DNA from: Blastococcus sp. TF02A-35
GTDB lineage: Bacteria; Actinomycetota; Actinomycetes; Mycobacteriales; Geodermatophilaceae
Length of the DNA stretch: 64,000 bases
NCBI RefSeq assembly: GCF_004571075.1
Contig: NZ_SPQP01000009.1
Coordinates: 1 to 64,000, forward strand
Reading direction: 5' to 3'
A program made the translations under genes and the position numbers. The notes below the pieces were generated by a model. It made no database searches. It was not told the DNA's origin and worked only from the letters and a program-made list of their open reading frames with translations. This document shows positions 1-64,000 of the stretch, piece after piece. Numbering within the stretch: position 1 is the stretch's first letter; every line of letters begins with the position of its first letter.

Positions 1-45
1 CGGGAGCACCAGGACGAACGCGGCCAGCACGACCGACCAGATCAC
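1..45 (-). CDS. Start of a leftward gene, probable membrane or exported protein (partial)
   Basis: Only the first 15 codons are in the window. A GTG at 45..43 is preceded, with a 6-base gap, by the strong ribosome binding site GGAGGAGGG at 60..52. The visible residues, MIWSVVLAAFVLVLP, are almost all hydrophobic and look like a signal peptide or first membrane helix. The gene runs off the left edge, so its function cannot be told. It is divergent from the ComF-like fragment. Confidence 0.5.
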   Translation of the reverse strand, partial: MIWSVVLAAFVLVLP

Positions 46-61
46 GACGAACCCTCCTCCG

Positions 62-469
62 CGCGGCGCTGCCGGGCTCCGGCAGGAGGGGGTCGCCGCG
101 GTCGAGCGCCGGCTGCTGCGCCGTCGCGGGCGGGTGCGCGACTCCGCCGGCCTGACCGCGGCCCAGCGGCGGGCCAACCTGGCCGGCACCTTCGTCCCCG
201 ACCCGCGCGGCGGGCGGCTCCCCGTGGGCGCGCTGGTGGTGGTCGTCGACGACGTCGTCACCACCGGGGCCACCCTCTGCGCCGCGGCCGCGGTGCTCTC
301 CGACCGGGCCCGGGCGGGCGGGCCGGCGGTGCTGGCGGCCGTCCTCGCCGCCACGCCGCGCCCCTCCGCGACCCCTCGGCCGGGCACCTCCGAGCCGCTC
401 CGGTACCGGGCCGGGAACGTCCCCGGGGGCCACCACGATCGACTGTCGGGACCGGGGAGGAGCGACTAG
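62..469 (+). CDS. Truncated ComF-family phosphoribosyltransferase, probable remnant
   Basis: The frame encodes the C-terminal part of a ComF-type phosphoribosyltransferase: an RxRDSAGLTAAQRRANLAGTF stretch followed by the PRPP-binding loop DDVVTTGATL near nt 247-276. Full ComF proteins are about 220-240 residues with an N-terminal CxxC zinc site. Here only about 130 residues remain and no zinc-finger half is visible, because the sequence upstream of about nt 60 is the start region of a divergent gene. Translation could begin at GTG 134, without the normal N-terminal half. A comF gene just before hpf is common in actinobacteria, so this is probably the ancestral comF cut by a rearrangement. 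A short functional protein cannot be excluded. Confidence 0.55.
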   Translation, partial: RGAAGLRQEGVAAVERRLLRRRGRVRDSAGLTAAQRRANLAGTFVPDPRGGRLPVGALVVVVDDVVTTGATLCAAAAVLSDRARAGGPAVLAAVLAATPRPSATPRPGTSEPLRYRAGNVPGGHHDRLSGPGRSD

Positions 470-472
470 CGT
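467..472 (+). promoter_or_regulatory. Probable -10 box of the hpf promoter (TAGCGT)
   Basis: TAGCGT lies 36 bases before the hpf start and overlaps the stop codon of the ComF-like remnant. It would give a short leader that includes the GGGAGG ribosome binding site. No convincing -35 box is seen at the usual distance. Confidence 0.4.
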
Positions 473-508
473 CGAAGCGACCAATGCCCGTCCCAACCGG
501 GAGGTCTC

Positions 509-1195
509 ATGGAGATCGTGGTCCGTGGTCGTAACGTCGAAGTTCCCGAGCACTACCGGCAGCACGTGGAGGACAAGGTCGGTCAGCTGGAGCGGTTCGA
601 CACCAAGCTCTCGCGCATCGACGTGGAACTCTTCCACGAGAAGAACCCCCGCCAGGCGGCCAACTGCCAGCGGGTGGAGATCACCCTGAGGGGCAAGGGC
701 CCCGTGGTCCGCGCCGAGGCCTGCGGCCCGGACTTCTACGCCGCCCTCGACCTCGCCGCCGGCAAGCTCGACAACCGGCTCCGCCGGGCCGCCGACCGGC
801 GCCGCGTCCACCACGGGCGGCGCACCCCGGAGAGCGTCCGGCTCAACGGCGCCGTGCTCGACGGCGGTGCCCCGGAGCTCGCCATCGAGGCGCAGCTGGA
901 ACGGGACCGCGAGCTGGCCGCCGGCCCGCACCTCACCGACCTCGACGAGCACCTGCCCGGGCAGATCGTGCGGGAGAAGCACCACCCCGCGACGCCCATG
1001 ACCGTCGACCAGGCGCTCCACGAGATGGAGCTGGTCGGCCACGACTTCTTCCTCTTCCAGTGCGCCGACACCGGGCAGCCGACGGTCGTCTACCGCCGGC
1101 ACGCCTACGACTACGGCCTGATCCGGCTGGCGCCGGTGTCCCAGGACGGCGCCGCGCAGACGCCGTCCGCGGTGCCGCAGCCGGCGACCGTCTGA
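509..1195 (+). CDS. hpf: Ribosome hibernation promoting factor, long form (HPF/RaiA family)
   Basis: The 228-residue protein has the two-part layout of long HPF. Residues 1 to about 105 form the S30AE/YfiA ribosome-binding domain (MEIVVRGRNVEVPEHYRQHV start). After a charged linker, residues about 155-215 form the C-terminal dimerisation domain (MTVDQALHEMELVGHDFFLF and the GLIRL end). In this family the first domain sits in the decoding channel of the 30S subunit and the second pairs two ribosomes into inactive 100S dimers in stationary phase or stress. The ATG at 509 follows GGGAGG at a good distance. The position ahead of secA matches the order known in mycobacteria. A strong hairpin follows the stop. 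Confidence 0.95.
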   Translation: MEIVVRGRNVEVPEHYRQHVEDKVGQLERFDTKLSRIDVELFHEKNPRQAANCQRVEITLRGKGPVVRAEACGPDFYAALDLAAGKLDNRLRRAADRRRVHHGRRTPESVRLNGAVLDGGAPELAIEAQLERDRELAAGPHLTDLDEHLPGQIVREKHHPATPMTVDQALHEMELVGHDFFLFQCADTGQPTVVYRRHAYDYGLIRLAPVSQDGAAQTPSAVPQPATV

Positions 1196-1200
1196 CCCGG

Positions 1201-1229
1201 GCGGGGCGCGGCCACCGGCCGCGCCCCGC
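1201..1229. terminator. Bidirectional hairpin terminator between hpf and the GNAT gene
   Basis: A perfect 13-bp stem (GCGGGGCGCGGCC paired with its complement) with a 3-base loop lies exactly between the two convergent stop codons. It could stop transcription from both sides. Confidence 0.7.
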
Positions 1230-1781
1230 TCAGTCGCCGGGCAGCCGGCCGAACAGCACGGCGTCGCGCCGGCCGCCGTCGCGGTGGTCCAGCGCGGCCC
1301 GCACCACGCCCTCGTCGCGGAAGCCGGCGCGCCGCGCGACCGCCTGGGACGCGGCGTTGCCGACGTCGACGAACAGGTGCACCCGGGGAGCGCCCAGGCC
1401 CAGCGCCCACTCGGCCAGGGCGTGCGCGGCCTCGGCGGCGTAGCCCTGCCCGCGCGCCCACGGCGCGACCCAGTAGCCGATCTCAGGGCCCAGGCGTCCC
1501 GGTCGCAGGTAGGCGCCGGCGGAGCCGACGAGCTCCCCGTCGGCCTCCACCGCGGTGGTCAGGCCGGTCCCGGCGGACCGCTCCCCGGGCGCGACCTCCT
1601 CCACGAACGCCCTCGCCGAGTCCCGCGTGTAGGGCACCGGCAGCTGGCCGATCCAGCGCTGGATCTCCGGGTCCTGGCAGGCCCGGTGCACCGGCGCCAC
1701 GTCGTCGGCCCGGTAGGGCCGCAGCACGAGCCGCTCGGTGCGGACGGTCTCGGTGACCAGGTCGACGGCGGAGAGGTCCAC
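1230..1781 (-). CDS. GNAT-family N-acetyltransferase (RimJ/RimL-like)
   Basis: The 183-residue protein starts with the typical RimJ/RimL pattern TERLVLRPYRADDVAPVHRA and has the acetyl-CoA pyrophosphate-binding turn near its centre (WARGQGYAAEAAHAL, after GPEIGYWV). Members of this branch acetylate ribosomal protein N-termini, small molecules or antibiotics; the substrate here cannot be told. The GTG start at 1781 lies 10 bases after the stop of the upstream flavin-type gene, with no strong ribosome binding site, so translation may depend on coupling. A bidirectional hairpin follows the stop. Confidence 0.85.
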   Translation of the reverse strand: MDLSAVDLVTETVRTERLVLRPYRADDVAPVHRACQDPEIQRWIGQLPVPYTRDSARAFVEEVAPGERSAGTGLTTAVEADGELVGSAGAYLRPGRLGPEIGYWVAPWARGQGYAAEAAHALAEWALGLGAPRVHLFVDVGNAASQAVARRAGFRDEGVVRAALDHRDGGRRDAVLFGRLPGD

Positions 1782-1791
1782 CGCGCCATCG

Positions 1792-2184
1792 TCACGCGTT
1801 GCCGAGGATCCGGTCCACCGAGATCTCGATGACCACGCGGGCCGGGTTCTCCCGCGGCTGCTTGTAGCGCCGGGCGTAGCGCTCGACCGCGTCGGCCACC
1901 GAGGCGGCGTCGTCGCGCACCACCGCCGTCCCCTCCAGGGTGGCCCAGCGCGCGCCGTCGACCTGGCAGACGGCGACGCGCCCCTGCCCGCCCCGCACGT
2001 GCCGCGCCTTCGCCGACGAGCCGGACGTGATGACCCGGGCGGTCCGCGTGGCGGCGTCGTAGGTGACCCCGACCGGCACCACGTGCGGGGTGCCGTCGGG
2101 GCGCAGCGTGGTCAGCGTCGCGAGGTGCCGCTCGGTGAGGAACTCCAGCAGACCGGGGCCCGGGTCGGTGAGGTCGCGCGCCAT
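1792..2184 (-). CDS. PPOX-class F420-dependent or flavin-binding oxidoreductase
   Basis: The protein of about 130 residues has the split-barrel pattern of the pyridoxamine-phosphate-oxidase superfamily: [28 protein letters not shown], then [20 protein letters not shown] and [10 protein letters not shown]. This matches the Rv1155-type F420-binding group (TIGR03618-like). Such enzymes reduce small substrates with F420H2, but many members have no known substrate. An upstream GTG (2229) is in frame, but the conserved part begins at ATG 2184, which fits family length. The divergent neighbour is secA, and the downstream GNAT gene is probably co-transcribed. Confidence 0.8.
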
Positions 2185-2255
2185 CGGTGCAGCGTACGGA
2201 TGGGGCGCGTGGTGTGCCGCGGACCGCACGGGGCCGCGCTCCCAGCTGCGCCGCC

Positions 2256-2261
2256 TACGCT
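2256..2261 (+). promoter_or_regulatory. Leaderless-type -10 box of secA (TACGCT)
   Basis: TACGCT is followed by six bases and then the GTG start of secA. With initiation about seven bases downstream of the box, the mRNA would begin at or next to the start codon. There is no ribosome binding site at a normal distance. Confidence 0.6.
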
Positions 2262-2267
2262 GGGGAC

Positions 2268-5207
<2,940 letters not shown>

Positions 5208-5218
5208 GCGGCGCACCG

Positions 5219-5263
5219 CACGACGGCGCCCCCGACGACCCGGTCGTCGGGGGCGCCGTCGTG
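5219..5263. terminator. Bidirectional hairpin terminator after secA
   Basis: Bases 5219-5240 and 5242-5263 are exact reverse complements, giving a 22-bp stem that meets almost at its centre. It lies between the convergent secA and Rv3235-like genes, so it can serve both. Confidence 0.75.
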
Positions 5264-5270
5264 TGCGGTC

Positions 5271-5810
5271 TCAGCCGATCTGCAGGACCGTGCAGCGCCA
5301 GCGGCCGTCGACGCCCTCCAGGCGTGCGGCGACCGCGTGGGCCCGCCCACCCCGGTGGGCCACGGCGCTGACCTCGGCCACCCCGTCGACCGGCTCGCAC
5401 ACCCGGATCCGCCCGACGACCAGCGGGGCGCTGCCCTCGGCGCACCAGGCGGGGCGGCGACCGCCGCAGAGCGCCGCGTAGATGCCCGGCGAGGTCAGGT
5501 CGCGCACGTGCGTCAGGGGCCGCCGGCCGGCGAGGGCCTCGAGCGCCGTCCGGACGAGGCGGTGCCCGGCCTGCGCGGCGGGCGGCAGCTCGGAGCGGGT
5601 GGACCTGACCGGGCCGAACTCGTCGGCCGGGGCGACCGCGAGCGTCTCCCGCGGAGGGGGGCCGGGCCGGTACGCCGGCCGGGGGGTGGGCCGGCCCGGG
5701 TGCACCAGGCGCAGCGCCGGTCGCTCCTCCAGGGGTGGCTGGGGCGTCGGGACCACGGCCACCCGGAGGGCCGGGCGGGCGGCGGGTGCCGTGCGGGTCG
5801 GTGCGGTCAT
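5271..5810 (-). CDS. Rv3235-family protein
   Basis: The 179-residue protein has a proline- and arginine-rich first half and a conserved second half (HRLVRTALEALAGRRPLTHV, then VAAVAEVS-type segments and RLEGVDGRWRCTVLQIG at the end). This is the layout of the actinobacterial Rv3235 family found near secA1. Its function is unknown. The ATG at 5810 has GGAG six bases upstream. A LysM-type membrane protein gene lies directly upstream on the same strand, so the two are probably one transcript; the link between LysM protein and Rv3235-like protein is recurrent in the phylum. Confidence 0.75.
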   Translation of the reverse strand: MTAPTRTAPAARPALRVAVVPTPQPPLEERPALRLVHPGRPTPRPAYRPGPPPRETLAVAPADEFGPVRSTRSELPPAAQAGHRLVRTALEALAGRRPLTHVRDLTSPGIYAALCGGRRPAWCAEGSAPLVVGRIRVCEPVDGVAEVSAVAHRGGRAHAVAARLEGVDGRWRCTVLQIG

Positions 5811-5854
5811 GGGGTTCTCCCTGCGGGGTGGGTGGGGTCGGGGGGCCGGGCGGG

Positions 5855-6559
5855 TCAGGCGGACGGCGGTCGCAGTACCTGGCCCGGCTGGAGCAGGTCG
5901 GGGTCCGGGCCGACCACGTCGGCGTTGGCCTGCCACCACGCCCGGACGGCCCGCGCGACGTCCGCGGGAGCGGGCGCCGTCCCGGACGCGTCGGCGAGGC
6001 GGCGCTCGGCGATGTCCCACAGGCAGTCGCCGCGGACGACGACGTGCTCGCCGGCCACCGGTGCCTGCGGCCAGTCCGGCAGCGACCCGGCGTCGTGACC
6101 GGCGTGGGCCACCGTGGGCGAGGGCGCTCCCGGCCAGTCCGGCACGCCCGCGCCCGGGACTGGCTCCTCCGCCGCCGCGGCGGCCGGGGCCGCCCACACC
6201 ACCGCCGTCGCCAGGACGGGCGGGGCGACACCGAGGCCGATCCCGAGGGCGAGGGCGGCGGCCTGGCGGGCACCCGCGGGGAGGACCCGGCGGAGCACGC
6301 CGCTGGCGAGCCCGCCGGCGAGGCCGGGCAGGGCGGAGGCCGCCGTCAGCGCCAGCCCGACCGCCCCCCAGGCCCAGACGGCCCAGGCCAGGAGGCCGAC
6401 GACGTGCAGCACGAGGGCGTCGGCACCGGCGGCGTCCGCGGTGGCCTGCGGCCGGCCGAGGGCCGCGACGCTCGCGCCGGCGGAGGGCGACAGCGCCACC
6501 AGCAGAGCAGCGACGGCCGCCATGCCGACGACGGTGCCGAGCAGCCGGTGGATCGACAT
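5855..6559 (-). CDS. LysM-domain membrane protein
   Basis: The 234-residue protein starts with a hydrophobic helix (about residues 8-27), has further hydrophobic stretches around residues 48-75 and 95-125, then an extracytoplasmic Pro/Ala-rich linker. It ends with a LysM-like module: HVVVRGDCLWDIAERRL, a variable insert, then AWWQANADVVGPDPDLLQPGQVL. LysM modules bind N-acetylglucosamine-containing glycans, so attachment to peptidoglycan is likely. The ATG at 6559 is preceded by GAGGAGG. The downstream Rv3235-like gene is probably in the same operon. The divergent promoter region holds two short direct repeats. Confidence 0.8.
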   Translation of the reverse strand: MSIHRLLGTVVGMAAVAALLVALSPSAGASVAALGRPQATADAAGADALVLHVVGLLAWAVWAWGAVGLALTAASALPGLAGGLASGVLRRVLPAGARQAAALALGIGLGVAPPVLATAVVWAAPAAAAAEEPVPGAGVPDWPGAPSPTVAHAGHDAGSLPDWPQAPVAGEHVVVRGDCLWDIAERRLADASGTAPAPADVARAVRAWWQANADVVGPDPDLLQPGQVLRPPSA

Positions 6560-6586
6560 CGCACCTCCTCGATCGTTGACGTCGCG

Positions 6587-6592
6587 ACACTA
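6587..6592 (-). promoter_or_regulatory. Probable -10 box of the LysM-protein promoter (TAGTGT)
   Basis: On the minus strand TAGTGT reads from 6592 to 6587, about 27 bases before the ATG, leaving room for the GAGGAGG ribosome binding site in a short leader. The direct repeats at 6598-6616 fall in its -35 region. Confidence 0.4.
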
Positions 6593-6597
6593 AAGCA

Positions 6598-6616
6598 AGC
6601 AAACGCCAGCAAACGC
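6598..6616 (+). repeat. Two direct copies of AGCAAACGC spaced one helical turn
   Basis: AGCAAACGC occurs at 6598-6606 and again at 6608-6616, ten bases apart. The block lies between the divergent LysM and duplicated-barrel genes and overlaps where both -35 boxes should be, so it is a candidate operator for both. Confidence 0.5.
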
Positions 6617-6633
6617 AAGTATCCGCGTCGATC

Positions 6634-6639
6634 TAGGCT
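6634..6639 (+). promoter_or_regulatory. Leaderless-type -10 box (TAGGCT)
   Basis: TAGGCT, then six bases, then the ATG at 6646. The in-frame GTG at 6640 would fall directly against the box, so this spacing decides the start in favour of 6646. Confidence 0.55.
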
Positions 6640-6645
6640 GTGCGC

Positions 6646-7215
6646 ATGCGGTGGCAGCAGCTGTTCGCGGACCTGCAGGCGCAGTTCGAGGCCGCGGAGG
6701 ACGCGCAGGAGCGGGCGGAGTGGGCCTCGCGCGCCCGCGCGGAGATGGGAGCCGTCCGGCTGGCCGAGCGGCTCGGTGGCTCGGTGGGGGCCCGGGTCAC
6801 CGTGACCTGCCGCGGCGCCGGCCGCGTGGGCGGTGTGCTCACGGAGGTGGGCAGCGACTGGCTGCTCCTGGCCGACGACCACGGCCGCGACCAGCTGGTG
6901 TCGGTGGCGGCCGTGCGCGCCGTCGCGGGGCTGGGGCGGCGCAGCGCCGCCCCGGAGGACGAGGGGCCGGTCCGGGCGCGGCTGGACCTGCGCCGCGCGC
7001 TGCGCGGGCTGGCCCGCGACCGCAGCCCCGTCCAGGTCGTGCTGGACGACGGGACGGTCCTCGGCGGGACCCTGGACCGGGTGGGTGCCGACTACGTGGA
7101 GCTGGCCGAGCACCCGGCCGACGAGCCGCGGCGGTCCGGCGCGGTCCGCGAGGTGCACGCGCTCGTCATCGACGCGGTCGCGGTGGTGCGGACGCTGCTG
7201 CCCGGGTGGGACTGA
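6646..7215 (+). CDS. Conserved actinobacterial protein with two similar small-barrel segments
   Basis: The 189-residue protein has no name I recognise. An acidic helical N-terminus (about residues 1-45) is followed by two similar segments: GARVTVTCRGAGRVGGVLTE with GSDWLLLADD (about 47-80), and SPVQVVLDDGTVLGGTLDRV with GADYVELAEH (about 125-160). Both read as short strand-turn-strand units like Sm/LSM or PRC barrels, which suggests an internal duplication. The resemblance is by eye only. There are no signal peptides or membrane helices. The start is set by a TAGGCT box six bases upstream. It is divergent from the LysM operon and convergent with an excisionase-type gene. Confidence 0.7.
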   Translation: MRWQQLFADLQAQFEAAEDAQERAEWASRARAEMGAVRLAERLGGSVGARVTVTCRGAGRVGGVLTEVGSDWLLLADDHGRDQLVSVAAVRAVAGLGRRSAAPEDEGPVRARLDLRRALRGLARDRSPVQVVLDDGTVLGGTLDRVGADYVELAEHPADEPRRSGAVREVHALVIDAVAVVRTLLPGWD

Positions 7216-7219
7216 GCGC

Positions 7220-7474
7220 TCAGGCGCGCTGCTCGGCCGCCGGGGTCTCGGACGGCGTGGCCGCGGGCTCCTCGGGCACGGTGCCGGCGCGCGCCTCGGC
7301 GTACTTCTGCTGGATGAAGCGCTCGAGCTCGTCCACCTCGACCCGCCACTGGCCCCGGCCGCCGATCTGGATGGCGATCAGCTCCTTGCGGCGGACCAGC
7401 GCGTAGGCCTGCGACCACGAGACGTTGAGGATCTCCGCGACGTCGTCGAGGGTCAGGAAGCGGGGCGTGGGCAT
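7220..7474 (-). CDS. Excisionase-type (MerR-like) helix-turn-helix DNA-binding protein
   Basis: The 84-residue protein is mostly a winged helix-turn-helix: FLTLDDVAEILNVSWSQAYA (helix-turn-helix), LVRRKELIAIQIGGRGQWRV (wing) and a closing helix ELERFIQQKYAEA. An acidic Pro/Ala tail follows. This is the fold of the excisionase/BldC group, which bind DNA as small monomers, often in tandem on direct repeats. No recombinase is nearby, so a transcription role is more likely than excision. The ATG at 7474 has GGAG six bases upstream; an in-frame ATG at 7486 is also possible. The intergenic region ahead of it carries two inverted repeats. Confidence 0.85.
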   Translation of the reverse strand: MPTPRFLTLDDVAEILNVSWSQAYALVRRKELIAIQIGGRGQWRVEVDELERFIQQKYAEARAGTVPEEPAATPSETPAAEQRA

Positions 7475-7535
7475 CTGCGTCTCCATCCGGGTCGCCGCCC
7501 AGTGTGTCAGCCGCGCCGGGGAACGTCTGCGGCTG

Positions 7536-7589
7536 TCCACACACGTTCGTGTGGATGGCGGATGCACGGAAACGGGTCCGTGCCGCATC
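7536..7589. promoter_or_regulatory. Two inverted repeats between the regulator gene and the CpaB/CpaE-like pair
   Basis: TCCACAC and GTGTGGA (7536-7555) and GCACGGA and TCCGTGC (7564-7583, with outer GATG/CATC at 7561 and 7586) each have 7-base arms and a 6-base spacer. They sit in the roughly 200-base divergent intergenic region and are candidate operators. The region otherwise holds only a GAGGTGAGGTG ribosome binding site before the rightward gene. Confidence 0.45.
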
Positions 7590-7677
7590 ATCTGCACCCG
7601 AACGTCGTCAGCGCTCCGCAACGGCGTGTCAACGCACCGGTTCCCGGTGCACGACGTGCTGGAAGAGGTGAGGTGCC

Positions 7678-8469
7678 GTGACCGCCCTCCGGAGCCCGGT
7701 CCCCGCCGAGGCGGCCGCCGACCTGCCGGCCGGGCCCACGCCGCGGCGCGTCAAGCCCCCCGCCTGGCTCGACCTGCGCCTGGTGCTGGGCGTGCTGCTC
7801 GTGCTCGGCTCGGTGCTGCTCGGCGCGCGGGTCGTCAGCGCTGCCGACACCACCGTGCCGGTCTGGACCGCCGCGGAGGACCTGGCCGCCGGTACCGAGC
7901 TGGACGCCTCGGACCTCGTCGTCGTCGACGTCCGGCTGGACGACGCGGCGCAGGCCTACCTGTCGGGCAGCACCCGGCCCGACGGGCAGGTGCTGTCCCG
8001 CGCCGTGCGAGCCGGCGAGCTGCTCCCGGTCTCCGCGCTCGAGGAGCCGGCGGACCTGGTGGAGCTGTCCCTCCCGGTGCAGGCCGGCTACGTGCCCCCC
8101 GGCCTGCGCCACGGTCGGCTGATCGACGTCTACGCCGTGGGCGACCCGGCCGCCGGGGCCACCGGCCAGGGGGTCGGCAGCGTCGCGCTCGTCGTCTCCG
8201 GGGCCCCCGTGCAGACCACCTCCGGCGACGCCGAGGGCGTGCTGTCCACCCCGTCGACGACGGTCCAGGTGGTCATCCGCGTCCCCGCCGACGAGCCCGC
8301 CGCCCTCCTGGCCGCGATCGCCGGGCGTCCCCTGGTCGTCGTCGCCCACGACTCGGTCGACACGTCGGCGGCCGCCGCCGAACGGGCGCGGGCCGGAGCG
8401 GCGGCGCGGCCCACGGCGCCGGCTCCCGCCCCGGCCCCGGCCCCCGCGCCGGCCGGGCCGGTCGGCTGA
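7678..8469 (+). CDS. SAF-domain membrane protein, CpaB/RcpC-like
   Basis: The 263-residue protein has a cytoplasmic N-terminus, one membrane helix (about residues 38-58, LVLGVLLVLGSVLLGARVV), and a SAF domain (TVPVWTAAEDLAAGTELDAS then GQVLSRAVRAGELLPVSAL). A beta-rich region and an Ala/Pro-rich tail follow. SAF plus one helix is the layout of CpaB, a periplasmic part of Flp/Tad pilus assembly. No secretin, TadA ATPase, TadB/C or pilin is in view, so a pilus role is unproven. The stop overlaps the ATG of the CpaE-like gene (TGATG), which points to coupled translation. Confidence 0.8.
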   Translation: MTALRSPVPAEAAADLPAGPTPRRVKPPAWLDLRLVLGVLLVLGSVLLGARVVSAADTTVPVWTAAEDLAAGTELDASDLVVVDVRLDDAAQAYLSGSTRPDGQVLSRAVRAGELLPVSALEEPADLVELSLPVQAGYVPPGLRHGRLIDVYAVGDPAAGATGQGVGSVALVVSGAPVQTTSGDAEGVLSTPSTTVQVVIRVPADEPAALLAAIAGRPLVVVAHDSVDTSAAAAERARAGAAARPTAPAPAPAPAPAPAGPVG

Positions 8470-9764
8470 TGGCCGTCCAGGTCTTCACCGCGGTCACCGG
8501 GGCGGGCTGGGAGTCCGAGCTCGTCGGGGCGCTGGACCGCGACGCGCACGGGGTGACCGTCGTGCGGCGCTGCGTGGACGTCGCCGAGCTGCTCGCCGCC
8601 GCGGCCACCGGGACCGGCCAGGCGGCGCTGCTCTCGGCCGAGCTGCGCCGGCTCGACGGCGAGGCCGTGGCCCGCCTGCACGCCGCGGGCGTCGCGGTCG
8701 TGGGGCTGGTCGAGCCGGGGGACGAGGTGGCAGCGCAGCGGCTGCGCCAGCTCGGCGTGTCCCAGGTGCTGCCGGCCGACGCCGATGCCGAGGTCATCGC
8801 CGCCGCACTGCGCGACGCGGTCGCCGGGGTGCCCGACGCCGGCCGGGATGTCGCGGACCCGCGCGCGGCGCTCCCCGTGCTGGTCGAGCCGGAGGAGCCC
8901 CTGGCCCGGCCGGAGGGCCGCGGCCGGGTGGTCGCCGTGTGGGGGCCGACCGGGGCGCCCGGGCGGACGACCGTCGCGGTGGGCCTGGCCGACGAGGCGG
9001 CGCGGCTGGGGGCCGGCACGCTGCTGGTGGACGCCGACGTCTACGGCGGAGTCGTGGCCCAGGTGCTCGGGCTCCTGGACGAGTCACCGGGGCTGGCCGG
9101 CGCCGCCCGTCTGGCGGGCTCGGGGACGCTGGACGCCGCGGGGCTGGCCCGCCTGGCCTGGGCGGTCCGCCCGGAGCTGCGCGTGCTCACCGGCCTGGCC
9201 CGGGCGGACCGCTGGCCGGAGCTGCGGCCCTCGGCCGTGGCCACCGTGCTGGAGGAGGCGCGCCGCCTGGCCCACCTCACCGTGGTCGACTGCGCCTTCG
9301 GCGTCGAGGACGACGAGGAGCTCTCCTTCGACACCGCCGCGCCCCGCCGGAACGGGGCGACGCTGGCGGTCCTGGAGGAGGCCGACACCGTCCTGTGCGT
9401 GACCGGGGCCGACCCGGTGGCGCTGCAGCGCTGCGTGCGGGGCCTGGACCAGCTGCGCGAGGTGCTCCCCGACGTCGAGCCGGTGCTGGTGGTCAACCAG
9501 CTGCGGCGCGGGCCGGTGCCGGGCGACCCGCGCGAGGAGGTCGCGGAGGCGCTCGAGCGGTTCACCGGCCACCGGCCGCGGTTCTTCCTCCCGGCGGACC
9601 GGCGCGCGACCGACGCCGCGCTGGCCGCGGGCCGGACGCTGGCCGAGGTGGCGCCCGGCGCCCCGCTGCGGGAGGCTCTGCGCGGTCTGGCCGCGGAGCT
9701 CGCGGGACTGCGGGCCCCGGCCCCCGGCCGCCGCCGGCTCGTCGGGCGCAGGCGGGCGGGGTGA
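8469..9764 (+). CDS. CpaE-like MinD/ParA-family ATPase with receiver-like N-terminus
   Basis: The 431-residue protein has a receiver-like first domain (about residues 1-120; alternating strands and helices, ending QLRQLGVSQVLPADADAEVI-like) and a MinD/ParA-type ATPase domain. The P-loop reads GPTGAPGRTT at residues 159-168. The lysine after the last glycine in the canonical loop is arginine here (R166). VDADVYGG (switch region) and the later VVNQLRRG adenine-side motif are present. CpaE proteins place Tad pilus machinery at a cell pole or site. Here only a CpaB-like partner is present. It starts at the ATG overlapping the previous stop. Confidence 0.8.
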   Translation: MAVQVFTAVTGAGWESELVGALDRDAHGVTVVRRCVDVAELLAAAATGTGQAALLSAELRRLDGEAVARLHAAGVAVVGLVEPGDEVAAQRLRQLGVSQVLPADADAEVIAAALRDAVAGVPDAGRDVADPRAALPVLVEPEEPLARPEGRGRVVAVWGPTGAPGRTTVAVGLADEAARLGAGTLLVDADVYGGVVAQVLGLLDESPGLAGAARLAGSGTLDAAGLARLAWAVRPELRVLTGLARADRWPELRPSAVATVLEEARRLAHLTVVDCAFGVEDDEELSFDTAAPRRNGATLAVLEEADTVLCVTGADPVALQRCVRGLDQLREVLPDVEPVLVVNQLRRGPVPGDPREEVAEALERFTGHRPRFFLPADRRATDAALAAGRTLAEVAPGAPLREALRGLAAELAGLRAPAPGRRRLVGRRRAG

Positions 9765-9797
9765 CCGTCGGAGTGTCGGAGGAGCGGTCCTGCGTCG

Positions 9798-9803
9798 TAG
9801 CGT
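9798..9803 (+). promoter_or_regulatory. Probable -10 box of the acyltransferase gene (TAGCGT)
   Basis: TAGCGT lies 25 bases before the ATG at 9829, giving a short leader with the ribosome binding site AGGAG at 9820-9824. Confidence 0.45.
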
Positions 9804-9828
9804 GAGGCCCCGGCCCGTGAGGAGAACG

Positions 9829-11208
9829 ATGGTCGAGCGGCTCAGCACCCTGGACGCGTCCTTCCTCTACCTGGAGGAGCCCGGGACGCCCATGCACGTC
9901 GGTGGCGTCCTCGTCCTCGAGGCGCCGCCCGGAGGGCTCGACGCGCTCGAGTCGCTCGTGGCCGCCCGGCTGTCCCTGGTGCCGCGGTACCGCCAGCGGG
10001 TCGTGGAGGTCCCCGGCCAGCTCGCCAACCCGGTGTGGGTCGACGACCCCGAGTTCGACATCGCCTACCACGTGCGGCGGTCCGGACTGCCCCGTCCGGG
10101 CACCACGACGCAGCTGCTGGACCTCGTCTCGCGGCTGAACTCCCGGCCGCTGGACCGCAACCGCCCGCTGTGGGAGGCCTACCTCGTCGAGGGGCTGACC
10201 GGCGGCCGCGTCGCCGTGGTGACCAAGACCCACCCGGCGCTGGTGGACGGCCTGAGCGCCGTCGACATCGGCCAGGTGCTGCTGGACCCCTCCCCGGACG
10301 CGCCGGCGCCCGAGCCGGTCCCGTGGCGCCCGCAGCCGCTCCCCTCGGGGCTGGAGCTGGTCCGGTCCGCCCTGGACGAGTACCGGCAGCGACCGAGCAC
10401 GCTGGTGGACGCCGCCCGGTCCGCGGTGACCGACACCCGGACCACCGCCGCCCGCCTCGGCGGGCTCGCCGGCGGCCTGCTGCGCACCGCCCGCTCGGCG
10501 ATCCTGCCCGCCCCGCACAGCCCGATGAACGCACCCGTGGGCCGGCAGCGGCGGGTGGCTGTCGCCTGCGCCGACCTCGACGACCTCAAGCGCGTGCGCA
10601 AGGCGCACGGCGGCACCGTCAACGACGTCCTGCTCACCGTGGTCGCCGGCGCGCTGCGCGAGTGGCTGCTGTCCCGCGGTGAGCCGGTGGTGTCCGGGAC
10701 CACGATCCGGGCGCTCGTGCCCGTCTCGGTGCAGGACGAGGAGGGGGAGGCCGGCAGCCGGGTCACCTCGCACCTGGTCGACCTGCCGGTGGGGGAGCCG
10801 AACCCGCGGGTGCGCCTGGCCCGGCTGACCTACGCCATGCGCGGGGCCAGCCAGCACGGGCGGTCCGTCGGGGCCGACAGCCTGATCGCGCTCAGCGGCT
10901 TCGCGCCCTCCACCCTGCACGCCCTCGGTGCCCGGGCGGCCCGCGGGCTGTCCCGCCGGCTGTTCAACGTGGTCGTCACCAACGTGCCCGGCCCGCAGGT
11001 GCCGCTGTACGCGGCCGGCGGCCGGATGCTGGAGGTCTTCCCGGTCGTCCCGCTGGCGCGGGGGCAGGGGCTGTCCATCGGCATGACGTCCTACGACGGC
11101 ACGGTGTACTTCGGCTTCAACGCCGACCGGGACAGCGTGGGCGACGTCGACGTGCTGGCCGACCTCGTCGAGCAGCAGGTCGCGGAGCTGGTCGAGACCT
11201 CGTCCTGA
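9829..11208 (+). CDS. Wax ester synthase/diacylglycerol acyltransferase-family protein (WS/DGAT) with altered active-site motif
   Basis: The 459-residue protein has the family layout: N-terminal LSTLDASFLYLEEPGTPMHV, a central acyltransferase motif, GGTVNDVLLTVVAGAL in the second half, and the NVPGPQVPLYAAG segment near the end. WS/DGAT enzymes join fatty acyl-CoA to diacylglycerol or alcohols to make storage lipids. Their catalytic motif is HHxxxDG. Here it reads HPALVDG (H135, P136, D140), so the second histidine is proline. The enzyme may use another mechanism, have another substrate or be inactive. The ATG at 9829 follows AGGAG by four bases. It is a single gene with its own promoter. Confidence 0.88.
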   Translation: MVERLSTLDASFLYLEEPGTPMHVGGVLVLEAPPGGLDALESLVAARLSLVPRYRQRVVEVPGQLANPVWVDDPEFDIAYHVRRSGLPRPGTTTQLLDLVSRLNSRPLDRNRPLWEAYLVEGLTGGRVAVVTKTHPALVDGLSAVDIGQVLLDPSPDAPAPEPVPWRPQPLPSGLELVRSALDEYRQRPSTLVDAARSAVTDTRTTAARLGGLAGGLLRTARSAILPAPHSPMNAPVGRQRRVAVACADLDDLKRVRKAHGGTVNDVLLTVVAGALREWLLSRGEPVVSGTTIRALVPVSVQDEEGEAGSRVTSHLVDLPVGEPNPRVRLARLTYAMRGASQHGRSVGADSLIALSGFAPSTLHALGARAARGLSRRLFNVVVTNVPGPQVPLYAAGGRMLEVFPVVPLARGQGLSIGMTSYDGTVYFGFNADRDSVGDVDVLADLVEQQVAELVETSS

Positions 11209-11274
11209 GCCGCCGGGCGGTGCGCGCACCGCGGGCGGATACGGTCTCCCTCCACCGACGAAGGAGGAAGCCGC

Positions 11275-11787
11275 GTGCGCGTGTACCTGCCGGCGACGAC
11301 GACCGTGCTGCGGACGCTGGTCGACGAGGGGCGGCTGCCCGCTCCGCAGACGGTCTTCGCGGTGACCCCGCAGCTGCGCGAGTTCTACGCGGTGAGCGAC
11401 GCCGAGGCCGACACCGAGGAGCTGGAGTACGCCGCGCTGCTGACCGCCGCCCGCGCGAGCCTGCGGCTGCTGGACCTGGACCCGCTGGCCCCCCGGCGCC
11501 GCGTGGTGGTCGCCGCCGACGTCCCCGACGACGCGGTCGCCCCGATGGACGACCCGCACGTCGAGCGCGGCGCGGCCCGGCTCTCGCACGAGGTGCGGAT
11601 GCAGGACGTCGCCAGCGCGCACGTCGACGACGCCGAGGCCGAGGACGACGTCCGCAAGGCGGTCAACGTGGTGCTGGAGGCCGACCTGGGCAGCGAGGAG
11701 TCGCAGTTCGTCGTCGACCAGGCCGAGGGGCACGAGCTCGCCTGGTACGCCTCGCAGGAGATCGGCCCGCTGCTCGAGCTGCTCTGA
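11275..11787 (+). CDS. DUF6912-family protein
   Basis: The 170-residue soluble protein (MRVYLPATTTVLRTLVDEG start, then a central PRRRVVVAADVPDD strand and an acidic second half ending AWYASQEIGPLLELL) matches a conserved actinobacterial family of unknown role that I know as DUF6912. There is no catalytic motif that I can name. The GTG at 11275 is preceded by AAGGAGG. It stands between the acyltransferase and a MaoC-type gene, all co-directional but with gaps of about 65-90 bases, so it may be a single unit. Confidence 0.75.
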   Translation: MRVYLPATTTVLRTLVDEGRLPAPQTVFAVTPQLREFYAVSDAEADTEELEYAALLTAARASLRLLDLDPLAPRRRVVVAADVPDDAVAPMDDPHVERGAARLSHEVRMQDVASAHVDDAEAEDDVRKAVNVVLEADLGSEESQFVVDQAEGHELAWYASQEIGPLLELL

Positions 11788-11833
11788 GGCCCGGCCACCG
11801 GCCGCCCGCGGGTGCGGCCGGGTGCCGCGTCCG

Positions 11834-11839
11834 TAAGAT
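11834..11839 (+). promoter_or_regulatory. Probable -10 box of the MaoC-family gene (TAAGAT)
   Basis: TAAGAT lies 39 bases before the ATG at 11879; the leader would contain the GGGAG ribosome binding site. Confidence 0.4.
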
Positions 11840-11878
11840 CACGACCCGTCTGTCAGCGTCGACGTCGGGAGCGAGCAC

Positions 11879-12388
11879 ATGCAGTTCGGTCGGTACTACG
11901 AGGAGTTCGAGGTCGGCGCGGTCTACAAGCACTGGCCCGGGAAGACCGTCACCGAGTACGACGACCACCTGTTCTGCCTGCTGACGATGAACCACCACCC
12001 GCTGCACATGGACGTGAACTACGCGGAGAAGACCACCGACTTCGGCAAGAACGTCGTCGTCGGCAACTACATCTACTCGCTGCTGCTCGGCATGAGCGTC
12101 CCGGACGTCTCGGGCAAGGCGATCGCGAACCTGGAGATCGAGTCGCTGCGCCACGTGGCGCCGACCTTCCACGGCGACACCATCTACGGCGAGACGACCG
12201 TGCTGGACAAGACGCCGTCGAAGTCCAAGGACGACCGCGGCGTGGTCTACGTCGAGACCATCGGCTACAAGCAGGACGGCACCGTCGTCTGCATCTTCCG
12301 CCGCAAGGTCATGGTCCCCAAGCGCTCCTACGGCGAGGCCCGTGGCGGCGAGCAGCCGGGCCGCCCGGAGCCCACGCCCCGCGGCTGA
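11879..12388 (+). CDS. MaoC-family (R)-hydratase-like enzyme
   Basis: The 169-residue hot-dog-fold protein resembles the MaoC and mesaconyl-CoA hydratase group: FGRYYEEFEVGAVYKHWPGK start, the NHHPLHMD segment, NVVVGNYIYSLLLGMSV, and the VAPTFHGDTIYGETTVLDK strand pair. Members add water across the double bond of an enoyl-CoA. The Asp/His pair used for catalysis is likely within NHHPLHMD. The substrate is not clear; a C5-dicarboxylic or branched acyl-CoA is a reasonable guess from similarity to mesaconyl-CoA hydratases. The ATG at 11879 has GGGAG upstream. A convergent NUDIX gene follows. Confidence 0.82.
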   Translation: MQFGRYYEEFEVGAVYKHWPGKTVTEYDDHLFCLLTMNHHPLHMDVNYAEKTTDFGKNVVVGNYIYSLLLGMSVPDVSGKAIANLEIESLRHVAPTFHGDTIYGETTVLDKTPSKSKDDRGVVYVETIGYKQDGTVVCIFRRKVMVPKRSYGEARGGEQPGRPEPTPRG

Positions 12389-12412
12389 CCTGCGGCCGGG
12401 GCGTGTCGCCGG

Positions 12413-12838
12413 TCAGTCCGGCAGCACGCCCCAGCCGGCCAGCGTCTTCACCAGCCCGGGCGTGCAGTCCAGCCCGGTGAGCGTCGCGGCGTCCACGAAG
12501 AGCGCCTCGGTCGCGTCGTCCCCGGCCACCGGCGCGGCATCGTCGAGCAGCACGCAGGCCAGGTCCGCGACGTCGTAGACGGCGGCACCGCCGTCGATGC
12601 GCACCCGGCCGACCTCGGCGCCGGCCCGCACGCGCAGGCCGGTCTCCTCCAGCACCTCGCGCTCGACCGCCGCGGCGAGGGTCTCGCCGGGCTCGACGCG
12701 GCCGCCGGGCACCGACCACAGGCCGCGGCTGGGCTCCTGGCCCCGCCGGACCACCAGCAGCCGGTGCGCCCGGTCGTGCACGATCCCCCCGACGCACGGC
12801 ACCAGCGGCCGGGTGTCGTCCTGCTCGCCCGCGGCCAC
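12413..12838 (-). CDS. NUDIX hydrolase
   Basis: The 141-residue protein holds a complete NUDIX box, GGRVEPGETLAAAVEREVLEETGL with the REVLEE core that binds the metal ion, after the strand HRLLVVRRGQEPSRGLWSVP. NUDIX enzymes split nucleoside diphosphates linked to another group, such as oxidised nucleotides, NADH or CoA. The small size and the RG.W.VPGG pattern fit a MutT-like or ADP-ribose-type enzyme; the substrate is not certain. The start is set at GTG 12838 because a TAGCCT box lies seven bases upstream; longer in-frame starts would run into the divergent gene. Confidence 0.85.
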   Translation of the reverse strand: MAAGEQDDTRPLVPCVGGIVHDRAHRLLVVRRGQEPSRGLWSVPGGRVEPGETLAAAVEREVLEETGLRVRAGAEVGRVRIDGGAAVYDVADLACVLLDDAAPVAGDDATEALFVDAATLTGLDCTPGLVKTLAGWGVLPD

Positions 12839-12845
12839 CCCCGGG

Positions 12846-12851
12846 AGGCTA
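12846..12851 (-). promoter_or_regulatory. Leaderless-type -10 box of the NUDIX gene (TAGCCT)
   Basis: Read on the minus strand, TAGCCT (12851 to 12846) is followed by seven bases and then GTG at 12838. Confidence 0.5.
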
Positions 12852-12911
12852 CGCAGCGCGGCGCGCCCCTGCGCTTGACGTGCGGCGCCGCTCCCGCGAC
12901 GGTTGTCTGCG

Positions 12912-13535
12912 ATGAGCGCCTCCCCGGTCTGCCCCCGGTGCGGCGAGCTGCTGGCCGCCCGGACCGGGTCGGAGGCGCTCGCCTGGTGCCACCTGCACGG
13001 CGCCGTCACACCGCTGCACCACACCGCCCTGGTCGCGCACGACGCGATCGCGGCGGTCACCGCCGACGCGCGCGTCCCGGCGTGGGTGCCCGACCCGATG
13101 CCGTCCGGCTGGGCGGTCACCGGCCTGGCCTGGGGTGGCGAGCCGGGGGCCCGGGCGATCGTCGTCGACTGTGCCGGACCGGCCCCTCTCGGTGGGTCGG
13201 CCGAGCTGGTCCTGGTCGCCGAGGAGCCCGGTACCGGAGTGGGCTGCGGGTACGCCGGCCTGCCCGGCCTGGACCCCGGCGACGTCATCTCCGGCCCGAG
13301 CTCGGTCGACGTCAAGGCGGCCGGCCAGCGGGCACCGCTGTGGACGGTCCCGACGACCGACGACCGCGCCGCGTTCGTGGGGGAGGCCTACGGCGTCTGG
13401 CTGTGGCTGGTCATGTGGCCGATGAACGCCGCCTGGCTGCTGGCCGAGCAGCTGGAGCTGCTGGACCTGCGGGATCGCATCTACCCCGACCTGCCGCTCG
13501 GCCCGCCGGGGGAGCACCTGCTGCCCGGCTCGTGA
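12912..13535 (+). CDS. DUF6758-family protein
   Basis: The 207-residue protein opens with a zinc-ribbon-like half site (CPRCGELL, then WCHLHG) and continues with a beta-rich domain (PSGWAVTGLAWGGE, AELVLVAEEPGTGVGCGYAGLPG) and a C-terminal WLWLVMWPMNAAWLLAEQLELLDLRDRIYPDLPLG stretch that could pack on a membrane. This is a conserved actinobacterial family of unknown function, which I know as DUF6758. ATG 12912 is chosen; TTG 12903 is in frame. About 160 bases separate it from the next gene. Confidence 0.72.
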   Translation: MSASPVCPRCGELLAARTGSEALAWCHLHGAVTPLHHTALVAHDAIAAVTADARVPAWVPDPMPSGWAVTGLAWGGEPGARAIVVDCAGPAPLGGSAELVLVAEEPGTGVGCGYAGLPGLDPGDVISGPSSVDVKAAGQRAPLWTVPTTDDRAAFVGEAYGVWLWLVMWPMNAAWLLAEQLELLDLRDRIYPDLPLGPPGEHLLPGS

Positions 13536-13696
13536 CCGGCCCGTCTCCGGAACCGGGTGGGCCGCCCCATGATCGGCGCGCCTGCCGGAGTGGCCCTGGG
13601 GCCTGTGTTACTCATGGGACGAACGCGTCCGCCGCACCCGGCGGGCTGTCCGCGCGGGCTGGTCCCGCCCCTGCACTCGCACCCCTGGAGGTGGCG

Positions 13697-13855
13697 GTGA
13701 ACCTCAAGAAGGTCCTCACCTGGGTGGTCGTCGCCTTCGTGCTCTTCTACGTCATCCAGCAGCCGGAGGCCTCCGCCGAGCTCGTGCGCAACGCCGGTGA
13801 GGCGCTGGGCAGCGCGGCGTCGTCGCTGTCGGAGTTCGTCGGCTCCCTGGTCTGA
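13697..13855 (+). CDS. Small single-span membrane protein
   Basis: The 52-residue protein begins VNLKKVLTWVVVAFVLFYVI, a clear membrane helix after two lysines, followed by an amphipathic Ala/Ser-rich tail ending LSEFVGSLV. The GTG at 13697 follows GGAGG (13687-13691). It ends three bases before the PH-domain membrane protein gene, so the two are very likely co-translated and may form a complex. Its function is not known. The region 13536-13696 holds a probable promoter around TTACTC and no other gene. Confidence 0.7.
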   Translation: MNLKKVLTWVVVAFVLFYVIQQPEASAELVRNAGEALGSAASSLSEFVGSLV

Positions 13856-13858
13856 CCC

Positions 13859-14476
13859 GTGGGGACCCCGGAGGCGCTCCCGACCCGGGCGGCCAAGGAC
13901 GTCCAGAAGTACCTGCTGCCCGACGAGACGGCGGTGGTGGCCACCCGCCGGCACTGGGCGGTGCTGATCGGGCCGACGGTGCGCTTCCTGCCGGTGTTCC
14001 TCCTCGGCGGCTGGCTGCTGCTGCTGGACCCGGAGAACCGGGTCACCAGCACCGTCGGCATGCTGGTCGTCCTCGGGGCGCTGGTCGTGTACGCCCTGCG
14101 CATCGGCGAGTGGTGGATGCGGCACTTCATCGTCAGCACCCGGCGGGTGCTGCTGACCTCCGGCGTCATCGTCCGCACCGTCACCCTGCTCCCGCTGCGC
14201 CGGATCACCGACCTGACGTGGAAGGAGACGCTGTTCGGCCAGCTGCTCGGCTACGGCACCTTCCGCTTCGAGTCGGCCGGCCAGCAGCAGGCGCTGTCGG
14301 AGATCACGTTCCTCCCCGACGCCGGGACGCTGTACAAGGACGTGAGCAAGCTGCTGTTCACCAGCGACTACGGCGGCGCCGCCTCCGGGGGCGACGACGA
14401 GGGCAACGTGGAGCCGCAGCGCCCGGCCCGGCGCGACACCGAGCCGATCACCGGTCTCCCGCCGCAGCAGGCCTGA
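13859..14476 (+). CDS. PH-domain (bPH2-type) membrane protein
   Basis: The 205-residue protein has two membrane helices (about residues 40-60 and 66-85) followed by a bacterial PH domain: WWMRHFIVSTRRVLLTSGVI, VTLLPLRRITDLTWKETLFGQLLGYGTFRFESAG. The C-terminus is acidic and low in complexity. This matches the YdbS/YdbT-like group of membrane-anchored PH proteins, whose roles are poorly defined. The GTG at 13859 lies three bases after the stop of the small membrane protein gene. Confidence 0.82.
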   Translation: MGTPEALPTRAAKDVQKYLLPDETAVVATRRHWAVLIGPTVRFLPVFLLGGWLLLLDPENRVTSTVGMLVVLGALVVYALRIGEWWMRHFIVSTRRVLLTSGVIVRTVTLLPLRRITDLTWKETLFGQLLGYGTFRFESAGQQQALSEITFLPDAGTLYKDVSKLLFTSDYGGAASGGDDEGNVEPQRPARRDTEPITGLPPQQA

Positions 14477-14519
14477 CCCGCCGGGTGGCCGGCGGCGCGG
14501 TGCGGCAGGCTGGGCGGTG

Positions 14520-15377
14520 ATGCGGATCGACCTGCACACCCACTCCTCCGTGTCCGACGGCACCGAGAGCCCCGCCGAGCTGCTCGCGACCGCGCGCGCC
14601 GCCGGCCTCGACGTCGTCGCGCTGACCGACCACGACACCACCGGTGGCTGGGCGGCCGCGGAGGCGGCCCGCCCGCCCGGGCTGACCGTCGTCCCCGGCA
14701 TGGAGCTGTCCTGCCGCTGGTTCCCCGACGACGAGCCGCCGATCAGCGTGCACCTGCTCGGCTACCTCTTCGACCCCGTGCACCCGGTCTTCGCCGCCGA
14801 GCGCGCCCGGCTGCGGGACGAGCGGCTCAGCCGCGCCGAGCGGATCGTGCGGGCGATGGCGGCCGACGGGCACCCGGTCGACTGGGACGAGCTGGTGGCG
14901 CACGCCGGCGGCGGGGTGGTGGGCCGGCCGCACATCGCCGGCGCGCTGGTCCGCGGCGGGGTGGTCGGCTCGGTCGAGGAGGCGTTCGCGACCCTGCTCC
15001 ACCACCGCAGCCCCTACTACGTGGCCAAGGCCGACACCGACGTCCGCGAGGGCATCGCGCTGGTGCGGGCGGCCGGGGGAGTGCCGGTCTTCGCGCACGG
15101 GCTGGCCACCAAGCGGGGCAGGGTGGTCGGTGACGAGGCGGTGGCCGCGATGGCCGAGGCGGGCCTGCTGGGTCTCGAGGTCGACCACCCCGACCACGAC
15201 GAGGCGGAGCGGGCGCAGCTGCGAGGCCTGGCCGCGGACCTGGGGCTGGTCGTCACCGGCTCCAGCGACTACCACGGCAGCAACAAGACGACGCCGATCG
15301 GCGCCTGCACGACCGACCCGGCGGAGTTCGAGCGGCTGCTGGCCGCCGGGACGGGGACGGCCCTCCTGCGCGGCTGA
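14520..15377 (+). CDS. PHP-domain phosphoesterase (RNase AM / nucleoside bisphosphatase-like)
   Basis: The 285-residue protein begins with the metal-binding PHP motif DLHTHSSVSDGT, followed by ALTDHDTTGG, and has later ligands in GRPHIA, VFAHG and GSSDYHG. That is the YciV/RNase AM group, which removes nucleotides from RNA 5' ends or acts on 3',5'-nucleoside bisphosphates. The ATG at 14520 gives the usual MRIDLHTH start; GTG 14517 just before it is equally possible. A CAGGCT sequence upstream resembles the leaderless -10 box but has C in first place. Confidence 0.85.
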   Translation: MRIDLHTHSSVSDGTESPAELLATARAAGLDVVALTDHDTTGGWAAAEAARPPGLTVVPGMELSCRWFPDDEPPISVHLLGYLFDPVHPVFAAERARLRDERLSRAERIVRAMAADGHPVDWDELVAHAGGGVVGRPHIAGALVRGGVVGSVEEAFATLLHHRSPYYVAKADTDVREGIALVRAAGGVPVFAHGLATKRGRVVGDEAVAAMAEAGLLGLEVDHPDHDEAERAQLRGLAADLGLVVTGSSDYHGSNKTTPIGACTTDPAEFERLLAAGTGTALLRG

Positions 15378-15395
15378 ACCGTCGGCGGCCGCGGC

Positions 15396-15401
15396 TACCG
15401 T
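15396..15401 (+). promoter_or_regulatory. Leaderless-type -10 box (TACCGT)
   Basis: TACCGT, six bases, then the ATG at 15408; no ribosome binding site is present. Confidence 0.55.
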
Positions 15402-15407
15402 GGCGGC

Positions 15408-16274
15408 ATGCGCAACCCGACGGACGGCGGTGAGGCCGTGCTGCCCGGCATGCCGCGCCGGTTGCTGCGCGCCTCCCCGAAGTCGCTGGCGGACTTCTCC
15501 GACTGCCCGCGCCGCTACCGGTTCGCCAACGTCGACCGGCCGGTGCCGCCGCGCGGTCCCCGGTTCGCCCACCACACCGTCGGCACGGCGCTGCACCAGG
15601 TGCTCTCCTCGTGGTGGGACCTGCCGGTCGAGCGGCGCACGCCGGGGGCGGCCCGGCAGCTGCTGTACGCGGCGTGGACGCCGGCGGGGTTCCGCGACGA
15701 CGCGCAGTCCGACCGCTGGAGGGCGAGGGCGGCCGGCTGGCTCACCGACTACCTCTCCGGCGTGGACCCCACCGACGAGCCGCGGTCGCGCGAGCGCACG
15801 GTGAGCACCACGACCGAGCGGATGACGCTGTCGGGCCGGGTGGACCGGATCGACGAGCGCGGCGACGAGCTGGTCGTCGTGGACTACAAGACCGGCCGCT
15901 CGCCGAGCACCGACGACGAGGCGCGGGGCTCCCAGGCGCTCGCGCTGTACGTGCTCGCCGTCCGCCGCACGATGCGCCGGCCGTGCAGCCGGGTGGAGCT
16001 GCACCACGTGCCCACCGGCACGGTGGCCTCCTTCGAGCACACCGAGCGGTCGCTGGCCAACCACGCCCGCCGGGCCGAGGACGTGGCGATCGACATCCAG
16101 GCGGCGATGGCGGCCGCGGCGGCCGGGGAGGACGCGGACGCCGCGTTCCCCGCCGTGCCCGGCGTGCAGTGCGGCTGGTGCGACTTCCGGCCCAGCTGCC
16201 CGACCGGCCAGGCCGCCGTCCCCGCCCGCGAGCCGTGGGCGTTCCTGCCCGAGGACGACGGCTCAGCCGCCTGA
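15408..16274 (+). CDS. RecB-like PD-(D/E)XK nuclease with iron-sulfur cysteines
   Basis: The 288-residue protein is a stand-alone RecB-family nuclease. It has SPKSLADFSDCPRRYRF at the start, the GTALHQVL helix, and the catalytic core GRVDRIDERGDELVVVDYKTG (D of GRVD; D and K of VDYKTG). Near the end CGWCDFRPSC supplies three cysteines that, with the early cysteine of SDCPRR, form an AddB-type 4Fe-4S site. Such proteins are common in actinobacteria and probably process DNA ends or flaps; the exact substrate is unknown. Its tail overlaps that of the convergent lysE by 12 bp. Confidence 0.85.
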   Translation: MRNPTDGGEAVLPGMPRRLLRASPKSLADFSDCPRRYRFANVDRPVPPRGPRFAHHTVGTALHQVLSSWWDLPVERRTPGAARQLLYAAWTPAGFRDDAQSDRWRARAAGWLTDYLSGVDPTDEPRSRERTVSTTTERMTLSGRVDRIDERGDELVVVDYKTGRSPSTDDEARGSQALALYVLAVRRTMRRPCSRVELHHVPTGTVASFEHTERSLANHARRAEDVAIDIQAAMAAAAAGEDADAAFPAVPGVQCGWCDFRPSCPTGQAAVPAREPWAFLPEDDGSAA

Positions 16275-16898
16275 GAGCCCGCGGACCGCGAGCGAGACGC
16301 CCAGCGCGGTCATGACGACGGCGATGACGGCGTCCAGGACCCGCCACGCCGCCGGCCGGGCGAAGACCGGCCGCAGCAGGCGCGCGCCGAACCCGAGGCC
16401 GGTGAACCAGGCCGCGCTGCCGACGGCGGCGCCGGCCGCGAACCACCAGCGGTCCTCGGCGTAGGTGGTGGACAGCGAGCCGAGGAGCACCACGGTGTCC
16501 AGGTACACGTGCGGGTTGAGCCAGGTCAGCCCGAGGCAGGTGGCCACGGTGACCGCCAGGGCGGTGCGTGCACCGGACTCGTCGGCGGCGAGCGCACCGG
16601 CCGGGCGCAGCGCCCGCCGTGCCGCCATCGCGCCGTAGACCAGGAGGAACGCCGCGCCGGCAAAGCAGACCGCGGTCAGCAGGCCGGGCCGGCTCAGCAG
16701 GAGGGCCCCGGCACCGAGCACCCCGGCGCAGATGAGGACCACGTCGGAGAGCGCGCAGACGGCGACCACCGCGCCGACGTGCTCCACCCGCAGCCCCTGG
16801 CGGAGCACGAACGCGTTCTGGGCACCGATGGCGATGATGAGCGACAGCCCGAGGCCGAGGCCGGCGAGGACGGCGGTCCAGGCGGTCGAGGAGAGCAC
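16263..16898 (-). CDS. LysE/ArgO-family basic amino acid exporter
   Basis: The 211-residue protein has six predicted membrane helices and the family signature IAIGAQNAFVLRQGLR near the first helix, plus GLTWLNPHVYLDTVVLLGS. LysE/ArgO exporters remove excess lysine or arginine. The divergent gene encodes a LysG/ArgP-type LysR regulator, the classic partner that senses the amino acid and activates the exporter. The 70-base space between the two starts must carry both promoters and the operator. Confidence 0.92.
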   Translation of the reverse strand: MLSSTAWTAVLAGLGLGLSLIIAIGAQNAFVLRQGLRVEHVGAVVAVCALSDVVLICAGVLGAGALLLSRPGLLTAVCFAGAAFLLVYGAMAARRALRPAGALAADESGARTALAVTVATCLGLTWLNPHVYLDTVVLLGSLSTTYAEDRWWFAAGAAVGSAAWFTGLGFGARLLRPVFARPAAWRVLDAVIAVVMTALGVSLAVRGLSGG

Positions 16899-16955
16899 GC
16901 CGCCACGGTAGGCACGGGCGAGCCGGAAGCCCAGCTCATGATTCTTCGGCAGCTG

Positions 16956-16961
16956 TAGCGT
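16956..16961 (+). promoter_or_regulatory. Leaderless-type -10 box of the LysG-like gene (TAGCGT)
   Basis: TAGCGT, seven bases, then the GTG at 16969. It lies within the lysE-lysG divergent region. Confidence 0.5.
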
Positions 16962-16968
16962 TGCTTAC

Positions 16969-17853
16969 GTGGACCTCGACGCCGGGCAGCTCCGGGCGCT
17001 GGCCGCGGCGGTGGACGCCGGCTCGCTCGACGGCGCGGCCCGGCGGCTGCACGTGACGCCGTCGGCGGTGAGCCAGCGGATCAAGGCGCTCGAGGCCGCC
17101 ACCGGCCGGGTCCTGCTGGTGCGCGCGAAGCCGGTCCGGGTCACGCCGTCCGGCGCGGCGGTGCTGCGGCTGGCCCGCCAGGTCGAGCTGCTCGCCGCCG
17201 ACACCGCCCGCGAGCTGCACACCGACGGCGCCGGTGCCGGCCCGGTCACCGTGCCGATCGCGGTGAACGCGGACTCGCTGGCGACCTGGGTGCTCCCGGC
17301 GCTCGCTCCGCTGTCGGAGGACCACCGCTTCGACCTGTACCGCGCCGACCAGGAGCGCACCGGGGACCTGCTGCGCGACGGGACCGTCATGGCAGCTGTC
17401 ACGGCCGAGTCCGAGCCGGTGCCCGGGTGCCGGGTCGTCCCGCTGGGGGCCATGCGGTACCGGCCGATGGCGACGGCGGCCTTCGTCCGCCGGTGGTTCC
17501 CCGAGGGCGTCACGGCCGGCGCCCTCGCCGTCGCGCCGGTGGTCGTGTTCGACCGGGAGGACGACCTCCAGCACGCCTACCTGCGGCGCTGGGGGATCAC
17601 CCGGCCGCTGGTGCACCACGTCCCCTCGTCGGCCGACTACGTGCGCGCGGTGCAGCTCGGCATGGGGTGGGGCACCGTCCCGGACCTCCAGCTGGCCCAG
17701 ACGGCCGACGGCCCGGAGCTGGTGGAGCTGGACCCCGACGGCGCGACGGACGTCGTCCTGCACTGGCAGCAGTGGCGGCTGCACTCGCCGGCGCTGGACC
17801 GGGTCGCCGAGGCCGTCCTCGCCGCGGCCAGGGCCCAGCTGGTCAGGCGCTGA
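16969..17853 (+). CDS. LysR-family regulator of the LysG/ArgP type
   Basis: The 294-residue protein has the N-terminal LysR helix-turn-helix (LAAAVDAGSLDGAARRLHVT, then PSAVSQRIKALEAATGRVLL) and a two-lobe ligand-binding domain. The pattern fits ArgP/LysG (IciA), which bind lysine or arginine and switch on the divergent exporter gene. The GTG at 16969 follows a TAGCGT box by seven bases. The tail overlaps the convergent oxygenase gene by 11 bp. Confidence 0.92.
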   Translation: MDLDAGQLRALAAAVDAGSLDGAARRLHVTPSAVSQRIKALEAATGRVLLVRAKPVRVTPSGAAVLRLARQVELLAADTARELHTDGAGAGPVTVPIAVNADSLATWVLPALAPLSEDHRFDLYRADQERTGDLLRDGTVMAAVTAESEPVPGCRVVPLGAMRYRPMATAAFVRRWFPEGVTAGALAVAPVVVFDREDDLQHAYLRRWGITRPLVHHVPSSADYVRAVQLGMGWGTVPDLQLAQTADGPELVELDPDGATDVVLHWQQWRLHSPALDRVAEAVLAAARAQLVRR

Positions 17854-18709
17854 GCTGCTCGGAGCCGGCGACCCGGTCGATGCCGGCCCAGACGATGGGG
17901 GAGCGGCGGGCGGCCCGTGGCAGGCGGAGCGTCGCCTGCCGGAACGCCCGCACGGCGGCGGTCGCCGCCGCATCGGTCAGGGCGAGGCCGGGCAGCGAGT
18001 ACATGCGCCGCGCCCAGGACGGCAGCAGCGCGACGGCGAGCGCCGCCAGCCCGCCCCAGGCCGGCTGGGCCGGGGTCAGGTACCGCACCCAGGTGGGCAT
18101 GGGCGGCAGCAGCACCAGCCGGTAGGCGTCCTGCGCGGCGGGGGTCGCGGCCAGCTGCGGCCGCACCCGCTCGAAGTACGCGGCCAGCTCCGCGACCGAC
18201 GACGGCACGTCGGCCCGCTCGACCCCCACCAGCTCCGCGGCGGTCACCTGCTCGGCGACGTAGCGGTCGGCGTCGTCGTCGGAGAGCTCCAGCCCGCCCC
18301 GGCGGGCGGCGGTCAGCAGTGAGTCGACCTCGCAGCAGTGCACCCACAGCAGCAGGTCCGGGTCGTCGACCCGGTACTCCCGCCCGGTGGTCTCCTCGAC
18401 GCCGCCGAGCCGCCGGTGGATGCCCCGCACGCGGGCCACCGCGCGGACGGCCTCGGTGCGGGTGCCGAAGGTGATGGTGTCCACGTAGGCGGCGGTGCGG
18501 ATCAGCCGCGGCCACGGCTCGTCGCGGAAGGCGCCGGAGAACCGCGCGACGCCGTCCATCGCGACCGGGTGCAGGGCCTGCAGCAGCAGGGCGCGCAGCC
18601 CCCCGATGGAGAACGACGGGTCGGCGTGCACCCGCCAGGTCACGCTGCCGGGGCCGAAGAAGCCCAGCCGGTCCTCCTCGGCGGTCCACTCGCGCGGCAG
18701 CGGGGTCAT
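17843..18709 (-). CDS. MpaB/DUF2236-family oxygenase-like protein
   Basis: The 288-residue protein matches the DUF2236 group (mycophenolic acid MpaB', latex-clearing proteins): GPGSVTWRVHADPSFSIGG, ALLLQALHPVAMDGVARFSG, TAAYVDTITFGT, and the WVHCCEVDSL helix. Members use a histidine-bound heme b to oxidise hydrocarbons or unknown lipids; the His of ALHP, of GIHRR and of WVHC are the likely ligands. ATG 18709 is the start because it overlaps the stop of the upstream hydrolase gene (ATGA), so the pair is one operon. The substrate is unknown. Confidence 0.82.
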   Translation of the reverse strand: MTPLPREWTAEEDRLGFFGPGSVTWRVHADPSFSIGGLRALLLQALHPVAMDGVARFSGAFRDEPWPRLIRTAAYVDTITFGTRTEAVRAVARVRGIHRRLGGVEETTGREYRVDDPDLLLWVHCCEVDSLLTAARRGGLELSDDDADRYVAEQVTAAELVGVERADVPSSVAELAAYFERVRPQLAATPAAQDAYRLVLLPPMPTWVRYLTPAQPAWGGLAALAVALLPSWARRMYSLPGLALTDAAATAAVRAFRQATLRLPRAARRSPIVWAGIDRVAGSEQLSA

Positions 18710-19623
18710 GCCGGGACCACGCCGGCCCAGAAGTCGCACAGCACCTCGAGGGTGCGTGGTGGGTTCTCGACGGCGGGGGAGTGGATCGAGCCGTCGATGA
18801 CCTCGTGGCGGGCGCCCAGGCGCTGCGCCATGTCGGCCTGCACGTGCGGCAGCCAGGCGTCGTCGGCCTCGCCGTGCGCCACCAGCAGCGGGACGCCGGT
18901 GGCCTTGAGCTCGGCCACCCGGTCGGGCTCGGCGAGCATCGCGTCGGCCATGCCGCGCAGCCCGGCGGCGGAGTTGCGCAGGAACCGCCGCGTGTAGAAC
19001 TCGCGGGTCGGGGCCGGCACCGCCTGCGCCTTGGGGTCGGTCATGGCCACCTGTTCGAGCGTCTCGTGCACCAGCGGCACGCCACCGGCGTCCAGCAGCG
19101 GGGCCAGGTGGTCGAGCAGGTCGGCGCGGCGCCCGGTCAGCCGCGACGGGCCGGAGCCCAGCAGGGTGAACGAGGTGAACAGCTCCGGCTCGGCGAGCAC
19201 CGCGGCACGCGTCACCAGGCCGCCGAAGCTGTGGCCGACCAGGTGCAGCGGCCCGCCGGACTCCTCGAGCAGGACGCGGGCCACCGCGACGACGTCCGAG
19301 CCGAGGATCTCCACGGTGTACTCGGCCGGGCCGTCCGGCCCGGGCGACTCGAACTGCCCGCGCTGGTCGATGGCCACCACGCGGTAGCCGGCCTCGGCCA
19401 GCGGGCGGAGCAGGGGCGCGAAGTCCTCCTTGCTGCCGGTGTAGCCCGCCACCATCAGCACCGTGCCGCGCGCGGCGTCGCCGCCGGTGTCCAGGGCGGC
19501 CAGGGGGCCCGCCCCTCCCGGGAAGGTGCGGGCCGCCGCGTCGTGCTCGGCGAGCTGCCGCAGGTCGTCGGGGGCGATGGCGAGGTCAACGGGGAGGGCA
19601 TCGGAGCCGCCGGGCAGGACCAT
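18706..19623 (-). CDS. Alpha/beta hydrolase
   Basis: The 305-residue protein has the alpha/beta-hydrolase order: oxyanion segment VAGYTGSKEDFAPLLRPLAE, DQRGQFES, nucleophile elbow GHSFGG, a late aspartate in VAHGEADDAWLP, and the final histidine around DGSIHSPAVENP. It is probably an esterase, lactonase or similar; no substrate can be inferred. It is translationally coupled to the downstream MpaB-type oxygenase by a 4-bp overlap, which suggests the two act on one lipid or ester compound. Confidence 0.82.
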   Translation of the reverse strand: MVLPGGSDALPVDLAIAPDDLRQLAEHDAAARTFPGGAGPLAALDTGGDAARGTVLMVAGYTGSKEDFAPLLRPLAEAGYRVVAIDQRGQFESPGPDGPAEYTVEILGSDVVAVARVLLEESGGPLHLVGHSFGGLVTRAAVLAEPELFTSFTLLGSGPSRLTGRRADLLDHLAPLLDAGGVPLVHETLEQVAMTDPKAQAVPAPTREFYTRRFLRNSAAGLRGMADAMLAEPDRVAELKATGVPLLVAHGEADDAWLPHVQADMAQRLGARHEVIDGSIHSPAVENPPRTLEVLCDFWAGVVPA

Positions 19624-19668
19624 GGTCCCCAGTGAACCCCGATCCCGGCGCCGGTGCCGCGAGGGGGT

Positions 19669-20796
19669 CTAGCGGAGGCCCAGCACCCGGTCGTCCAGCC
19701 GGAGGACGACCACGGGGCCGGTCACGGCGACCGTGCCCCCCGGGGGGAGCCCCTCCGCTGTCGTGCGGCCCACCTCGGCGCCGGTGACCGGGTCCCGGAG
19801 GACGACGGCCCCGCCGTCGGGCACGGCCAGCGAGGTGGCGCCGGCGGCGACGTCCGGCAGGCCCGAGGCGGGGACCTCCCACAGCCGCTGCCCGGACACC
19901 GGGTCCAGCGCGGTGAGCCGCCCGTCGGCGAGCACCACCGTGGCGGCGGGTGCCGAGGTCTGCCGGACCGCGCCGTCCGCCCCGGTGGGGAGCGTCGTCA
20001 GCAGGGTGCCGTCGGCGGAGGCGAAGAGGCGGGCCTCGTTGCCGGCCCGCACGCCCACGAGCCGGTCGGCCGCCAGCAGGGCGACCTCCTCCTGCTCGCC
20101 CGCCACGACGTCGCGGGTCCAGTGCTCGCTGCCGTCGAAGCCGTCCACCAGGCGCAGCTGGACGGCCCGGACCTCCGGGCACCGGTACAGGACGGCCACA
20201 CCGGCCTCACCGGCCGAGCCGTCCAGCAGCCGGCAGCCCGGCGGCACGGGCCAGCGCCAGCGCAGCCCGTTGCCGGTCGGGTCCAGGGTGACCACGCCCG
20301 TGGGGCTGGTGGCCAGCACGATGCGCGAGGTCGAGGTCAGCGTCGCGTCGGCCCGGAAGTTCACGTTCCGGGTCCACGTCCGGACGCCGGTGCCCGCGTC
20401 GAGCGCGACCGCCTCGTCGCAGCGGTCCGCGGTGCGGAAGACCGCGACCGCGACGCCGTCGGTCGCGGTGAGACCGCACAGCCAGGCGTTCCCGCGCGTG
20501 TAGTGCCAGGCCTCCTCACCGGTGAGCGGGTCCAGCGCCCGGACCCCGTGCGGGGAGCCGAGCAGCACGCGGCCGTCCTGGACGACGGCGCCCGGGACCG
20601 GGTCGCCGGCGGCGGACCAGGCCTCGGAGACGGCGCCGGCCGGCGCCCCGTCGGGGGCGTCGGCCGGCGCCGCGGTGGTGCTGGAGGTGGCGGCTGCGTC
20701 GGAGCCGCGCCAGAGCAGCGCGGCGACGACGGCCAGCGCCAGGGTGGCGGCCGTCCAGACCCAGACCCGCAGGGGCGGGAGCCCCGGGCGGGACAC
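19669..20796 (-). CDS. PQQ-like beta-propeller membrane-anchored protein
   Basis: The 375-residue protein has one N-terminal membrane helix (about residues 11-29) and a Ser/Thr/Ala linker. It then has several propeller repeats of the PQQ enzyme type, such as GVRALDPLTGEEAWHY, ALDAGTGVRTWTRNV, LVDGFDGSEHWTRDV and ALDPVSGQRLWEVP. The domain faces outward. Such proteins often act as scaffolds, and catalytic or cofactor residues are not evident. It corresponds by position to Rv3212 of M. tuberculosis, upstream of the DEAD-box helicase. It begins 11 bases after the helicase stop, so the two are co-transcribed. Confidence 0.78.
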   Translation of the reverse strand: MSRPGLPPLRVWVWTAATLALAVVAALLWRGSDAAATSSTTAAPADAPDGAPAGAVSEAWSAAGDPVPGAVVQDGRVLLGSPHGVRALDPLTGEEAWHYTRGNAWLCGLTATDGVAVAVFRTADRCDEAVALDAGTGVRTWTRNVNFRADATLTSTSRIVLATSPTGVVTLDPTGNGLRWRWPVPPGCRLLDGSAGEAGVAVLYRCPEVRAVQLRLVDGFDGSEHWTRDVVAGEQEEVALLAADRLVGVRAGNEARLFASADGTLLTTLPTGADGAVRQTSAPAATVVLADGRLTALDPVSGQRLWEVPASGLPDVAAGATSLAVPDGGAVVLRDPVTGAEVGRTTAEGLPPGGTVAVTGPVVVLRLDDRVLGLR

Positions 20797-20807
20797 CGGT
20801 GGCGGGG

Positions 20808-22508
20808 TCAGTCGGTGCCGGGCTCGGCGCCGGCCGCGGCGGCCGAGCCACCGCGACCCGCACCACCCCGGCGGCGGCGACGGCGGGGACGGCTCGGGCC
20901 GCCCTCACCGGCTGCCTCGCCGGAGCCCGCGCCCGCCTCGCCGGCCGGGGCCGACGGCTGCGCCGGGGCGTCGGCGTCGCCGGAGCCGCTGCCACGCGTG
21001 CGACGGCGGGGACGGCTCTTGCCGCCGCCGGCGGGCTTCTCCTCGTCGCCGGTGCGCCCGCCGGGCCCGCGGGAGTCCCCGCGGCCGCCGGACTGGGCCG
21101 GGCGGTTGCGCTTGCCCGTCTCGCCGAGGTCCTCGAGGCTCTCGGCCTCCAGCCCCTCGCGGGTCCGCTGCGAGCGCGGCAGCCGGCCCTTGGCGCCCTC
21201 GGGCACGTCGAGGTCGGTGTAGACCCACGGCGAGGTCGAGTAGGTCTCCGGCGGGTCGGCGAAGTCGAGGTCGAGCGCCTTGTTGATCAGCTGCCAGCGC
21301 GGGATGTCGTCCCAGTCGACCAGCGTGACCGCGACGCCGGTGCTCCCGGCGCGGCCGGTGCGGCCGATGCGGTGCACGTAGGTCTTCTCGTCCTCGGGGC
21401 ACTGGTAGTTCACGACGTGGCTGACGCCGGTGACGTCGATGCCGCGGGCGGCGACGTCGGTGGCCACCAGGACGTCGACCTTCCCGCTGCGGAAGGCGCG
21501 CAGGGCCTGCTCGCGAGCGCCCTGGCCGAGGTCGCCGTGCACGGCGGCCGCGGCGAACCCGCGGTCGACCAGCTCGTCGGCGACCTTCTGGGCGGTGCGC
21601 TTGGTGCGGCAGAAGACCATGGCCAGGCCGCGGCCGCGGGCCTGCAGCACGCGGGAGAGCAGCTCGGGCTTGTCCAGGTTGTGCGCCCGGTAGATGAACT
21701 GGGTGGTCTGCGGGACCGTCGAGCCCTCGTCGTTGCCGTGCGCCCGGATGTGGGTCGGCTGGGTCATGAACGACCGCGACAGCGTGACGATCGGGCCGGG
21801 CATGGTGGCCGAGAAGAGCATCGTCTGCCGCTTCTCCGGGACCATGGCGAGGATCCGCTCGATGTCGGGCAGGAAGCCCAGGTCCAGCATCTCGTCGGCC
21901 TCGTCGAGCACGAGCACCCGCACCTTGCCGAGGATCAGGTCACCGCGCTGGGCCAGGTCGAGCAGCCGGCCGGGGGTACCGACGACGACCTCGACGCCCT
22001 TCTTCAGCGCCTCGATCTGCGGCTCGAACGCGCGGCCGCCGTAGATGGCCTGCACCCGCAGGCCGCGGGTGGCGCCGGCGGTGCCGAGGTCGCGGGCGAC
22101 CTGCACGCACAGCTCGCGGGTGGGGACGACGACCAGCGCCTGCGGGACGCCGTCGGCGCCCTCGCTCGGCGGGGTCACGCGGGTGAGCAGCGGGACGCCG
22201 AAGCCGAGGGTCTTGCCGGTGCCCGTGCGGGCCTGGCCGATGAGGTCGTTGCCGGCCAGCGCCAGGGGGAGGGTGAGCTCCTGGATGGCGAAGGTCCGGG
22301 TGATCCCCGCGTCGGCCAGCGCCGAGACGATGTCGGGGTGCACGTCGAAGTCGCTGAACAGCGGGCTGTCCTCGGCGACGGGTGCGCCGCCGAGCTCCTC
22401 GACGACCTGCTCGAGCTCCTCGGGCGCGGGGGCGCCGCTCTCGGAGTGGTCGAGCGCGGCGGTCTCGGTGGGGGTGGTGTCGGTGGGGGTGTTCTCGGTG
22501 GAGGTCAG
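20808..22508 (-). CDS. DEAD-box ATP-dependent RNA helicase (RhlE/DeaD-like)
   Basis: The protein of about 566 residues has all DEAD-box motifs: the Q-motif FAIQELTLPLALAG, ARTGTGKT, PTRELC, GTPGRLLDL, DEAD in LVLDEADEMLDLG, SATMPG, VFCRTKRTA, VATDVAARGIDV and HRIGRTGRAG. The tail (about 120 residues) is rich in Arg, Gly and Pro and likely binds RNA. It remodels RNA, perhaps in ribosome assembly or cold stress, and corresponds to Rv3211. The start is uncertain: CTG 22508, with GAGG eight bases upstream, gives the LTSTENTPT start. The next usual start codon is far upstream at 22634 and would add an arginine-rich stretch unlike the family. Confidence 0.9.
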   Translation of the reverse strand: MTSTENTPTDTTPTETAALDHSESGAPAPEELEQVVEELGGAPVAEDSPLFSDFDVHPDIVSALADAGITRTFAIQELTLPLALAGNDLIGQARTGTGKTLGFGVPLLTRVTPPSEGADGVPQALVVVPTRELCVQVARDLGTAGATRGLRVQAIYGGRAFEPQIEALKKGVEVVVGTPGRLLDLAQRGDLILGKVRVLVLDEADEMLDLGFLPDIERILAMVPEKRQTMLFSATMPGPIVTLSRSFMTQPTHIRAHGNDEGSTVPQTTQFIYRAHNLDKPELLSRVLQARGRGLAMVFCRTKRTAQKVADELVDRGFAAAAVHGDLGQGAREQALRAFRSGKVDVLVATDVAARGIDVTGVSHVVNYQCPEDEKTYVHRIGRTGRAGSTGVAVTLVDWDDIPRWQLINKALDLDFADPPETYSTSPWVYTDLDVPEGAKGRLPRSQRTREGLEAESLEDLGETGKRNRPAQSGGRGDSRGPGGRTGDEEKPAGGGKSRPRRRTRGSGSGDADAPAQPSAPAGEAGAGSGEAAGEGGPSRPRRRRRRGGAGRGGSAAAAGAEPGTD

Positions 22509-22827
22509 TGCAATCGCCTCTGGTCTGCTGGGGGACCGGCTGCGGCAGCGGTGTCGCCGCCTCGCGCCCGTCCCGGTTCGGTGTCGCGGGATCGGTTCCA
22601 GCGCCGACGCGGCCAGCAGAACCGGGCCTCGCAACAGCCCGGGAGACAGCCCGGGGGCGTCGTCCAGCGGTCGTCAGCGCACAGATGTACGAGCGGGCCC
22701 GAGGGCTCGCCGGCTCCCATGCTAGCGCGAGCACCGGTTAGCCTCTCCGCGCCGCGCTCCCCGTTGTTGCCTCGGTCACTCGCCGGGGGCATGTGCACCA
22801 CGCTGTCGAGCCCCGTAGGAGAGTGCC
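22509..22827. promoter_or_regulatory. Divergent promoter region with a long helicase leader
   Basis: No gene is seen here. Leftward, TAGCAT at 22724-22719 is a good -10 box, which gives the helicase mRNA a leader of about 200 bases with GC-rich potential hairpins. Rightward, TAGCCT at 22740-22745 can serve the MiaE-like gene with a leader of about 80 bases and a GGAGAG ribosome binding site. Confidence 0.45.
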
Positions 22828-23478
22828 GTGCCCCCGGTCGAGAACACGGCCGTCGCCGATCTGCTGGGCGCGCTGGCCTACGCCGAGCTCACCGCGTTCG
22901 ACCGGCTCGCCGAGGACGCGCGCATGGCGCCGACGCTCGCCGGCCGGGCCGCGCTGGCCCGCATGGCGGCCGCCGAGATCGCCCACCACGTCCGGCTCAC
23001 CGCGCGTCTCACGGAGCTGGGCGTGGACCCCGCCGACGCCATGGCGCCGTTCGTCGCCGCGCTCGACACCTTCCACGAGAGCACCCGGCCCACCACGTGG
23101 CTGGAAGGGCTCGTGAAGGCCTACGTCGGCGACGGGCTGGCCACCGACTTCTACCGCGAGGTCGCCGGCTTCCTGCCCGAGCTCGACCGCGGCCTGGTGC
23201 TCGACGTCCTCGCCGACACCGGCTACGCCGACTTCGCCGTCCGGGAGGTGCGGGCGGCCATCGCCGCGGACCGCAAGGTGGCCGGCCGGCTCGCCCTGTG
23301 GGGACGGCGGCTGGTGGGGGAGGCGATGACCCGCTCGCAGGCGGTGATCGCCGAGCACGACGGGCTCGCCAGGCTCATCGTCAGCGGCACCGGCGACCTC
23401 TCCGGCATCGGCCGGCTGATCGAGCGGATCACCAAGGCGCACACCGAGCGGATGAAGGCCCTCGGCCTCAACCCGTGA
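22828..23478 (+). CDS. Ferritin-like protein, MiaE_2 family
   Basis: The 216-residue protein is all-helical with paired metal-ligand candidates: YAELTAFDRL and AAAEIAHHVRLT in the first half, and DGLATDFYREV with FAVREVRAAI in the second. This is the MiaE_2 branch of the ferritin-like superfamily, related to the tRNA hydroxylase MiaE. Whether it acts on tRNA in actinobacteria is not known. The position beside the RhlE-like helicase matches Rv3210c/Rv3211. The GTG at 22828 has GGAGAG upstream. Confidence 0.83.
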   Translation: MPPVENTAVADLLGALAYAELTAFDRLAEDARMAPTLAGRAALARMAAAEIAHHVRLTARLTELGVDPADAMAPFVAALDTFHESTRPTTWLEGLVKAYVGDGLATDFYREVAGFLPELDRGLVLDVLADTGYADFAVREVRAAIAADRKVAGRLALWGRRLVGEAMTRSQAVIAEHDGLARLIVSGTGDLSGIGRLIERITKAHTERMKALGLNP

Positions 23479-23483
23479 GGGAG

Positions 23484-23538
23484 GGCCCCGGTGCCCCCCA
23501 CGCCTCGCGAGCGCGGTGTGGGGGGCCGCACCGGGGCC
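23484..23538. terminator. Bidirectional hairpin terminator
   Basis: Arms 23484-23501 and 23518-23538 pair as 8 plus 10 bp with a 3-base bulge in the right arm. It lies between the convergent MiaE-like and DUF3107 genes. Confidence 0.7.
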
Positions 23539-23544
23539 GTCCCG

Positions 23545-23787
23545 TCAGGCTCCGGTGCCGGCGATGAAGCCGACGCGGCGCTGGTCGGCCTGCGCGATCT
23601 CCACGTAGGCGATGCGGTCGACCGGGACGAGGACCTTGCGGCCCCGCTCGTCGACCAGGGTGAGCAGGCCGTCCTTGGTCGAGCCGGACATGGCCGCGGC
23701 CACGTCGGACGCGATCTCGTCGGGGGACTTGGGGCTGTCGATGACCAGCTCCCGGGGCGAGTGCTGGACGCCGATCTTGACTTCCAC
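23545..23787 (-). CDS. DUF3107-family protein
   Basis: The 80-residue protein (VEVKIGVQHSPRELVIDSPK start; then GLLTLVDERGRKVLVPVDRIAYVEI and an RRVGFIAG end) matches DUF3107, equivalent to Rv3208A of M. tuberculosis. It is a small beta-rich protein of unknown role, conserved through actinobacteria. The GTG at 23787 is preceded by GAGGAGG about ten bases upstream. A TetR-family gene lies upstream on the same strand, as in mycobacteria. Confidence 0.85.
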   Translation of the reverse strand: MEVKIGVQHSPRELVIDSPKSPDEIASDVAAAMSGSTKDGLLTLVDERGRKVLVPVDRIAYVEIAQADQRRVGFIAGTGA

Positions 23788-23889
23788 GTGGGCGATGCCT
23801 CCTCGATTCGCGACTGCGCCCACGCTAGTCCAGCGGGTGGCCCGGGGGCCGGGCGAGCGGGTGCGCCGACAGCGAACGCGGCGCGACCG

Positions 23890-24531
23890 TCAGGTGGCGG
23901 GGGCGTCGTCCACGCGGGGGAAGCCGGAGATGCCGCGCCAGGCCAGCGACGACATGAGCTCCACCGCCTCGTCCCGGGAGACCGTGCCCTTGCGCGGCAG
24001 CCACCAGCGGGCGCTGCTCTCGGCCAGGCCGGCGAGCCCGGAGGCGATGAGCAGGGCGCGCTCGGCGTCGGCGCCGGTGTCGGCCGCGATCACGCCGGCG
24101 ATCGCCTCGACGCAGACCCCGGTGCCGCGGTCGACGATGGCGCGGACGTCGTCGTCGTTGCGGAGGTCGGACTCGAAGACCAGCCGGAAGGCCTCGCCGT
24201 CGGCGTCGATGAAGTCGAAGTAGGCGCCCACGGCGGCGTCGACGCGCGCCCGGTTGTCCTCGGTGGTGCCCATGGCCTCGGCGACCCGGTCGGCCAGCTC
24301 CGAGACGTGCTCCTCCAGGAGGGCCAGGTACAGCTCCCGCTTGCCCGGGAAGTGCTGGTAGAGCACCGGCTTGCTGACGCCCGCCCGGTCGGCGATGTCG
24401 TCCATCGCGGCGGCGTGGAAGCCGTGCGCGACGAAGACGTCCTGCGCGGCACGCAGGAGCTGCAGCCGGCGCGCGCCGCGCGGCAGGCGGGAGGTGCGCC
24501 GGCTGGCCGCGGCGGGGCGTGAAGGCTGCAT
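23890..24531 (-). CDS. TetR/AcrR-family regulator
   Basis: The 213-residue protein has a TetR DNA-binding domain after a basic tail: LLRAAQDVFVAHGFHAAAMD, DIADRAGVSKPVLYQHFPGK, RELYLALLEEHV. The C-terminal helical domain, which would bind a ligand, is of the type seen in the Rv3208 group. It probably regulates its own gene or the divergent hydrolase gene. On the minus strand TAACAT lies nine bases before the ATG (24548 to 24543), so this transcript may also have almost no leader. Confidence 0.9.
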   Translation of the reverse strand: MQPSRPAAASRRTSRLPRGARRLQLLRAAQDVFVAHGFHAAAMDDIADRAGVSKPVLYQHFPGKRELYLALLEEHVSELADRVAEAMGTTEDNRARVDAAVGAYFDFIDADGEAFRLVFESDLRNDDDVRAIVDRGTGVCVEAIAGVIAADTGADAERALLIASGLAGLAESSARWWLPRKGTVSRDEAVELMSSLAWRGISGFPRVDDAPAT

Positions 24532-24587
24532 GGCGGGGAGATGTTACCGAGCGGTCGGGGTCGGCTCGGGGCCGCGGCACCCGGCGC

Positions 24588-24593
24588 TACCGT
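24588..24593 (+). promoter_or_regulatory. Leaderless-type -10 box (TACCGT)
   Basis: TACCGT is five bases before GTG 24599 and eight bases before ATG 24602, which are adjacent codons in the same frame. Confidence 0.5.
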
Positions 24594-24601
24594 CGAGGGT
24601 G

Positions 24602-25642
24602 ATGTCCGAGGCCCCGCTCTCCGCCACGCCGTTGCCACCGGTCGAGGGCGTCCTCCCGCCCTGGCCCGGCGAGGAGGTGCCCGTGCGCGGGGGCGCGGTG
24701 TTCGTCCGGCGCACCCCCTGGGCCGGCCTGCAGGACGGGGACGACGGCGCCGCCCGGGAGCGCGCGCTGTACGTGCACGGGCTCGGCGGGGCGTCGACCA
24801 ACTGGACCGACCTCGCCGCGCTCCTGGCCGTCCGCTTCGAGGGCTGGGCGGTGGACCTCCCCGGCTTCGGCCGGTCGCAGCCGCCGCCGGGGGGCCGCTA
24901 CACGGTCCGGGGCCACGTGCGCGCCGTCGTCGACGTCCTCGAGCACCTCGTGGCGCTGCCGGGCGCGGCCTCGGGCCGGCCGGTGCACCTGGTCGGCAAC
25001 TCCCTCGGCGGCCTGGTGAGCCTGCTCGTCGCCGCCCAGCGCCCCGACCTGGTCGCCACCCTGACCCTGGTCTCCCCGGCGATGCCGGTCTACCGCGTGC
25101 CCCCGGCGTTCAGCCGTGCGCTGCTGCTGCTCCTGCTGCCGGGCGTCCCGACCCTCGCCGAGCGCCGGCTGGCCGGCGTCCGGCCCGAGGACAGCGTCCG
25201 CTCGATGGTGCAGATGTGCTTCGGGGAGCCGGGGAACGTGCCGGCCGAGCGCGTCGAGCAGGCGGTCGAGGAGATGCGCGAGCGCAGCGGCCAGCCGTGG
25301 GCGGACCGGGCGCTGGCCCGCAGCATGCGTGGCCTGATCAGCTCCTACCTGCGGGTCGGGCGGGCGAACGCCTGGCGCGCGGCCCGCAGGCTGCGGATGC
25401 CGACGCTGGTGGTCTGGGGCGCCCGCGACCGCCTGGTCGACCCGGCCCTCGCCCCCCGGCTGGCCGCCACCGCGCACGACGCCCGCCTCCTCGTCCTCGA
25501 CCGGGTCGGGCACCTGGCGATGCTCGAGACGCCGGAGGTCACCGCCCGGGCCGTCCTCGCGCTCGCCGAGGCCCGAACCGCCGGAGCCGACGGCGCGGAT
25601 GCGTCGGCTGTCGCCGACACGGCACGGAGCGTGAGACGCTGA
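24602..25642 (+). CDS. Alpha/beta hydrolase
   Basis: The 346-residue protein has the oxyanion motif YVHGLGGASTNWTDLAALLA, the strand DLPGFGRSQPP, the nucleophile elbow GNSLGG, a lid region (about residues 180-260), the late aspartate in VVWGARDRLVDP and histidine in DRVGHLAML. It is an esterase, lipase or related enzyme; substrate unknown. It is divergent from the TetR gene with only about 70 bases between, so it is a possible target of that regulator. GTG 24599 just upstream is an alternative start. Confidence 0.83.
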   Translation: MSEAPLSATPLPPVEGVLPPWPGEEVPVRGGAVFVRRTPWAGLQDGDDGAARERALYVHGLGGASTNWTDLAALLAVRFEGWAVDLPGFGRSQPPPGGRYTVRGHVRAVVDVLEHLVALPGAASGRPVHLVGNSLGGLVSLLVAAQRPDLVATLTLVSPAMPVYRVPPAFSRALLLLLLPGVPTLAERRLAGVRPEDSVRSMVQMCFGEPGNVPAERVEQAVEEMRERSGQPWADRALARSMRGLISSYLRVGRANAWRAARRLRMPTLVVWGARDRLVDPALAPRLAATAHDARLLVLDRVGHLAMLETPEVTARAVLALAEARTAGADGADASAVADTARSVRR

Positions 25643-25684
25643 CTGCCTGACGACGGGAGCGTCGAGGAACGGGGAGACCGGCCG

Positions 25685-26566
25685 GTGGGTGGACGTCTGA
25701 CCGACGACCGGCCCACGGCACGCCGGGAGCCGCTGGTCGCCCGGCGCGAGCCCCGGATCGGCCCGGACCGCCGCGACGGCGGGACGACCCGCCTGCGCCG
25801 CTTCGTGCGGCGCTACGGCTGGCGGGCCTACGCCATCCCGTTCCTCACCGTCGCCACCCTCGTGGTCCTGGTGGACCTCGCCCTCCACCCGCGGGCGACC
25901 CCGCCCGCCGCCGCTCCGACCGCGGCCACCCCGCCGGTGACGACGGCGCCGACCCCCGTCCCGACGGCGCCGGCCCAGGGCGACGCCGGTCCCACCGAGC
26001 CCGTCCCGCCCGCGGTCGCCGACGCCTACGTCGAGGTGGGCGCCGGCACCCTCTCGGTGGTCGACAGCGCGTCCGGGGTCCTCGGGTCCGGGCCGCTCCA
26101 GCGGTTCGTCGTCGAGGTCGAGGACGGCATCGGGGTCGACGGCGCCACGTTCGCCGCCGAGGTCACCGCCACCCTCGGTGACCCGCGCTCCTGGGGCAAC
26201 GCCGGGCGGCTGTCGTTCCAGCGCGTGGGCGCCGCCGCGGCGGCGTCGGGCGAGTACGACTTCCGGGTCAGCCTGGTGAGCCCGGGGAGCATGGAGCGGT
26301 ACTGCCCCGGCGTGGGCACCGGTGGGTACACGTCCTGCCGGTACGGCGAGCGGGCGGTCATCAACCTGGCGCGCTGGGCGACGGCGGTGCCCGACTACCA
26401 GGGCGACGTCGCCACCTACCGGCAGTACGTCGTGAACCACGAGGTCGGCCACGCGCTCGGCAACGGGCACGAGAGCTGCCCCGGGCCCGGCGCCCTCGCG
26501 CCGGTCATGCAGCAGCAGACCCTCGGCCTCGAGGGCTGCGCGAAGAACGCCTGGCCGTTCCCCTGA
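25685..26566 (+). CDS. DUF3152-family membrane-anchored metzincin-like protein
   Basis: The 293-residue protein has a basic cytoplasmic tail, one membrane helix (about residues 50-68), a Pro/Ala/Thr linker, and an outer DUF3152 domain, like Rv3207c. The end of the domain carries HEVGHALGNGH (H252, H256, H262), the extended zinc motif HExxHxxGxxH of metzincin proteases. A methionine in APVMQQQ about 20 residues later sits where a Met-turn would be. A zinc protease acting on the cell surface is therefore likely, though the family is not characterised. Two cysteines (SC and GC near the end) may form a disulfide. Confidence 0.8.
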   Translation: MGGRLTDDRPTARREPLVARREPRIGPDRRDGGTTRLRRFVRRYGWRAYAIPFLTVATLVVLVDLALHPRATPPAAAPTAATPPVTTAPTPVPTAPAQGDAGPTEPVPPAVADAYVEVGAGTLSVVDSASGVLGSGPLQRFVVEVEDGIGVDGATFAAEVTATLGDPRSWGNAGRLSFQRVGAAAAASGEYDFRVSLVSPGSMERYCPGVGTGGYTSCRYGERAVINLARWATAVPDYQGDVATYRQYVVNHEVGHALGNGHESCPGPGALAPVMQQQTLGLEGCAKNAWPFP

Positions 26567-26595
26567 GCGGCGCCCTGCCGGTGCGGGCCCGTCGA

Positions 26596-26601
26596 TAGCC
26601 T
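26596..26601 (+). promoter_or_regulatory. Leaderless-type -10 box (TAGCCT)
   Basis: TAGCCT, six bases, then the GTG at 26608. Confidence 0.5.
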
Positions 26602-26607
26602 GGTCCG

Positions 26608-28029
26608 GTGACCGGCCGGCGCTCGGACGACCCCCTCCTGCTCACGTTCGAGGAGGTGACCCGGCACCGGCCCGTCGAGCTGCTCTCCCCGTTCGTCGCC
26701 CACGACCGCACCGACGGCCTCGACGTCCCCGGCGGGGAGCCGGTCCGGCTCGGGAGCGGGCCGCGGGCACCCTTCTGCGCCGTCCTGGTCGACGTCGCCG
26801 CCCTGGACGCCGACGGCGTGGTCGAGTGCGGGCTCGCCGGTCCGGGCGGGGTGCTGGCCTCCTACCGCGCGGGGGAGGGTGCGGTCACCGTCGAGGTGGC
26901 GGGTCCGGGCGGCGGCGTCGTCGTCGGCTCGGCGCCGGCGGGGCTCACCGCCCCGTTCCGGCTGGCCTGCGTCGTCAACGAGAGCCGGGTGACGGTGCTC
27001 GCCGCCCCCGCCGGGGGCGAGGAGTGGCGGCCGCTGCTCACCGTCCGCGAGGAGGTCTCCGCCGTCACCGACCTGCGGGACCCGGCGGTGCTGGGGGAGC
27101 TGCAGTACGCCTGCGGGGGCCGCTCCACGCGGCTGGCCCGCGTCCGCGCCGGTCACTCGGGGGCCGTCGGCCTGCGCGACCCGCAAGTGGTGCGCACCGC
27201 CGACGGGCGGCCGGTGGTCCGCGACGGGCGGCTGTACCTGACCGCCACCAACGCGGGGCTGGGGTTCTTCCAGCAGGCGCACTGGGGGGTGTGGGCCCTG
27301 GACCTCGCCGACCCCACGCGGCTGGCCCAGGTGGGCGCGCTGTTCGCCGAGCGCGACGGGCTGCTGCTCGGTGACCACGCCGGCGCCCTGGTGCTGGACG
27401 AGGAGGACGGCAGCTGGCTGGTCCTCGTCTCCTCGTGGGGGGACCACACCCCCGAGCGCGGCGTGCACGTCCGCCACGCGACGGTCAGGGGCGCCGACCT
27501 GCTCGAGGGCGTGCACGTGGTCACGACCGAGCGGCTGGCGCTGCCCACCGACGTCAGCGCCTGGGACCCGTCGCCGGCGCGCGTGGGCGGGCGCTGGTTC
27601 CTGGCGTTCACCGAGTGCCCCTCGTTCGGCCCGCCGCGGTACGTCTTCCACCCGGCGCTGGCGACGACGACGGACGCCGACCCCACGCAGGGCCTCCGGC
27701 GGGTCGGTGCCGACGAGGCGCTGGAGCAGACCGAGGGCACGCTCCTCCAGCGGTTCGGGGAGGACTGGTTCCTGCTGGCCAGCTACCGCGACGCCGCCGA
27801 GTACCCCGTCTACGACCTCGGGGTGCGCCGGCTGGGTGCCCTCTGCGCGCCGTACGGGACCAACATCCCTCATCCCATGGCGGTGCACGCCGACGGCCGG
27901 TGGTGGATGGTCACCTTCGACGGCACGCCCTGGCACGAGGAGGCCCTCGGCTACGGCACGCACGGCGACCTGGTCGTGCTGGCAGGTCGTGCGCCGTCGG
28001 CGCGCGGGACGCTGGACGCCGCCGCCTGA
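26608..28029 (+). CDS. Beta-propeller protein resembling GH32/GH43 glycosidases
   Basis: The 473-residue protein has no signal peptide. The N-terminal 170 residues are beta-rich. From about residue 185 it reads like a five-bladed propeller of the GH32/43/68 superfamily: GLRDPQVVRTADG, GRLYLTATNAG, GVWALDLADP, WLVLVSSWGDHTP, DVSAWDPSPARVGGRWFLAF, EQTEGTLLQRFGEDWFLLA, GTNIPHPMAVHADGRWWMV. Acidic residues in DPQ, WDPS and EGT would be the catalytic candidates. It may cleave or bind a sugar polymer in the cytoplasm. The family assignment is by pattern only. It interrupts a gene order otherwise shared with mycobacteria. Confidence 0.6.
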   Translation: MTGRRSDDPLLLTFEEVTRHRPVELLSPFVAHDRTDGLDVPGGEPVRLGSGPRAPFCAVLVDVAALDADGVVECGLAGPGGVLASYRAGEGAVTVEVAGPGGGVVVGSAPAGLTAPFRLACVVNESRVTVLAAPAGGEEWRPLLTVREEVSAVTDLRDPAVLGELQYACGGRSTRLARVRAGHSGAVGLRDPQVVRTADGRPVVRDGRLYLTATNAGLGFFQQAHWGVWALDLADPTRLAQVGALFAERDGLLLGDHAGALVLDEEDGSWLVLVSSWGDHTPERGVHVRHATVRGADLLEGVHVVTTERLALPTDVSAWDPSPARVGGRWFLAFTECPSFGPPRYVFHPALATTTDADPTQGLRRVGADEALEQTEGTLLQRFGEDWFLLASYRDAAEYPVYDLGVRRLGALCAPYGTNIPHPMAVHADGRWWMVTFDGTPWHEEALGYGTHGDLVVLAGRAPSARGTLDAAA

Positions 28030-28608
28030 GCGGAGGGCGCGCCGGCCTCGATGACCTCTCCCGCGACCGTCGTCGTGACGGCGTCATGGTCTCGGCCCTC
28101 GACGAGCAACCGGGCCGTCCGGATCTCCGGCAGCACCTGGACGACGTCGGTGGTGGCACGCCCGACCCCCTCGGCCGGCACCTGCACGGCGGCGAGGGTC
28201 TCCGCGATGGCTTCCTCCGGGGAGCCGCACCGGGTCGCTGGCCCCGAGGTCCTGTGCAGCCGTGACAGCACCTCCAGCGCACGGCCCGCCGTCGTCGGAC
28301 CGCTGCCGAACCACGGCGTCCAGCTGCAGGTCCCGGCGGCCGAGGACAGGACGGGCCGTGGCCGGCGGGTCGACGGTCTGCTCCACGGACCTGTCGTGTG
28401 CCTCGCCGTGCAGCTCGGCTGCGAGGCTGCCGACGAGCTGCCGCTGCGACGCGGTGTCGGCCTCCGCCTGCGGCCCGTACGACAGCAGCTCCACAGCTCG
28501 GGCGGAGGTCGGCAGGTCCGCGACCCTTCTGCCGGGACAGGGGCAGGGGGAGCGGTGAAGGACCCATGCCGCGGCGGGATTACCGGCGCCTGTCACGCTG
28601 TTCTCCAC
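28030..28608 (-). pseudogene. Possible leftward gene with a frame break
   Basis: In the roughly 600 bases between the propeller gene and moeZ, two minus-strand frames show coding-like composition. From GTG 28608 the first frame (SARAVELLSYGPQ, SLAAELHGEAHDRSVEQTVD) looks protein-like down to about 28290. From there a second frame (GRALEVLSRLHR, EEAIAETLAAVQVPAEGVGR, RLLVEGRDHDAVTTTVAGEV) continues to about 28030. One indel near 28290 would join them. I do not recognise the family. It could be a decayed gene, a sequencing error, or chance in GC-rich DNA. Confidence 0.35.
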
Positions 28609-28657
28609 TCGAACGCCGGTCCTCCGGGGCCGTTGTCCGCGACGTGAAGGAGCAAGC

Positions 28658-29818
28658 GTGTCCCTGCCACCGCTGGTGGAGCCGGCCGCAGACCTGTCGA
28701 TCGACGAGGTCCGCCGGTACAGCCGTCACCTGATCATCCCCGACGTCGGCATGGACGGGCAGAAGCGCCTGAAGAACGCCAAGGTGCTCGCCGTCGGTGC
28801 CGGTGGCCTCGGTTCGCCGGTGCTGATGTACCTGGCCGCGGCCGGCGTGGGCACGCTCGGCATCGTCGAGTTCGACACCGTCGACGAGTCCAACCTGCAG
28901 CGCCAGATCATCCACGGCGCCTCCGACGTCGGCCGGTCCAAGGCCGAGAGCGCGCGGGACTCCATCAAGGAGATCAACCCCTACGTCGACGTCCGCCTGC
29001 ACGAGACCCGGCTGGACAGCGACAACGTGCTCGACATCTTCGGTCAGTACGACCTGATCGTGGACGGCACCGACAACTTCGCCACGCGCTACCTGGTCAA
29101 CGACGCGTGCGTGCTGCTCGACAAGCCCTACGTCTGGGGCTCGATCTACCGGTTCGACGGCCAGGTGTCGGTCTTCTGGAACGAGCACGGGCCGAACTAC
29201 CGCGACCTCTACCCGGTCCCGCCGCCGCCCGGCATGGTCCCCAGCTGCGCCGAGGGCGGCGTGCTCGGCGTCCTCTGCGCGACCATCGGCGCCATCCAGG
29301 CCACCGAGGCGGTCAAGCTCATCACCGGTATCGGCGAGACGCTGCTCGGCCGGCTCATGGTCTACGACGCCCTGGAGATGACCTTCCGCGAGATCAAGAT
29401 CCGCAAGGACCCCGAGGGCGAGCCGATCACCGGTCTCATCGACTACGAGACCTTCTGCGGCGTCGTCTCCACCGAGGCGCAGGAGGCGGCCGCGGGCGCG
29501 ACGATCACCGTCGACGAGCTCAAGGACATGATGGACGCCGGCAAGGACTTCGAGCTGATCGACGTCCGCGAGCCCAACGAGTACGAGATCGTGTCGATCC
29601 CCGGCGCGAAGCTCATCCCCAAGGACGAGCTGCTCTCGGGCCGGGCGCTGTCGCAGCTGCCGCAGGACCGGCCGATCGTGCTGCACTGCAAGACCGGCGT
29701 CCGCTCGGCCGAGGTGCTGGCCGCGATCAAGAACGCCGGCTTCAAGGACGCCGTCCACGTCCAGGGCGGCGTGACGGCGTGGGCCACGCGCATCGACAAG
29801 GCGCTGCCCACCTACTGA
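28658..29818 (+). CDS. moeZ: Adenylyltransferase/sulfurtransferase MoeZ
   Basis: The 386-residue fusion joins a ThiF/E1-like domain (GAGGLGSPVLMYLAAAGVG nucleotide loop, DESNLQRQ, DNFATRYLVNDA) to a C-terminal rhodanese domain with the active cysteine C344 in HCKTGVRSAE. MoeZ adenylates the C-terminus of small sulfur carrier proteins and then supplies sulfur, for molybdopterin, thiocarboxylate carriers such as CysO, and related products. It corresponds to Rv3206c. GTG 28658 follows a GAAGGAG ribosome binding site. A hairpin follows the stop. Confidence 0.95.
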   Translation: MSLPPLVEPAADLSIDEVRRYSRHLIIPDVGMDGQKRLKNAKVLAVGAGGLGSPVLMYLAAAGVGTLGIVEFDTVDESNLQRQIIHGASDVGRSKAESARDSIKEINPYVDVRLHETRLDSDNVLDIFGQYDLIVDGTDNFATRYLVNDACVLLDKPYVWGSIYRFDGQVSVFWNEHGPNYRDLYPVPPPPGMVPSCAEGGVLGVLCATIGAIQATEAVKLITGIGETLLGRLMVYDALEMTFREIKIRKDPEGEPITGLIDYETFCGVVSTEAQEAAAGATITVDELKDMMDAGKDFELIDVREPNEYEIVSIPGAKLIPKDELLSGRALSQLPQDRPIVLHCKTGVRSAEVLAAIKNAGFKDAVHVQGGVTAWATRIDKALPTY

Positions 29819-29823
29819 CCCAC

Positions 29824-29869
29824 CGGAGGCCCGGTTCCGTTCCGATTCGAGGAGCGGGCCGGGCCTCCG
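29824..29869 (+). terminator. Hairpin terminator after moeZ
   Basis: CGGAGGCCCGG (29824-29834) pairs perfectly with 29859-29869 across a 24-base loop, five bases after the moeZ stop. Confidence 0.6.
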
Positions 29870-29886
29870 TCGTCTTGACTGGCGGT

Positions 29887-30468
29887 ATGGCCGACTTCTC
29901 GCCCGTGGAGCTGCTCGAGCTCTTCCAGCGCGCCCAGAACCAGTTCACCGACCGCGTCGACGCCGTCGACCCGGACCAGTGGGAGGACCAGGCGCTGCCG
30001 GAGTGGACGGTCGCCGACCTGGTCGCGCACCTGGTGAGCGAGCAGCTCTGGGTGCCGCCGCTGCTGGCCGGTGAGCCCTACGCCGAGGGCCGCTTCCCCG
30101 ACGAGACCAGCGACCTGCTCGGCAACGACCCCTTCATCGGCTGGGAGTCCGCCGCGGACAACGCCCTGTCCGCCTTCGCCGAGGACGACGCCCTGGTCCG
30201 CACCGTCCACCTGGAGCGGGGGCCGACCCCCGCCACCCAGTACATCCTCGAGATGACCGCCGACCTGACGGTGCACGCCTGGGACCTGGCGCACGCGACC
30301 GGCGGCGACACCGAGCTCGACGGCGAGCTGGTCACCGCCGCCCTGGTCTTCGCCGAGCAGCTTCCCGAGGACGGCGTGCCGGGGCTGTTCGACCCGCCGC
30401 TGGACGTCTCGGCCGCTGCCTCGCCGCAGACCCGTCTCCTGGCGCGGTTCGGCCGCAAGGACTTCTGA
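29887..30468 (+). CDS. Mycothiol-dependent-isomerase-fold protein (TIGR03086-like)
   Basis: The 193-residue protein has the DinB/MDMPI four-helix fold: FQRAQNQFTDRVDAVDPDQW, EWTVADLVAHLVSEQLW with the metal-binding histidine, and the later MTADLTVHAWDLAHATG. This TIGR03086 branch binds a metal ion and is linked with mycothiol-dependent reactions, but most members lack a known substrate. The ATG at 29887 is preceded by TTGACT six bases upstream, a weaker version of the leaderless box. Confidence 0.82.
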   Translation: MADFSPVELLELFQRAQNQFTDRVDAVDPDQWEDQALPEWTVADLVAHLVSEQLWVPPLLAGEPYAEGRFPDETSDLLGNDPFIGWESAADNALSAFAEDDALVRTVHLERGPTPATQYILEMTADLTVHAWDLAHATGGDTELDGELVTAALVFAEQLPEDGVPGLFDPPLDVSAAASPQTRLLARFGRKDF

Positions 30469-30497
30469 GCGGGCGGCCCGCACGCCACGATGGGCGG

Positions 30498-30791
30498 GTG
30501 ACCGGTGCGCTCGACGTCGACGAGGCCGTCTTCGACGCCGTGGAGCGGATCCCGCCGGGGCGGGTGAGCACCTACGGCGCCATCGGCCGGCTGGTCGGGG
30601 TCGGGCCCAGGCGCGTCGCCCGTGCGCTGTCGCAGGGCGGGGGAGCGGTGCCCTGGTACCGCGTGGTGCGGGCCGACGGGTCGGTGGCCGAGCCGGTGCG
30701 CGTCCGCCAGCTGGCGCTGCTGGCGACCGAGGGCGTGCCGGTGCGCAACGGCCGGGTGGACCTGGCGGCCGTCGGCTGGCCGGACGGCTGA
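30498..30791 (+). CDS. Alkyltransferase-like DNA-binding protein (ATL)
   Basis: The 97-residue protein is the DNA-binding domain of O6-alkylguanine transferases without the N-terminal domain: VFDAVERIPPGRVSTYGAIG, ARALSQGG, and the active-site loop PWYRVV. In the true repair enzyme this loop is PCHRV; here W53 replaces the methyl-accepting cysteine. ATL proteins cannot repair DNA themselves. They bind and flip alkylated guanine and flag it for nucleotide excision repair. It corresponds to Rv3204. CACGAT lies six bases before the GTG, resembling the leaderless -10 box. Confidence 0.9.
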   Translation: MTGALDVDEAVFDAVERIPPGRVSTYGAIGRLVGVGPRRVARALSQGGGAVPWYRVVRADGSVAEPVRVRQLALLATEGVPVRNGRVDLAAVGWPDG

Positions 30792-30836
30792 GGGGCCGCG
30801 CTCAAGCACGCGGCCCGGCGTGCCGATCACCGGGGC

Positions 30837-30998
30837 ATGAACACCATGGCGTGCCGGGCAGTGGCCCAGGCCGGGCTGGTCGCCGGAACCGCGTCCCTGG
30901 ACGAGGAGCGCGCCTTCCCGCTGCTCCTCGTCGCCGGCTGGCTGACGACCGCGGCCGACCTGATGCTCGAGCAGGGCCTGCTGGACTCGCTGGCCTGA
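30837..30998 (+). CDS. Possible small protein, 53 residues
   Basis: An ATG at 30837 opens a frame of 53 codons with high-GC third positions: MNTMACRAVAQAGLVAGTAS followed by LDEERAFPLLLVAGWLTTAADLMLEQGLLDSLA. It is moderately hydrophobic and could be one amphipathic or membrane helix pair. No good ribosome binding site is seen. It lies between the ATL gene and adnA, a stretch of about 260 bases otherwise without a gene. I do not recognise it; it could be chance. Confidence 0.35.
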   Translation: MNTMACRAVAQAGLVAGTASLDEERAFPLLLVAGWLTTAADLMLEQGLLDSLA

Positions 30999-31052
30999 CC
31001 CACCGGCCACTCCTGCCCCGGGGATGTCGTAGCCCCGTGCTTCCATCGAGGG

Positions 31053-34000
31053 GTGGCACAGCGCGGGGGTGAGGGCGGTCCGGTCTACCGGCTGCTGGCA
31101 GGGGAGCCGCCGCGCACCACCGCACCGGTCCTCGACCCCACCCAGCAGGCGGTCGTGGACCACCCCGCCGGGCCCCTGCTGGTCCTCGCCGGACCGGGGA
31201 CCGGCAAGACGACGACGATCGTCGAGGCCGTCGCCACCCGCATCGACGCCGGGATCGACCCCGAGCAGATGCTGGTCCTGACCTTCAGCCGCAAGGCCGC
31301 CGCCGAGCTGCGCACCCGGATCACCGCCCGCGTCGCGCGCACGATCCGCGAGCCGCTGGCCCGCACCTTCCACTCCTACGCCTACGGCGTGCTCCGGCGA
31401 GCCGCCGTGCTGCGCGGTGACCCCCCGCCGCGGCTGCTCACCTCCGCCGAGCAGGACGCCGTCGTCGCCGAGCTGCTGCGCGGCGACGCCGAGGGCCTGG
31501 GCACCGTCCGGTGGCCGGAGGACCTCGCGCCGGCGCTGGGCACCGAGGGCTTCCGGGCCGAGCTGCGCGAGCTGCTGCTGCGCGCCACCGAGCGCGGGGT
31601 GGGCTCGGCGCAGCTGGCGGCGTGGGGCCGGGAGACCGGCAACGAGCACTGGGTGCACGCCGCGGCCTTCCAGCAGCAGTACGAGAACGTCAGCGACTTC
31701 TGGGTGGCCTCCCGCGGTGACGCCTCCGGCTACGACCCCGCCGAGCTCGTCCGCCAGGCCATCCTCGAGCTGAGCGAGGACCCCGAGCTGCTCCGGCAGG
31801 AGCGCGAGCGGGCCCGGTGGCTGTTCGTCGACGAGTACCAGGACACCGACCCGGCCCAGGTGGAGCTGCTCGAGCTGCTCGCCGGCGGCGGCGGCAACCT
31901 GGTCGCCGTCGGCGACCCGGACCAGTCGATCTACGCCTTCCGCGGCGCCGAGCCGCGCGGCATCGTCGAGTTCACCGAGCGCTTCCGGCACACCGACGGG
32001 CGCCCCGCGGGCCGCGTCTCGCTGGGCGTCTGCCGGCGGTCCGGCGCCGAGCTGCTCCGCATCAGCCGGCAGGTCGCCGAGGGGCTGCCCGGCCCGTGGG
32101 AGCACCGCCGCCTGGCCGCCGGTGAGGGCACCCCGCCCGGGGAGGCCGAGGTGCACGTCTTCGGCTCCGCCGCGGTCGAGGCGGCCTACGTGGCCGACGT
32201 GCTGCGGCGGGCCCACCTCCTCGACGGCGTTCCGTGGTCGGAGATGGCCGTGGTCGTGCGCACCGCATCGGTGCTCGGCCCCTTCCGCCGGGCCCTCGCC
32301 TCGGCCGGTGTACCCGTCACCGTCTCCACCGACGACCTGCCGCTGGCTGCCCAGCCGGCCGTCGCCCCGTTCCTGCGGGCGCTGTCCGCGCTCCTGCCCG
32401 GTCCCGACGGCGGGCCCGCCGGCCTCGACGAGCCGGGGGCCGAGGCGCTGCTGGCCTCCGCCCTGGGCGGGGCCACCGTGCTGGACCTCCGCCGCCTCCG
32501 TCGCGCGGTGCGGGTGGCGCTCGCGAAGCAGGGCGTGGACGCCGCCGAGCGCGGTGCCCCGCTCGCGGACGCGCTCACCGACGCCACCCTGCTGGACGCG
32601 CTGCCCGACCACGTCGCCCGCCCGGCCGCCCGGGTGGCCGCCGTGCTGGACGCCGGCCGGCTGGCGCTGGCCCAGGACGGCACGGCCGAGGACGTGCTCT
32701 GGGCGATGTGGCAGCGCAGCGGCCTGTCCTCCCGCTGGGCGCAGGCCAGCGCGGCGGGCGGGCCCACGGGCGCGGTCGCCGACCGGGACCTCGACGCGGT
32801 CGTCGCGCTGTTCGACGCCGCCGCCGGGTTCGTCGACCGCCTCCCCTCGGCCGACGTGCGGGCCTTCGTCGAGCACCTCTCCGCCCAGGAGCTGCCCGGT
32901 GACACCGGTGCGGCGCGCGCGGTCGCGGGCGAGACGGTCCGCCTGCTCACCGCGCACGCGTCCAAGGGCCTGGAGTGGGAGCTGGTCTGCGTCTCGGGCG
33001 TCCAGGAGGGCCTGTGGCCCGACCTGCGCGAGCGGACCTCGCTGCTGGGCGCCGAGGTGCTCGTCGAGAAGGCCGCGGGCATCGACGGCGCGCGGGTCGA
33101 CCGCCGCACCCTGGCCCTGGCCGAGGAGCGCCGGCTGTTCTACGTCGCCGCCACCCGCGCCCGCCGGCGGCTGGTGGTCACCGCCGTCGAGGGTGCGCTG
33201 GACGGGGCGGACGCCGGGGCCACGGCGTCGCGGTTCCTGGACCTCGTCTCCCCACCGCCGGCCGACGGGCGGCCGCTGACCGAGCTGCCCCGCGCGCTCA
33301 CCCTGCCGGCCCTGGTCGCCGAGCTGCGCCGGGCGGTCACCGACCCGCAGACCGCACCGGCCCGTCGCTCCGCCGCGGCGGCGCTGCTGCGGCGGCTGGC
33401 CGACGAGGGTGTCCCCGGCGCCGCCCCGGCGCGCTGGTGGGGGCTGGCGCCGCTGTCCGACGACGCCCCGCTGGTGCCCGAGGAGGAGCCGGTGCGGGTG
33501 CGGCCCTCGGCCATCGAGACCTTCCAGCGCTGCCCGCTGCGGTGGGTCCTCGGCGCGGTGGGTGCCGAGGCCTCGCCGGACGCCACCCGGACGGTCGGCA
33601 CCGCGGTGCACGACGTCGCCCAGCAGGTCGCCGAGGGGATGTCCGCGGCCGATGCGCGGGTCGCGCTCGACGCCGAGCTGGACCAGCTCGACCTCGGCCC
33701 GGGCTGGGCGGACCAGCGCCAGCGGGTGCAGGCACAGGAGATGCTCGACCGGTTCCTGCGCTGGCACGCCGCCAACGACCGGGAGCTGCTCGCCGCGGAG
33801 GGCGACGTCGACGTGGTCGTCGGCCGGGCGCGGATCCGGGGCCAGGTCGACCGGCTGGAGCGCGACGCCGAGGGCCGGCTGGTCGTCGTCGACCTGAAGA
33901 CCGGCAAGAGCCCGGCGAAGAACACCGAGGAGCACGGCCAGCTGGCGGCCTACCAGGTGGCGGTCGCCGCCGGCGGGTTCGCCGAGCACGGCACGGTGCC

Positions 34001-34235
34001 CGGTGGGGCGGCCCTGCTGCAGGTGGGCACCGGCGCGAAGGCCAAGGAGCAGCACCAGGAGCCGCTGCCGGCGGAGGTGCCGGTGGGCGAGACCTGGGCC
34101 GGGCAGCTCGTCGCCGAGGTGGGCGAGGGGATGGGGGCGGGCAGCTTCGAGGTGCGCACGGGGCCCCACTGCTCCCGCTGCCCCGCGCGGCGCAGCTGCC
34201 CGATGCAGGAGCCGGGCCGGCAGGTGACCGGGTGA
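31053..34235 (+). CDS. adnA: AdnA: helicase-nuclease subunit of the AdnAB DNA end-resection complex
   Basis: The 1060-residue protein has a UvrD-type helicase part (Walker A AGPGTGKTTTI near residue 50, VDEYQDTDP near 265, GDPDQSIYAFRG, ASKGLEWELV, AATRARRRL). A C-terminal RecB-type nuclease part follows (GQVDRLERDAEGRLVVVDLKTGK near 930-955). Cysteines in FQRCPLRW and CSRCPARRSC fit a 4Fe-4S site. AdnAB processes double-strand breaks in mycobacteria, with each subunit carrying a nuclease; this is the Rv3202c equivalent. The stop overlaps the adnB start (GTGA), so the subunits are made together. Confidence 0.92.
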   Translation: MAQRGGEGGPVYRLLAGEPPRTTAPVLDPTQQAVVDHPAGPLLVLAGPGTGKTTTIVEAVATRIDAGIDPEQMLVLTFSRKAAAELRTRITARVARTIREPLARTFHSYAYGVLRRAAVLRGDPPPRLLTSAEQDAVVAELLRGDAEGLGTVRWPEDLAPALGTEGFRAELRELLLRATERGVGSAQLAAWGRETGNEHWVHAAAFQQQYENVSDFWVASRGDASGYDPAELVRQAILELSEDPELLRQERERARWLFVDEYQDTDPAQVELLELLAGGGGNLVAVGDPDQSIYAFRGAEPRGIVEFTERFRHTDGRPAGRVSLGVCRRSGAELLRISRQVAEGLPGPWEHRRLAAGEGTPPGEAEVHVFGSAAVEAAYVADVLRRAHLLDGVPWSEMAVVVRTASVLGPFRRALASAGVPVTVSTDDLPLAAQPAVAPFLRALSALLPGPDGGPAGLDEPGAEALLASALGGATVLDLRRLRRAVRVALAKQGVDAAERGAPLADALTDATLLDALPDHVARPAARVAAVLDAGRLALAQDGTAEDVLWAMWQRSGLSSRWAQASAAGGPTGAVADRDLDAVVALFDAAAGFVDRLPSADVRAFVEHLSAQELPGDTGAARAVAGETVRLLTAHASKGLEWELVCVSGVQEGLWPDLRERTSLLGAEVLVEKAAGIDGARVDRRTLALAEERRLFYVAATRARRRLVVTAVEGALDGADAGATASRFLDLVSPPPADGRPLTELPRALTLPALVAELRRAVTDPQTAPARRSAAAALLRRLADEGVPGAAPARWWGLAPLSDDAPLVPEEEPVRVRPSAIETFQRCPLRWVLGAVGAEASPDATRTVGTAVHDVAQQVAEGMSAADARVALDAELDQLDLGPGWADQRQRVQAQEMLDRFLRWHAANDRELLAAEGDVDVVVGRARIRGQVDRLERDAEGRLVVVDLKTGKSPAKNTEEHGQLAAYQVAVAAGGFAEHGTVPGGAALLQVGTGAKAKEQHQEPLPAEVPVGETWAGQLVAEVGEGMGAGSFEVRTGPHCSRCPARRSCPMQEPGRQVTG

Positions 34236-37200
34236 GCCGCCACGACGACGGTCAGCTCTCCTTCGAGGACCTGCTGGCCGAGGTGGCCGAGCCGCAGGCC
34301 GCGCCGCGCCGGCTGCTCAGCCCGGCCGAGGTGGCGGAGCGGTGCGGGCTCTCCTACGCGCCGTCCGACGAGCAGGCGGGTGTCGTCTCCGCCCCCGCGG
34401 ACCGCCCGCTGGTCGTCGTCGCCGGTGCGGGGTCGGGCAAGACCGAGACGATGGCGGCCCGGGTGTCCTACCTGGTGGCCAACCGCATCGTCGAGCCGGA
34501 GGCGATCCTCGGGCTGACCTTCACCCGCAAGGCGGCCAGCGAGCTCAACGAGCGGATCCGGCTGCGGCTGGCCGCGCTCGCCCGCCACCCCGACACCGAC
34601 GCCGACCTCCGCGAGCGGCTGGCGATCGCCCAGCCCACCGTGTCGACCTACCACGGGTACGCGGCGGCGCTCGTCGCCGAGCACGGGCTGCGCATCGGCG
34701 TCGAGCCCGGGGCGGGCGTCCTCGGACCGGCCATGTGCTGGGGTCAGGCGGCGACGGTGGTGGCCGCCTGGACCGGCGACATGTCCGACGTCCCGCTCAC
34801 CCTCCTCACCACCGTCGAGGACGTGCTCGCCCTCGCCGGCGAGATGGGGGAGCACGACGTCACCTCCGCGGCGCTGCGGAGCTGGACGGCGCGGCTGGAG
34901 GCGCAGGTCGCCGGCTACCCGGACGCGCCGCGCAAGCGCGGCCCCTACAAGGACGTCACCGACATGCTCGCCCGGCAGAAGGCGCGGGTGGCGCTGCTGC
35001 CGCTGGTCGAGGCGTTCGAGGCGCGCAAGCGGTCGCTCGGCTCCATCGACTACGCCGACCAGGTGGCGTACGCCGCGCGGATCGCCGTCGCCTCGCCCGA
35101 GGTCGGCCGCCGCGAGCGGGCGCGCTGGAAGGTCGTGCTGCTCGACGAGTACCAGGACACCAGCGTCGGGCAGCTGCGCATGCTCGAGGCCCTCTTCGGC
35201 GGTGCGAGCGGGCACCCGGTGCTCGCCGTGGGCGACCCGCGCCAGTCGATCTACGGGTGGCGCGGGGCGTCGGCCGGCACGATCGAGCGGTTCGCGCGCA
35301 CGTTCCCCGGGCTGCCCGGGCGGGCGGCGCAGCGGCTCACGCTGGCGACGAGCTGGCGCAACGACGAGGCGGTGTTGGCGGTCGCCAACGCCGTCTCCGC
35401 GATGCTGCCCGAGCCGGCCCAGCCGCTGCCCGACCTCGCCCCGGCACCCACCGCCGGCCGGGGTGCGGTCACCGTCGGGCTGTACGAGACCGTCGCCGAC
35501 GAGACCACGGCCCTGGCCGACCGGATGGCCGCCTGCTGGAACGGGAAGGACGCCGTGGTCCAGCCGCGCCCCGACGGCCGGCCGCCGTCGATGGCGGTGC
35601 TGGTCCGGACCCGCAAGCAGCTGCCCGGCATCGCCGCGGCCCTGCGCGAGCGCGGCCTGCCGGTCGAGGTGGTCGGTCTGGGCGGCCTGCTCGAGGTGCC
35701 CGAGGTCTCCGACGTCGTCGCCACCCTCACCGTGCTGGTCGACCCGACCGCCGGCGACGCGATGGGCCGGCTGCTGAGCGGCGCCCGCTGGCGGATCGGC
35801 CCGCGCGACCTGGCCGCGCTGGAGGCCCGCGCCCGCGCGCTCGTCCACTCCCGCCGGCCGGCGCGCCGGCCCGAGGGGGAGGCCGCGGCCACCGCCGAGC
35901 CGCCGCAGGAGCGGGGCAGCATCGTGGAGGCGCTGGACGACCTGGGCGACGCCGAGCAGTACTCGCCGGCGGGCTACCGGCGGCTGCGCCGGTTCGGTGC
36001 CGAGCTCGCCCACCTGCGCGGCCGGATCGGGGAGTCGCTGCCCGACCTGGTCGACGAGGTGGCCCGCACCCTCGGCCTGGAGACCGAGCTGGCGAGCACG
36101 CCCGGGGTCAGCCCGGCCGGTGCACGCGCCCACCTCGACGCGCTGCACGGTGTCGCCGCCGAGTTCACCGAGCTGTCCGAGCTGCCCTCGCTGCCGGCGT
36201 TCCTCGGGTACCTGCGCGACGCCGAGGAGCGCGAGCGCGGGCTGGAGCCCGGGGAGGTGGCGGTCAACCCCGAGGCGGTGCAGCTGCTCACCGGGCACTC
36301 GGCCAAGGGCCTGGAGTGGGACGTCGTCGCCGTGCCCGGGATGACCGACGGCCAGTTCCCGGCCCGCACGAACGCCAGCGACTCCTGGATCAAGGACCCC
36401 GGGGCGGTGCCCGCGGAGCTGCGCCTCACCGACCGGGCCGAGCTGCCCAGCCTGAAGCTCCCGGTCCCCGGCTCCGGCGACCAGGCGGCGGTGCGGGACG
36501 CGCTGGAGGACTACGTCCAGGACTGGAAAGACTTCGGCCGGGACGAGGAGATCCGGCTCGGCTACGTCGCCGTCACCCGCGCCAAGAAGCTGCTGCTGTG
36601 CTCGGGCAGCTGGTGGCGCGACGGCGTGAAGCCCTGCGGACCCTCGTCGCTGCTGGTCACCGCCAAGGAGGCGTGCGAGGCCGGCGCCGGCACGGTCGTG
36701 CACTGGGCCCCGGCGCCGGAGGACGGCGCCACCAACCCGGCGCTGGAGGAGTGGCCGGTCGGGGTCTGGCCGGCCGACCCGCTGTCCGGGCCCCGGCGCC
36801 GCGCGCTGACCGCGGCCGCCCAGCTGGTCGAGGGCGCCGCGCCGCACCCCCTGGACGCCGAGCGGACCCTGGGCGGCGAGGACGAGCTGCTCGACCAGTG
36901 GGTCCGCGACGCGGACCTGCTGCTGCGCGAGCGGGCGCGTCACTCCGGCTCGACCGTCGACGTCCCGCTGCCGTCGCACCTGTCGGTGTCGGCGCTGGTC
37001 ACCCTGCGGCGCGACCCCGCGGAGCTGGCCCGCCGGCTCCGCCGCCCCATGCCCGCCGCGCCCGCGCCGCAGGCCCGCCGCGGTACGGCCTTCCACGCGT
37101 GGCTGGAGGAGCGGTTCGGCGCGGCCCGGCTCGTCGACCTCGACGAGCTGCCCGGCTCGGGTGACGAGCTGGCCGCGCCCGACGACGCGCTGACCGAGCT

Positions 37201-37558
37201 GCGCGAGGCGTTCCTGGCAAGCGAGTGGGCCGACCGCCAGCCGGTCGAGGTCGAGGTCCCCTTCGAGACGCCGCTGGGACCGCTGACCCTGCGCGGCCGG
37301 ATCGACGCGGTCTTCCAGCGGGAGGACGGCGGCTACGAGGTCATCGACTGGAAGACCGGCCCGCCACCGTCCGCGGCGGAGATGGCCGCGGCCTCGGTGC
37401 AGCTGGCCGCCTACCGGCTGGGCTGGTCGCGGCTCACCGGCGTGCCGGTCGAGCAGGTGAGCGCGGGGTTCCACCACGTGGCGGCGAAGGAGACGATCCG
37501 CCCGGTCGACCTGCTCGACGAGGCCGGGCTCCTCGCCCTGGTCACCGGGGAGGACTAG
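34232..37558 (+). CDS. adnB: AdnB: helicase-nuclease subunit of the AdnAB complex
   Basis: The 1108-residue partner has Walker A VAGAGSGKTETM near residue 70, LTFTRKAASELNERIRLRL, LLDEYQDTS near 305, GDPRQSIYGWRGAS, HSAKGLEWDVVAVPGM, VAVTRAKKLLL, and the C-terminal nuclease core GRIDAVFQRE with VIDWKTG (near 1010-1040). In the known complex AdnB provides the main motor. Length and order match Rv3201c. It begins at GTG 34232 inside the adnA stop. A hairpin terminator follows at once. Confidence 0.92.
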   Translation: MSRHDDGQLSFEDLLAEVAEPQAAPRRLLSPAEVAERCGLSYAPSDEQAGVVSAPADRPLVVVAGAGSGKTETMAARVSYLVANRIVEPEAILGLTFTRKAASELNERIRLRLAALARHPDTDADLRERLAIAQPTVSTYHGYAAALVAEHGLRIGVEPGAGVLGPAMCWGQAATVVAAWTGDMSDVPLTLLTTVEDVLALAGEMGEHDVTSAALRSWTARLEAQVAGYPDAPRKRGPYKDVTDMLARQKARVALLPLVEAFEARKRSLGSIDYADQVAYAARIAVASPEVGRRERARWKVVLLDEYQDTSVGQLRMLEALFGGASGHPVLAVGDPRQSIYGWRGASAGTIERFARTFPGLPGRAAQRLTLATSWRNDEAVLAVANAVSAMLPEPAQPLPDLAPAPTAGRGAVTVGLYETVADETTALADRMAACWNGKDAVVQPRPDGRPPSMAVLVRTRKQLPGIAAALRERGLPVEVVGLGGLLEVPEVSDVVATLTVLVDPTAGDAMGRLLSGARWRIGPRDLAALEARARALVHSRRPARRPEGEAAATAEPPQERGSIVEALDDLGDAEQYSPAGYRRLRRFGAELAHLRGRIGESLPDLVDEVARTLGLETELASTPGVSPAGARAHLDALHGVAAEFTELSELPSLPAFLGYLRDAEERERGLEPGEVAVNPEAVQLLTGHSAKGLEWDVVAVPGMTDGQFPARTNASDSWIKDPGAVPAELRLTDRAELPSLKLPVPGSGDQAAVRDALEDYVQDWKDFGRDEEIRLGYVAVTRAKKLLLCSGSWWRDGVKPCGPSSLLVTAKEACEAGAGTVVHWAPAPEDGATNPALEEWPVGVWPADPLSGPRRRALTAAAQLVEGAAPHPLDAERTLGGEDELLDQWVRDADLLLRERARHSGSTVDVPLPSHLSVSALVTLRRDPAELARRLRRPMPAAPAPQARRGTAFHAWLEERFGAARLVDLDELPGSGDELAAPDDALTELREAFLASEWADRQPVEVEVPFETPLGPLTLRGRIDAVFQREDGGYEVIDWKTGPPPSAAEMAAASVQLAAYRLGWSRLTGVPVEQVSAGFHHVAAKETIRPVDLLDEAGLLALVTGED

Positions 37559-37566
37559 GCGACGCG

Positions 37567-37594
37567 GCGATGTGTCGACTCGTCGACACGTCGC
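37567..37594. terminator. Bidirectional hairpin between adnB and a convergent GNAT gene
   Basis: Two 13-base arms (37567-37579 and 37582-37594) pair with one G-T wobble and a 2-base centre that includes GTCGAC. Confidence 0.65.
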
Positions 37595-38089
37595 TCAGCC
37601 GAGGAGCAGCCCGAACTCCTGCACGGGGGCGCCGTCAGGGGACCGGTGGAGTGCCGACGGCGTCATGCCGAGCCTCCGCGCCACCGCGGCCGAGGCCGCG
37701 TTCTCCGCGTGCACCATCGACACCAGCCGGTCGACGCCGCGTTCGCGGGCCAGGCCCACCGCGGCACGGGCGGCCGCCGTCGCCAGCCCGCGCCCCCAGA
37801 ACCGGCGGCCCAGCCGCCAGCCGGCCTCCAGCGACCCCGTCGGGCCCCACGGGTGGCTCCACGGGTGGATGCCGGCGAAGCCCACCACCTCGCCGTCGAC
37901 GACGACGCTGAACAGGCACAGGCCGGTGGCGCCGGCGAGCTCCTGCTGCCGCTGGACCAGGCCCGCGTAGTACGGCCGGTCGCGCACCTCGCCGGAGCCG
38001 ATGAACCGCATGACCGCGGCGTCGTCGAACAGCTCGGACCACCGGTCGGCATCGGCAGCCGTCGGGACCCGCAGCCGCGGCCCGGTCAC
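37595..38089 (-). CDS. GNAT-family N-acetyltransferase (RimJ/RimL-like)
   Basis: The 164-residue protein shows RLRVPTAADADRWSELFDD, the central GSLEAGWRLGRRFWGRGLAT acetyl-CoA loop and ENAASAAVARRLGM near the end. It transfers acetyl to an unknown amine. GTG 38089 overlaps the stop of the upstream epoxide-hydrolase-like gene (GTGA), so the two are one operon. Confidence 0.87.
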   Translation of the reverse strand: MTGPRLRVPTAADADRWSELFDDAAVMRFIGSGEVRDRPYYAGLVQRQQELAGATGLCLFSVVVDGEVVGFAGIHPWSHPWGPTGSLEAGWRLGRRFWGRGLATAAARAAVGLARERGVDRLVSMVHAENAASAAVARRLGMTPSALHRSPDGAPVQEFGLLLG

Positions 38090-38937
38090 GACGAGGCGAC
38101 GCGGTCCAGGATCGCTGCGGCCAGCTGCTCGGGCGCCTGCTCCGGGACCCAGTGCGTGACCCCCGGCAGCTCCACGAAGCGGTAGTCGCCGACCACGAAC
38201 TCCGCGCACGCCTCCGCGGCGGTCCGCCCGATGGCGACGTCGCCGTCGCTCCACACGTAGGTCGTCGGCACCCCGACCTTGTCCACGCGGATGTCGGAGC
38301 TCATCGCCCGGTACCAGTTCAGCGCCGCGGTGAGCGCGCCCGGCGCCGACAGCACGGCGACGTACTCGTCGACCGCCTCCGGCGACACCCCCGTCTCGCC
38401 GTCGGTGCCCAGCAGCATCCGCCGCAGCCGGCGCGCGCCGTCGGCGAGGAGGACCTCCTCGGCCTTGCCCGGCTGCCAGAACAGGCGGATGTAGGCCGAC
38501 CGCTCCTTCTGCTCCGGGTCGACCCGGAAGGCGGCGGTGTAGGCCGCCGGGTGCGGCACCGAGACGGCGGTGAGGGAGCGCACGCGGTCGGAGTGCCAGG
38601 CGGCCAGCGTCCAGGCGACGTTGGCGCCCCAGTCGTGCCCGACGACGTCGGCGACGGGGATCTCCAGCGCGGTCATCAGGTCCGCTGTCACCTGCGCCAG
38701 GTTCTGCATCGCGTAGGCCTCGACCTCGTCCGGCCGGGCGCCGGGGGAGTAGCCCAGCTGGTCGGGGGCGTAGGTCCGCAGGCCGGCCTCGGTCAGCAGC
38801 GGCGTGACCGCCGCCCACGACGCCGAGGTCTCGGGGAAGCCGTGCAGGAGCAGCACCGGCCGCCCGTCCTCCGGCCCGTCGACCCGCACGTCGAAGGTCA
38901 GGTCGCCGACGTCCACGCGCAGCAGCTCTCCGGGCAT
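38086..38937 (-). CDS. Epoxide-hydrolase-like alpha/beta hydrolase
   Basis: The 283-residue protein has the HGFPETSASW oxyanion motif, the GHDWGA nucleophile elbow with aspartate as nucleophile, and GVTHWVPEQ with the final histidine, as in soluble epoxide hydrolases. It would open epoxides or, in relatives, remove halogens. Its start is set at ATG 38937 because a TAGCGT box lies seven bases upstream. Position is near that of lipV (Rv3203) but orthology is not claimed. A GNAT gene is coupled downstream. Confidence 0.86.
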   Translation of the reverse strand: MPGELLRVDVGDLTFDVRVDGPEDGRPVLLLHGFPETSASWAAVTPLLTEAGLRTYAPDQLGYSPGARPDEVEAYAMQNLAQVTADLMTALEIPVADVVGHDWGANVAWTLAAWHSDRVRSLTAVSVPHPAAYTAAFRVDPEQKERSAYIRLFWQPGKAEEVLLADGARRLRRMLLGTDGETGVSPEAVDEYVAVLSAPGALTAALNWYRAMSSDIRVDKVGVPTTYVWSDGDVAIGRTAAEACAEFVVGDYRFVELPGVTHWVPEQAPEQLAAAILDRVASS

Positions 38938-38944
38938 GGCCCGC

Positions 38945-38950
38945 ACGCTA
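38945..38950 (-). promoter_or_regulatory. Leaderless-type -10 box of the epoxide-hydrolase-like gene (TAGCGT)
   Basis: On the minus strand TAGCGT (38950 to 38945) is seven bases before the ATG at 38937. With the box at 38981 it forms a compact divergent promoter pair. Confidence 0.5.
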
Positions 38951-38980
38951 GCCGGGCGGGGGCCGCCGCGCTGGCGGCAC

Positions 38981-38986
38981 TACCGT
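38981..38986 (+). promoter_or_regulatory. Leaderless-type -10 box of the M20 peptidase gene (TACCGT)
   Basis: TACCGT, seven bases, then the GTG at 38994. Confidence 0.5.
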
Positions 38987-38993
38987 CGACCCC

Positions 38994-40400
38994 GTGACCA
39001 GCGAGCGCGAGTACGTCACCGCCCACCTCGACGACCTGCACGCCGACCTCGACGCGTGGGTGCGGATCCCGTCGATCTCCGCGGACCCGGCGCACGCCGG
39101 GGACGTCGCCGCGAGCGCCGCCTGGCTCGCCGACGCGCTGCGCCGCACCGGCTTCCCGACCGTGGAGATCTGGCCGACCGCGGGCGCTCCCGCCGTCTTC
39201 GCGGAGTGGCCCTCGGCCGACCCCGACGCCCCGGTGGCGCTGGTCTACGGCCACCACGACGTGCAGCCGGTCGACCCGCTGGAGCTGTGGGAGCACCCGC
39301 CGTTCGAGCCGACGCTCGTGGAGGGCCCGGACGGACCCGAGCTGCACGGCCGCGGTGCCAGCGACGACAAGGGGGTGCTGATCGTCCACCTGCTGGGCCT
39401 GCGCGCCCACCTGGCCGCGACCGGCCGCGAGACCCCTGCCGTCACCGTGAAGATGCTCGTCGAGGGCGAGGAGGAGTCCGGCTCCCCGCACTTCGAGGCG
39501 CTGCTGCGGGAGAGGGCCGACCGGCTGGCCTGCGACGTCGTCGTCGTCAGCGACACCGGCATGGCGGCACCGGACGTGCCGAGCGCGGTGACGGCGATGC
39601 GCGGCCTGGCCGACGCCGAGATCACGCTGCGCGGCCCGGCGGTCGACCTGCACTCCGGCTCCTTCGGCGGCGCGGTGCCCAACCCGCTGCACGCGATGGC
39701 CGAGCTGGTCGCGAAGCTGCACGACGAGCAGGGCCGCGTCGCCATCCCCGGCTTCTACGACGAGGTGCGGCCGCTGGGGGAGCGCGAGAAGGAGCTGATG
39801 AGCCGCGTCCCCTTCGACGAGCAGGCGTGGCTGGCCGGCCCCGCCGCCTCCCGCGCCACGTTCGGCGAGGCCGGCTTCAGCACCCTGGAGCGCACCGGCG
39901 CGCGCCCGACCGCGGAGGTCAACGGTATGTGGGGCGGGTACACCGGCCCGGGCCACAAGACGATCATCCCGGCCGAGGCGCACGCCAAGGTCACCTTCCG
40001 GCTGGTGTCCGACCAGCGGCCCGAGGACGTCGGCCCCCGGCTGCGCGCGTGGGTGGAGGCCAACGTCCCCGACGGCATCGAGGCCGAGGTGCACACCCCG
40101 CCCGGTGGTGTCGCGCCCTGCGCCAGCGACCTGGACTCCCCGCACGTGGAGGCGCTGCTGGCGGCGATCGGGCAGGCCTTCGACACCGACCCGGCCGACG
40201 TGCTGTTCACCCGCGAAGGGGGCAGCGGCCCGGAGGCCGCCATCGAGGGCGCGCTCGGGGCACCGCTGCTCTTCCTCGGCGTGGGGCTGCCCACCGACCG
40301 CATCCACTCGCCGAACGAGCGGGTGCTGCTGCCGATGCTGCACCGCGGCGCCGAGGCGGCCGCCCACCTCTGGCGGGAGCTGGCCGCCCGCCGGGCCTAG
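38994..40400 (+). CDS. M20-family dipeptidase
   Basis: The 468-residue metallopeptidase has the zinc-site motifs of the M20 family in order: VYGHHDVQP (first histidine), GRGASDDKG (bridging aspartate), EGEEESGS (glutamate pair, general base and ligand), a lid domain around DLHSGSFGGAVPNPLH, and GGSGPEAAI with HSPNERV near the end. It probably cleaves dipeptides or related amides in the cytoplasm. Its stop shares bases with the convergent methyltransferase stop (CTAG). Confidence 0.93.
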   Translation: MTSEREYVTAHLDDLHADLDAWVRIPSISADPAHAGDVAASAAWLADALRRTGFPTVEIWPTAGAPAVFAEWPSADPDAPVALVYGHHDVQPVDPLELWEHPPFEPTLVEGPDGPELHGRGASDDKGVLIVHLLGLRAHLAATGRETPAVTVKMLVEGEEESGSPHFEALLRERADRLACDVVVVSDTGMAAPDVPSAVTAMRGLADAEITLRGPAVDLHSGSFGGAVPNPLHAMAELVAKLHDEQGRVAIPGFYDEVRPLGEREKELMSRVPFDEQAWLAGPAASRATFGEAGFSTLERTGARPTAEVNGMWGGYTGPGHKTIIPAEAHAKVTFRLVSDQRPEDVGPRLRAWVEANVPDGIEAEVHTPPGGVAPCASDLDSPHVEALLAAIGQAFDTDPADVLFTREGGSGPEAAIEGALGAPLLFLGVGLPTDRIHSPNERVLLPMLHRGAEAAAHLWRELAARRA

Positions 40401-41170
40401 GGGGCGGTGCCGACGACGACGGTCGCGCCACGCTCCTCGTCGGTGACCAGCCGGGCGGCCAGACCGGCCGCGCCGACCAGCGACAGCGCCTCGGCCACCT
40501 GGCCCCGGCCGCACTCGAAGAGGAGCGACCCACCGGGGGCCAGCCACGCGCGGCCCTCGGCGGCGACGCGCCGCGCGAGCGCCAGGCCGTCCGGCCCGCC
40601 GTCGAGCGACACCCGCGGCTCGTGGTCGCGGGCCTCGGGCGGCATGAGCGCGATCGCCCCGGTCGGCACGTAGGGCACGTTGGCGGCCAGCACGTCGATC
40701 CGGCCGCTGAGCCCCGGGGGCAGCGCGGCGAACAGGTCGCCGGCGTGCACCGGGACGCCGGGCAGGTTCCGCCGCGCGCAGGCGACCGCCGCCGGGTCGA
40801 CGTCGGCCGCGTGCAGCTCGACCCCCGCGACGGCCGCGGCGAGCGCGGCACCGACGGCGCCGGACCCGCAGCACAGGTCCACGACGACGGCCCCGGGGCG
40901 GGCCAGCCGGACCGCCTCCTCGACCAGGGCCTCGGTGCGCCGCCGGGGCACGAAGACCCCCGGTGCCACCACGATCCGCAGGCCGGCGAACTCCGTCCAG
41001 CCCAGCAGCACCTCGAGCGGCGTCCCGGCGACCCGCCGCGCCACCAGGCCCTCGAGCGCGTCCCGGCTCCCTGCGGCGGCGGTGAGCAGCCGCGCCTCGT
41101 CCTCGGCGAAGACGCAGCCGGCCGCCCGCAGCCGGCCGACCAGGCGGGGGTCCGGCGGCGACGGCTGCAC
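40397..41170 (-). CDS. PrmC-related protein methyltransferase
   Basis: The 257-residue protein has a class I methyltransferase fold: VVVDLCCGSGAVGAALAAAV (SAM loop), LHAADVDPAAV, and NVPYVP at the catalytic position where HemK/PrmC enzymes have NPPY. The N-terminal helical domain (LLTAAAGSRDALEGLVARRV then TPLEVLLGWTEFAGL) is also PrmC-like. It belongs to the PrmC-related group TIGR03704; the target, often assumed to be a glutamine in a protein, is not proven. GTG 41170 is used because GGAGG lies just upstream. Confidence 0.85.
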   Translation of the reverse strand: MQPSPPDPRLVGRLRAAGCVFAEDEARLLTAAAGSRDALEGLVARRVAGTPLEVLLGWTEFAGLRIVVAPGVFVPRRRTEALVEEAVRLARPGAVVVDLCCGSGAVGAALAAAVAGVELHAADVDPAAVACARRNLPGVPVHAGDLFAALPPGLSGRIDVLAANVPYVPTGAIALMPPEARDHEPRVSLDGGPDGLALARRVAAEGRAWLAPGGSLLFECGRGQVAEALSLVGAAGLAARLVTDEERGATVVVGTAP

Positions 41171-41208
41171 GGGACCTCCGGGAGCGGTGGGGGCGGTGGG
41201 CGACGACC

Positions 41209-41214
41209 TAGGCT
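41209..41214 (+). promoter_or_regulatory. Leaderless-type -10 box (TAGGCT)
   Basis: TAGGCT, six bases, then the GTG at 41221. Confidence 0.55.
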
Positions 41215-41220
41215 GGCGGG

Positions 41221-42117
41221 GTGACCGGAGCCGGGCAGACCCCTCCACCGGGCTGGTACCCCGACCCCAGCGGTGCGCCCGGCATGGTGCGCTGGTGGAG
41301 CGGGGAGACCTGGTCCGACGTCATGATGCCGTCGGGCCCGGGCGTCTCGGTGGGCACGGTCCCCGGCGCCCCCGCGCAGCGACCGGCCGAGCCCGCCGCG
41401 GAGCAGCCCTCCGAGGGGCCCGCGCGCCGCCCGGGACCGTCGCGCGCCTGGACCGCCGCGGTCGCGGTCGTCGTCCTGGTCGCCGCCGTCGTCGGCACCC
41501 TGCTCGCCGTCCGGTCCGGGGACGACGGCCCCGACCGCAGCGCTTCCCCGCCCTCCTCGGGAGGGCTGCCCGACCCGCCCTCCGGGGCGGGCCCGGGCTT
41601 CCCGCCGGGGACCGTCCGGATCATCGACGAGGCCGCCGGCATCTCCTACCCGTACCTGGGGGAGGGCTGGTCGGAGTTCGACCTCGGCCTGCAGCTGGAG
41701 ACGACGGAGACGGCGGGGCAGTACTTCACCACCCAGGAGGACACCCCCGACGGCGGCATCTTCATCTCCCAGTGCACCTCGGGGCCGGTGGAGCCGCAGT
41801 ACGGGGACGCGGCGGACCTGCGCTCGACGGTGACCACGCTGGCGGCGAGCGTCCGCGCGAACTACTACCCCGGACCGAACGAGCGGGAGGTGCTGCGCGA
41901 CGAGGCCCGCACGGTCGACGGCCACCGGGCGCACCTCTACGAGTTCTCGCTGAGCTGGGACATCGAGGGGTACGACGCCACCGGGGAGCGGGCCGCGCTG
42001 CTGCTGGTCGACGTCGGGCGCCCGGCGCCGGCGCTGCTCTACATCTCGATCCCGAACTCCCACGCCGAGCTCTACGGCGTCATCAACCGGGTGCTCGACG
42101 CCGTCGACGTGCTGTGA
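41221..42117 (+). CDS. DUF2510-domain membrane protein
   Basis: The 298-residue protein starts with a DUF2510 module (PPPGWYPDPSGAPGMVRWWS), followed by a proline-rich linker and one membrane helix (about residues 78-97, TAAVAVVVLVAAVVGTLLAV). An outer domain of about 190 residues follows (GISYPYLGEGWSEFDL, ESTVTTLAASVRANYY-like, HRAHLYEFSLSWDIEGY). DUF2510 is an actinobacterial module of unclear role, often on membrane proteins. The outer part may be a sensing or adhesive domain; function unknown. Confidence 0.75.
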   Translation: MTGAGQTPPPGWYPDPSGAPGMVRWWSGETWSDVMMPSGPGVSVGTVPGAPAQRPAEPAAEQPSEGPARRPGPSRAWTAAVAVVVLVAAVVGTLLAVRSGDDGPDRSASPPSSGGLPDPPSGAGPGFPPGTVRIIDEAAGISYPYLGEGWSEFDLGLQLETTETAGQYFTTQEDTPDGGIFISQCTSGPVEPQYGDAADLRSTVTTLAASVRANYYPGPNEREVLRDEARTVDGHRAHLYEFSLSWDIEGYDATGERAALLLVDVGRPAPALLYISIPNSHAELYGVINRVLDAVDVL

Positions 42118-42156
42118 CGGTCGTCCACCGGACGGCGGGGCGTCGGCGCCCGCGGC

Positions 42157-42162
42157 TACTGT
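42157..42162 (+). promoter_or_regulatory. Leaderless-type -10 box of the M16 peptidase operon (TACTGT)
   Basis: TACTGT, seven bases, then the GTG at 42170. Confidence 0.55.
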
Positions 42163-42169
42163 CGGGCGC

Positions 42170-43480
42170 GTGACTGCAGCTGGTACCGAACTGACCCTGC
42201 GGCACCCGATCGAACGGTTCACGCTGGAGAACGGGCTGCGGGTCGTCCTCGCCCCCGACCGCAGCGTGCCGGTGGTGGCGGTGAGCGTCTACTACGACGT
42301 CGGGATGCGCAACGAGCCCGAGGGGCGGACCGGGTTCGCCCACCTCTTCGAGCACATGATGTTCCAGGGGTCGGCGAACGTCGCGAAGATGGAGCACGCC
42401 CGGCTCGTCCAGGCCGCCGGCGGCACGTTCAACGGGTCGACGCACCAGGACTACACGAACTACTTCGAGGCGCTGCCCGCCGAGGCGCTGGAGCGCGCCC
42501 TCTTCCTCGAGGCCGACCGCATGGCGGCGCCGGCCATCACCGAGGAGAACCTCCGCAACCAGATCGACGTGGTGAAGGAGGAGATCCGGGTCAACGTGCT
42601 CAACCGGCCCTACGGCGCCTTCCCCTGGCTGCAGCTGCCGCAGGTCGCGTTCAAGAGCTTCGCCAACACCCACGACGGCTACGGCTCGTTCGTCGACCTG
42701 GAGTCCTCGACCGTCGACGACGCGACCGACTTCTTCCACCGGTACTACGCGCCGGGCAACGCCGTCCTCTGCATCGGCGGCGACCTCGACGTCGCCGAGA
42801 CCGAGAAGCTGGTGCGCCGCTGGTTCGGCCCGGTGCCCGCCCGCGACGTCCCGCCGCTGCCGCCGACCGGCGAGCCCTCGCCGACCACCGTGCGCTCGGC
42901 CGTCGTGGAGGACCGGCTGGCCACCGCGCCCGCGCTGGCGCTGGGCTGGCGGGTGCCCGACCCGGTCGGCGACTTCGACACCTACCTCGGCACCGTGCTC
43001 CTGGCCGAGGTGCTCAGCGAGGGCGACGCCTCCCGCCTCGAGCGGCGGCTAATCCACGGCGACCGGACCGCCATCGCGCAGAGCAGCTACGTCGGCCTCT
43101 TCGGCGACCCGTTCGACGTCCGCGACGCCACCCTCCTCACCACCCAGGTGCACCACCCGGCCGGCGTCCCCGCCGAGCGGGTGACCGCGGCGGTGCACGA
43201 GGAGATCGGCCGGATCGCGCAGGACGGCGTGGACGCCGAGGAGCTGCGCCGGGTCCAGGCACGCACCGAGGCCCAGCTGCTCCAGCAGTCGGACTCCATC
43301 CTGGGCCGCACCCTCTCCTTCGCCGCCGCCGAGCTCGTCCACGGCCGCGCCGAGCTGGCGGGGGAGCTGGCCGCGCGTCTCGCCCGGGTCACCCCCGAGG
43401 CGGTGCAGGCGGCGGCCCGGGGCCTGGACCCCGGCACCGTCGCGATGCTCGAGCTGCGACCGGCAGGAGGCGCCCGATGA
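42170..43480 (+). CDS. M16-family zinc peptidase, catalytic subunit
   Basis: The 436-residue protein has the inverted zinc motif HLFEH within GFAHLFEHMMFQGS, plus the downstream acidic ligand region EADRMAAPAITEENLRNQ. M16 enzymes cleave unfolded peptides inside a closed chamber made of active and inactive halves. The next gene, which overlaps by 4 bp (ATGA), encodes the inactive half. No signal peptide is seen, so action in the cytoplasm is likely. Confidence 0.93.
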   Translation: MTAAGTELTLRHPIERFTLENGLRVVLAPDRSVPVVAVSVYYDVGMRNEPEGRTGFAHLFEHMMFQGSANVAKMEHARLVQAAGGTFNGSTHQDYTNYFEALPAEALERALFLEADRMAAPAITEENLRNQIDVVKEEIRVNVLNRPYGAFPWLQLPQVAFKSFANTHDGYGSFVDLESSTVDDATDFFHRYYAPGNAVLCIGGDLDVAETEKLVRRWFGPVPARDVPPLPPTGEPSPTTVRSAVVEDRLATAPALALGWRVPDPVGDFDTYLGTVLLAEVLSEGDASRLERRLIHGDRTAIAQSSYVGLFGDPFDVRDATLLTTQVHHPAGVPAERVTAAVHEEIGRIAQDGVDAEELRRVQARTEAQLLQQSDSILGRTLSFAAAELVHGRAELAGELAARLARVTPEAVQAAARGLDPGTVAMLELRPAGGAR

Positions 43481-44835
43481 ACGCCCCGACCTCGCTGATC
43501 CCGCCGCTGGGCGAGCCCCGGCCGCAGCCGGTCCCGCAGGCCGAGGAGACGACGCTGCCCAACGGGCTGCGCCTCGTCGTCGTCCCGCGTCCCGGGGTGC
43601 CGCTTGTGGAGCTCCGCCTGCGGGTGCCCTTCGCCGCGGCGAGCGCGCGCAACGCCGGGGTGCACGCCGCGCGCGGCGCCGTCCTCTCCGGCGCGGTGCT
43701 GCTGGGCAGCCAGCAGCACGACCAGGCGGAGATCGCGCAGCTGCTGCAGACCCACGGTGCCGAGCTCTCCGTGGCCACCGACGCCGACCGGCTGCTCTTC
43801 GGGACGACGCTGCTGCCCGGCGGCCTCGCCCCGGTGCTGGGCGTGCTCGCCGAGCTCCTCACCGGCGCGAGCTACCCGGCCGGCCAGGTCGACGGCGAGC
43901 GGGACCGGCTGGCCGAGCGGATCGCCATCGCCCGCACCCAGCCCGGCACGATCGCCCGGTCGGCGCTGGCCGCCCGGCGCTACGGCGCCCACCCCTACGC
44001 CATCCAGCTGCCCGACGCCGACCTCGTGTCGGCGGTGCGCGCCCCGGCGCTGCGCCGGCTGCACCGCGAGCGGGTGCTGCCCGCCGGGAGCATCCTCGTG
44101 CTCGTCGGCGACCTGGACCCGCGGGCCGCGGCCGACACCGTCGCCGCCGCGCTCGAGGGGTGGACCGGCAGCGGCACCGCCGTCGAGGCCCCACCGGTCA
44201 CCGAGCTGCGGCCGGCCGGCATCGAGCTGGTCGACCGGCCCGGGGCGGTGCAGTCCAACCTGCGGCTGGGTGGCCCGGCGCCGCGCCGCACCGACGCCGA
44301 CCTCCCGGCGACGCGCCTGGCCGCGATGATCTACGGCGGCTACTTCTCCTCCCGGCTGGTGGAGAACATCCGCGAGCGCAAGGGCTACAGCTACAGCCCG
44401 CGCAGTGCCATCGACCACCAGCGGGCGACCTCGTCGTTCCTGGTGGAGGCCGACGTCGCCACCGAGGTCACCGGCCCGGCGCTGCTGGAGACGCTGTACG
44501 AGCTCGGCCGGATCGCGCTCACCCCGGTGACCGAGGTGGAGCTGGACGCGGCGCGCCGCTACGTGCTCGGCAGCATGGCGCTGTCCACCGCGACGCACGC
44601 CGGGCTGGCCAGCACGCTGTCGGCGCTGCTGGGCGCGGGCATGCCGGCGGACTGGCTGCGCAGCCACCAGCAGGACCTCGCCGCGGTCACCGTCGAGCAG
44701 GTGCAGGCGGCCGCCGCCCGGTACCTGGCGCCGGAGGCGCTCACCGCGGTCGTGGTCGGCGACGCCGACCGGGTCGCGGCCGAGCTGGGCACCCTCGGCC
44801 CGGTCACCGTGACCGGGAGCGGCGACAAGGCATGA
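43477..44835 (+). CDS. M16-family peptidase, non-catalytic partner subunit
   Basis: The 452-residue protein aligns by eye with M16 peptidases but lacks HxxEH: the matching position reads GVHAARGAVLSGAVLLG. It keeps the substrate-binding RERKGYSYSPRSA (R/Y pair) typical of the inactive half of M16B heterodimers. With the overlapping upstream gene it should form an active two-subunit protease. Its own stop overlaps the nudC start (ATGA), so three genes are coupled. Confidence 0.92.
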   Translation: MNAPTSLIPPLGEPRPQPVPQAEETTLPNGLRLVVVPRPGVPLVELRLRVPFAAASARNAGVHAARGAVLSGAVLLGSQQHDQAEIAQLLQTHGAELSVATDADRLLFGTTLLPGGLAPVLGVLAELLTGASYPAGQVDGERDRLAERIAIARTQPGTIARSALAARRYGAHPYAIQLPDADLVSAVRAPALRRLHRERVLPAGSILVLVGDLDPRAAADTVAAALEGWTGSGTAVEAPPVTELRPAGIELVDRPGAVQSNLRLGGPAPRRTDADLPATRLAAMIYGGYFSSRLVENIRERKGYSYSPRSAIDHQRATSSFLVEADVATEVTGPALLETLYELGRIALTPVTEVELDAARRYVLGSMALSTATHAGLASTLSALLGAGMPADWLRSHQQDLAAVTVEQVQAAAARYLAPEALTAVVVGDADRVAAELGTLGPVTVTGSGDKA

Positions 44836-45713
44836 CCGGGGACCGGCGGCCGCTGCTGTCGCGGGCCGCGCACGACCGGGCGCACCTCGCCCGGTCGCTG
44901 CCCGACCCGGCGCGCGGCCGCCCGGTCCGGGTGCTGACCGTCGACCCCCAGCGCACCGTCCCGGTCCAGGAGGGCCCGTCCGGGCCCGCGCTGGTCTGGG
45001 ACGAGCGACCCGAGCTGCCGCTCGGGGCGGTGTTCCTCGGCGAGGCCGACGGCGTCCCCTACGCGGCGGTCCGCGGCGAGCGGTCGCTCACCGTCAACGG
45101 CCGCCCGGTCGACTCCTGGGCCGGGCTGCGCGACATCGGGGCCGACCTCGGCGACCTCGACGCCGGGCTGCTGGCGGAGGCCATCGGCATCCTCGAGTGG
45201 CACGAGCGGCACCGGTTCAGCCCGCTGACCGGCGAGGCCACGACGGTGGAGCGCGCCGGGTGGACGCAGCGCGACCCGAGCACCGGGGTGGAGTTCTTCC
45301 CCCGCACCGACCCCGCCGTGATCATGCTCGTCCACGACGGCGGCGACCGCGTCGTCCTCGGCCGGCAGGCGGTCTGGCCGCCCGGACGGTTCTCCATCCT
45401 CGCCGGCTTCGTCGAGCCGGGGGAGTCGGCCGAGGCCGCCGTCGCCCGGGAGGTCGAGGAGGAGGTCGGCCTGCGGGTCACCGACATCCGCTACGTGGCC
45501 AGCCAGCCGTGGCCGTTCCCGCAGTCGCTGATGCTCGGCTTCGTCGCCCGGGCCGACGGGGAGCAGGAGATCCGGGTCGACCCCACGGAGATCGAGGAGG
45601 CCCGCTGGTTCACCCGCGACGAGCTGCGCGCACCGGACGGCCGGCTGGCCATCCCGCCGTCGATCTCCATCGCCCGGCACATCCTCGACCTGTGGGTCGC
45701 GGGCGAGCTCTGA
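44832..45713 (+). CDS. nudC: NAD(+) diphosphatase NudC (NUDIX)
   Basis: The 293-residue protein has the NUDIX box GFVEPGESAEAAVAREVEEE followed by the NADH-pyrophosphatase signature SQPWPFPQSLMLGF. It splits NAD(H) to NMN(H) and AMP, and enzymes of this type also remove NAD caps from RNA and inactivate isoniazid-NAD adducts in mycobacteria. Unlike E. coli NudC, the zinc-ribbon cysteines are gone: the first CxxC place reads HRFSPLTG, so no zinc should bind. This loss is also known in mycobacterial NudC. It corresponds to Rv3199c and is coupled to the M16 pair. Confidence 0.93.
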   Translation: MTGDRRPLLSRAAHDRAHLARSLPDPARGRPVRVLTVDPQRTVPVQEGPSGPALVWDERPELPLGAVFLGEADGVPYAAVRGERSLTVNGRPVDSWAGLRDIGADLGDLDAGLLAEAIGILEWHERHRFSPLTGEATTVERAGWTQRDPSTGVEFFPRTDPAVIMLVHDGGDRVVLGRQAVWPPGRFSILAGFVEPGESAEAAVAREVEEEVGLRVTDIRYVASQPWPFPQSLMLGFVARADGEQEIRVDPTEIEEARWFTRDELRAPDGRLAIPPSISIARHILDLWVAGEL

Positions 45714-45714
45714 C

Positions 45715-46365
45715 TCAGCTCCAGCGACCGCCGAGGACCAGGGCGGGCTTCTCGGGGTGGTCGGCGAGCACCACGGCGTCGGCGAGGGCCGCCGGGTCGA
45801 CCTCGTCGTCGTAGCGGTCGAAGGCCGGGAGCGCCCACTGCTCCTCGGGCGGTGTGCGTCGCCTCCGGGCGGCCGGGGACATCCGCAGGTGGACGACGAC
45901 GTCCAGGGCCAGCCCCACCCCCTGCAGCAGGGAGCCCGGCACCAGGACCACGGCGCCGGGCGGTGCCGGCCGGCGCGGTGCGCGCGCAGCACGGTCGCGG
46001 TCGAGGTCCCACAGGACCGGCAGGTACTCGCCGCTGCCACCCGGGCCGAGCGGGCCGAGCACCTCGCGGTTGAGGGCGTTCCCGTCCAGCCAGTCGGTGT
46101 ACCGGGCGTCGGGGTCGGTGCGGCCGTGCTCCAGCCGCAGCGAGGCCGGCCGGTAGAAGCCCGTGGCGGGGACGACGACGGCGCCGTGCCCGAGCGCGGG
46201 CAGCCGTTCGGCGACCGCCCCGGCCAGCCGTTCCGGCTCGGCGGCCTCCGGGCCGTCGACGCCCACGCGCAGGGCGGCCGCGCCCGGGTCGGGAGGGGTG
46301 GCCGCGAGCAGGGCGGCCAGCCGGTCGGCCAGGGCGTCGGGGGAGAGCGGCTCCGGACGGGTCAG
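45715..46365 (-). CDS. Uridine-kinase-like protein with degenerate P-loop
   Basis: The protein of about 216 residues follows the uridine-kinase/P-loop fold (FYRPASLRLEHGRTDPDARY, LPVLWDLDRDRAARAPRRPA, GAVVLVPGSLLQGVGLALDV, DEVDPAALADAVVLADHPEKP). The Walker A place, however, reads GVDGPEAAEPERLA, with no GK[ST]. Nucleotide binding by the usual loop is therefore doubtful. The start is unclear: CTG 46365 overlaps the stop of the ANTAR gene (CTGA), while the first standard start, GTG 46266, would cut into the first strand. It is probably co-translated with the ANTAR gene. Confidence 0.6.
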   Translation of the reverse strand: MTRPEPLSPDALADRLAALLAATPPDPGAAALRVGVDGPEAAEPERLAGAVAERLPALGHGAVVVPATGFYRPASLRLEHGRTDPDARYTDWLDGNALNREVLGPLGPGGSGEYLPVLWDLDRDRAARAPRRPAPPGAVVLVPGSLLQGVGLALDVVVHLRMSPAARRRRTPPEEQWALPAFDRYDDEVDPAALADAVVLADHPEKPALVLGGRWS

Positions 46366-46979
46366 GACCGGCCGTCCGCGACGACGGCGGCCGGCGGTGC
46401 GGGCTGCACCCGGGGGAGCGGGGCGGTGGCGGGGCCGACGGCGGGGGCCACCGTGACGGCGCCGGGTGCCGGGTCCGCGGCCAGCCCGTCGAGCACCTCG
46501 CGCGCCAGGTCCACGACGGGCCGCCCCTCGGAGCGCGCCTGCCGGCGCATCTCCTCGAACGCCGCCCGCGGGCTGCTGCCGTTGCGCTCCGCCAGCACGC
46601 CGATCGCCCGCTCGGTGGAGACGCGGGCCGCGAGGGCGTGCTCCAGCTGGGCGACGGTGCGCTCCAGCGCGGCGATCCGGGCGTCGACGGGGTCGTCGTC
46701 GGCGGGGGCGCCGGAGGGTCCGCGGGCGGAGCGCCGGGCGGTCCGGTCGGGCTCCGGCAGACCGCCGAGCTCGTCGGCCACCAGGTCGGCGAGGGTCATG
46801 CCCTCGAGGAGGTCACCGACCGCCTCCCCGGCGACCGGGCCGGAGACCGGGATGACGGTCCAGCCGCGCGCGGTGCGGGTGAGCGCGACCCGCGCGTGGT
46901 CGTCGGTCGGGCCCGCGCCGGACGACGGGGACCCGTCGCGCTGGCCGGAGGGCCGGGGGCCGGGGACCACGGGTCTCAC
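46362..46979 (-). CDS. ANTAR-domain protein
   Basis: The 205-residue protein has a C-terminal ANTAR three-helix module (RVSTERAIGVLAERNGSSPR, AAFEEMRRQARSEGRPVVDL) preceded by a short coiled coil (ARIAALERTVAQLEHALA). ANTAR domains bind paired hairpins in nascent RNA and prevent termination. The N-terminal region is not a GAF or receiver domain that I can recognise (WTVIPVSGPVAGEAVGDLLE), and a Pro/Ala tail follows ANTAR. GTG 46979 overlaps the mycoredoxin stop; GTG 46970 is an alternative, with GGAGG ten bases upstream. Confidence 0.75.
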   Translation of the reverse strand: MRPVVPGPRPSGQRDGSPSSGAGPTDDHARVALTRTARGWTVIPVSGPVAGEAVGDLLEGMTLADLVADELGGLPEPDRTARRSARGPSGAPADDDPVDARIAALERTVAQLEHALAARVSTERAIGVLAERNGSSPRAAFEEMRRQARSEGRPVVDLAREVLDGLAADPAPGAVTVAPAVGPATAPLPRVQPAPPAAVVADGRS

Positions 46980-47242
46980 GCCTCCGGTTGCTGTGCCAGC
47001 TGGGCCTTGACCTGGTCGATGCTCGGGTTGGTCAGGGCGCTGCCGTCGCGGAAGACCAGCGTGGGGACCGTGCGGTTGCCGCCGTTGGCCTGCATGACCA
47101 GGTCGGCCGCCGCGGCGTCCTCCTCGATGTTGACCTCGGCGTAGTCGATGCCCTCGCGCTGCATCATCTTCTTGAGCCGCACGCAGTAGCCACACCACGA
47201 GGTGGTGTACATCGTGACGGCGGCGCCGGGGGTCGTGGTCAT
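46976..47242 (-). CDS. mrx1: Mycoredoxin (Mrx1, glutaredoxin-like)
   Basis: The 88-residue thioredoxin-fold protein has the active site CGYC (C17, C20), the cis-proline TVPTLVF and a C-terminal helix IDQVKAQLA. Mycoredoxin-1 removes mycothiol from proteins and peroxidases in actinobacteria, using mycothiol and its reductase. It corresponds to Rv3198A and lies divergent from uvrD2, as in mycobacteria. GGGAG is upstream of the ATG. The ANTAR gene follows with overlapping codons, so redox repair and an RNA-binding regulator share a transcript. Confidence 0.93.
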   Translation of the reverse strand: MTTTPGAAVTMYTTSWCGYCVRLKKMMQREGIDYAEVNIEEDAAAADLVMQANGGNRTVPTLVFRDGSALTNPSIDQVKAQLAQQPEA

Positions 47243-47415
47243 CGCGGGGAGTCTCCCTGTTCGTGCCGGGCGGGTCCAGTCCCGTTCCGGGGTGGCGTGC
47301 TCGTGATCGACAACGCCGACCCCCCTGGGGATGCTTCCCGGGCCGTGTCGGCCCGGGCTGGGAGGATCGGGTGGGGCCCGTCGGGCCGGCAGGGCGAGCA
47401 GGAGGGACGGCGGCG

Positions 47416-49410
47416 ATGTCGCAGGCGGAGGCGGAGGCCGTGCTCAGCGGTCTCGACGACGAGCAGCGCGAGGCGGCGCAGGCGGTGTCGGGCCCGGTCT
47501 GCATCCTCGCCGGCGCCGGGACCGGGAAGACCCGGACCATCACCCACCGCATCGCCTACGGCGTGCACACCGGCACCTACGTGCCCGAGCAGGTGCTCGC
47601 CGTGACCTTCACCGCCCGTGCCGCGGGCGAGCTGCGCGCCCGCCTCGCCGGCCTCGGCGTGGGCGGGGTCCAGGCCCGCACCTTCCACGCCGCCGCGATG
47701 CGCCAGCTGCGCTACTTCGCCCCGCGGGTGCTGGGCGGCCCCATGCCCTCGCTCATCGAGAACAAGCTGCGCGTGGTGGCCTCGGCGGCCACCCGCAACC
47801 GGCTCACCACCGACCGGACCAGCCTCCGCGACCTGGCCAGCGAGATCGAGTGGGCCAAGACCACCCTGGCGACGCCGGAGGACTACCCGGCGCGCGCGAA
47901 GGCGGCCGGCCGCGAGGCGCCGTTCGAGCCGGCGGCGGTGGCCGCGGTGTACGCCAGCTACGAGTCGGCGAAGCAGCGCGACGGCTCGCTGGACTTCGAG
48001 GACCTGCTGCTGGTCACCGCGTACGCCATCGAGGGCAACCCGGACGTCGCCCGGCAGGTGCGGGCGCAGTACCGGCACTTCGTCGTCGACGAGTACCAGG
48101 ACGTCAACCCGCTGCAGCAGCGGCTGCTCGACGCCTGGCTGGGCGGGCGGGCGGAGGTCTGCGTCGTCGGCGACCCGAACCAGACCATCTACTCCTTCAC
48201 CGGCGCCAACCCCGACTACCTGCTGGGGTTCGCCGACCGGTACCAGGACGCCGCGGTGGTGAAGCTGGAACGCGACTACCGCTCGACGCCGCAGGTCGTC
48301 GGGCTGGCCAACAAGCTCATCGGCATGGCACCGCGGCGCAAGGGCCTGCCCGGCCTGCGGCTGCTGGGCCAGCGGGCCGAGGGTGCCGAGCCGCGCTTCA
48401 CCGAGTACCCCGACGAGCCGGCCGAGGCCGCCGCCATCGCGGCGCGGTGCCGGGCGCTGATCGACGAGGGCATGCCGGCGGCGGAGATCGCGATCCTGTT
48501 CCGCATCAACGCCCAGTCCGAGGTCTACGAGAACGCGCTGGCCGCGGCCGGCGTCCCCTACGTGCTCAAGGGCGGGGAGCGGTTCTTCGAGCGCCCCGAG
48601 GTGCGCGAGGCAGTCCTGCTGCTGCGCGGGGCGGCGGCAGGTGGCAACGACCCGGGCATGCTCGTGCCCGCGGTCCGCGACGTGCTGGCCTCGACCGGGT
48701 GGGCCGAGCACCGGCCGCCGCCCGGGGGAGCGGCCCGCGACCGCTGGCAGTCGCTGGCCGCGCTGGTCGACCTGGCGGTGGACCTGGTGGCCGAGAACCC
48801 CGCGCTCGACCTCGGCGGCTTCGTCGACCACCTGGCCCAGCGGGCCGACGCGCAGCACGCGCCCACCGTGCAGGGCGTCACGCTCGCCTCCATGCACGCG
48901 GCCAAGGGCCTGGAGTGGGACGTCGTCTTCGTCGTCGGCCTCGTGGAGGGGGTGCTCCCCATCGCGCAGTCGCTGAGCCGTCCCGACGCGGTGGAGGAGG
49001 AGCGGCGGCTGCTGTACGTCGCCATCACCCGGGCACGGGAGCAGCTGTCGCTGTCCTGGTCGCTGGCGCGCAACCCCGGCGGACGCCGGGCGCGGCCGCG
49101 CAGCCAGTTCCTCACCGGGCTGGCTCCCGAGTCCGGCCCGACCGCGCCGCCGGCCCGCCGGCCGGCCAAGAAGGCCAAGGTCGTGCTCGAGGGCGAGGCG
49201 GGGGAGCTGTTCGAGCGGCTCCGCGCCTGGCGCAGCCAGGCGGCGCAGACGCAGTCGGTGCCGGCCTACGTGGTGTTCTCCGACGCCACGCTGCAGGCGA
49301 TCGCCGAGAGCCGGCCGACCAGCCTGCGCGAGCTCTCCGGGCTGCCCGGGGTCGGCGCGAAGAAGCTCGACCTGTACGGCGAGGACGTGCTCGCCACCGT
49401 CAGCGGCTGA
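47416..49410 (+). CDS. uvrD2: ATP-dependent DNA helicase UvrD2
   Basis: The 664-residue SF1A helicase has Walker A AGAGTGKTRT near residue 37, FTARAAGELRARL, VVDEYQDVNPLQQRLL, GDPNQTIYSFTGA, HAAKGLEWDVVFVVGL and AITRAREQL. A C-terminal HRDC domain follows (about residues 585-664, ELFERLRAWR, ESRPTSLRELSGLPGVG). This is the UvrD2 layout of Rv3198c, a helicase that is essential in M. tuberculosis. The tetracysteine motif that links motor and HRDC in mycobacterial UvrD2 is absent; the linker here is basic (RRPAKKAK). The ATG at 47416 has GGAGGG upstream. Confidence 0.92.
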   Translation: MSQAEAEAVLSGLDDEQREAAQAVSGPVCILAGAGTGKTRTITHRIAYGVHTGTYVPEQVLAVTFTARAAGELRARLAGLGVGGVQARTFHAAAMRQLRYFAPRVLGGPMPSLIENKLRVVASAATRNRLTTDRTSLRDLASEIEWAKTTLATPEDYPARAKAAGREAPFEPAAVAAVYASYESAKQRDGSLDFEDLLLVTAYAIEGNPDVARQVRAQYRHFVVDEYQDVNPLQQRLLDAWLGGRAEVCVVGDPNQTIYSFTGANPDYLLGFADRYQDAAVVKLERDYRSTPQVVGLANKLIGMAPRRKGLPGLRLLGQRAEGAEPRFTEYPDEPAEAAAIAARCRALIDEGMPAAEIAILFRINAQSEVYENALAAAGVPYVLKGGERFFERPEVREAVLLLRGAAAGGNDPGMLVPAVRDVLASTGWAEHRPPPGGAARDRWQSLAALVDLAVDLVAENPALDLGGFVDHLAQRADAQHAPTVQGVTLASMHAAKGLEWDVVFVVGLVEGVLPIAQSLSRPDAVEEERRLLYVAITRAREQLSLSWSLARNPGGRRARPRSQFLTGLAPESGPTAPPARRPAKKAKVVLEGEAGELFERLRAWRSQAAQTQSVPAYVVFSDATLQAIAESRPTSLRELSGLPGVGAKKLDLYGEDVLATVSG

Positions 49411-49449
49411 CCCGCGAGGGACTCGTCGCACCCGTCCGCGGGATCTCCG

Positions 49450-49489
49450 ATTAATTCGTTTGACCGCATCTCGGCCGTCCCCCTAGTGT
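49450..49489 (+). promoter_or_regulatory. whiB7 promoter with AT-rich WhiB7-type element
   Basis: TTGACC (49460-49465) and TAGTGT (49484-49489) form a good sigma-A promoter with 18 bases between. ATTAATT (49450-49456) ends exactly three bases before the -35 box and is one of the few AT-rich spots in the window. In mycobacteria WhiB7 with SigA binds such an element through its AT-hook, so autoregulation is expected. Transcription should start near 49496. Confidence 0.75.
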
Positions 49490-49568
49490 CCTGACACACA
49501 CGAGCTGCGCCCCCGTGCGATCCCGGCCGACCGGCCAGGACGCGGACAGAGGAAGGAGGGGCACTTCG

Positions 49569-49868
49569 ATGATCACCATGAACCGGACCGCCACCTCCGC
49601 CGATGTCCTGAGCCGTGGCGGCTTCGAGCCGGTCAACGGCTCCGCCGCCCCGTCCGGCGCCACCGGTCTGTCCCTCGCCCCGTGCACCGGCTGGGCCCTC
49701 ACCGCTGCCGCCCTCCGCGCCCCCGCCACCCGTGTGCCCGCCATCGCGGGCGTCCTCGGCAAGCGCCGGGAGCAGGCCCTCGTCGAGCGCTTCCTCGCGC
49801 CGACCCACACCCCCACCGACGACAGCACCCCCCTCGGGATCCACTCCCCGGGGAGACCGCAGAGCTAG
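49569..49868 (+). CDS. 99-residue leader ORF upstream of whiB7
   Basis: The ATG at 49569 has a strong ribosome binding site (AGGAAGGAGG) and opens a 99-codon frame with high-GC third positions: MITMNRTATSADVLSRGGF, an Ala/Pro-rich middle, then GVLGKRREQALVERFLAPTH and an SPGRPQS end. It resembles no family I know. The stop lies 20 bases before an intrinsic terminator that precedes whiB7. In mycobacteria and Streptomyces a translated leader ORF controls whiB7 by attenuation: stalled ribosomes prevent the terminator. This frame is in that position but is unusually long. It may be a leader, a real protein, or both. Confidence 0.6.
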   Translation: MITMNRTATSADVLSRGGFEPVNGSAAPSGATGLSLAPCTGWALTAAALRAPATRVPAIAGVLGKRREQALVERFLAPTHTPTDDSTPLGIHSPGRPQS

Positions 49869-49887
49869 CGCTCGACCGGTCCTCCTC

Positions 49888-49932
49888 GAGGCCGCGGAAC
49901 CCGAACCCCGGGATCCGCGGCCTCTTCGTTTC
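49888..49932 (+). terminator. Intrinsic terminator (attenuator) in the whiB7 leader
   Basis: GAGGCCGCGGA (49888-49898) pairs perfectly with 49914-49924, and the T-containing run TTCGTTTCT follows. It lies between the leader ORF and whiB7, about 75 bases before the whiB7 start. Read-through would be needed for WhiB7 production. Confidence 0.65.
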
Positions 49933-50009
49933 TCCGCGGCACCCGGCCCCCGACCTCGGTCGGCGGAGCCCCCGCCGGCCGTACCCGACGAGTACGAGGA
50001 GGAGCGGCA

Positions 50010-50378
50010 GTGCAGCAGACGATCGACCGCCCGACGTCCCACCGCCGACCCGGGCTCCCCCGGACCGGTGGACCGACGCCGACCTTTCCCCACCCGCCTC
50101 AGCGGGGACGTCCCCGTCCGCCCCTGTCACCCGCGCCGGTGCGGCTCCCGCTGCCGTGCCGGGTGGAGGACCCGGACCTGTGGTTCGCCGAGAGCCCGAG
50201 CGAGCTGGAGCTCGCGAAGGGCTTCTGCGGCAGCTGCCCGGTGCGCCAGAAGTGCCTGGCCGGTGCGCTCGACCGCGCCGAGCCGTGGGGCGTCTGGGGC
50301 GGCGAGATCTTCGAGCGCGGCGTGGTCATCGCCCGGAAGCGGCCCCGTGGCCGCCCCCGGAAGGTGGTCGCCGCGTGA
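50010..50378 (+). CDS. whiB7: WhiB7-type iron-sulfur transcription regulator
   Basis: The 122-residue protein has the WhiB core: cysteines C50, C73, C76 and C82 for a 4Fe-4S cluster, the segment DPDLWFAE, the GVWGGE turn that contacts sigma-A, and a C-terminal AT-hook RGRPRK (residues 113-118). WhiB7 activates genes for resistance to ribosome-targeting antibiotics. M. tuberculosis WhiB7 is about 92 residues; this one has about 30 extra N-terminal residues rich in Pro, which include a second RGRP (32-35). Location after uvrD2 matches Rv3197A. GTG 50010 follows GGAGGAG. The regulator is probably controlled by its own promoter and the attenuator upstream. Confidence 0.95.
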   Translation: MQQTIDRPTSHRRPGLPRTGGPTPTFPHPPQRGRPRPPLSPAPVRLPLPCRVEDPDLWFAESPSELELAKGFCGSCPVRQKCLAGALDRAEPWGVWGGEIFERGVVIARKRPRGRPRKVVAA

Positions 50379-50428
50379 GCACCGAGACCAGCGACGAGCA
50401 GTCCTCCAGCAGACCGAAGGAAGCAGCC

Positions 50429-50593
50429 ATGTACACCACCGAGCACGAACTGGCCCGCAGCCGGCACGCCGAGCTGCAGGCCGAGGCGGAGGCCGTCACC
50501 CGCGCCCGCCGTCTCTACCTGGCCAGGCGGTCCGCCCGCCGGGCCGAGCGTGCGGTCCGCCGGGCCGCGCGCGCCAGCGCCGCCGTCTACTGA
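50429..50593 (+). CDS. Small basic helical protein downstream of whiB7
   Basis: From ATG 50429 (AAGGAAG upstream) the frame encodes 54 residues: an acidic first half (YTTEHELARSRHAELQAEAE) and a very basic second half (ARRLYLARRSARRAERAVRR). One long helix is likely. An in-frame GTG at 50375 overlaps the whiB7 stop (GTGA) and would add 18 residues, so co-translation with whiB7 is possible. The charge pattern suggests nucleic acid or ribosome binding. The family is unknown to me. A hairpin terminator follows, so it is part of the whiB7 transcript. Confidence 0.6.
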   Translation: MYTTEHELARSRHAELQAEAEAVTRARRLYLARRSARRAERAVRRAARASAAVY

Positions 50594-50600
50594 CGGCGGT

Positions 50601-50647
50601 GGGCAGCCGGGCCCGGCGTCTCCCGGTGCGTCCGGACCCGGCTGCCC
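50601..50647. terminator. Bidirectional hairpin ending the whiB7 transcript
   Basis: GGGCAGCCGGG (50601-50611) pairs with 50637-50647 across a 25-base loop, between the small basic protein gene and the convergent kinase gene. Confidence 0.6.
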
Positions 50648-50653
50648 CTCCGG

Positions 50654-51976
50654 TCAGTCCTTGAAGCCGGGGAGCCACTCCTCGAGGACCGCACGCCAGT
50701 CGGCGTCGGCGTCGAGCTGGCACAGCACCCCGATCGAGCCGATCGTCACCCGGTGGATGAGCAGGTAGGCCGGGGGCAGGTTGAGCTGGCGCCCCAGCCG
50801 GTTGGCCTCGGTCCGCGGGTCGGCGATGCGGGCTGCCTGCTCCTGCATCCACGCCCGGGTGAAGTGGAAGTGGCTGCCGGCCACCGGCTCAAGCAGGGGG
50901 CGCAGGTAGTCCAGGACCCCCTCGGCGTCGATGTCCACCCCGGGGCGCACGAAGCCCTCCGTGCGCAGGTCGGCCAGCACCTCCCCGGCGCGGCCGGCCA
51001 GCGCCCAGCGCAGCAGCCGGCCGATCGGCTCGGGATGGCCGTCGGGGAGCCGCGCGGTGGCGCCGAAGTCGATGACGCCCAGCCGGCCGTCGGGCATCAG
51101 CCGGAAGTTCCCCGGGTGCGGGTCGGCGTGCAGCAGCCCGGCCCGCTGCGGACCGGAGAAGTGCAGCACCGCGAGCAGGCGCCCCGCCCGGTCGCGCTGC
51201 TCCCGCGACCCGTCGGCGATCACCCGGGACAGCGGCGTCCCCTCCATCCACTCGGAGACGACGACCTTCGGGGCGCTGGCCACCACCCGGGGCACCGCGA
51301 TCTCCGGGTCACCGGCGTACGCGGCCGCCATCGCCCGCTGCGCGTCGGCCTCCAGGCCGTAGTCCAGCTCCTCGGCGACCCGGGCCTTGAGCTCGGCGAT
51401 CAGCGGCTTGACGTCCAGCCCCGGGAACAGCGAGGCGAACAGCCGGGCGAAGCGGGCCAGCTGGTTGAGGTCGGCCATGAGCGCCGTGCCCGCGCCCGGG
51501 TACTGGATCTTCACCGCGACGTCGCGGCCGTCGCGCCAGGTCGCCCGGTGCACCTGCCCGATGCTCGCCGCCGCCGCGGGCGTGTCGTCGAACTCGCGGA
51601 ACCGCTGTCGCCAGGTGCCGCCCAGCTGCTGGGCGAGGACGGCGTGCACCGTCCGCACCGGCATCGGCGGCGCCTCCTCCTGGAGCTTGACCAGCGCCTC
51701 GCGGTAGGGGGCGGCCATCTCCTCGGGGACCGCCGCCTCGAACACCGAGAGCGTCTGCCCGAGCTTCATCGCGCCGCCCTTGAGCTGGCCCAGGACGGCG
51801 AACAGCTGCTCGGCCGTCCGCTGCTGCAGCTCGGCGTTGACCGCCTCCGCCGACTGGCCGGACAGCCGCTTGCCCAGGCCGAGCGTGGCCCGGCCCGCGG
51901 CACCCAGGGGGAGCGACGCCAGCCGGGCGGTGCGCGAGACCGACCCCCGCGGCATCACCGGTCGCTCGTCACTCAC
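50654..51976 (-). CDS. AarF/ABC1/UbiB-family atypical kinase
   Basis: The 440-residue protein has the UbiB markers: KGGAMKLGQ near residues 66-74 (KxGQ motif over the active site), AAAASIGQVHRA (Ala-rich loop), VAVKIQYPG (lysine), and HADPHPGNFRL with VIDFGATAR (catalytic and metal-binding segments). UbiB proteins are atypical ATPases tied to isoprenoid-lipid or quinone metabolism. It corresponds to Rv3197, which has been linked with macrolide resistance beside whiB7. GTG 51976 has GAGGAGG four bases upstream. Confidence 0.9.
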   Translation of the reverse strand: MSDERPVMPRGSVSRTARLASLPLGAAGRATLGLGKRLSGQSAEAVNAELQQRTAEQLFAVLGQLKGGAMKLGQTLSVFEAAVPEEMAAPYREALVKLQEEAPPMPVRTVHAVLAQQLGGTWRQRFREFDDTPAAAASIGQVHRATWRDGRDVAVKIQYPGAGTALMADLNQLARFARLFASLFPGLDVKPLIAELKARVAEELDYGLEADAQRAMAAAYAGDPEIAVPRVVASAPKVVVSEWMEGTPLSRVIADGSREQRDRAGRLLAVLHFSGPQRAGLLHADPHPGNFRLMPDGRLGVIDFGATARLPDGHPEPIGRLLRWALAGRAGEVLADLRTEGFVRPGVDIDAEGVLDYLRPLLEPVAGSHFHFTRAWMQEQAARIADPRTEANRLGRQLNLPPAYLLIHRVTIGSIGVLCQLDADADWRAVLEEWLPGFKD

Positions 51977-52041
51977 ACGTCCTCCTCGCCGGCGCGGGGA
52001 GAGCGGCGCCGTGTCGTGTCCGGTGAGCGGCGTGGGCGCGC

Positions 52042-53145
52042 TCAGCTCCCCATTGTTCCCTGCTCCGGCGCCTCCCCGCCCGGAGGAGCCGGATCCCCGC
52101 CGTCGTCGCCGGCCCCGGCGCCGCATCCGCAGGACGGGTGCGCAGGCCAGCGGCGCACCCGGGGGAGGAGGTCGGGGGGCCGCAGCTCCACGGTGGCCCC
52201 CAGCGTGAGCGGCGCACCGGCGTCGTCCAGGTAGGCGAGGGCCTGTCCCGCGGCCAGCAGCGCGGTGAGCAGGCAGGTCAGCGTCGAGCCGCTCGGCGGG
52301 GCCTCCGCGGCGACCAGCTGGGCGGCCAGCCGCGGCCAGCGGGCGTCGGCGTCCCGCCGGTGCAGGTCGGCGCAGAGCAGGCAGCTGGTGGCGCCCCGCA
52401 CGACGAGCGGGCCAACCACCCCCGTCTCCCCGCGCACGGTGGCCACCAGGTGCGCGCCGGACCCGGTGCCGCGCAGCGCCACCGGGTCCGAGGCCGCCCA
52501 CGGCCGGGTCAGCACCACCAGGTCGGGCAGGGCGCCCGGCGGCAGCGGTCGCAGGTCGGTGAGCGGGCTCGCCCGGCGCACGGCGTCGGCTGCGGCCATC
52601 GAGCGCGGCCGCCCCTCGTCCCCGGCGGTCAGCCCGCCGACGACGGCGTCCCCGGCGCGGACCACGCCGCTGTCGTGGACGACGACGCGGCCCACGCCGC
52701 TGGCCGCCAGGACCGCCGCGAGCGGCGTCCCCACCCGGGTGGCCCCCTCGACGACGACCGAGGACAGCGCCCGGGTGCGCCACACCGCCGAGCCGGGCAC
52801 GCGGACCGCGGACGGCAGCTCGACCCGGGCCCGCGCGGCCGCGGCGGGGCCCGCCCCGGTGGCCAGCAGGTCGGCCGGGTCGAGGTCGGTCAGCAGCCCG
52901 GTGCCCCGCAGCGCCTCGAGCGCGGTGTCGACGAGGCCGGGGTCCAGGCCGTCGCGCGCGGCCTGGGCGCGCACCGCCCGCTGTGAGCGCCGTCCGTCCA
53001 GGGCGCGGATCAGGTTCGGCAGCCCCGGCACCGGGTCGAGCAGCAGGCCGTCGGTCGAGTCCACGCCCCCGACCTGCACGGCGCCGCCGTCGGCGTGCAG
53101 GAGGGGCGTCGCCGGCGGGAGGAGGGGATGGGCGCTGTCGCTCAC
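52042..53145 (-). CDS. ThiF/TOMM-like protein (E1-type fold)
   Basis: The 367-residue protein has an N-terminal winged-helix-like part (GLPNLIRALDGRRSQRAVRA, ALEALRGTGLLTDL), as in the leader-peptide-binding parts of RiPP cyclodehydratases. It also has a degraded E1 Rossmann region (VGTPLAAVLAASGVGRVVVHDSGVV) and cysteine pairs CLLC and CGC that could hold zinc. It corresponds to Rv3196. No YcaO or dehydrogenase is nearby and no function is known. CACGCT lies six bases before GTG 53145, a C-variant of the leaderless box. Confidence 0.75.
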   Translation of the reverse strand: MSDSAHPLLPPATPLLHADGGAVQVGGVDSTDGLLLDPVPGLPNLIRALDGRRSQRAVRAQAARDGLDPGLVDTALEALRGTGLLTDLDPADLLATGAGPAAAARARVELPSAVRVPGSAVWRTRALSSVVVEGATRVGTPLAAVLAASGVGRVVVHDSGVVRAGDAVVGGLTAGDEGRPRSMAAADAVRRASPLTDLRPLPPGALPDLVVLTRPWAASDPVALRGTGSGAHLVATVRGETGVVGPLVVRGATSCLLCADLHRRDADARWPRLAAQLVAAEAPPSGSTLTCLLTALLAAGQALAYLDDAGAPLTLGATVELRPPDLLPRVRRWPAHPSCGCGAGAGDDGGDPAPPGGEAPEQGTMGS

Positions 53146-53206
53146 CCGGGCAGCGTGGCAGCCGGGCGGCCCGGGCCGCTGCCGTTCTCCACAGGCCCGG
53201 GACGAC

Positions 53207-53261
53207 GGACGGCGGCGCCCCCGTGGGGACGCCGCCGTCCAGCCTGCCCCGGTGGGGCAGG
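53207..53261 (-). terminator. Two tandem hairpins between DUF5679 and the ThiF-like gene
   Basis: Bases 53243-53250 pair with 53254-53261 (8 bp, 3-base loop), and 53207-53220 pair with 53225-53240 (15 bp with one bulged A). They follow the DUF5679 stop on the minus strand and precede the ThiF-like gene. Confidence 0.55.
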
Positions 53262-53266
53262 AGGGC

Positions 53267-53419
53267 TCAGGCCTTGCCGAGGATCCGGTTCATCTTGGTG
53301 CCGCAGACGGGGCAGGTCCCCTGCGCCATCCGTCGACCGGACTCGCTGACCTTCACCTCTCCGTCGAAGTCGCGCTTCTCCTTGCACTTCACGCAGTAGC
53401 CGTTGTAGCTCTCCGCCAC
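53267..53419 (-). CDS. DUF5679 zinc-ribbon small protein
   Basis: The 50-residue protein has two knuckles, YCVKCKEKRDF and CPVCGTKM, 27 residues apart, and a basic end. It is the DUF5679 type: a short zinc ribbon whose middle reads VKVSESGRRMAQGT. In other genomes this sequence is known to decorate chromatin or ribosome-associated proteins, but no function is established. The GTG at 53419 has GGAG upstream. TAGCGT at 53484-53479 (minus strand) is a likely -10 box. Confidence 0.85.
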   Translation of the reverse strand: MAESYNGYCVKCKEKRDFDGEVKVSESGRRMAQGTCPVCGTKMNRILGKA

Positions 53420-53819
53420 GGGGATCTCCTCGGAACTCGGGGCCGCCCGGCTCGCACGCCGGGCGCCGTTGCGCGAGCACGCTACCCGTGCGGACCGGGC
53501 CCGGCCCGGACAGCGGGCACGCGGAGGCGGCGGCCCCACGGGCGTCGTCGCACTGCGTCACCCACAGCTGTGGACGAACCTGTGGACGCCATGGGGACGA
53601 CGTGGCGTGTCGCTGTGCGCGGCCCGGGGACGGCTGGGGGACGGGTCGCGCTCCGCAGCGCCGTCGCCGCCCCCGACCTGCGGCGATGCCCCCGACCGGG
53701 TGTGGACGGCGCACAGCGCGCGACCTCGTCACCGGCTGGAGCGGCGGCCGTGTCCACCGTCCGTGCGACCTGCACCCGAGAGGGTGTCCGTGGGCAGGCG
53801 CCACGCCCGGCCGGTGTCT
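53420..53819. other. Intergenic region of about 400 bases, no gene recognised
   Basis: It holds the DUF5679 promoter (TAGCGT, minus strand 53484-53479), two direct copies of TGTGGACG at 53569-53576 and 53581-53588 (12 bases apart), and GC-rich sequence with several partial reading frames that do not look like proteins. The rightward promoter of the next gene is at its right end. Confidence 0.4.
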
Positions 53820-53825
53820 TACGGT
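53820..53825 (+). promoter_or_regulatory. Leaderless-type -10 box (TACGGT)
   Basis: TACGGT, six bases, then the GTG at 53832. Confidence 0.5.
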
Positions 53826-53831
53826 GCCTCC

Positions 53832-54422
53832 GTGCCCGCAACGCCTCCCGACAGCTCCGCCGTGCCCGACCCGGCGGACGACGACGTCGTGGAGGTGCGG
53901 CGCAGCCCGCGTCGCCGGCGCACGGTGACCGCCTACCGGGAGATGGGGCGCACCGTCGTCCTGATCCCCGCCGCGTTCAGCCCGGCGGAGGAGCAGCGCT
54001 GGGTGGCGCAGATGGTCGCCAAGCTGCGCACCCGGGAGGAGCGCCGCAAGCGCTCCCTCGGCGGGGACAACGAGCTCATGGCCCGGGCACGGGCGCTCTC
54101 GGCCGCCCACCTGGACGGCCTGGCCGAGCCGGCCAGCGTCCGGTGGGTGGAGAACCAGCACCGCCGCTGGGGGTCGTGCACCCCCGCCGACCGCACCATC
54201 CGGCTGTCGGGCCGGCTGCGGTCGATGCCCGACTACGTCGTCGACTACGTGCTGGTGCACGAGCTGGTGCACCTGCTCGAGCCCAGCCACGACGAGCGCT
54301 TCTGGGCGCTGGTCGCCCGCTACCCGCGCGCCGAGCGCGCGCGGGGCTTCCTGGAGGGCGTCGAGCTGGCCGCCACCGCGGGCGCGGCGAACCTGGAGCC
54401 CGCGGCCGACCCGGTGGACTGA
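53832..54422 (+). CDS. YgjP/SprT-like zinc metallopeptidase (M48-like)
   Basis: The 196-residue protein has HELVH (H143, H147) in the helix VDYVLVHELVHLLEPSHDERFW, where the later H of PSH is the third zinc ligand. The WGSCTPADRTIRLSGRLRSMP strand before it is also typical of YgjP. The N-terminal basic region (RRSPRRRRTVTAYREMGR) starts the domain. YgjP-type enzymes are predicted peptidases with unclear substrates. The start is fixed at GTG 53832 by the TACGGT box. Confidence 0.85.
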   Translation: MPATPPDSSAVPDPADDDVVEVRRSPRRRRTVTAYREMGRTVVLIPAAFSPAEEQRWVAQMVAKLRTREERRKRSLGGDNELMARARALSAAHLDGLAEPASVRWVENQHRRWGSCTPADRTIRLSGRLRSMPDYVVDYVLVHELVHLLEPSHDERFWALVARYPRAERARGFLEGVELAATAGAANLEPAADPVD

Positions 54423-54425
54423 GGG

Positions 54426-55799
54426 TCAGCGGGCGGCGTCGTCGCCCGGCTCGTCCTGCTCGTCGGGGCGCTCGGCGTCCTCGGCGGTCAGCTGCGCCAG
54501 CTCGTCGTCCAGCCCCTGGCGGGCCACGAAGTCCAGCGGCTCGTCCAGGTCGTCGGAGGTCGGCAGCAGGTCGGGGTGCGACCAGAGCCGGTCGCGCTCC
54601 GCGCTGCCGTGCTGCTGGGCCATCGCGCCCCAGACCGTGGCGGCGTCGCGCAGCCGGCGCGGGCGCAGCTGCAGGCCGACCAGCGTCGCGAACGTCTGCT
54701 CCGCCGGCCCACCGGAGGCGCGGCGGCGGCGCATCGTCTCGGCCAGCGCCGGGTAGCCGGGCAGCCGCTCGGCGGCGGCCGCGGCGACGACGGCGTCGAC
54801 CCAGCCCTCCACGAGGGCGAGGAGGGTCTCCAGCCGGCGCAGGGCCATCTGCTGCTCCGGCGTCTCCGCGGGCTCGAGGACCCCGGAGCTGAGCAGCCGC
54901 TGAATGCTCTCCGGGTCGCTCGGGTCCAGCCCGCCGCCCAGGCCGCCGGACATGGCGTCGTTGATGCCGCGCTCGATGGCCTCGCGGTCGATGGTGATGC
55001 CGCGGGCGTAGGCGTGCACCGCGTCCTGCAGCTGCTGGCGCAGCCACGGGACGTGGGCGAACAGGCGCTGGGAGGCCGCCTCGCGGAGGGCGACGAAAAG
55101 CCGGACCTCGTCGGCGGGGCGGTCGAGGCCCTCCGCGAAGGCGGCCAGGTTCTGCGGCACGAGGACGCCGGTGCCCGCCGGGGCCAGGGGCAGGCCCACG
55201 TCGGTGCTGGTCAGCACCTCCTCGGCGAGCTTGCCCATGGCCTGGCCGACCTGGGCGCCGAACATGACCCCGCCCATCCGGCCCATGATCCCGGCGATCG
55301 GGCCGAAGGACATCGCCGCCTCCTGGGGGAGGGCGCTGGTCATCGCCGAGACCACCCGCTCGGCGAGGGGGTCGATGAGGGCGCCCCAGGCGGGGAGCGT
55401 CTGCTCGACCCACTCGACCCGCGACCAGGCCGCGGTGCGCTCGATGCCCGAGGGCAGCTCGGTGACCTGGTCCAGCCACAGGTCGGCCAGCCGCAGCGCC
55501 TCGGCCGCGGCCGAGCGCTCGCCGTCGGACGCCGGCTGGTGGCCGGGCGCGAGCTGGCTGATGGCGCCCTGCCGGGCGAGGTCCCAGTTGACCGGGCCGC
55601 CGGACCAGTTCATGAGCTTCTGCAGCTCGGCGAACAACGGCATCTTGCCCAGCACGTCCTCCGGCGAGCCGCCGCCGGCCATGCCGCCGAACAGCGCGCC
55701 GAGGCCGAACGGGTCACCACCCTGCTCGCCTCCGCGCCCGGGCTCCCGGCGCTCGGGGTCGCGGTCGGGCAGGCCGAAGCCGAACGGCACGTCGCTCAT
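54426..55799 (-). CDS. Zincin-like metalloprotease (DUF2342/Rv3195 family) with altered site
   Basis: The 457-residue protein matches the Rv3195 family (DUF2342, zincin type 2): low-complexity start, FGGMAGGGSPEDVLGKMPLF, then NWDLARQGA, IMGRMGGVMFGAQVGQAMGK, LVPQNLAAFAEGLDRP, and VEGWVDAVV near the end. The segment LREAASQRLFAHVPWL (residues 238-253) is where I expect REAAH in most relatives; here S243 replaces that histidine. If it is a zinc ligand, the protein may be inactive. The start follows a TACCGT box by seven bases. The tail nearly touches the YgjP gene. Confidence 0.8.
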   Translation of the reverse strand: MSDVPFGFGLPDRDPERREPGRGGEQGGDPFGLGALFGGMAGGGSPEDVLGKMPLFAELQKLMNWSGGPVNWDLARQGAISQLAPGHQPASDGERSAAAEALRLADLWLDQVTELPSGIERTAAWSRVEWVEQTLPAWGALIDPLAERVVSAMTSALPQEAAMSFGPIAGIMGRMGGVMFGAQVGQAMGKLAEEVLTSTDVGLPLAPAGTGVLVPQNLAAFAEGLDRPADEVRLFVALREAASQRLFAHVPWLRQQLQDAVHAYARGITIDREAIERGINDAMSGGLGGGLDPSDPESIQRLLSSGVLEPAETPEQQMALRRLETLLALVEGWVDAVVAAAAAERLPGYPALAETMRRRRASGGPAEQTFATLVGLQLRPRRLRDAATVWGAMAQQHGSAERDRLWSHPDLLPTSDDLDEPLDFVARQGLDDELAQLTAEDAERPDEQDEPGDDAAR

Positions 55800-55806
55800 G
55801 CCGTCC

Positions 55807-55812
55807 ACGGTA
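55807..55812 (-). promoter_or_regulatory. Leaderless-type -10 box of the zincin gene (TACCGT)
   Basis: On the minus strand TACCGT (55812 to 55807) is seven bases before the ATG at 55799. Confidence 0.5.
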
Positions 55813-55914
55813 GACGCCGGTGTTCCCGCAGGTGGACGCGTTCGCTGGCAGCGGATGGGCCCTCGCCCGTGCCCGCGCCGGCCCGTGAGCGGTGGGGGGC
55901 CCGGGGCCGTCACC

Positions 55915-55920
55915 TAGGCT
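55915..55920 (+). promoter_or_regulatory. Leaderless-type -10 box of the PDZ protease gene (TAGGCT)
   Basis: TAGGCT, eight bases, then the GTG at 55929; it forms a divergent pair with the box at 55812-55807. Confidence 0.5.
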
Positions 55921-55928
55921 CGCGCCTC

Positions 55929-56951
55929 GTGACCCGTCGGATCGCCGTCCTCAGCGTGGGGGCGGTGCTGCTGCTGCTGTTCGGCGTGCTCGGCACGACC
56001 GTGCCCGTGCCCTACGTGGCGCAGGTCCCCGGTCCCACCTACAACACCCTCGGCGACATCGAGGGCGAGCCGATCATCGCCGTCCAGGGCCGGGAGCGGA
56101 ACGACGCCGAGGGCAACCTCAACCTGACGACCGTCGGGGTGAGCCGCGGTGGCCTCTCCCTCGTGCAGGCGGTGCGCGGCTGGTTCGACGACGAGGTCGC
56201 GGTCGTCCCCGAGGAGACGGTCTACCCGCCCGACCGCAGCGAGGAGGAGACGCGGCGGGTCAACCGCGAGGCGTTCGTGACCTCCGAGCAGGCGGCGGAG
56301 AGCGTCGCCCTGGGCGAGCTCGGCTTCCCGCAGAAGGTCGTCGTCCGCGACGTGCCGGAGGCCTCGCCGTCCGAGGGGCGCCTGGAGGAGGGCGACGCGC
56401 TGGAGGCGGTGGCCGGGCAGCCGGTGCCCGACTCCCAGGTGCTCGCCGAGGTGCTGACCGACATCCCTCCCGGCACGCCGGTCACCGTCGACTTCACCCG
56501 GCTCGGGCAGCCCGGCACGGCCACCGTGACCACCCGGGCGGCCGACGAGCGCGAGGGCTCCCTGCTCGGCGTCTCGGTGCTGGACCAGCCGTCGGCCCCC
56601 TTCGACGTCGACATCCAGGTCGCCGACGTCGGCGGTCCGTCGGCGGGCCTGATGCTCACCCTCGGCATCCTCGACCTGGTCGGGGAGGAGGACCTCACCG
56701 GCGGCAAGGTGGTGGCCGGGACCGGCACCATCAAGCTCGACCGCACCGTGGGCCCGATCGGTGGGATCGCGCTGAAGATGGTGGCCGCCCGCGAGATCGG
56801 TGCCGAGCTCTTCCTGGTCCCGGCCGACAACTGCGCCGAGGCCGCGGCCGCCCCGGACACCGGGGTGCCCATGGCGCGGGTCGCCACGCTCGACGACGCC
56901 CTCGAGGCCCTCGCCGACCTGCGCGCCGGCCGGGCCCCCGAGAGCTGCTGA
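55929..56951 (+). CDS. PDZ-domain Lon-like membrane serine protease (YlbL family)
   Basis: The 340-residue protein has one N-terminal membrane helix, a domain specific to the family (VPGPTYNTLGD), a PDZ domain (about residues 130-200, SEGRLEEGDALEAVAGQPVP), and a Lon-type protease domain with the Ser-Lys dyad: S238 in VGGPSAGLMLTLGI and K283 in GGIALKMVAA. It would cleave membrane or extracytoplasmic proteins. It corresponds to Rv3194c and is followed, after about 200 bases, by the UPF0182 gene, as in mycobacteria. Confidence 0.92.
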   Translation: MTRRIAVLSVGAVLLLLFGVLGTTVPVPYVAQVPGPTYNTLGDIEGEPIIAVQGRERNDAEGNLNLTTVGVSRGGLSLVQAVRGWFDDEVAVVPEETVYPPDRSEEETRRVNREAFVTSEQAAESVALGELGFPQKVVVRDVPEASPSEGRLEEGDALEAVAGQPVPDSQVLAEVLTDIPPGTPVTVDFTRLGQPGTATVTTRAADEREGSLLGVSVLDQPSAPFDVDIQVADVGGPSAGLMLTLGILDLVGEEDLTGGKVVAGTGTIKLDRTVGPIGGIALKMVAAREIGAELFLVPADNCAEAAAAPDTGVPMARVATLDDALEALADLRAGRAPESC

Positions 56952-57154
56952 CGGAGGTCGGCCCGCACGCCGCGGCGCCCGCGCGGCACGACCTCGCCCC
57001 GGTGGGGGAAGCTGGGGCCGGCCCACCGGGAACCCCGCGCCGCCCGGTGCGTTGTCCTGGGAGGGCCGGGGGAGCATCCCGCGTGCACCACCCGACCTTC
57101 GCGGTCGATCGTCGCGTGGCCGGTGGCCACGCCCGCAACTGAAGGAGACCGCTC

Positions 57155-60130
57155 GTGGCCATGCGGCCCCCTGTGCCGGTGCCGACGCTGTCGCGGCGCG
57201 CGAAGCTGGCCATCGGCGCCATCGCCGTGCTGCTCGTGCTGTTCACCGTGGTGGGCAGCCTCACCAACGTGTACGTCGACTTCCTCTGGTTCGAGGAGAC
57301 CGGCTTCACCGAGGTCTTCTGGACCGAGCTGCAGACCCGTGCGCTGCTGTTCGCCGTGGCCGGTGTCGCGACCGGCGGGCTCACCGCCCTGGCCGTCTAC
57401 CTGGCCTACCGCTTCCGGCCTGCGTTCCGGCCCATGTCGCTCGAGCAGCAGAACCTCGAGCGCTACCGGCAGTCGCTCGAGCCGCGCCGCGGCCTGGTCC
57501 TCACCGCCATCGCGGTCGTCCTGGGCCTGTTCGCCGGGTTCACCGCCCAGGCGAGCTGGGAGACCTGGCTGTCGTTCCGCAACAGCACCGACTTCGGCCG
57601 GACCGACCCGCAGTTCGGCGTCGACGTGTCGTTCTTCGTCTTCGACTACCCGTTCTACCGGCTGCTCCTGGGCTTCGGGTTCGCGATCGCCATCCTGTCG
57701 CTGATCGGGTCCCTGCTCACGCACTACGTGTTCGGCGGCCTGCGCCTGCAGACCCCCGGCCAGAAGCTGACCGCGGCCGCGCGGGTGCAGCTGTCGGTCC
57801 TCGTCGGCGTCTTCGTGGCGCTGAAGTCCGCCGCCTACTGGCTGGACCGCTACGGGCTGGTCTACTCCGAGCGGGGCGGGGAGTTCACCGGCGCCAGCTA
57901 CACCGACGTCAACGCCCTGCTGGTCTCCAAGACCATCCTGGTCTGGGTGGCCGGCGTCTGCGCCGTCGCCTTCTTCGCCAACATCGTGGTGCGCAACTTC
58001 CTGCTGCCGGCCATGGCGCTGGTGCTCCTGCTGGTCTCCAGCCTGGTCATCGGCGTGGCCTACCCGGCGATCGTGCAGCAGTTCGTGGTGAAGCCGAGCG
58101 CCAACGAGAAGGAGGCGCCCTACATCGAGCGCGCCATCGCCTCGACCCGTGAGGCCTACGGGCTCGAGGACATCGACTACGTCGACTACGCGCGCGACAC
58201 CGGCGAGCAGGTCGACCCCGAGAAGGCGCTGGCCGAGGTCCGCGCGAACGCCGGGACGATCGAGAACGCCCGCCTGCTGGACCCCAACGTCCTCGAGGGC
58301 ACGTTCACCGCGCGCCAGCAGATCCGCAACGTGTACGGCTTCCCGGAGAAGCTGGACATCGACCGGTACACGCTGCCCGACCCCGAGACCGGTGAGCCCC
58401 GGACCCAGGACTACATCGTCGCCGCGCGCGAGCTGAACAGCGCCGGGCTGTCGGAGAACCAGGCCAGCTGGATCAACCGGCACACCGTCTACACGCACGG
58501 CAACGGGTTCGTGGCCGCGCCGGCCAACGAGATCATCGCCGCGCGCGAGGGTGGTGTCCCCGACTTCACCACCCGGGACCTGCCGACCCGGGGCAACATC
58601 CAGGTCGACCAGGGCCGCATCTACTACGGCGAGCTGATCCAGGACCAGGGCCAGGACGTCTACTCCGTCGTCGGCGCCCCGGAGGGCAGCGAGCCCCGCG
58701 AGTTCGACCGTCCCGAGGACGGGTCCGACGAGGGCCAGATCAACAACACCTACGACGGCGAGGGTGGCGTCGCGGTCGGCAGCTTCTTCCGCCAGCTGAC
58801 CTTCGCCATCTACTACCGGGAGCGGAACTTCATCCTCTCCAGCGCGGTGAACGACGCGTCGAAGGTGCTCTACGTCCGCGACCCGCGGGACCGCGTGGAG
58901 AAGGCGGCGCCCTTCCTGGAGGTCGACGGCGACCCGTACCCGGCGGTCATCGACGGCCGGGTGACCTGGATCCTCGACGGCTACACGACGTCGGACTCCT
59001 ACCCCTACGCCGAGCAGCGCCAGCTCGGCGAGGTGGCGGCGGACGCCCTGACCGGCACGGGCACGACGGCGCTGCCGGACGAGACCTTCAACTACATCCG
59101 CAACTCGGTGAAGGCCACCGTCGACGCCTACGACGGCACGGTCACGCTCTACGCCTGGGACACCCAGGACCCGGTGCTGCAGACCTTCATGAAGGCCTTC
59201 CCCGGTGTCGTGGAGCCGCGCGGCGAGATGTCCGAGGAGCTGGTCAGCCACGTCCGGTACCCCGAGGACCTGTTCAAGGTGCAGCGGGACATCCTGACCC
59301 GGTACCACGTGGACAACCCGCAGGACTTCTACAACAGCAACGACCGCTGGCAGGTGCCCGACGACCCGACCCGGGGTGGCCAGGCCGACGCGCAGCCGCC
59401 GTACTACATCCTGGCCCAGCGGCCGGGCGAGACCGAGGCGACGTTCCAGCTGACGAGCGCGCTCAACGCGTTCAACCGGCAGAACCTCTCGGCGTTCGTG
59501 TCCGCGTCCAGCGACCCGGAGAACTACGGCAAGCTGCAGGTGCTCCGGCTGCCGGGCAACACGCCCTTCAAGGGGCCGCAGCAGGTGCAGCAGTCGTTCA
59601 ACACCGACGACGACGTCGCGCGCGACCTGAACCTGTTCCGGAGCGCGGACTCCAAGCCGGTGTTCGGCAACCTGCTGACGCTGCCCGTCGGCACCAACGG
59701 CCTGCTCTACGTGGAGCCGCTGTACGTCGAGGGCACCGGGGAGAACTCCTTCCCGCTGCTGCGGAAGGTGCTGGTCAACTACGGCGACCGGGTCGGCTAC
59801 GCCGACACGCTCGACGAGGCGCTCGACCAGGTGTTCGGCCCCGGCGGCGGCGACTCCGCGACCGACAGCGAGGACTCGCCGGACACCCCGGCGCCCCCGC
59901 CCGCGCAGCCCACCGACCCGGCGACGCCGACCACGCCGCCCGCCGACGGCGGTGGCGACGCCCCGGCGCCGGACCTCGACGCCGCGGTGGCCGACATGAA
60001 CGCCGCGCTCGGCCGGCTGGCCGACGCCCAGCGCTCCGGTGACTTCGCCGCGCAGGGCCAGGCGCTGGCGGACCTGCAGCGGGCGGTGGAGGCCTACCAG
60101 AGCGCGCAGCAGGCGGGCGGCGGCGGCTGA
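57155..60130 (+). CDS. UPF0182-family large membrane protein
   Basis: The 991-residue protein has about seven N-terminal membrane helices (residues about 15-320) with YVDFLWFEETGFTEVFWTE and DYPFYRLLLGFGF, then a large extracytoplasmic domain (EADIDYVDYARDT-like, FIYYRERNFILS-like, YVEPLYVEGTGENSFPLLRK). It ends with an acidic Pro-rich linker and a short helical tail that repeats alanine and glutamine. UPF0182 proteins are conserved in actinobacteria and some cyanobacteria; no role is known. It corresponds to Rv3193c. The GTG at 57155 follows AAGGAGA. Confidence 0.93.
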   Translation: MAMRPPVPVPTLSRRAKLAIGAIAVLLVLFTVVGSLTNVYVDFLWFEETGFTEVFWTELQTRALLFAVAGVATGGLTALAVYLAYRFRPAFRPMSLEQQNLERYRQSLEPRRGLVLTAIAVVLGLFAGFTAQASWETWLSFRNSTDFGRTDPQFGVDVSFFVFDYPFYRLLLGFGFAIAILSLIGSLLTHYVFGGLRLQTPGQKLTAAARVQLSVLVGVFVALKSAAYWLDRYGLVYSERGGEFTGASYTDVNALLVSKTILVWVAGVCAVAFFANIVVRNFLLPAMALVLLLVSSLVIGVAYPAIVQQFVVKPSANEKEAPYIERAIASTREAYGLEDIDYVDYARDTGEQVDPEKALAEVRANAGTIENARLLDPNVLEGTFTARQQIRNVYGFPEKLDIDRYTLPDPETGEPRTQDYIVAARELNSAGLSENQASWINRHTVYTHGNGFVAAPANEIIAAREGGVPDFTTRDLPTRGNIQVDQGRIYYGELIQDQGQDVYSVVGAPEGSEPREFDRPEDGSDEGQINNTYDGEGGVAVGSFFRQLTFAIYYRERNFILSSAVNDASKVLYVRDPRDRVEKAAPFLEVDGDPYPAVIDGRVTWILDGYTTSDSYPYAEQRQLGEVAADALTGTGTTALPDETFNYIRNSVKATVDAYDGTVTLYAWDTQDPVLQTFMKAFPGVVEPRGEMSEELVSHVRYPEDLFKVQRDILTRYHVDNPQDFYNSNDRWQVPDDPTRGGQADAQPPYYILAQRPGETEATFQLTSALNAFNRQNLSAFVSASSDPENYGKLQVLRLPGNTPFKGPQQVQQSFNTDDDVARDLNLFRSADSKPVFGNLLTLPVGTNGLLYVEPLYVEGTGENSFPLLRKVLVNYGDRVGYADTLDEALDQVFGPGGGDSATDSEDSPDTPAPPPAQPTDPATPTTPPADGGGDAPAPDLDAAVADMNAALGRLADAQRSGDFAAQGQALADLQRAVEAYQSAQQAGGGG

Positions 60131-60188
60131 CCCGTGGCCGGGACCGGTGGCTTCCCCCTCGGGGGAGCCCACCGGTCCCGGCGCCTGG

Positions 60189-60194
60189 TAGGCT
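60189..60194 (+). promoter_or_regulatory. -10 box of the first initiator tRNA gene (TAGGCT)
   Basis: TAGGCT lies 11 bases before the tRNA 5' end, the same spacing as at the second copy. Confidence 0.55.
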
Positions 60195-60196
60195 GT

Positions 60197-60300
60197 TCCT
60201 ACCGACGCGGGGTGGAGCAGCTCGGTAGCTCGCTGGGCTCATAACCCAGAGGTCGCAGGTTCGAATCCTGTCCCCGCTACCACCACGAAGGCCCGGTCCC
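60197..60300 (+). repeat. 104-base identical repeat containing initiator tRNA, copy 1
   Basis: The block from nine bases before the tRNA to the left arm of its terminator is identical to 61123-61226. Confidence 0.85.
60206..60282 (+). tRNA. Initiator tRNA-fMet (CAT anticodon), copy 1
   Basis: The 77-base gene folds into a cloverleaf: acceptor CGCGGGG with CCCCGCT, an anticodon loop CTCATAA, T-loop TTCGAAT, and an encoded CCA end. Initiator features are the non-pairing C1-U72 end and three G-C pairs (GGG/CCC) next to the anticodon loop. It carries formylmethionine to the start codon. Confidence 0.95.
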
Positions 60301-60320
60301 CCAGGGGACCGGGCCTTCGT
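60285..60320 (+). terminator. Terminator of the first initiator tRNA
   Basis: A perfect 16-bp stem (60285-60300 with 60305-60320) and a 4-base loop follows three bases after the tRNA. Confidence 0.75.
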
Positions 60321-60339
60321 CGTCGTCGGGGTGCCGCGC

Positions 60340-60885
60340 TCAGACCGTGCTCAGGCGCTCGTCGTGCTCGTCCCAGGAGTGCTCCGCGGTCCAGCCACGG
60401 GACCACGCGTCGGCCTGGTCGACCGGGGTGCGCCGGTACGGCGTGGGCCGCGGCCGGGCCGGTGCGGCAGGGGTCGACGTCCGGGCCGCCGGAGGGGCCG
60501 CCGGGGCGGGGACGGGCGAGGCGACCGGCCGGGGCGCGGCCGGCGGGGCGAGCACGTGCGCAGGCTTGCCCGGCCGCGCGCTCAGCCCGGTGAAGTGGTT
60601 GTTCGGACGGGTCCGGTCGTCGTCCTCGACGGGTGCCCCCGCGAGGGCCCGGGCCGGGGCGGCCGGGTACGGCTCGCGCCGCGGCGGGTGCGCGGGGTCG
60701 GGCAGGCGGAGCTCGGAGAGGTCCTTCCACGTCGAGTGCCGCAGCCCGTCGACGGTGCACCGCACCCGCGCGGACACCAGGCCGTCGGGGGTGTGCCGCC
60801 AGCCCAGCAGCTCGCCGGAGTACCAGATCCCGCGGTGGTGGATCTCCACCGGCTGCGGGTCACCGACGAATGCGCTCGTCGTCAT
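60340..60885 (-). CDS. Conserved actinobacterial protein of unknown function between two tRNA genes
   Basis: The 181-residue protein has a small beta-barrel-like N-terminus (PVEIHHRGIWYSGELLGWRH, VRCTVDGLRHSTWKDLSELR; about residues 12-62) followed by a long Pro/Ala/Arg-rich disordered stretch and an acidic Trp-containing end (SRGWTAEHSWDEHDERL). The barrel may bind nucleic acid or protein. The ATG at 60885 is preceded by GGGGAC, and TACAGT about 20 bases upstream is a possible -10 box. It is encoded opposite to the flanking tRNA genes. Confidence 0.7.
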   Translation of the reverse strand: MTTSAFVGDPQPVEIHHRGIWYSGELLGWRHTPDGLVSARVRCTVDGLRHSTWKDLSELRLPDPAHPPRREPYPAAPARALAGAPVEDDDRTRPNNHFTGLSARPGKPAHVLAPPAAPRPVASPVPAPAAPPAARTSTPAAPARPRPTPYRRTPVDQADAWSRGWTAEHSWDEHDERLSTV

Positions 60886-61079
60886 GTCCCCCGCCACGAG
60901 CCGGACTGTAGGCGCGGGGGAGAGGCCCGCCGGGAAGGCGCGCACTTCTCCTGAGGCGGGTGTGACGGGGCTGCCCCACGGTCCGCAGGAGCACTCGGCG
61001 GACGGGCCCGGCCCCGTCGGGGCAGGTGGTCGGGGCGTCGCCGTCGGCGCGGCCGGGGGCCGAGGTCGGCCAGGCCCCC

Positions 61080-61103
61080 GGAACGGGGTCCGGAACGGGG
61101 TCC
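61080..61103 (+). repeat. Two tandem copies of a 12-base unit
   Basis: GGAACGGGGTCC occurs at 61080-61091 and 61092-61103, just upstream of the second tRNA promoter where a -35 box would be. Confidence 0.6.
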
Positions 61104-61114
61104 GGCACGAGTGC

Positions 61115-61120
61115 TACAGT
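61115..61120 (+). promoter_or_regulatory. -10 box of the second initiator tRNA gene (TACAGT)
   Basis: TACAGT lies 11 bases before the tRNA 5' end; the box differs from copy 1 but the spacing is the same. Confidence 0.55.
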
Positions 61121-61122
61121 GG

Positions 61123-61226
61123 TCCTACCGACGCGGGGTGGAGCAGCTCGGTAGCTCGCTGGGCTCATAACCCAGAGGTCGCAGGTTCGAATCCTGTCCC
61201 CGCTACCACCACGAAGGCCCGGTCCC
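61123..61226 (+). repeat. 104-base identical repeat containing initiator tRNA, copy 2
   Basis: Identical to 60197-60300; the promoters and the terminator loops outside it differ. Confidence 0.85.
61132..61208 (+). tRNA. Initiator tRNA-fMet (CAT anticodon), copy 2
   Basis: Identical in sequence to copy 1, including encoded CCA. Having its own -10 box and terminator it should be expressed independently, doubling the gene dose for translation initiation. Confidence 0.95.
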
Positions 61227-61246
61227 GGCAGGGACCGGGCCTTCGT
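61211..61246 (+). terminator. Terminator of the second initiator tRNA
   Basis: The same perfect 16-bp stem (61211-61226 with 61231-61246) with a different 4-base loop. Confidence 0.75.
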
Positions 61247-61309
61247 CGTCCCACCCCGTTCCGTCGCGTGCACTCTGCAACCTTCTTGGGGCGGATGTGG
61301 CGTTGTGTG

Positions 61310-61339
61310 TTGTGCGTCACCCGGGTCGGCTTCTAGCGT
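61310..61339 (+). promoter_or_regulatory. Probable promoter of the P450 operon
   Basis: TTGTGC (61310-61315) and TAGCGT (61334-61339) are 18 bases apart; the leader of about 25 bases contains GGGGAG before the GTG at 61371. Confidence 0.45.
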
Positions 61340-61370
61340 GCGGGCACGTCCGATCGCAGGGGAGTGACAG

Positions 61371-62687
61371 GTGTCCGTCGACGCAGCACCCACGCAGGGA
61401 ACCGTTCCGCCGCCGCGACGCGCCGGGGCGGAGGACCTCGGGATCGATCTCTCCGACCGCGACTTCTGGCTGAGCCCGCCGGCCGAGCGGCACGCGGTGT
61501 TCGACCGGCTGCGGCAGGAGCGCCCGCTCGCGTTCTTCGCCGAGCCGGAGATCCCCAACATGCAGAGCGGCCCGGGCTACCACGCGGTCACCCGGTACGC
61601 GGACCTGGAGGCGATCAGCTCGCAGCCGACGGTGTTCTGCTCGGGCAACGGCGCCGTGTCCATCCAGGACATCCCGGCCGACCTCAACGAGTTCTACGGC
61701 TCGCTGATCAGCATGGACGACCCGCGGCACGCGCGGATCCGGCGCATCGTCTCCAAGACCTTCACGCCGCGGATGCTGGAGCGGGTCGTCGGCTCGGTGG
61801 AGCTCGTGGTCGACGACGTCCTGGCCGAGGCGAGGCGCAAGGCGGCCGGCGGCGACGGCACCATCGACGTCGTCGCCGACATCGCCGCCCCGATCCCGCT
61901 GCGGGTCATCTGCGACATGATGGGCATCCCCGCCGAGGACCGGGCGATGGTGCTGGCCAAGTCCAACGTGATCCTCTCCGGCGGCGACCCCGAGCTGGTC
62001 GAGGACCAGGACGACCCGCTCACCGGTCTGCTCATGGCCGGCATCGAGCTCGCCGGCCTCATGGAGCGGCTGGCCGCCGAGCGCGTCGTCGAGCCGAAGG
62101 ACGACCTCACCACGGCGCTGGTCACGACCGAGGTGGACGGCGAGAAGCTCAGCCACCAGGAGATCGCGTCGTTCTTCATCCTGCTGCTGGTCGCCGGCAA
62201 CGAGACCACCCGCAACGCCATCTCGCAGGGGCTGCTCGCCCTGCAGGAGCACCCGGAGCAGCGCGCCCGGTGGGTCGCCGAGCCGGAGCTGACCCGCACC
62301 GCGGTCGAGGAGATCGTGCGCTGGACCAGCCCGATCACCTGGATGCGGCGGACCGCGACGCAGGACACCGAGCTCAACGGCTACCCGGTCCAGGCCGGCG
62401 ACAAGTTCCTGCTCTTCTACGCCGCGGCCAACCGGGACCCGGAGGTGTTCGCCGAGCCGCACCGGTTCGACCTGGCGCGGGACCCCAACCCGCACGTCGG
62501 GTTCGGGTCGAAGGGCCCGCACTTCTGCCTCGGGGCGCACCTGGCCCGGCGGGAGCTGGCGGTCACCTTCCGCAAGGTGTTCGAGCAGCTGCCGGACCTG
62601 GAGATCACCGGCCCGCCGGCCAGGCTGCGGTCCTCCTTCGTCAACGGCCTCAAGCGGCTGCCCGCCCGGCTCGGGGGCGCCGCATGA
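61371..62687 (+). CDS. Cytochrome P450 (CYP124/125/142-like group)
   Basis: The 438-residue P450 has the oxygen-activating I-helix AGNETT (275-280), the EEIVRW K-helix, and the heme loop FGSKGPHFCLGAHLARRE with C386. The MDDPRHARIRRIVSKTFTPR segment and FGS.GPHFCLGA fit the actinobacterial P450s that oxidise steroid or methyl-branched lipid tails (CYP124/125/142 type). No substrate can be named with confidence. Its stop overlaps the ferredoxin start (ATGA). A ferredoxin reductase is not nearby. Confidence 0.92.
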   Translation: MSVDAAPTQGTVPPPRRAGAEDLGIDLSDRDFWLSPPAERHAVFDRLRQERPLAFFAEPEIPNMQSGPGYHAVTRYADLEAISSQPTVFCSGNGAVSIQDIPADLNEFYGSLISMDDPRHARIRRIVSKTFTPRMLERVVGSVELVVDDVLAEARRKAAGGDGTIDVVADIAAPIPLRVICDMMGIPAEDRAMVLAKSNVILSGGDPELVEDQDDPLTGLLMAGIELAGLMERLAAERVVEPKDDLTTALVTTEVDGEKLSHQEIASFFILLLVAGNETTRNAISQGLLALQEHPEQRARWVAEPELTRTAVEEIVRWTSPITWMRRTATQDTELNGYPVQAGDKFLLFYAAANRDPEVFAEPHRFDLARDPNPHVGFGSKGPHFCLGAHLARRELAVTFRKVFEQLPDLEITGPPARLRSSFVNGLKRLPARLGGAA

Positions 62688-62902
62688 CCCGGATCGCCCT
62701 GGACGGGGAGCGGTGCGTGGGGTCCGGTGCCTGCGAGTCGCTGGCGCCGGACTTCTTCGAGGTCGGTGACGACGGCATGGTGGCCGTCCTGCGCGCCGAG
62801 CCCGGGCCCGGCGAGGAGCGGGACGTGGCGGCGGCGGTGCAGCAGTGCCCGACGCGGGCGCTGGCGCTGGTGGAGGAACAGCCGGCGGGTGCCGCCGGTT
62901 GA
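62684..62902 (+). CDS. 3Fe-4S ferredoxin
   Basis: The 72-residue protein has the P450-ferredoxin cysteine pattern: C11 and C17 (CVGSGAC) and the third in QQCPTRAL. Three cysteines fit one [3Fe-4S] cluster. It hands electrons to the coupled P450. ATG 62684 overlaps the P450 stop. The tail is Pro/Ala-rich, and its stop overlaps a TTG that could start the next gene. Confidence 0.92.
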   Translation: MTRIALDGERCVGSGACESLAPDFFEVGDDGMVAVLRAEPGPGEERDVAAAVQQCPTRALALVEEQPAGAAG

Positions 62903-62910
62903 GCACGCAC

Positions 62911-63198
62911 ATGGAGCCCACCGTCATCGACGTCCCCGAGTCCGACCGGTTCGAGATCCGCGACGGTGATCGCGTCCTGGGCCTGGCCGCCTACCAGCGC
63001 AGCGGCGACACCCTCGTCTTCACCCACACCGAGGTCGACCCCGACGCCGGCCAGTCGGGCCTGGGCAGCACCCTGGTGCGGGCCGCGCTCGACGAGGTGC
63101 GGGCCAAGGGCGGGCACGTCGTGCCCCGCTGCTCGTTCGTCGCCGGCTGGATCGAGCGCCACCCGGAGTACGCCGACCTGGTCGCCGACCGCAGCTGA
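62911..63198 (+). CDS. GNAT-family acetyltransferase (YjdJ-type)
   Basis: The 95-residue protein is the compact YjdJ type: FEIRDGDRVLGLAAYQRSGD, VFTHTEVDPDAGQSGLGSTL (acetyl-CoA loop), and a VVPRCSFVAGWIERHPEYADL end. Substrate unknown. ATG 62911 is used; TTG 62899 overlaps the ferredoxin stop. It may be co-transcribed with the P450 genes, though a shared task is not evident. A strong hairpin follows. Confidence 0.85.
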   Translation: MEPTVIDVPESDRFEIRDGDRVLGLAAYQRSGDTLVFTHTEVDPDAGQSGLGSTLVRAALDEVRAKGGHVVPRCSFVAGWIERHPEYADLVADRS

Positions 63199-63209
63199 TC
63201 CGACCACCG

Positions 63210-63245
63210 CCGAGGGCGGGACGGCCCAGGCCGTCCCGCCCTCGG
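63210..63245. terminator. Bidirectional hairpin terminator
   Basis: A perfect 17-bp stem (63210-63226 with 63229-63245) lies between the convergent GNAT and VOC genes. Confidence 0.75.
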
Positions 63246-63250
63246 TCGTC

Positions 63251-63760
63251 TCAGAGGACCTGGTGGCCGTACATCTCGCCGAGCGGGTCGGCGATGAGCT
63301 CGATGCGGGCGCCGTCGGGGTCGCGGAAGTAGACCGAGACGCCGCTGTGCACCTCGTGCTCGACGCCGGCCTCCGTGAGCCGCTCGACCAGCTTCTCCCA
63401 GCGCTCGGGGTCGACGCTGATGGCCATGTGGTGCAGCCCGCCGAGCACCTCGGCGTAGGGGCCGACGTCCAGGCCGGGGAAGTCGAAGAACGCCAGCAGG
63501 TTGCCGTTGCCGATGTCGAAGAAGAAGTGCGACGAGCCGGGGTAGTCGCGGTTCTCGATCAGCTCGGTGAGCGGGAAGCCGAGCACGTCCTGGTAGAAGC
63601 GCACGGTCCGCTCCACGTCGCTGCTGATCAGCGCCGTGTGGTGGAGGCCGCGCGCGGTCGAGGCGGGGCGCTCGCCGGCCGGGCGCAGGTGCGCCTCGCG
63701 GATGCGGGCGCGCGCGGCCTCGAGCGCGTCCAGGTCACGGGTGCTCTCGGTGGTGCTCAC
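63251..63760 (-). CDS. VOC-family (glyoxalase/dioxygenase-fold) protein
   Basis: The 169-residue protein has a helical N-terminus and a VOC fold: GLHHTALISSDVERTVRFYQ with the first metal histidine, GSSHFFFDIGNGNLLAFFDF, GGLHHMAISVDPERWEKLVE with the second, and SVYFRDPDGARIELIA with the glutamate ligand. It may be a dioxygenase, a glyoxalase or an antibiotic-binding protein; the substrate is unknown. The GTG at 63760 has GGAGG upstream. Confidence 0.88.
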   Translation of the reverse strand: MSTTESTRDLDALEAARARIREAHLRPAGERPASTARGLHHTALISSDVERTVRFYQDVLGFPLTELIENRDYPGSSHFFFDIGNGNLLAFFDFPGLDVGPYAEVLGGLHHMAISVDPERWEKLVERLTEAGVEHEVHSGVSVYFRDPDGARIELIADPLGEMYGHQVL

Positions 63761-63832
63761 GCGGGAGGTCCTCCTCGAAGTCGGCGTCTGACCGGCTGAA
63801 CTCCTCGTCGCGCGGAGTCCTTCCCGGATGGC

Positions 63833-64000
63833 TCAGGCGGTGAGCGCCGCGCCGTCCGTGGGCGCGGCGAGGTCCTGCACCAGCCCGTCCAGGGGCAGGT
63901 CGAGCGCGGCGGCCAGGGCGGCGACGGTGAAGAACGCGGGCGTCGGCACGCGCCCGGACTCGATCTTGCGCAGCGCCTCGAGGCTCACGCCCGAGGCGGC
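63833..64000 (-). CDS. XRE-family helix-turn-helix regulator (partial)
   Basis: The last 55 residues of the protein are in the window: ASGVSLEALRKIESGRVPTP is the second and third helix of an XRE DNA-binding domain, followed by FFTVAALAAALDLPLDGLVQ and a short acidic tail. The N-terminus lies to the right of the window. It probably regulates nearby genes, but targets cannot be told. Confidence 0.8.
   Translation of the reverse strand, partial: AASGVSLEALRKIESGRVPTPAFFTVAALAAALDLPLDGLVQDLAAPTDGAALTA

Follow-up and report, generated by a model that had tools for sequence, protein, structure and literature searches.

The window analysed here, a 64,000-nt stretch of DNA from a probable Blastococcus (Geodermatophilaceae), a soil bacterium, contains a whiB7 locus in which an AT-rich element, a promoter, a leader ORF (uORF), a terminator and whiB7 follow one another in that order (Table 1). 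The encoded WhiB7 carries a Whib domain (PF02467, E 5.6e-15 in a Pfam scan), and both the GVWGG motif and the AT-hook KRPRGRPRK are present letter for letter; the latter is named as a motif in the available part of PMC6282962. The AT_hook model gave 14.5 bits, under its cut-off of 17.4. The remaining Wbl-like matches in this genome score much worse (E 7.5e-9 at best), and the closest named locus, among the best 80 of 547, is that of Blastococcus sp. TBT05-19 (92% over WhiB7). An Rfam search of 48000-52000 returned nothing relevant. The neighbours between 46976 and 52783 are a mycoredoxin-type glutaredoxin, a UvrD helicase with an HRDC domain and an ABC1-type kinase, an order that we take to be the one around M. 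tuberculosis whiB7. This kinase is closest to MABP-1 (543 bits, under the model cut-off of 800); in Streptomyces too, according to the accessible text of PMC13118837, an ABC1 kinase is syntenic with whiB7.

Table 1. Features of the whiB7 locus, in window coordinates
Feature	Position	Strand	Remarks
AT-rich element ATTAATT	49450..49456	+	putative WhiB7 AT-hook site; 3 nt before -35
Promoter TTGACC - 18 nt - TAGTGT	49460..49489	+	-35 49460-49465; -10 49484-49489
uORF, 99 codons	49569..49868	+	ATG 49569; strong SD GGAAGGAGG; stop TAG 49866-49868
Mid-uORF frozen element	49659..49673	+	consensus in the family GGGACCGGTCTGCCC, in the window GCCACCGGTCTGTCC; codon usage departs strongly from leader background
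Antiterminator outer helix, 5' strand TCGGG-A-TCC	49834..49842	+	within last 11 uORF codons; predicted partner 49896-49904 GGAACCCGA
Antiterminator inner helix, 5' strand (uORF C-terminus)	49847..49859	+	predicted; co-evolves with post-stop region
Hairpin GAGC-TAGC-GCTC	49862..49873	+	uORF stop TAG in loop; predicted fold, co-evolution
Post-stop strand of antiterminator GACCGGTCCTCCTCGAGG	49874..49891	+	predicted fold, co-evolution
Intrinsic-type terminator GAGGCCGCGGA-15 nt-TCCGCGGCCTC-TTCGTTTCTCC	49888..49935	+	8-11 stem pairs in 97/97 family loci
whiB7	50010..50378	+	GTG start; TGA stop 50376-50378; 122 aa
Downstream basic ORF, 54 aa	50429..50593	+	Arg/Ala-rich; omega 0.26

The original prediction, made from the letters of this stretch, had placed a WhiB7-type promoter here; its element, hexamers and spacing read exactly as described, and the related loci bear it out. 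A rule that requires at least 4/6 at -35 plus TAnnnT recovered a promoter in 90 of the 97 family loci. TTGACC itself occurs in 82/97; the spacer is 18 nt in 80 of the called loci and 17 nt in 10; and at least five of the seven bases at -10 to -4 before the -35 are A/T in 89 of the 90, or 89/97 of the family. Some of the seven uncalled loci have a visibly similar site with TTGCGG replacing TTGACC (three were displayed). ATTAATT matches GAAAWY, the consensus printed for Streptomyces WblC in the available part of PMC7157823, at only 4/6 positions. Because the strict promoter pattern, the one form searched for, has one exact match in the genome, namely whiB7 itself, no regulon is shown. A generic scan reported neither promoter nor terminator at the whiB7 locus, so the case for the locus rests on conservation: it is the conserved arrangement of promoter, uORF and terminator that excludes chance.

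This conservation was surveyed in 112 genomes of the same family. WhiB7 was found in 107, and the analysis took in 103 loci, all brought into the same orientation; the four others (G036, G066, G067 and G071) lie close to contig ends and were left out. An iterative HMM recovered the leader ORF in 97/103; of the six loci that it missed, four carry a terminator and a 63-71-codon uORF, and the other two are without upstream sequence. The two features on which the original prediction leaned, terminator and ORF, are thus kept together in 101/103 loci, the remainder being the pair without upstream sequence. In the 97 HMM-found loci the uORF is 74-134 codons long (median 102), begins with GTG (49), ATG (45) or TTG (3), is preceded by a 6/6 SD in 92, and has its stop codon 19-27 nt from the terminator core GGCCGCGG. 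This core of the 5' arm (49890-49897 here) is identical in all 97, and reads GGCCACGG in those mycobacterial and Nocardia loci for which the terminator was displayed. In the window, the 99-codon ORF with its strong ribosome binding site and the perfect 11-bp terminator (arms 49888-49898 and 49914-49924, 15-nt loop) that starts 20 nt after the uORF stop and precedes whiB7 are both as first described; the T-tail is weak. Termination efficiency is uncertain, because the U-tract is short and weak and the generic scan was negative.

Outside the family, a uORF with an SD is followed, 12-45 nt beyond its end, by a GGCC[AG]CGG-like terminator in 110 of 118 loci. Among the eight that fail are loci whose best match is plainly no terminator of this kind (e.g., L172, L180 and L192); another, L265, has a good terminator and no ORF by the rule used. 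We also used these loci to judge the view that 99 codons is unusually long, which they do not support. Taking the longest start with the best SD, their uORFs span 37-202 codons (median 74) and 25/110 reach at least 99; taking the shortest start, they span 8-172 (median 67) and 20/109 reach that length, both ends of these ranges including miscalled starts (L205, for example, is 202 codons by its longest start versus 108).

The original prediction had also proposed that RNA folding be used to look for an antiterminator that pairs with 49888-49898, and such a structure is indeed predicted. When the family leaders were folded without the 3' arm of the terminator, the end of the uORF found its partners in the post-stop region and in the 5' arm and loop of the terminator (at least six cross pairs in 95/97 loci, and at least 11 in 76/97); when the 3' arm was added, the terminator formed in 97/97. 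The same kind of fold gave at least six cross pairs in 109 of the 110 outside-family loci. One result counts against the model: with the whole naked leader folded, 56/97 loci still hold six or more antiterminator pairs. The body of the uORF is neither more nor less structured than its codon permutations (mean z 0.25; 33 of the 97 loci).

We then compared duplex energies of cognate strands with those of swapped strands, expressing co-evolution as permutation z-scores that take no account of phylogeny. Within the family, the scores were -9.8 for the uORF C-terminus with the post-stop region and -7.5 for the stop hairpin; the outer antiterminator helix was not significant (-1.0), and the terminator arms (0.7) were without information. 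The family clades carry either TCGGG/CCCGA or CCGGGT/ACCCGG, which differ by a one-base register shift and so amount to a single difference between clades, not to a series of independent changes. A cross-family set was considered alongside, comprising 109 outside and 10 family loci thinned to 77 sequences less than 85% alike. Here z reached -9.9 for the uORF end with the terminator, -10.6 for the C-terminus with the post-stop region, -7.5 for the stop hairpin and -13.6 for the terminator arms, which are matched to each other across families; control uORF segments some 90-120 nt upstream gave 0.8 and -0.2. At a 70% cut (30 sequences) the outer helix, inner helix, stop hairpin and terminator scored -6.1, -5.6, -3.1 and -10.4 (controls, 1.5 and 1.1). 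At the strictest cut (16 sequences) the outer helix, inner helix and terminator retained -4.5, -3.0 and -7.6 (controls, 2.8 and 0.5), and the signal for the stop hairpin was gone (-0.3). These comparisons suggest that both RNA states, antiterminator and terminator, have comparative support. The core of the terminator 5' arm appears, from its identity across the loci, to be more constrained than a hairpin alone needs.

Transcription attenuation of whiB7/wblC that is mediated by a uORF has been described in Mycobacterium and Streptomyces, as set out in the available parts of PMC10727445, PMC9618640, PMC11550727 and PMC13393426; the accessible text of PMC4128351 likewise presents a uORF and attenuation in mycobacteria, and that of PMC6282962 a small ORF within the long wblC 5' UTR. 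Our locus fits an attenuator of this published kind, and what is added is the comparative evidence. We consider it very probable that a conserved actinobacterial whiB7/wblC attenuator explains the arrangement, as the original prediction held: its parts, their conservation, the alternative folds and the helix co-evolution, all established computationally, support that reading, as does the lack of peptide constraint described below. Studies of this uORF-mediated attenuation were reportedly made by Burian and Thompson (2018) and by Lee et al. (2022).

We envisage the switch as follows. RNA polymerase would start at the promoter next to the AT-rich element, and a ribosome would load on the uORF. 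Once at the stop codon, in the loop of the hairpin, the ribosome would cover the last uORF codons, that is, the 5' strand of the antiterminator; the terminator could then form and whiB7 would be off. Were ribosomes to slow or stall earlier in the uORF, the last codons would be free to pair with the 5' arm and loop of the terminator as well as with the post-stop region, no terminator would form, and both whiB7 and the downstream 54-aa gene would be transcribed, after which WhiB7 would amplify its own promoter. In this scheme we infer the effects of ribosome position, the induction by drugs, the autoregulation and the co-transcription of the small gene.

A further observation concerns the manner in which the uORF is conserved. 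Its last codons are frozen: at codon -4, AGA accounts for 62 of 66 Arg, and AGC and CTC account for 89/89 Ser and 64/64 Leu. The retention of AGA is what the predicted pairing requires; pS is 0.068 in the last 14 alignment columns versus 0.183 in the body, and the C-terminus would look conserved because it forms the antiterminator 5' strand. We estimated omega in 40 pairs of loci, none of them overlapping, that had been selected by WhiB7 nucleotide distance: it is 1.14 for the leader versus 0.20 for whiB7 in the same pairs, and the downstream ORF gave 0.26 in 37 pairs. By part, the leader gave 1.30 in the first columns, 1.16 in the body and 0.91 in the last 14 columns; the closest 20 pairs gave 1.07, 0.17 and 0.22 for leader, whiB7 and downstream ORF, respectively. 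Pairs chosen by low leader pS gave higher values (in 48 pairs, 1.31 for the first codons, 1.59 for the body and 1.13 for the last codons; 1.26 for the leader in the 30 closer ones), inflated because the pairs were picked in that way. Nor is a leader omega above 1 a sign of positive selection, because strong third-position G+C (GC3 0.91) also holds synonymous change down. Purifying selection on the leader peptide as the main force is not supported, and the dN/dS comparison proposed with the original prediction thus turned out against a conserved protein: the peptide is unconstrained and the C-terminal RNA is constrained. We interpret these data to suggest that the open frame, the position of its stop and the C-terminal RNA are under selection, and that the peptide is not. 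We put the coding-like composition of the leader down to its being translated and to its choice of codons, and not to conservation of the peptide. Searched against Pfam and NCBIfam, the leader peptide reached the cut-off of no family; a match to Phage_TAC_6 (E 0.0058, below cut-off) was taken as chance, and the idea that the peptide represents a protein family was rejected.

A second frozen stretch lies in the middle of the uORF. At codons ~28-35 the family leaders keep CCG nnn CAG GGG ACC GGT CTG CCC, with GGT used for 69/75 Gly (background 16%), CTG for 65/65 Leu and CCC for 67/75 Pro (the associated p-values ignore phylogeny). Where the second Gly is replaced by Arg, Ala or Asp, the third-position T is retained in 13/17 cases (82 loci), and L and V at the element mostly keep TG. 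By regular expression, a related motif was recognised in 15/109 uORFs outside the family, eight with CAG before it, Nocardia and other families being included; the element was not recognised in mycobacterial loci by the same means.

These codon-level patterns bear directly on whether the uORF is instead a drug-sensing arrest peptide in which the nascent chain causes the stall, as in the ErmCL-type leaders of resistance genes. Such leaders respond to ribosome drugs, a property that in principle would be shared by the locus described here, and the family uORFs do conserve two peptide-like motifs, GTGLP and GIHSPGRPQS. However, the motifs keep codons rather than residues, the C-terminal one is explained by RNA pairing, and the body of the peptide varies freely; unlike ErmCL leaders, the family uORFs have no conserved nascent peptide, and we judge this explanation improbable. 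A still less probable one, that the 99-codon ORF encodes a functional small protein and that whiB7 sits in an ordinary operon with the terminator as a partial operon terminator, draws on the strong SD, the frame held open in 97/103 loci by HMM and the coding-like composition (GC3 0.91). Against it stand the omega of 1.14 in 40 pairs, far from the 0.20 and 0.26 of whiB7 and the downstream ORF, the failure to match any Pfam or NCBIfam family at its cut-off, and the freezing of the conserved stretches at the codon level; a peptide without purifying selection is unlikely to function as a protein, and the earlier idea that the leader could itself be one is not upheld. The least probable reading, a constitutive terminator with whiB7 controlled at the promoter alone, accommodates the conserved WhiB7-type promoter and a terminator present in 101/103 loci, but leaves unexplained both the co-evolving pairing of uORF end with terminator and the narrow distance from stop to core.

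Returning to attenuation by uORF translation, the family loci resemble the known whiB7/wblC systems in having a uORF, a Rho-independent terminator, an antiterminator (here predicted) that overlaps both, an AT-rich element before the -35 and a WhiB7 with an AT-hook. They differ from the named Mycobacterium loci, in which uORFs are 42-67 codons, in the lengths found by HMM (74-134), the four additional family members being at 63-71; peptide sequences and the outer antiterminator helix differ by family; and the frozen mid-uORF element is, by regular expression, not recognised in the mycobacterial loci. The classical ribosome-mediated attenuator is that of trp. The mycobacterial ilvB leader is another, according to the available part of PMC13236596. 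As in those two, antiterminator and terminator would be mutually exclusive, and a ribosome at the stop codon would permit the terminator. On the other hand, the whiB7 leader is without a run of one regulatory amino acid, and the sensor here would be a general slowing over ~100 codons (the median leader has 15 Ala). We argue that the switch reads the progress of ribosomes and not a particular peptide; this would account for the response of a single leader to many unrelated ribosome inhibitors. An antibiotic-response switch published mainly for mycobacteria and Streptomyces is extended here to the soil family Geodermatophilaceae. Literature searches on whiB7 and wblC listed no title on a Geodermatophilaceae locus; some of the comparative points may already be in Lee et al. 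(2022).

What the mid-uORF element might contribute was approached through its possible partners. A helix between it and the uORF C-terminus, analogous to 1:2 pairing in trp, was rejected: cognate pairs were worse than swapped ones (z +2.6, 91 loci), and just 3/91 ORF-only folds agreed. Duplexes with the post-stop region reach -17.8 versus -11.3 kcal/mol for control segments (76 loci), with no significant co-evolution (z -1.5), and in four Nocardia-type loci no post-stop partner appeared among the best duplexes. Local hairpins around the element showed no consistent partner in 76 loci, and no compensating changes. RNA polymerase pauses at a consensus of the form G-11 G-10 ... T-3 Y-1 G+1. The corresponding pattern GG-N6-T-N-Y-G occurs at the element in 67/97 uORFs versus 5.7 expected from synonymous redraws, a pattern that was picked after the element had been seen; the window's own copy, which is without G-10, does not match it. 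We tentatively propose that a second frozen RNA or DNA element of the form ~CAGGGSACCGGTNTGYCC, rather than a peptide motif, may in Geodermatophilaceae, Nocardia and several other actinobacterial families cause RNA polymerase to pause, giving the ribosome time to catch up before the antiterminator forms or fails to form, and that a basic protein of ~54 aa, which follows whiB7 in many actinobacteria, may be turned on by the same switch. The available parts of the papers that came from searches on whiB7/wblC attenuation and small proteins contained no mention of either. Both are raised here as concrete points for testing.

The downstream ORF that encodes this basic protein is, by its omega of 0.26, a real gene under purifying selection. 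A scan of 13 members gave no Pfam or NCBIfam model that would name it; a weak MscS_porin match in one member (E 0.011) was ignored. Relatives follow whiB7 in 99 of the 102 family loci that extend far enough to tell, and in 26/82 of another set of loci, five of the 26 also being family members. A profile search found the ORF in at least 65 of 296 genomes of the class, its own included, a lower bound because at most 22 candidates per genome were scored. Among the matches listed, 50 of the 64 other genomes have a whiB7 position, and in 45 of these 50 the small gene lies directly downstream, at 42-225 nt. Four of the five exceptions belong to a single family, f19 (G198, G127, G252 and G272), in which the relative of the small ORF, again among the matches listed, lies away from whiB7.
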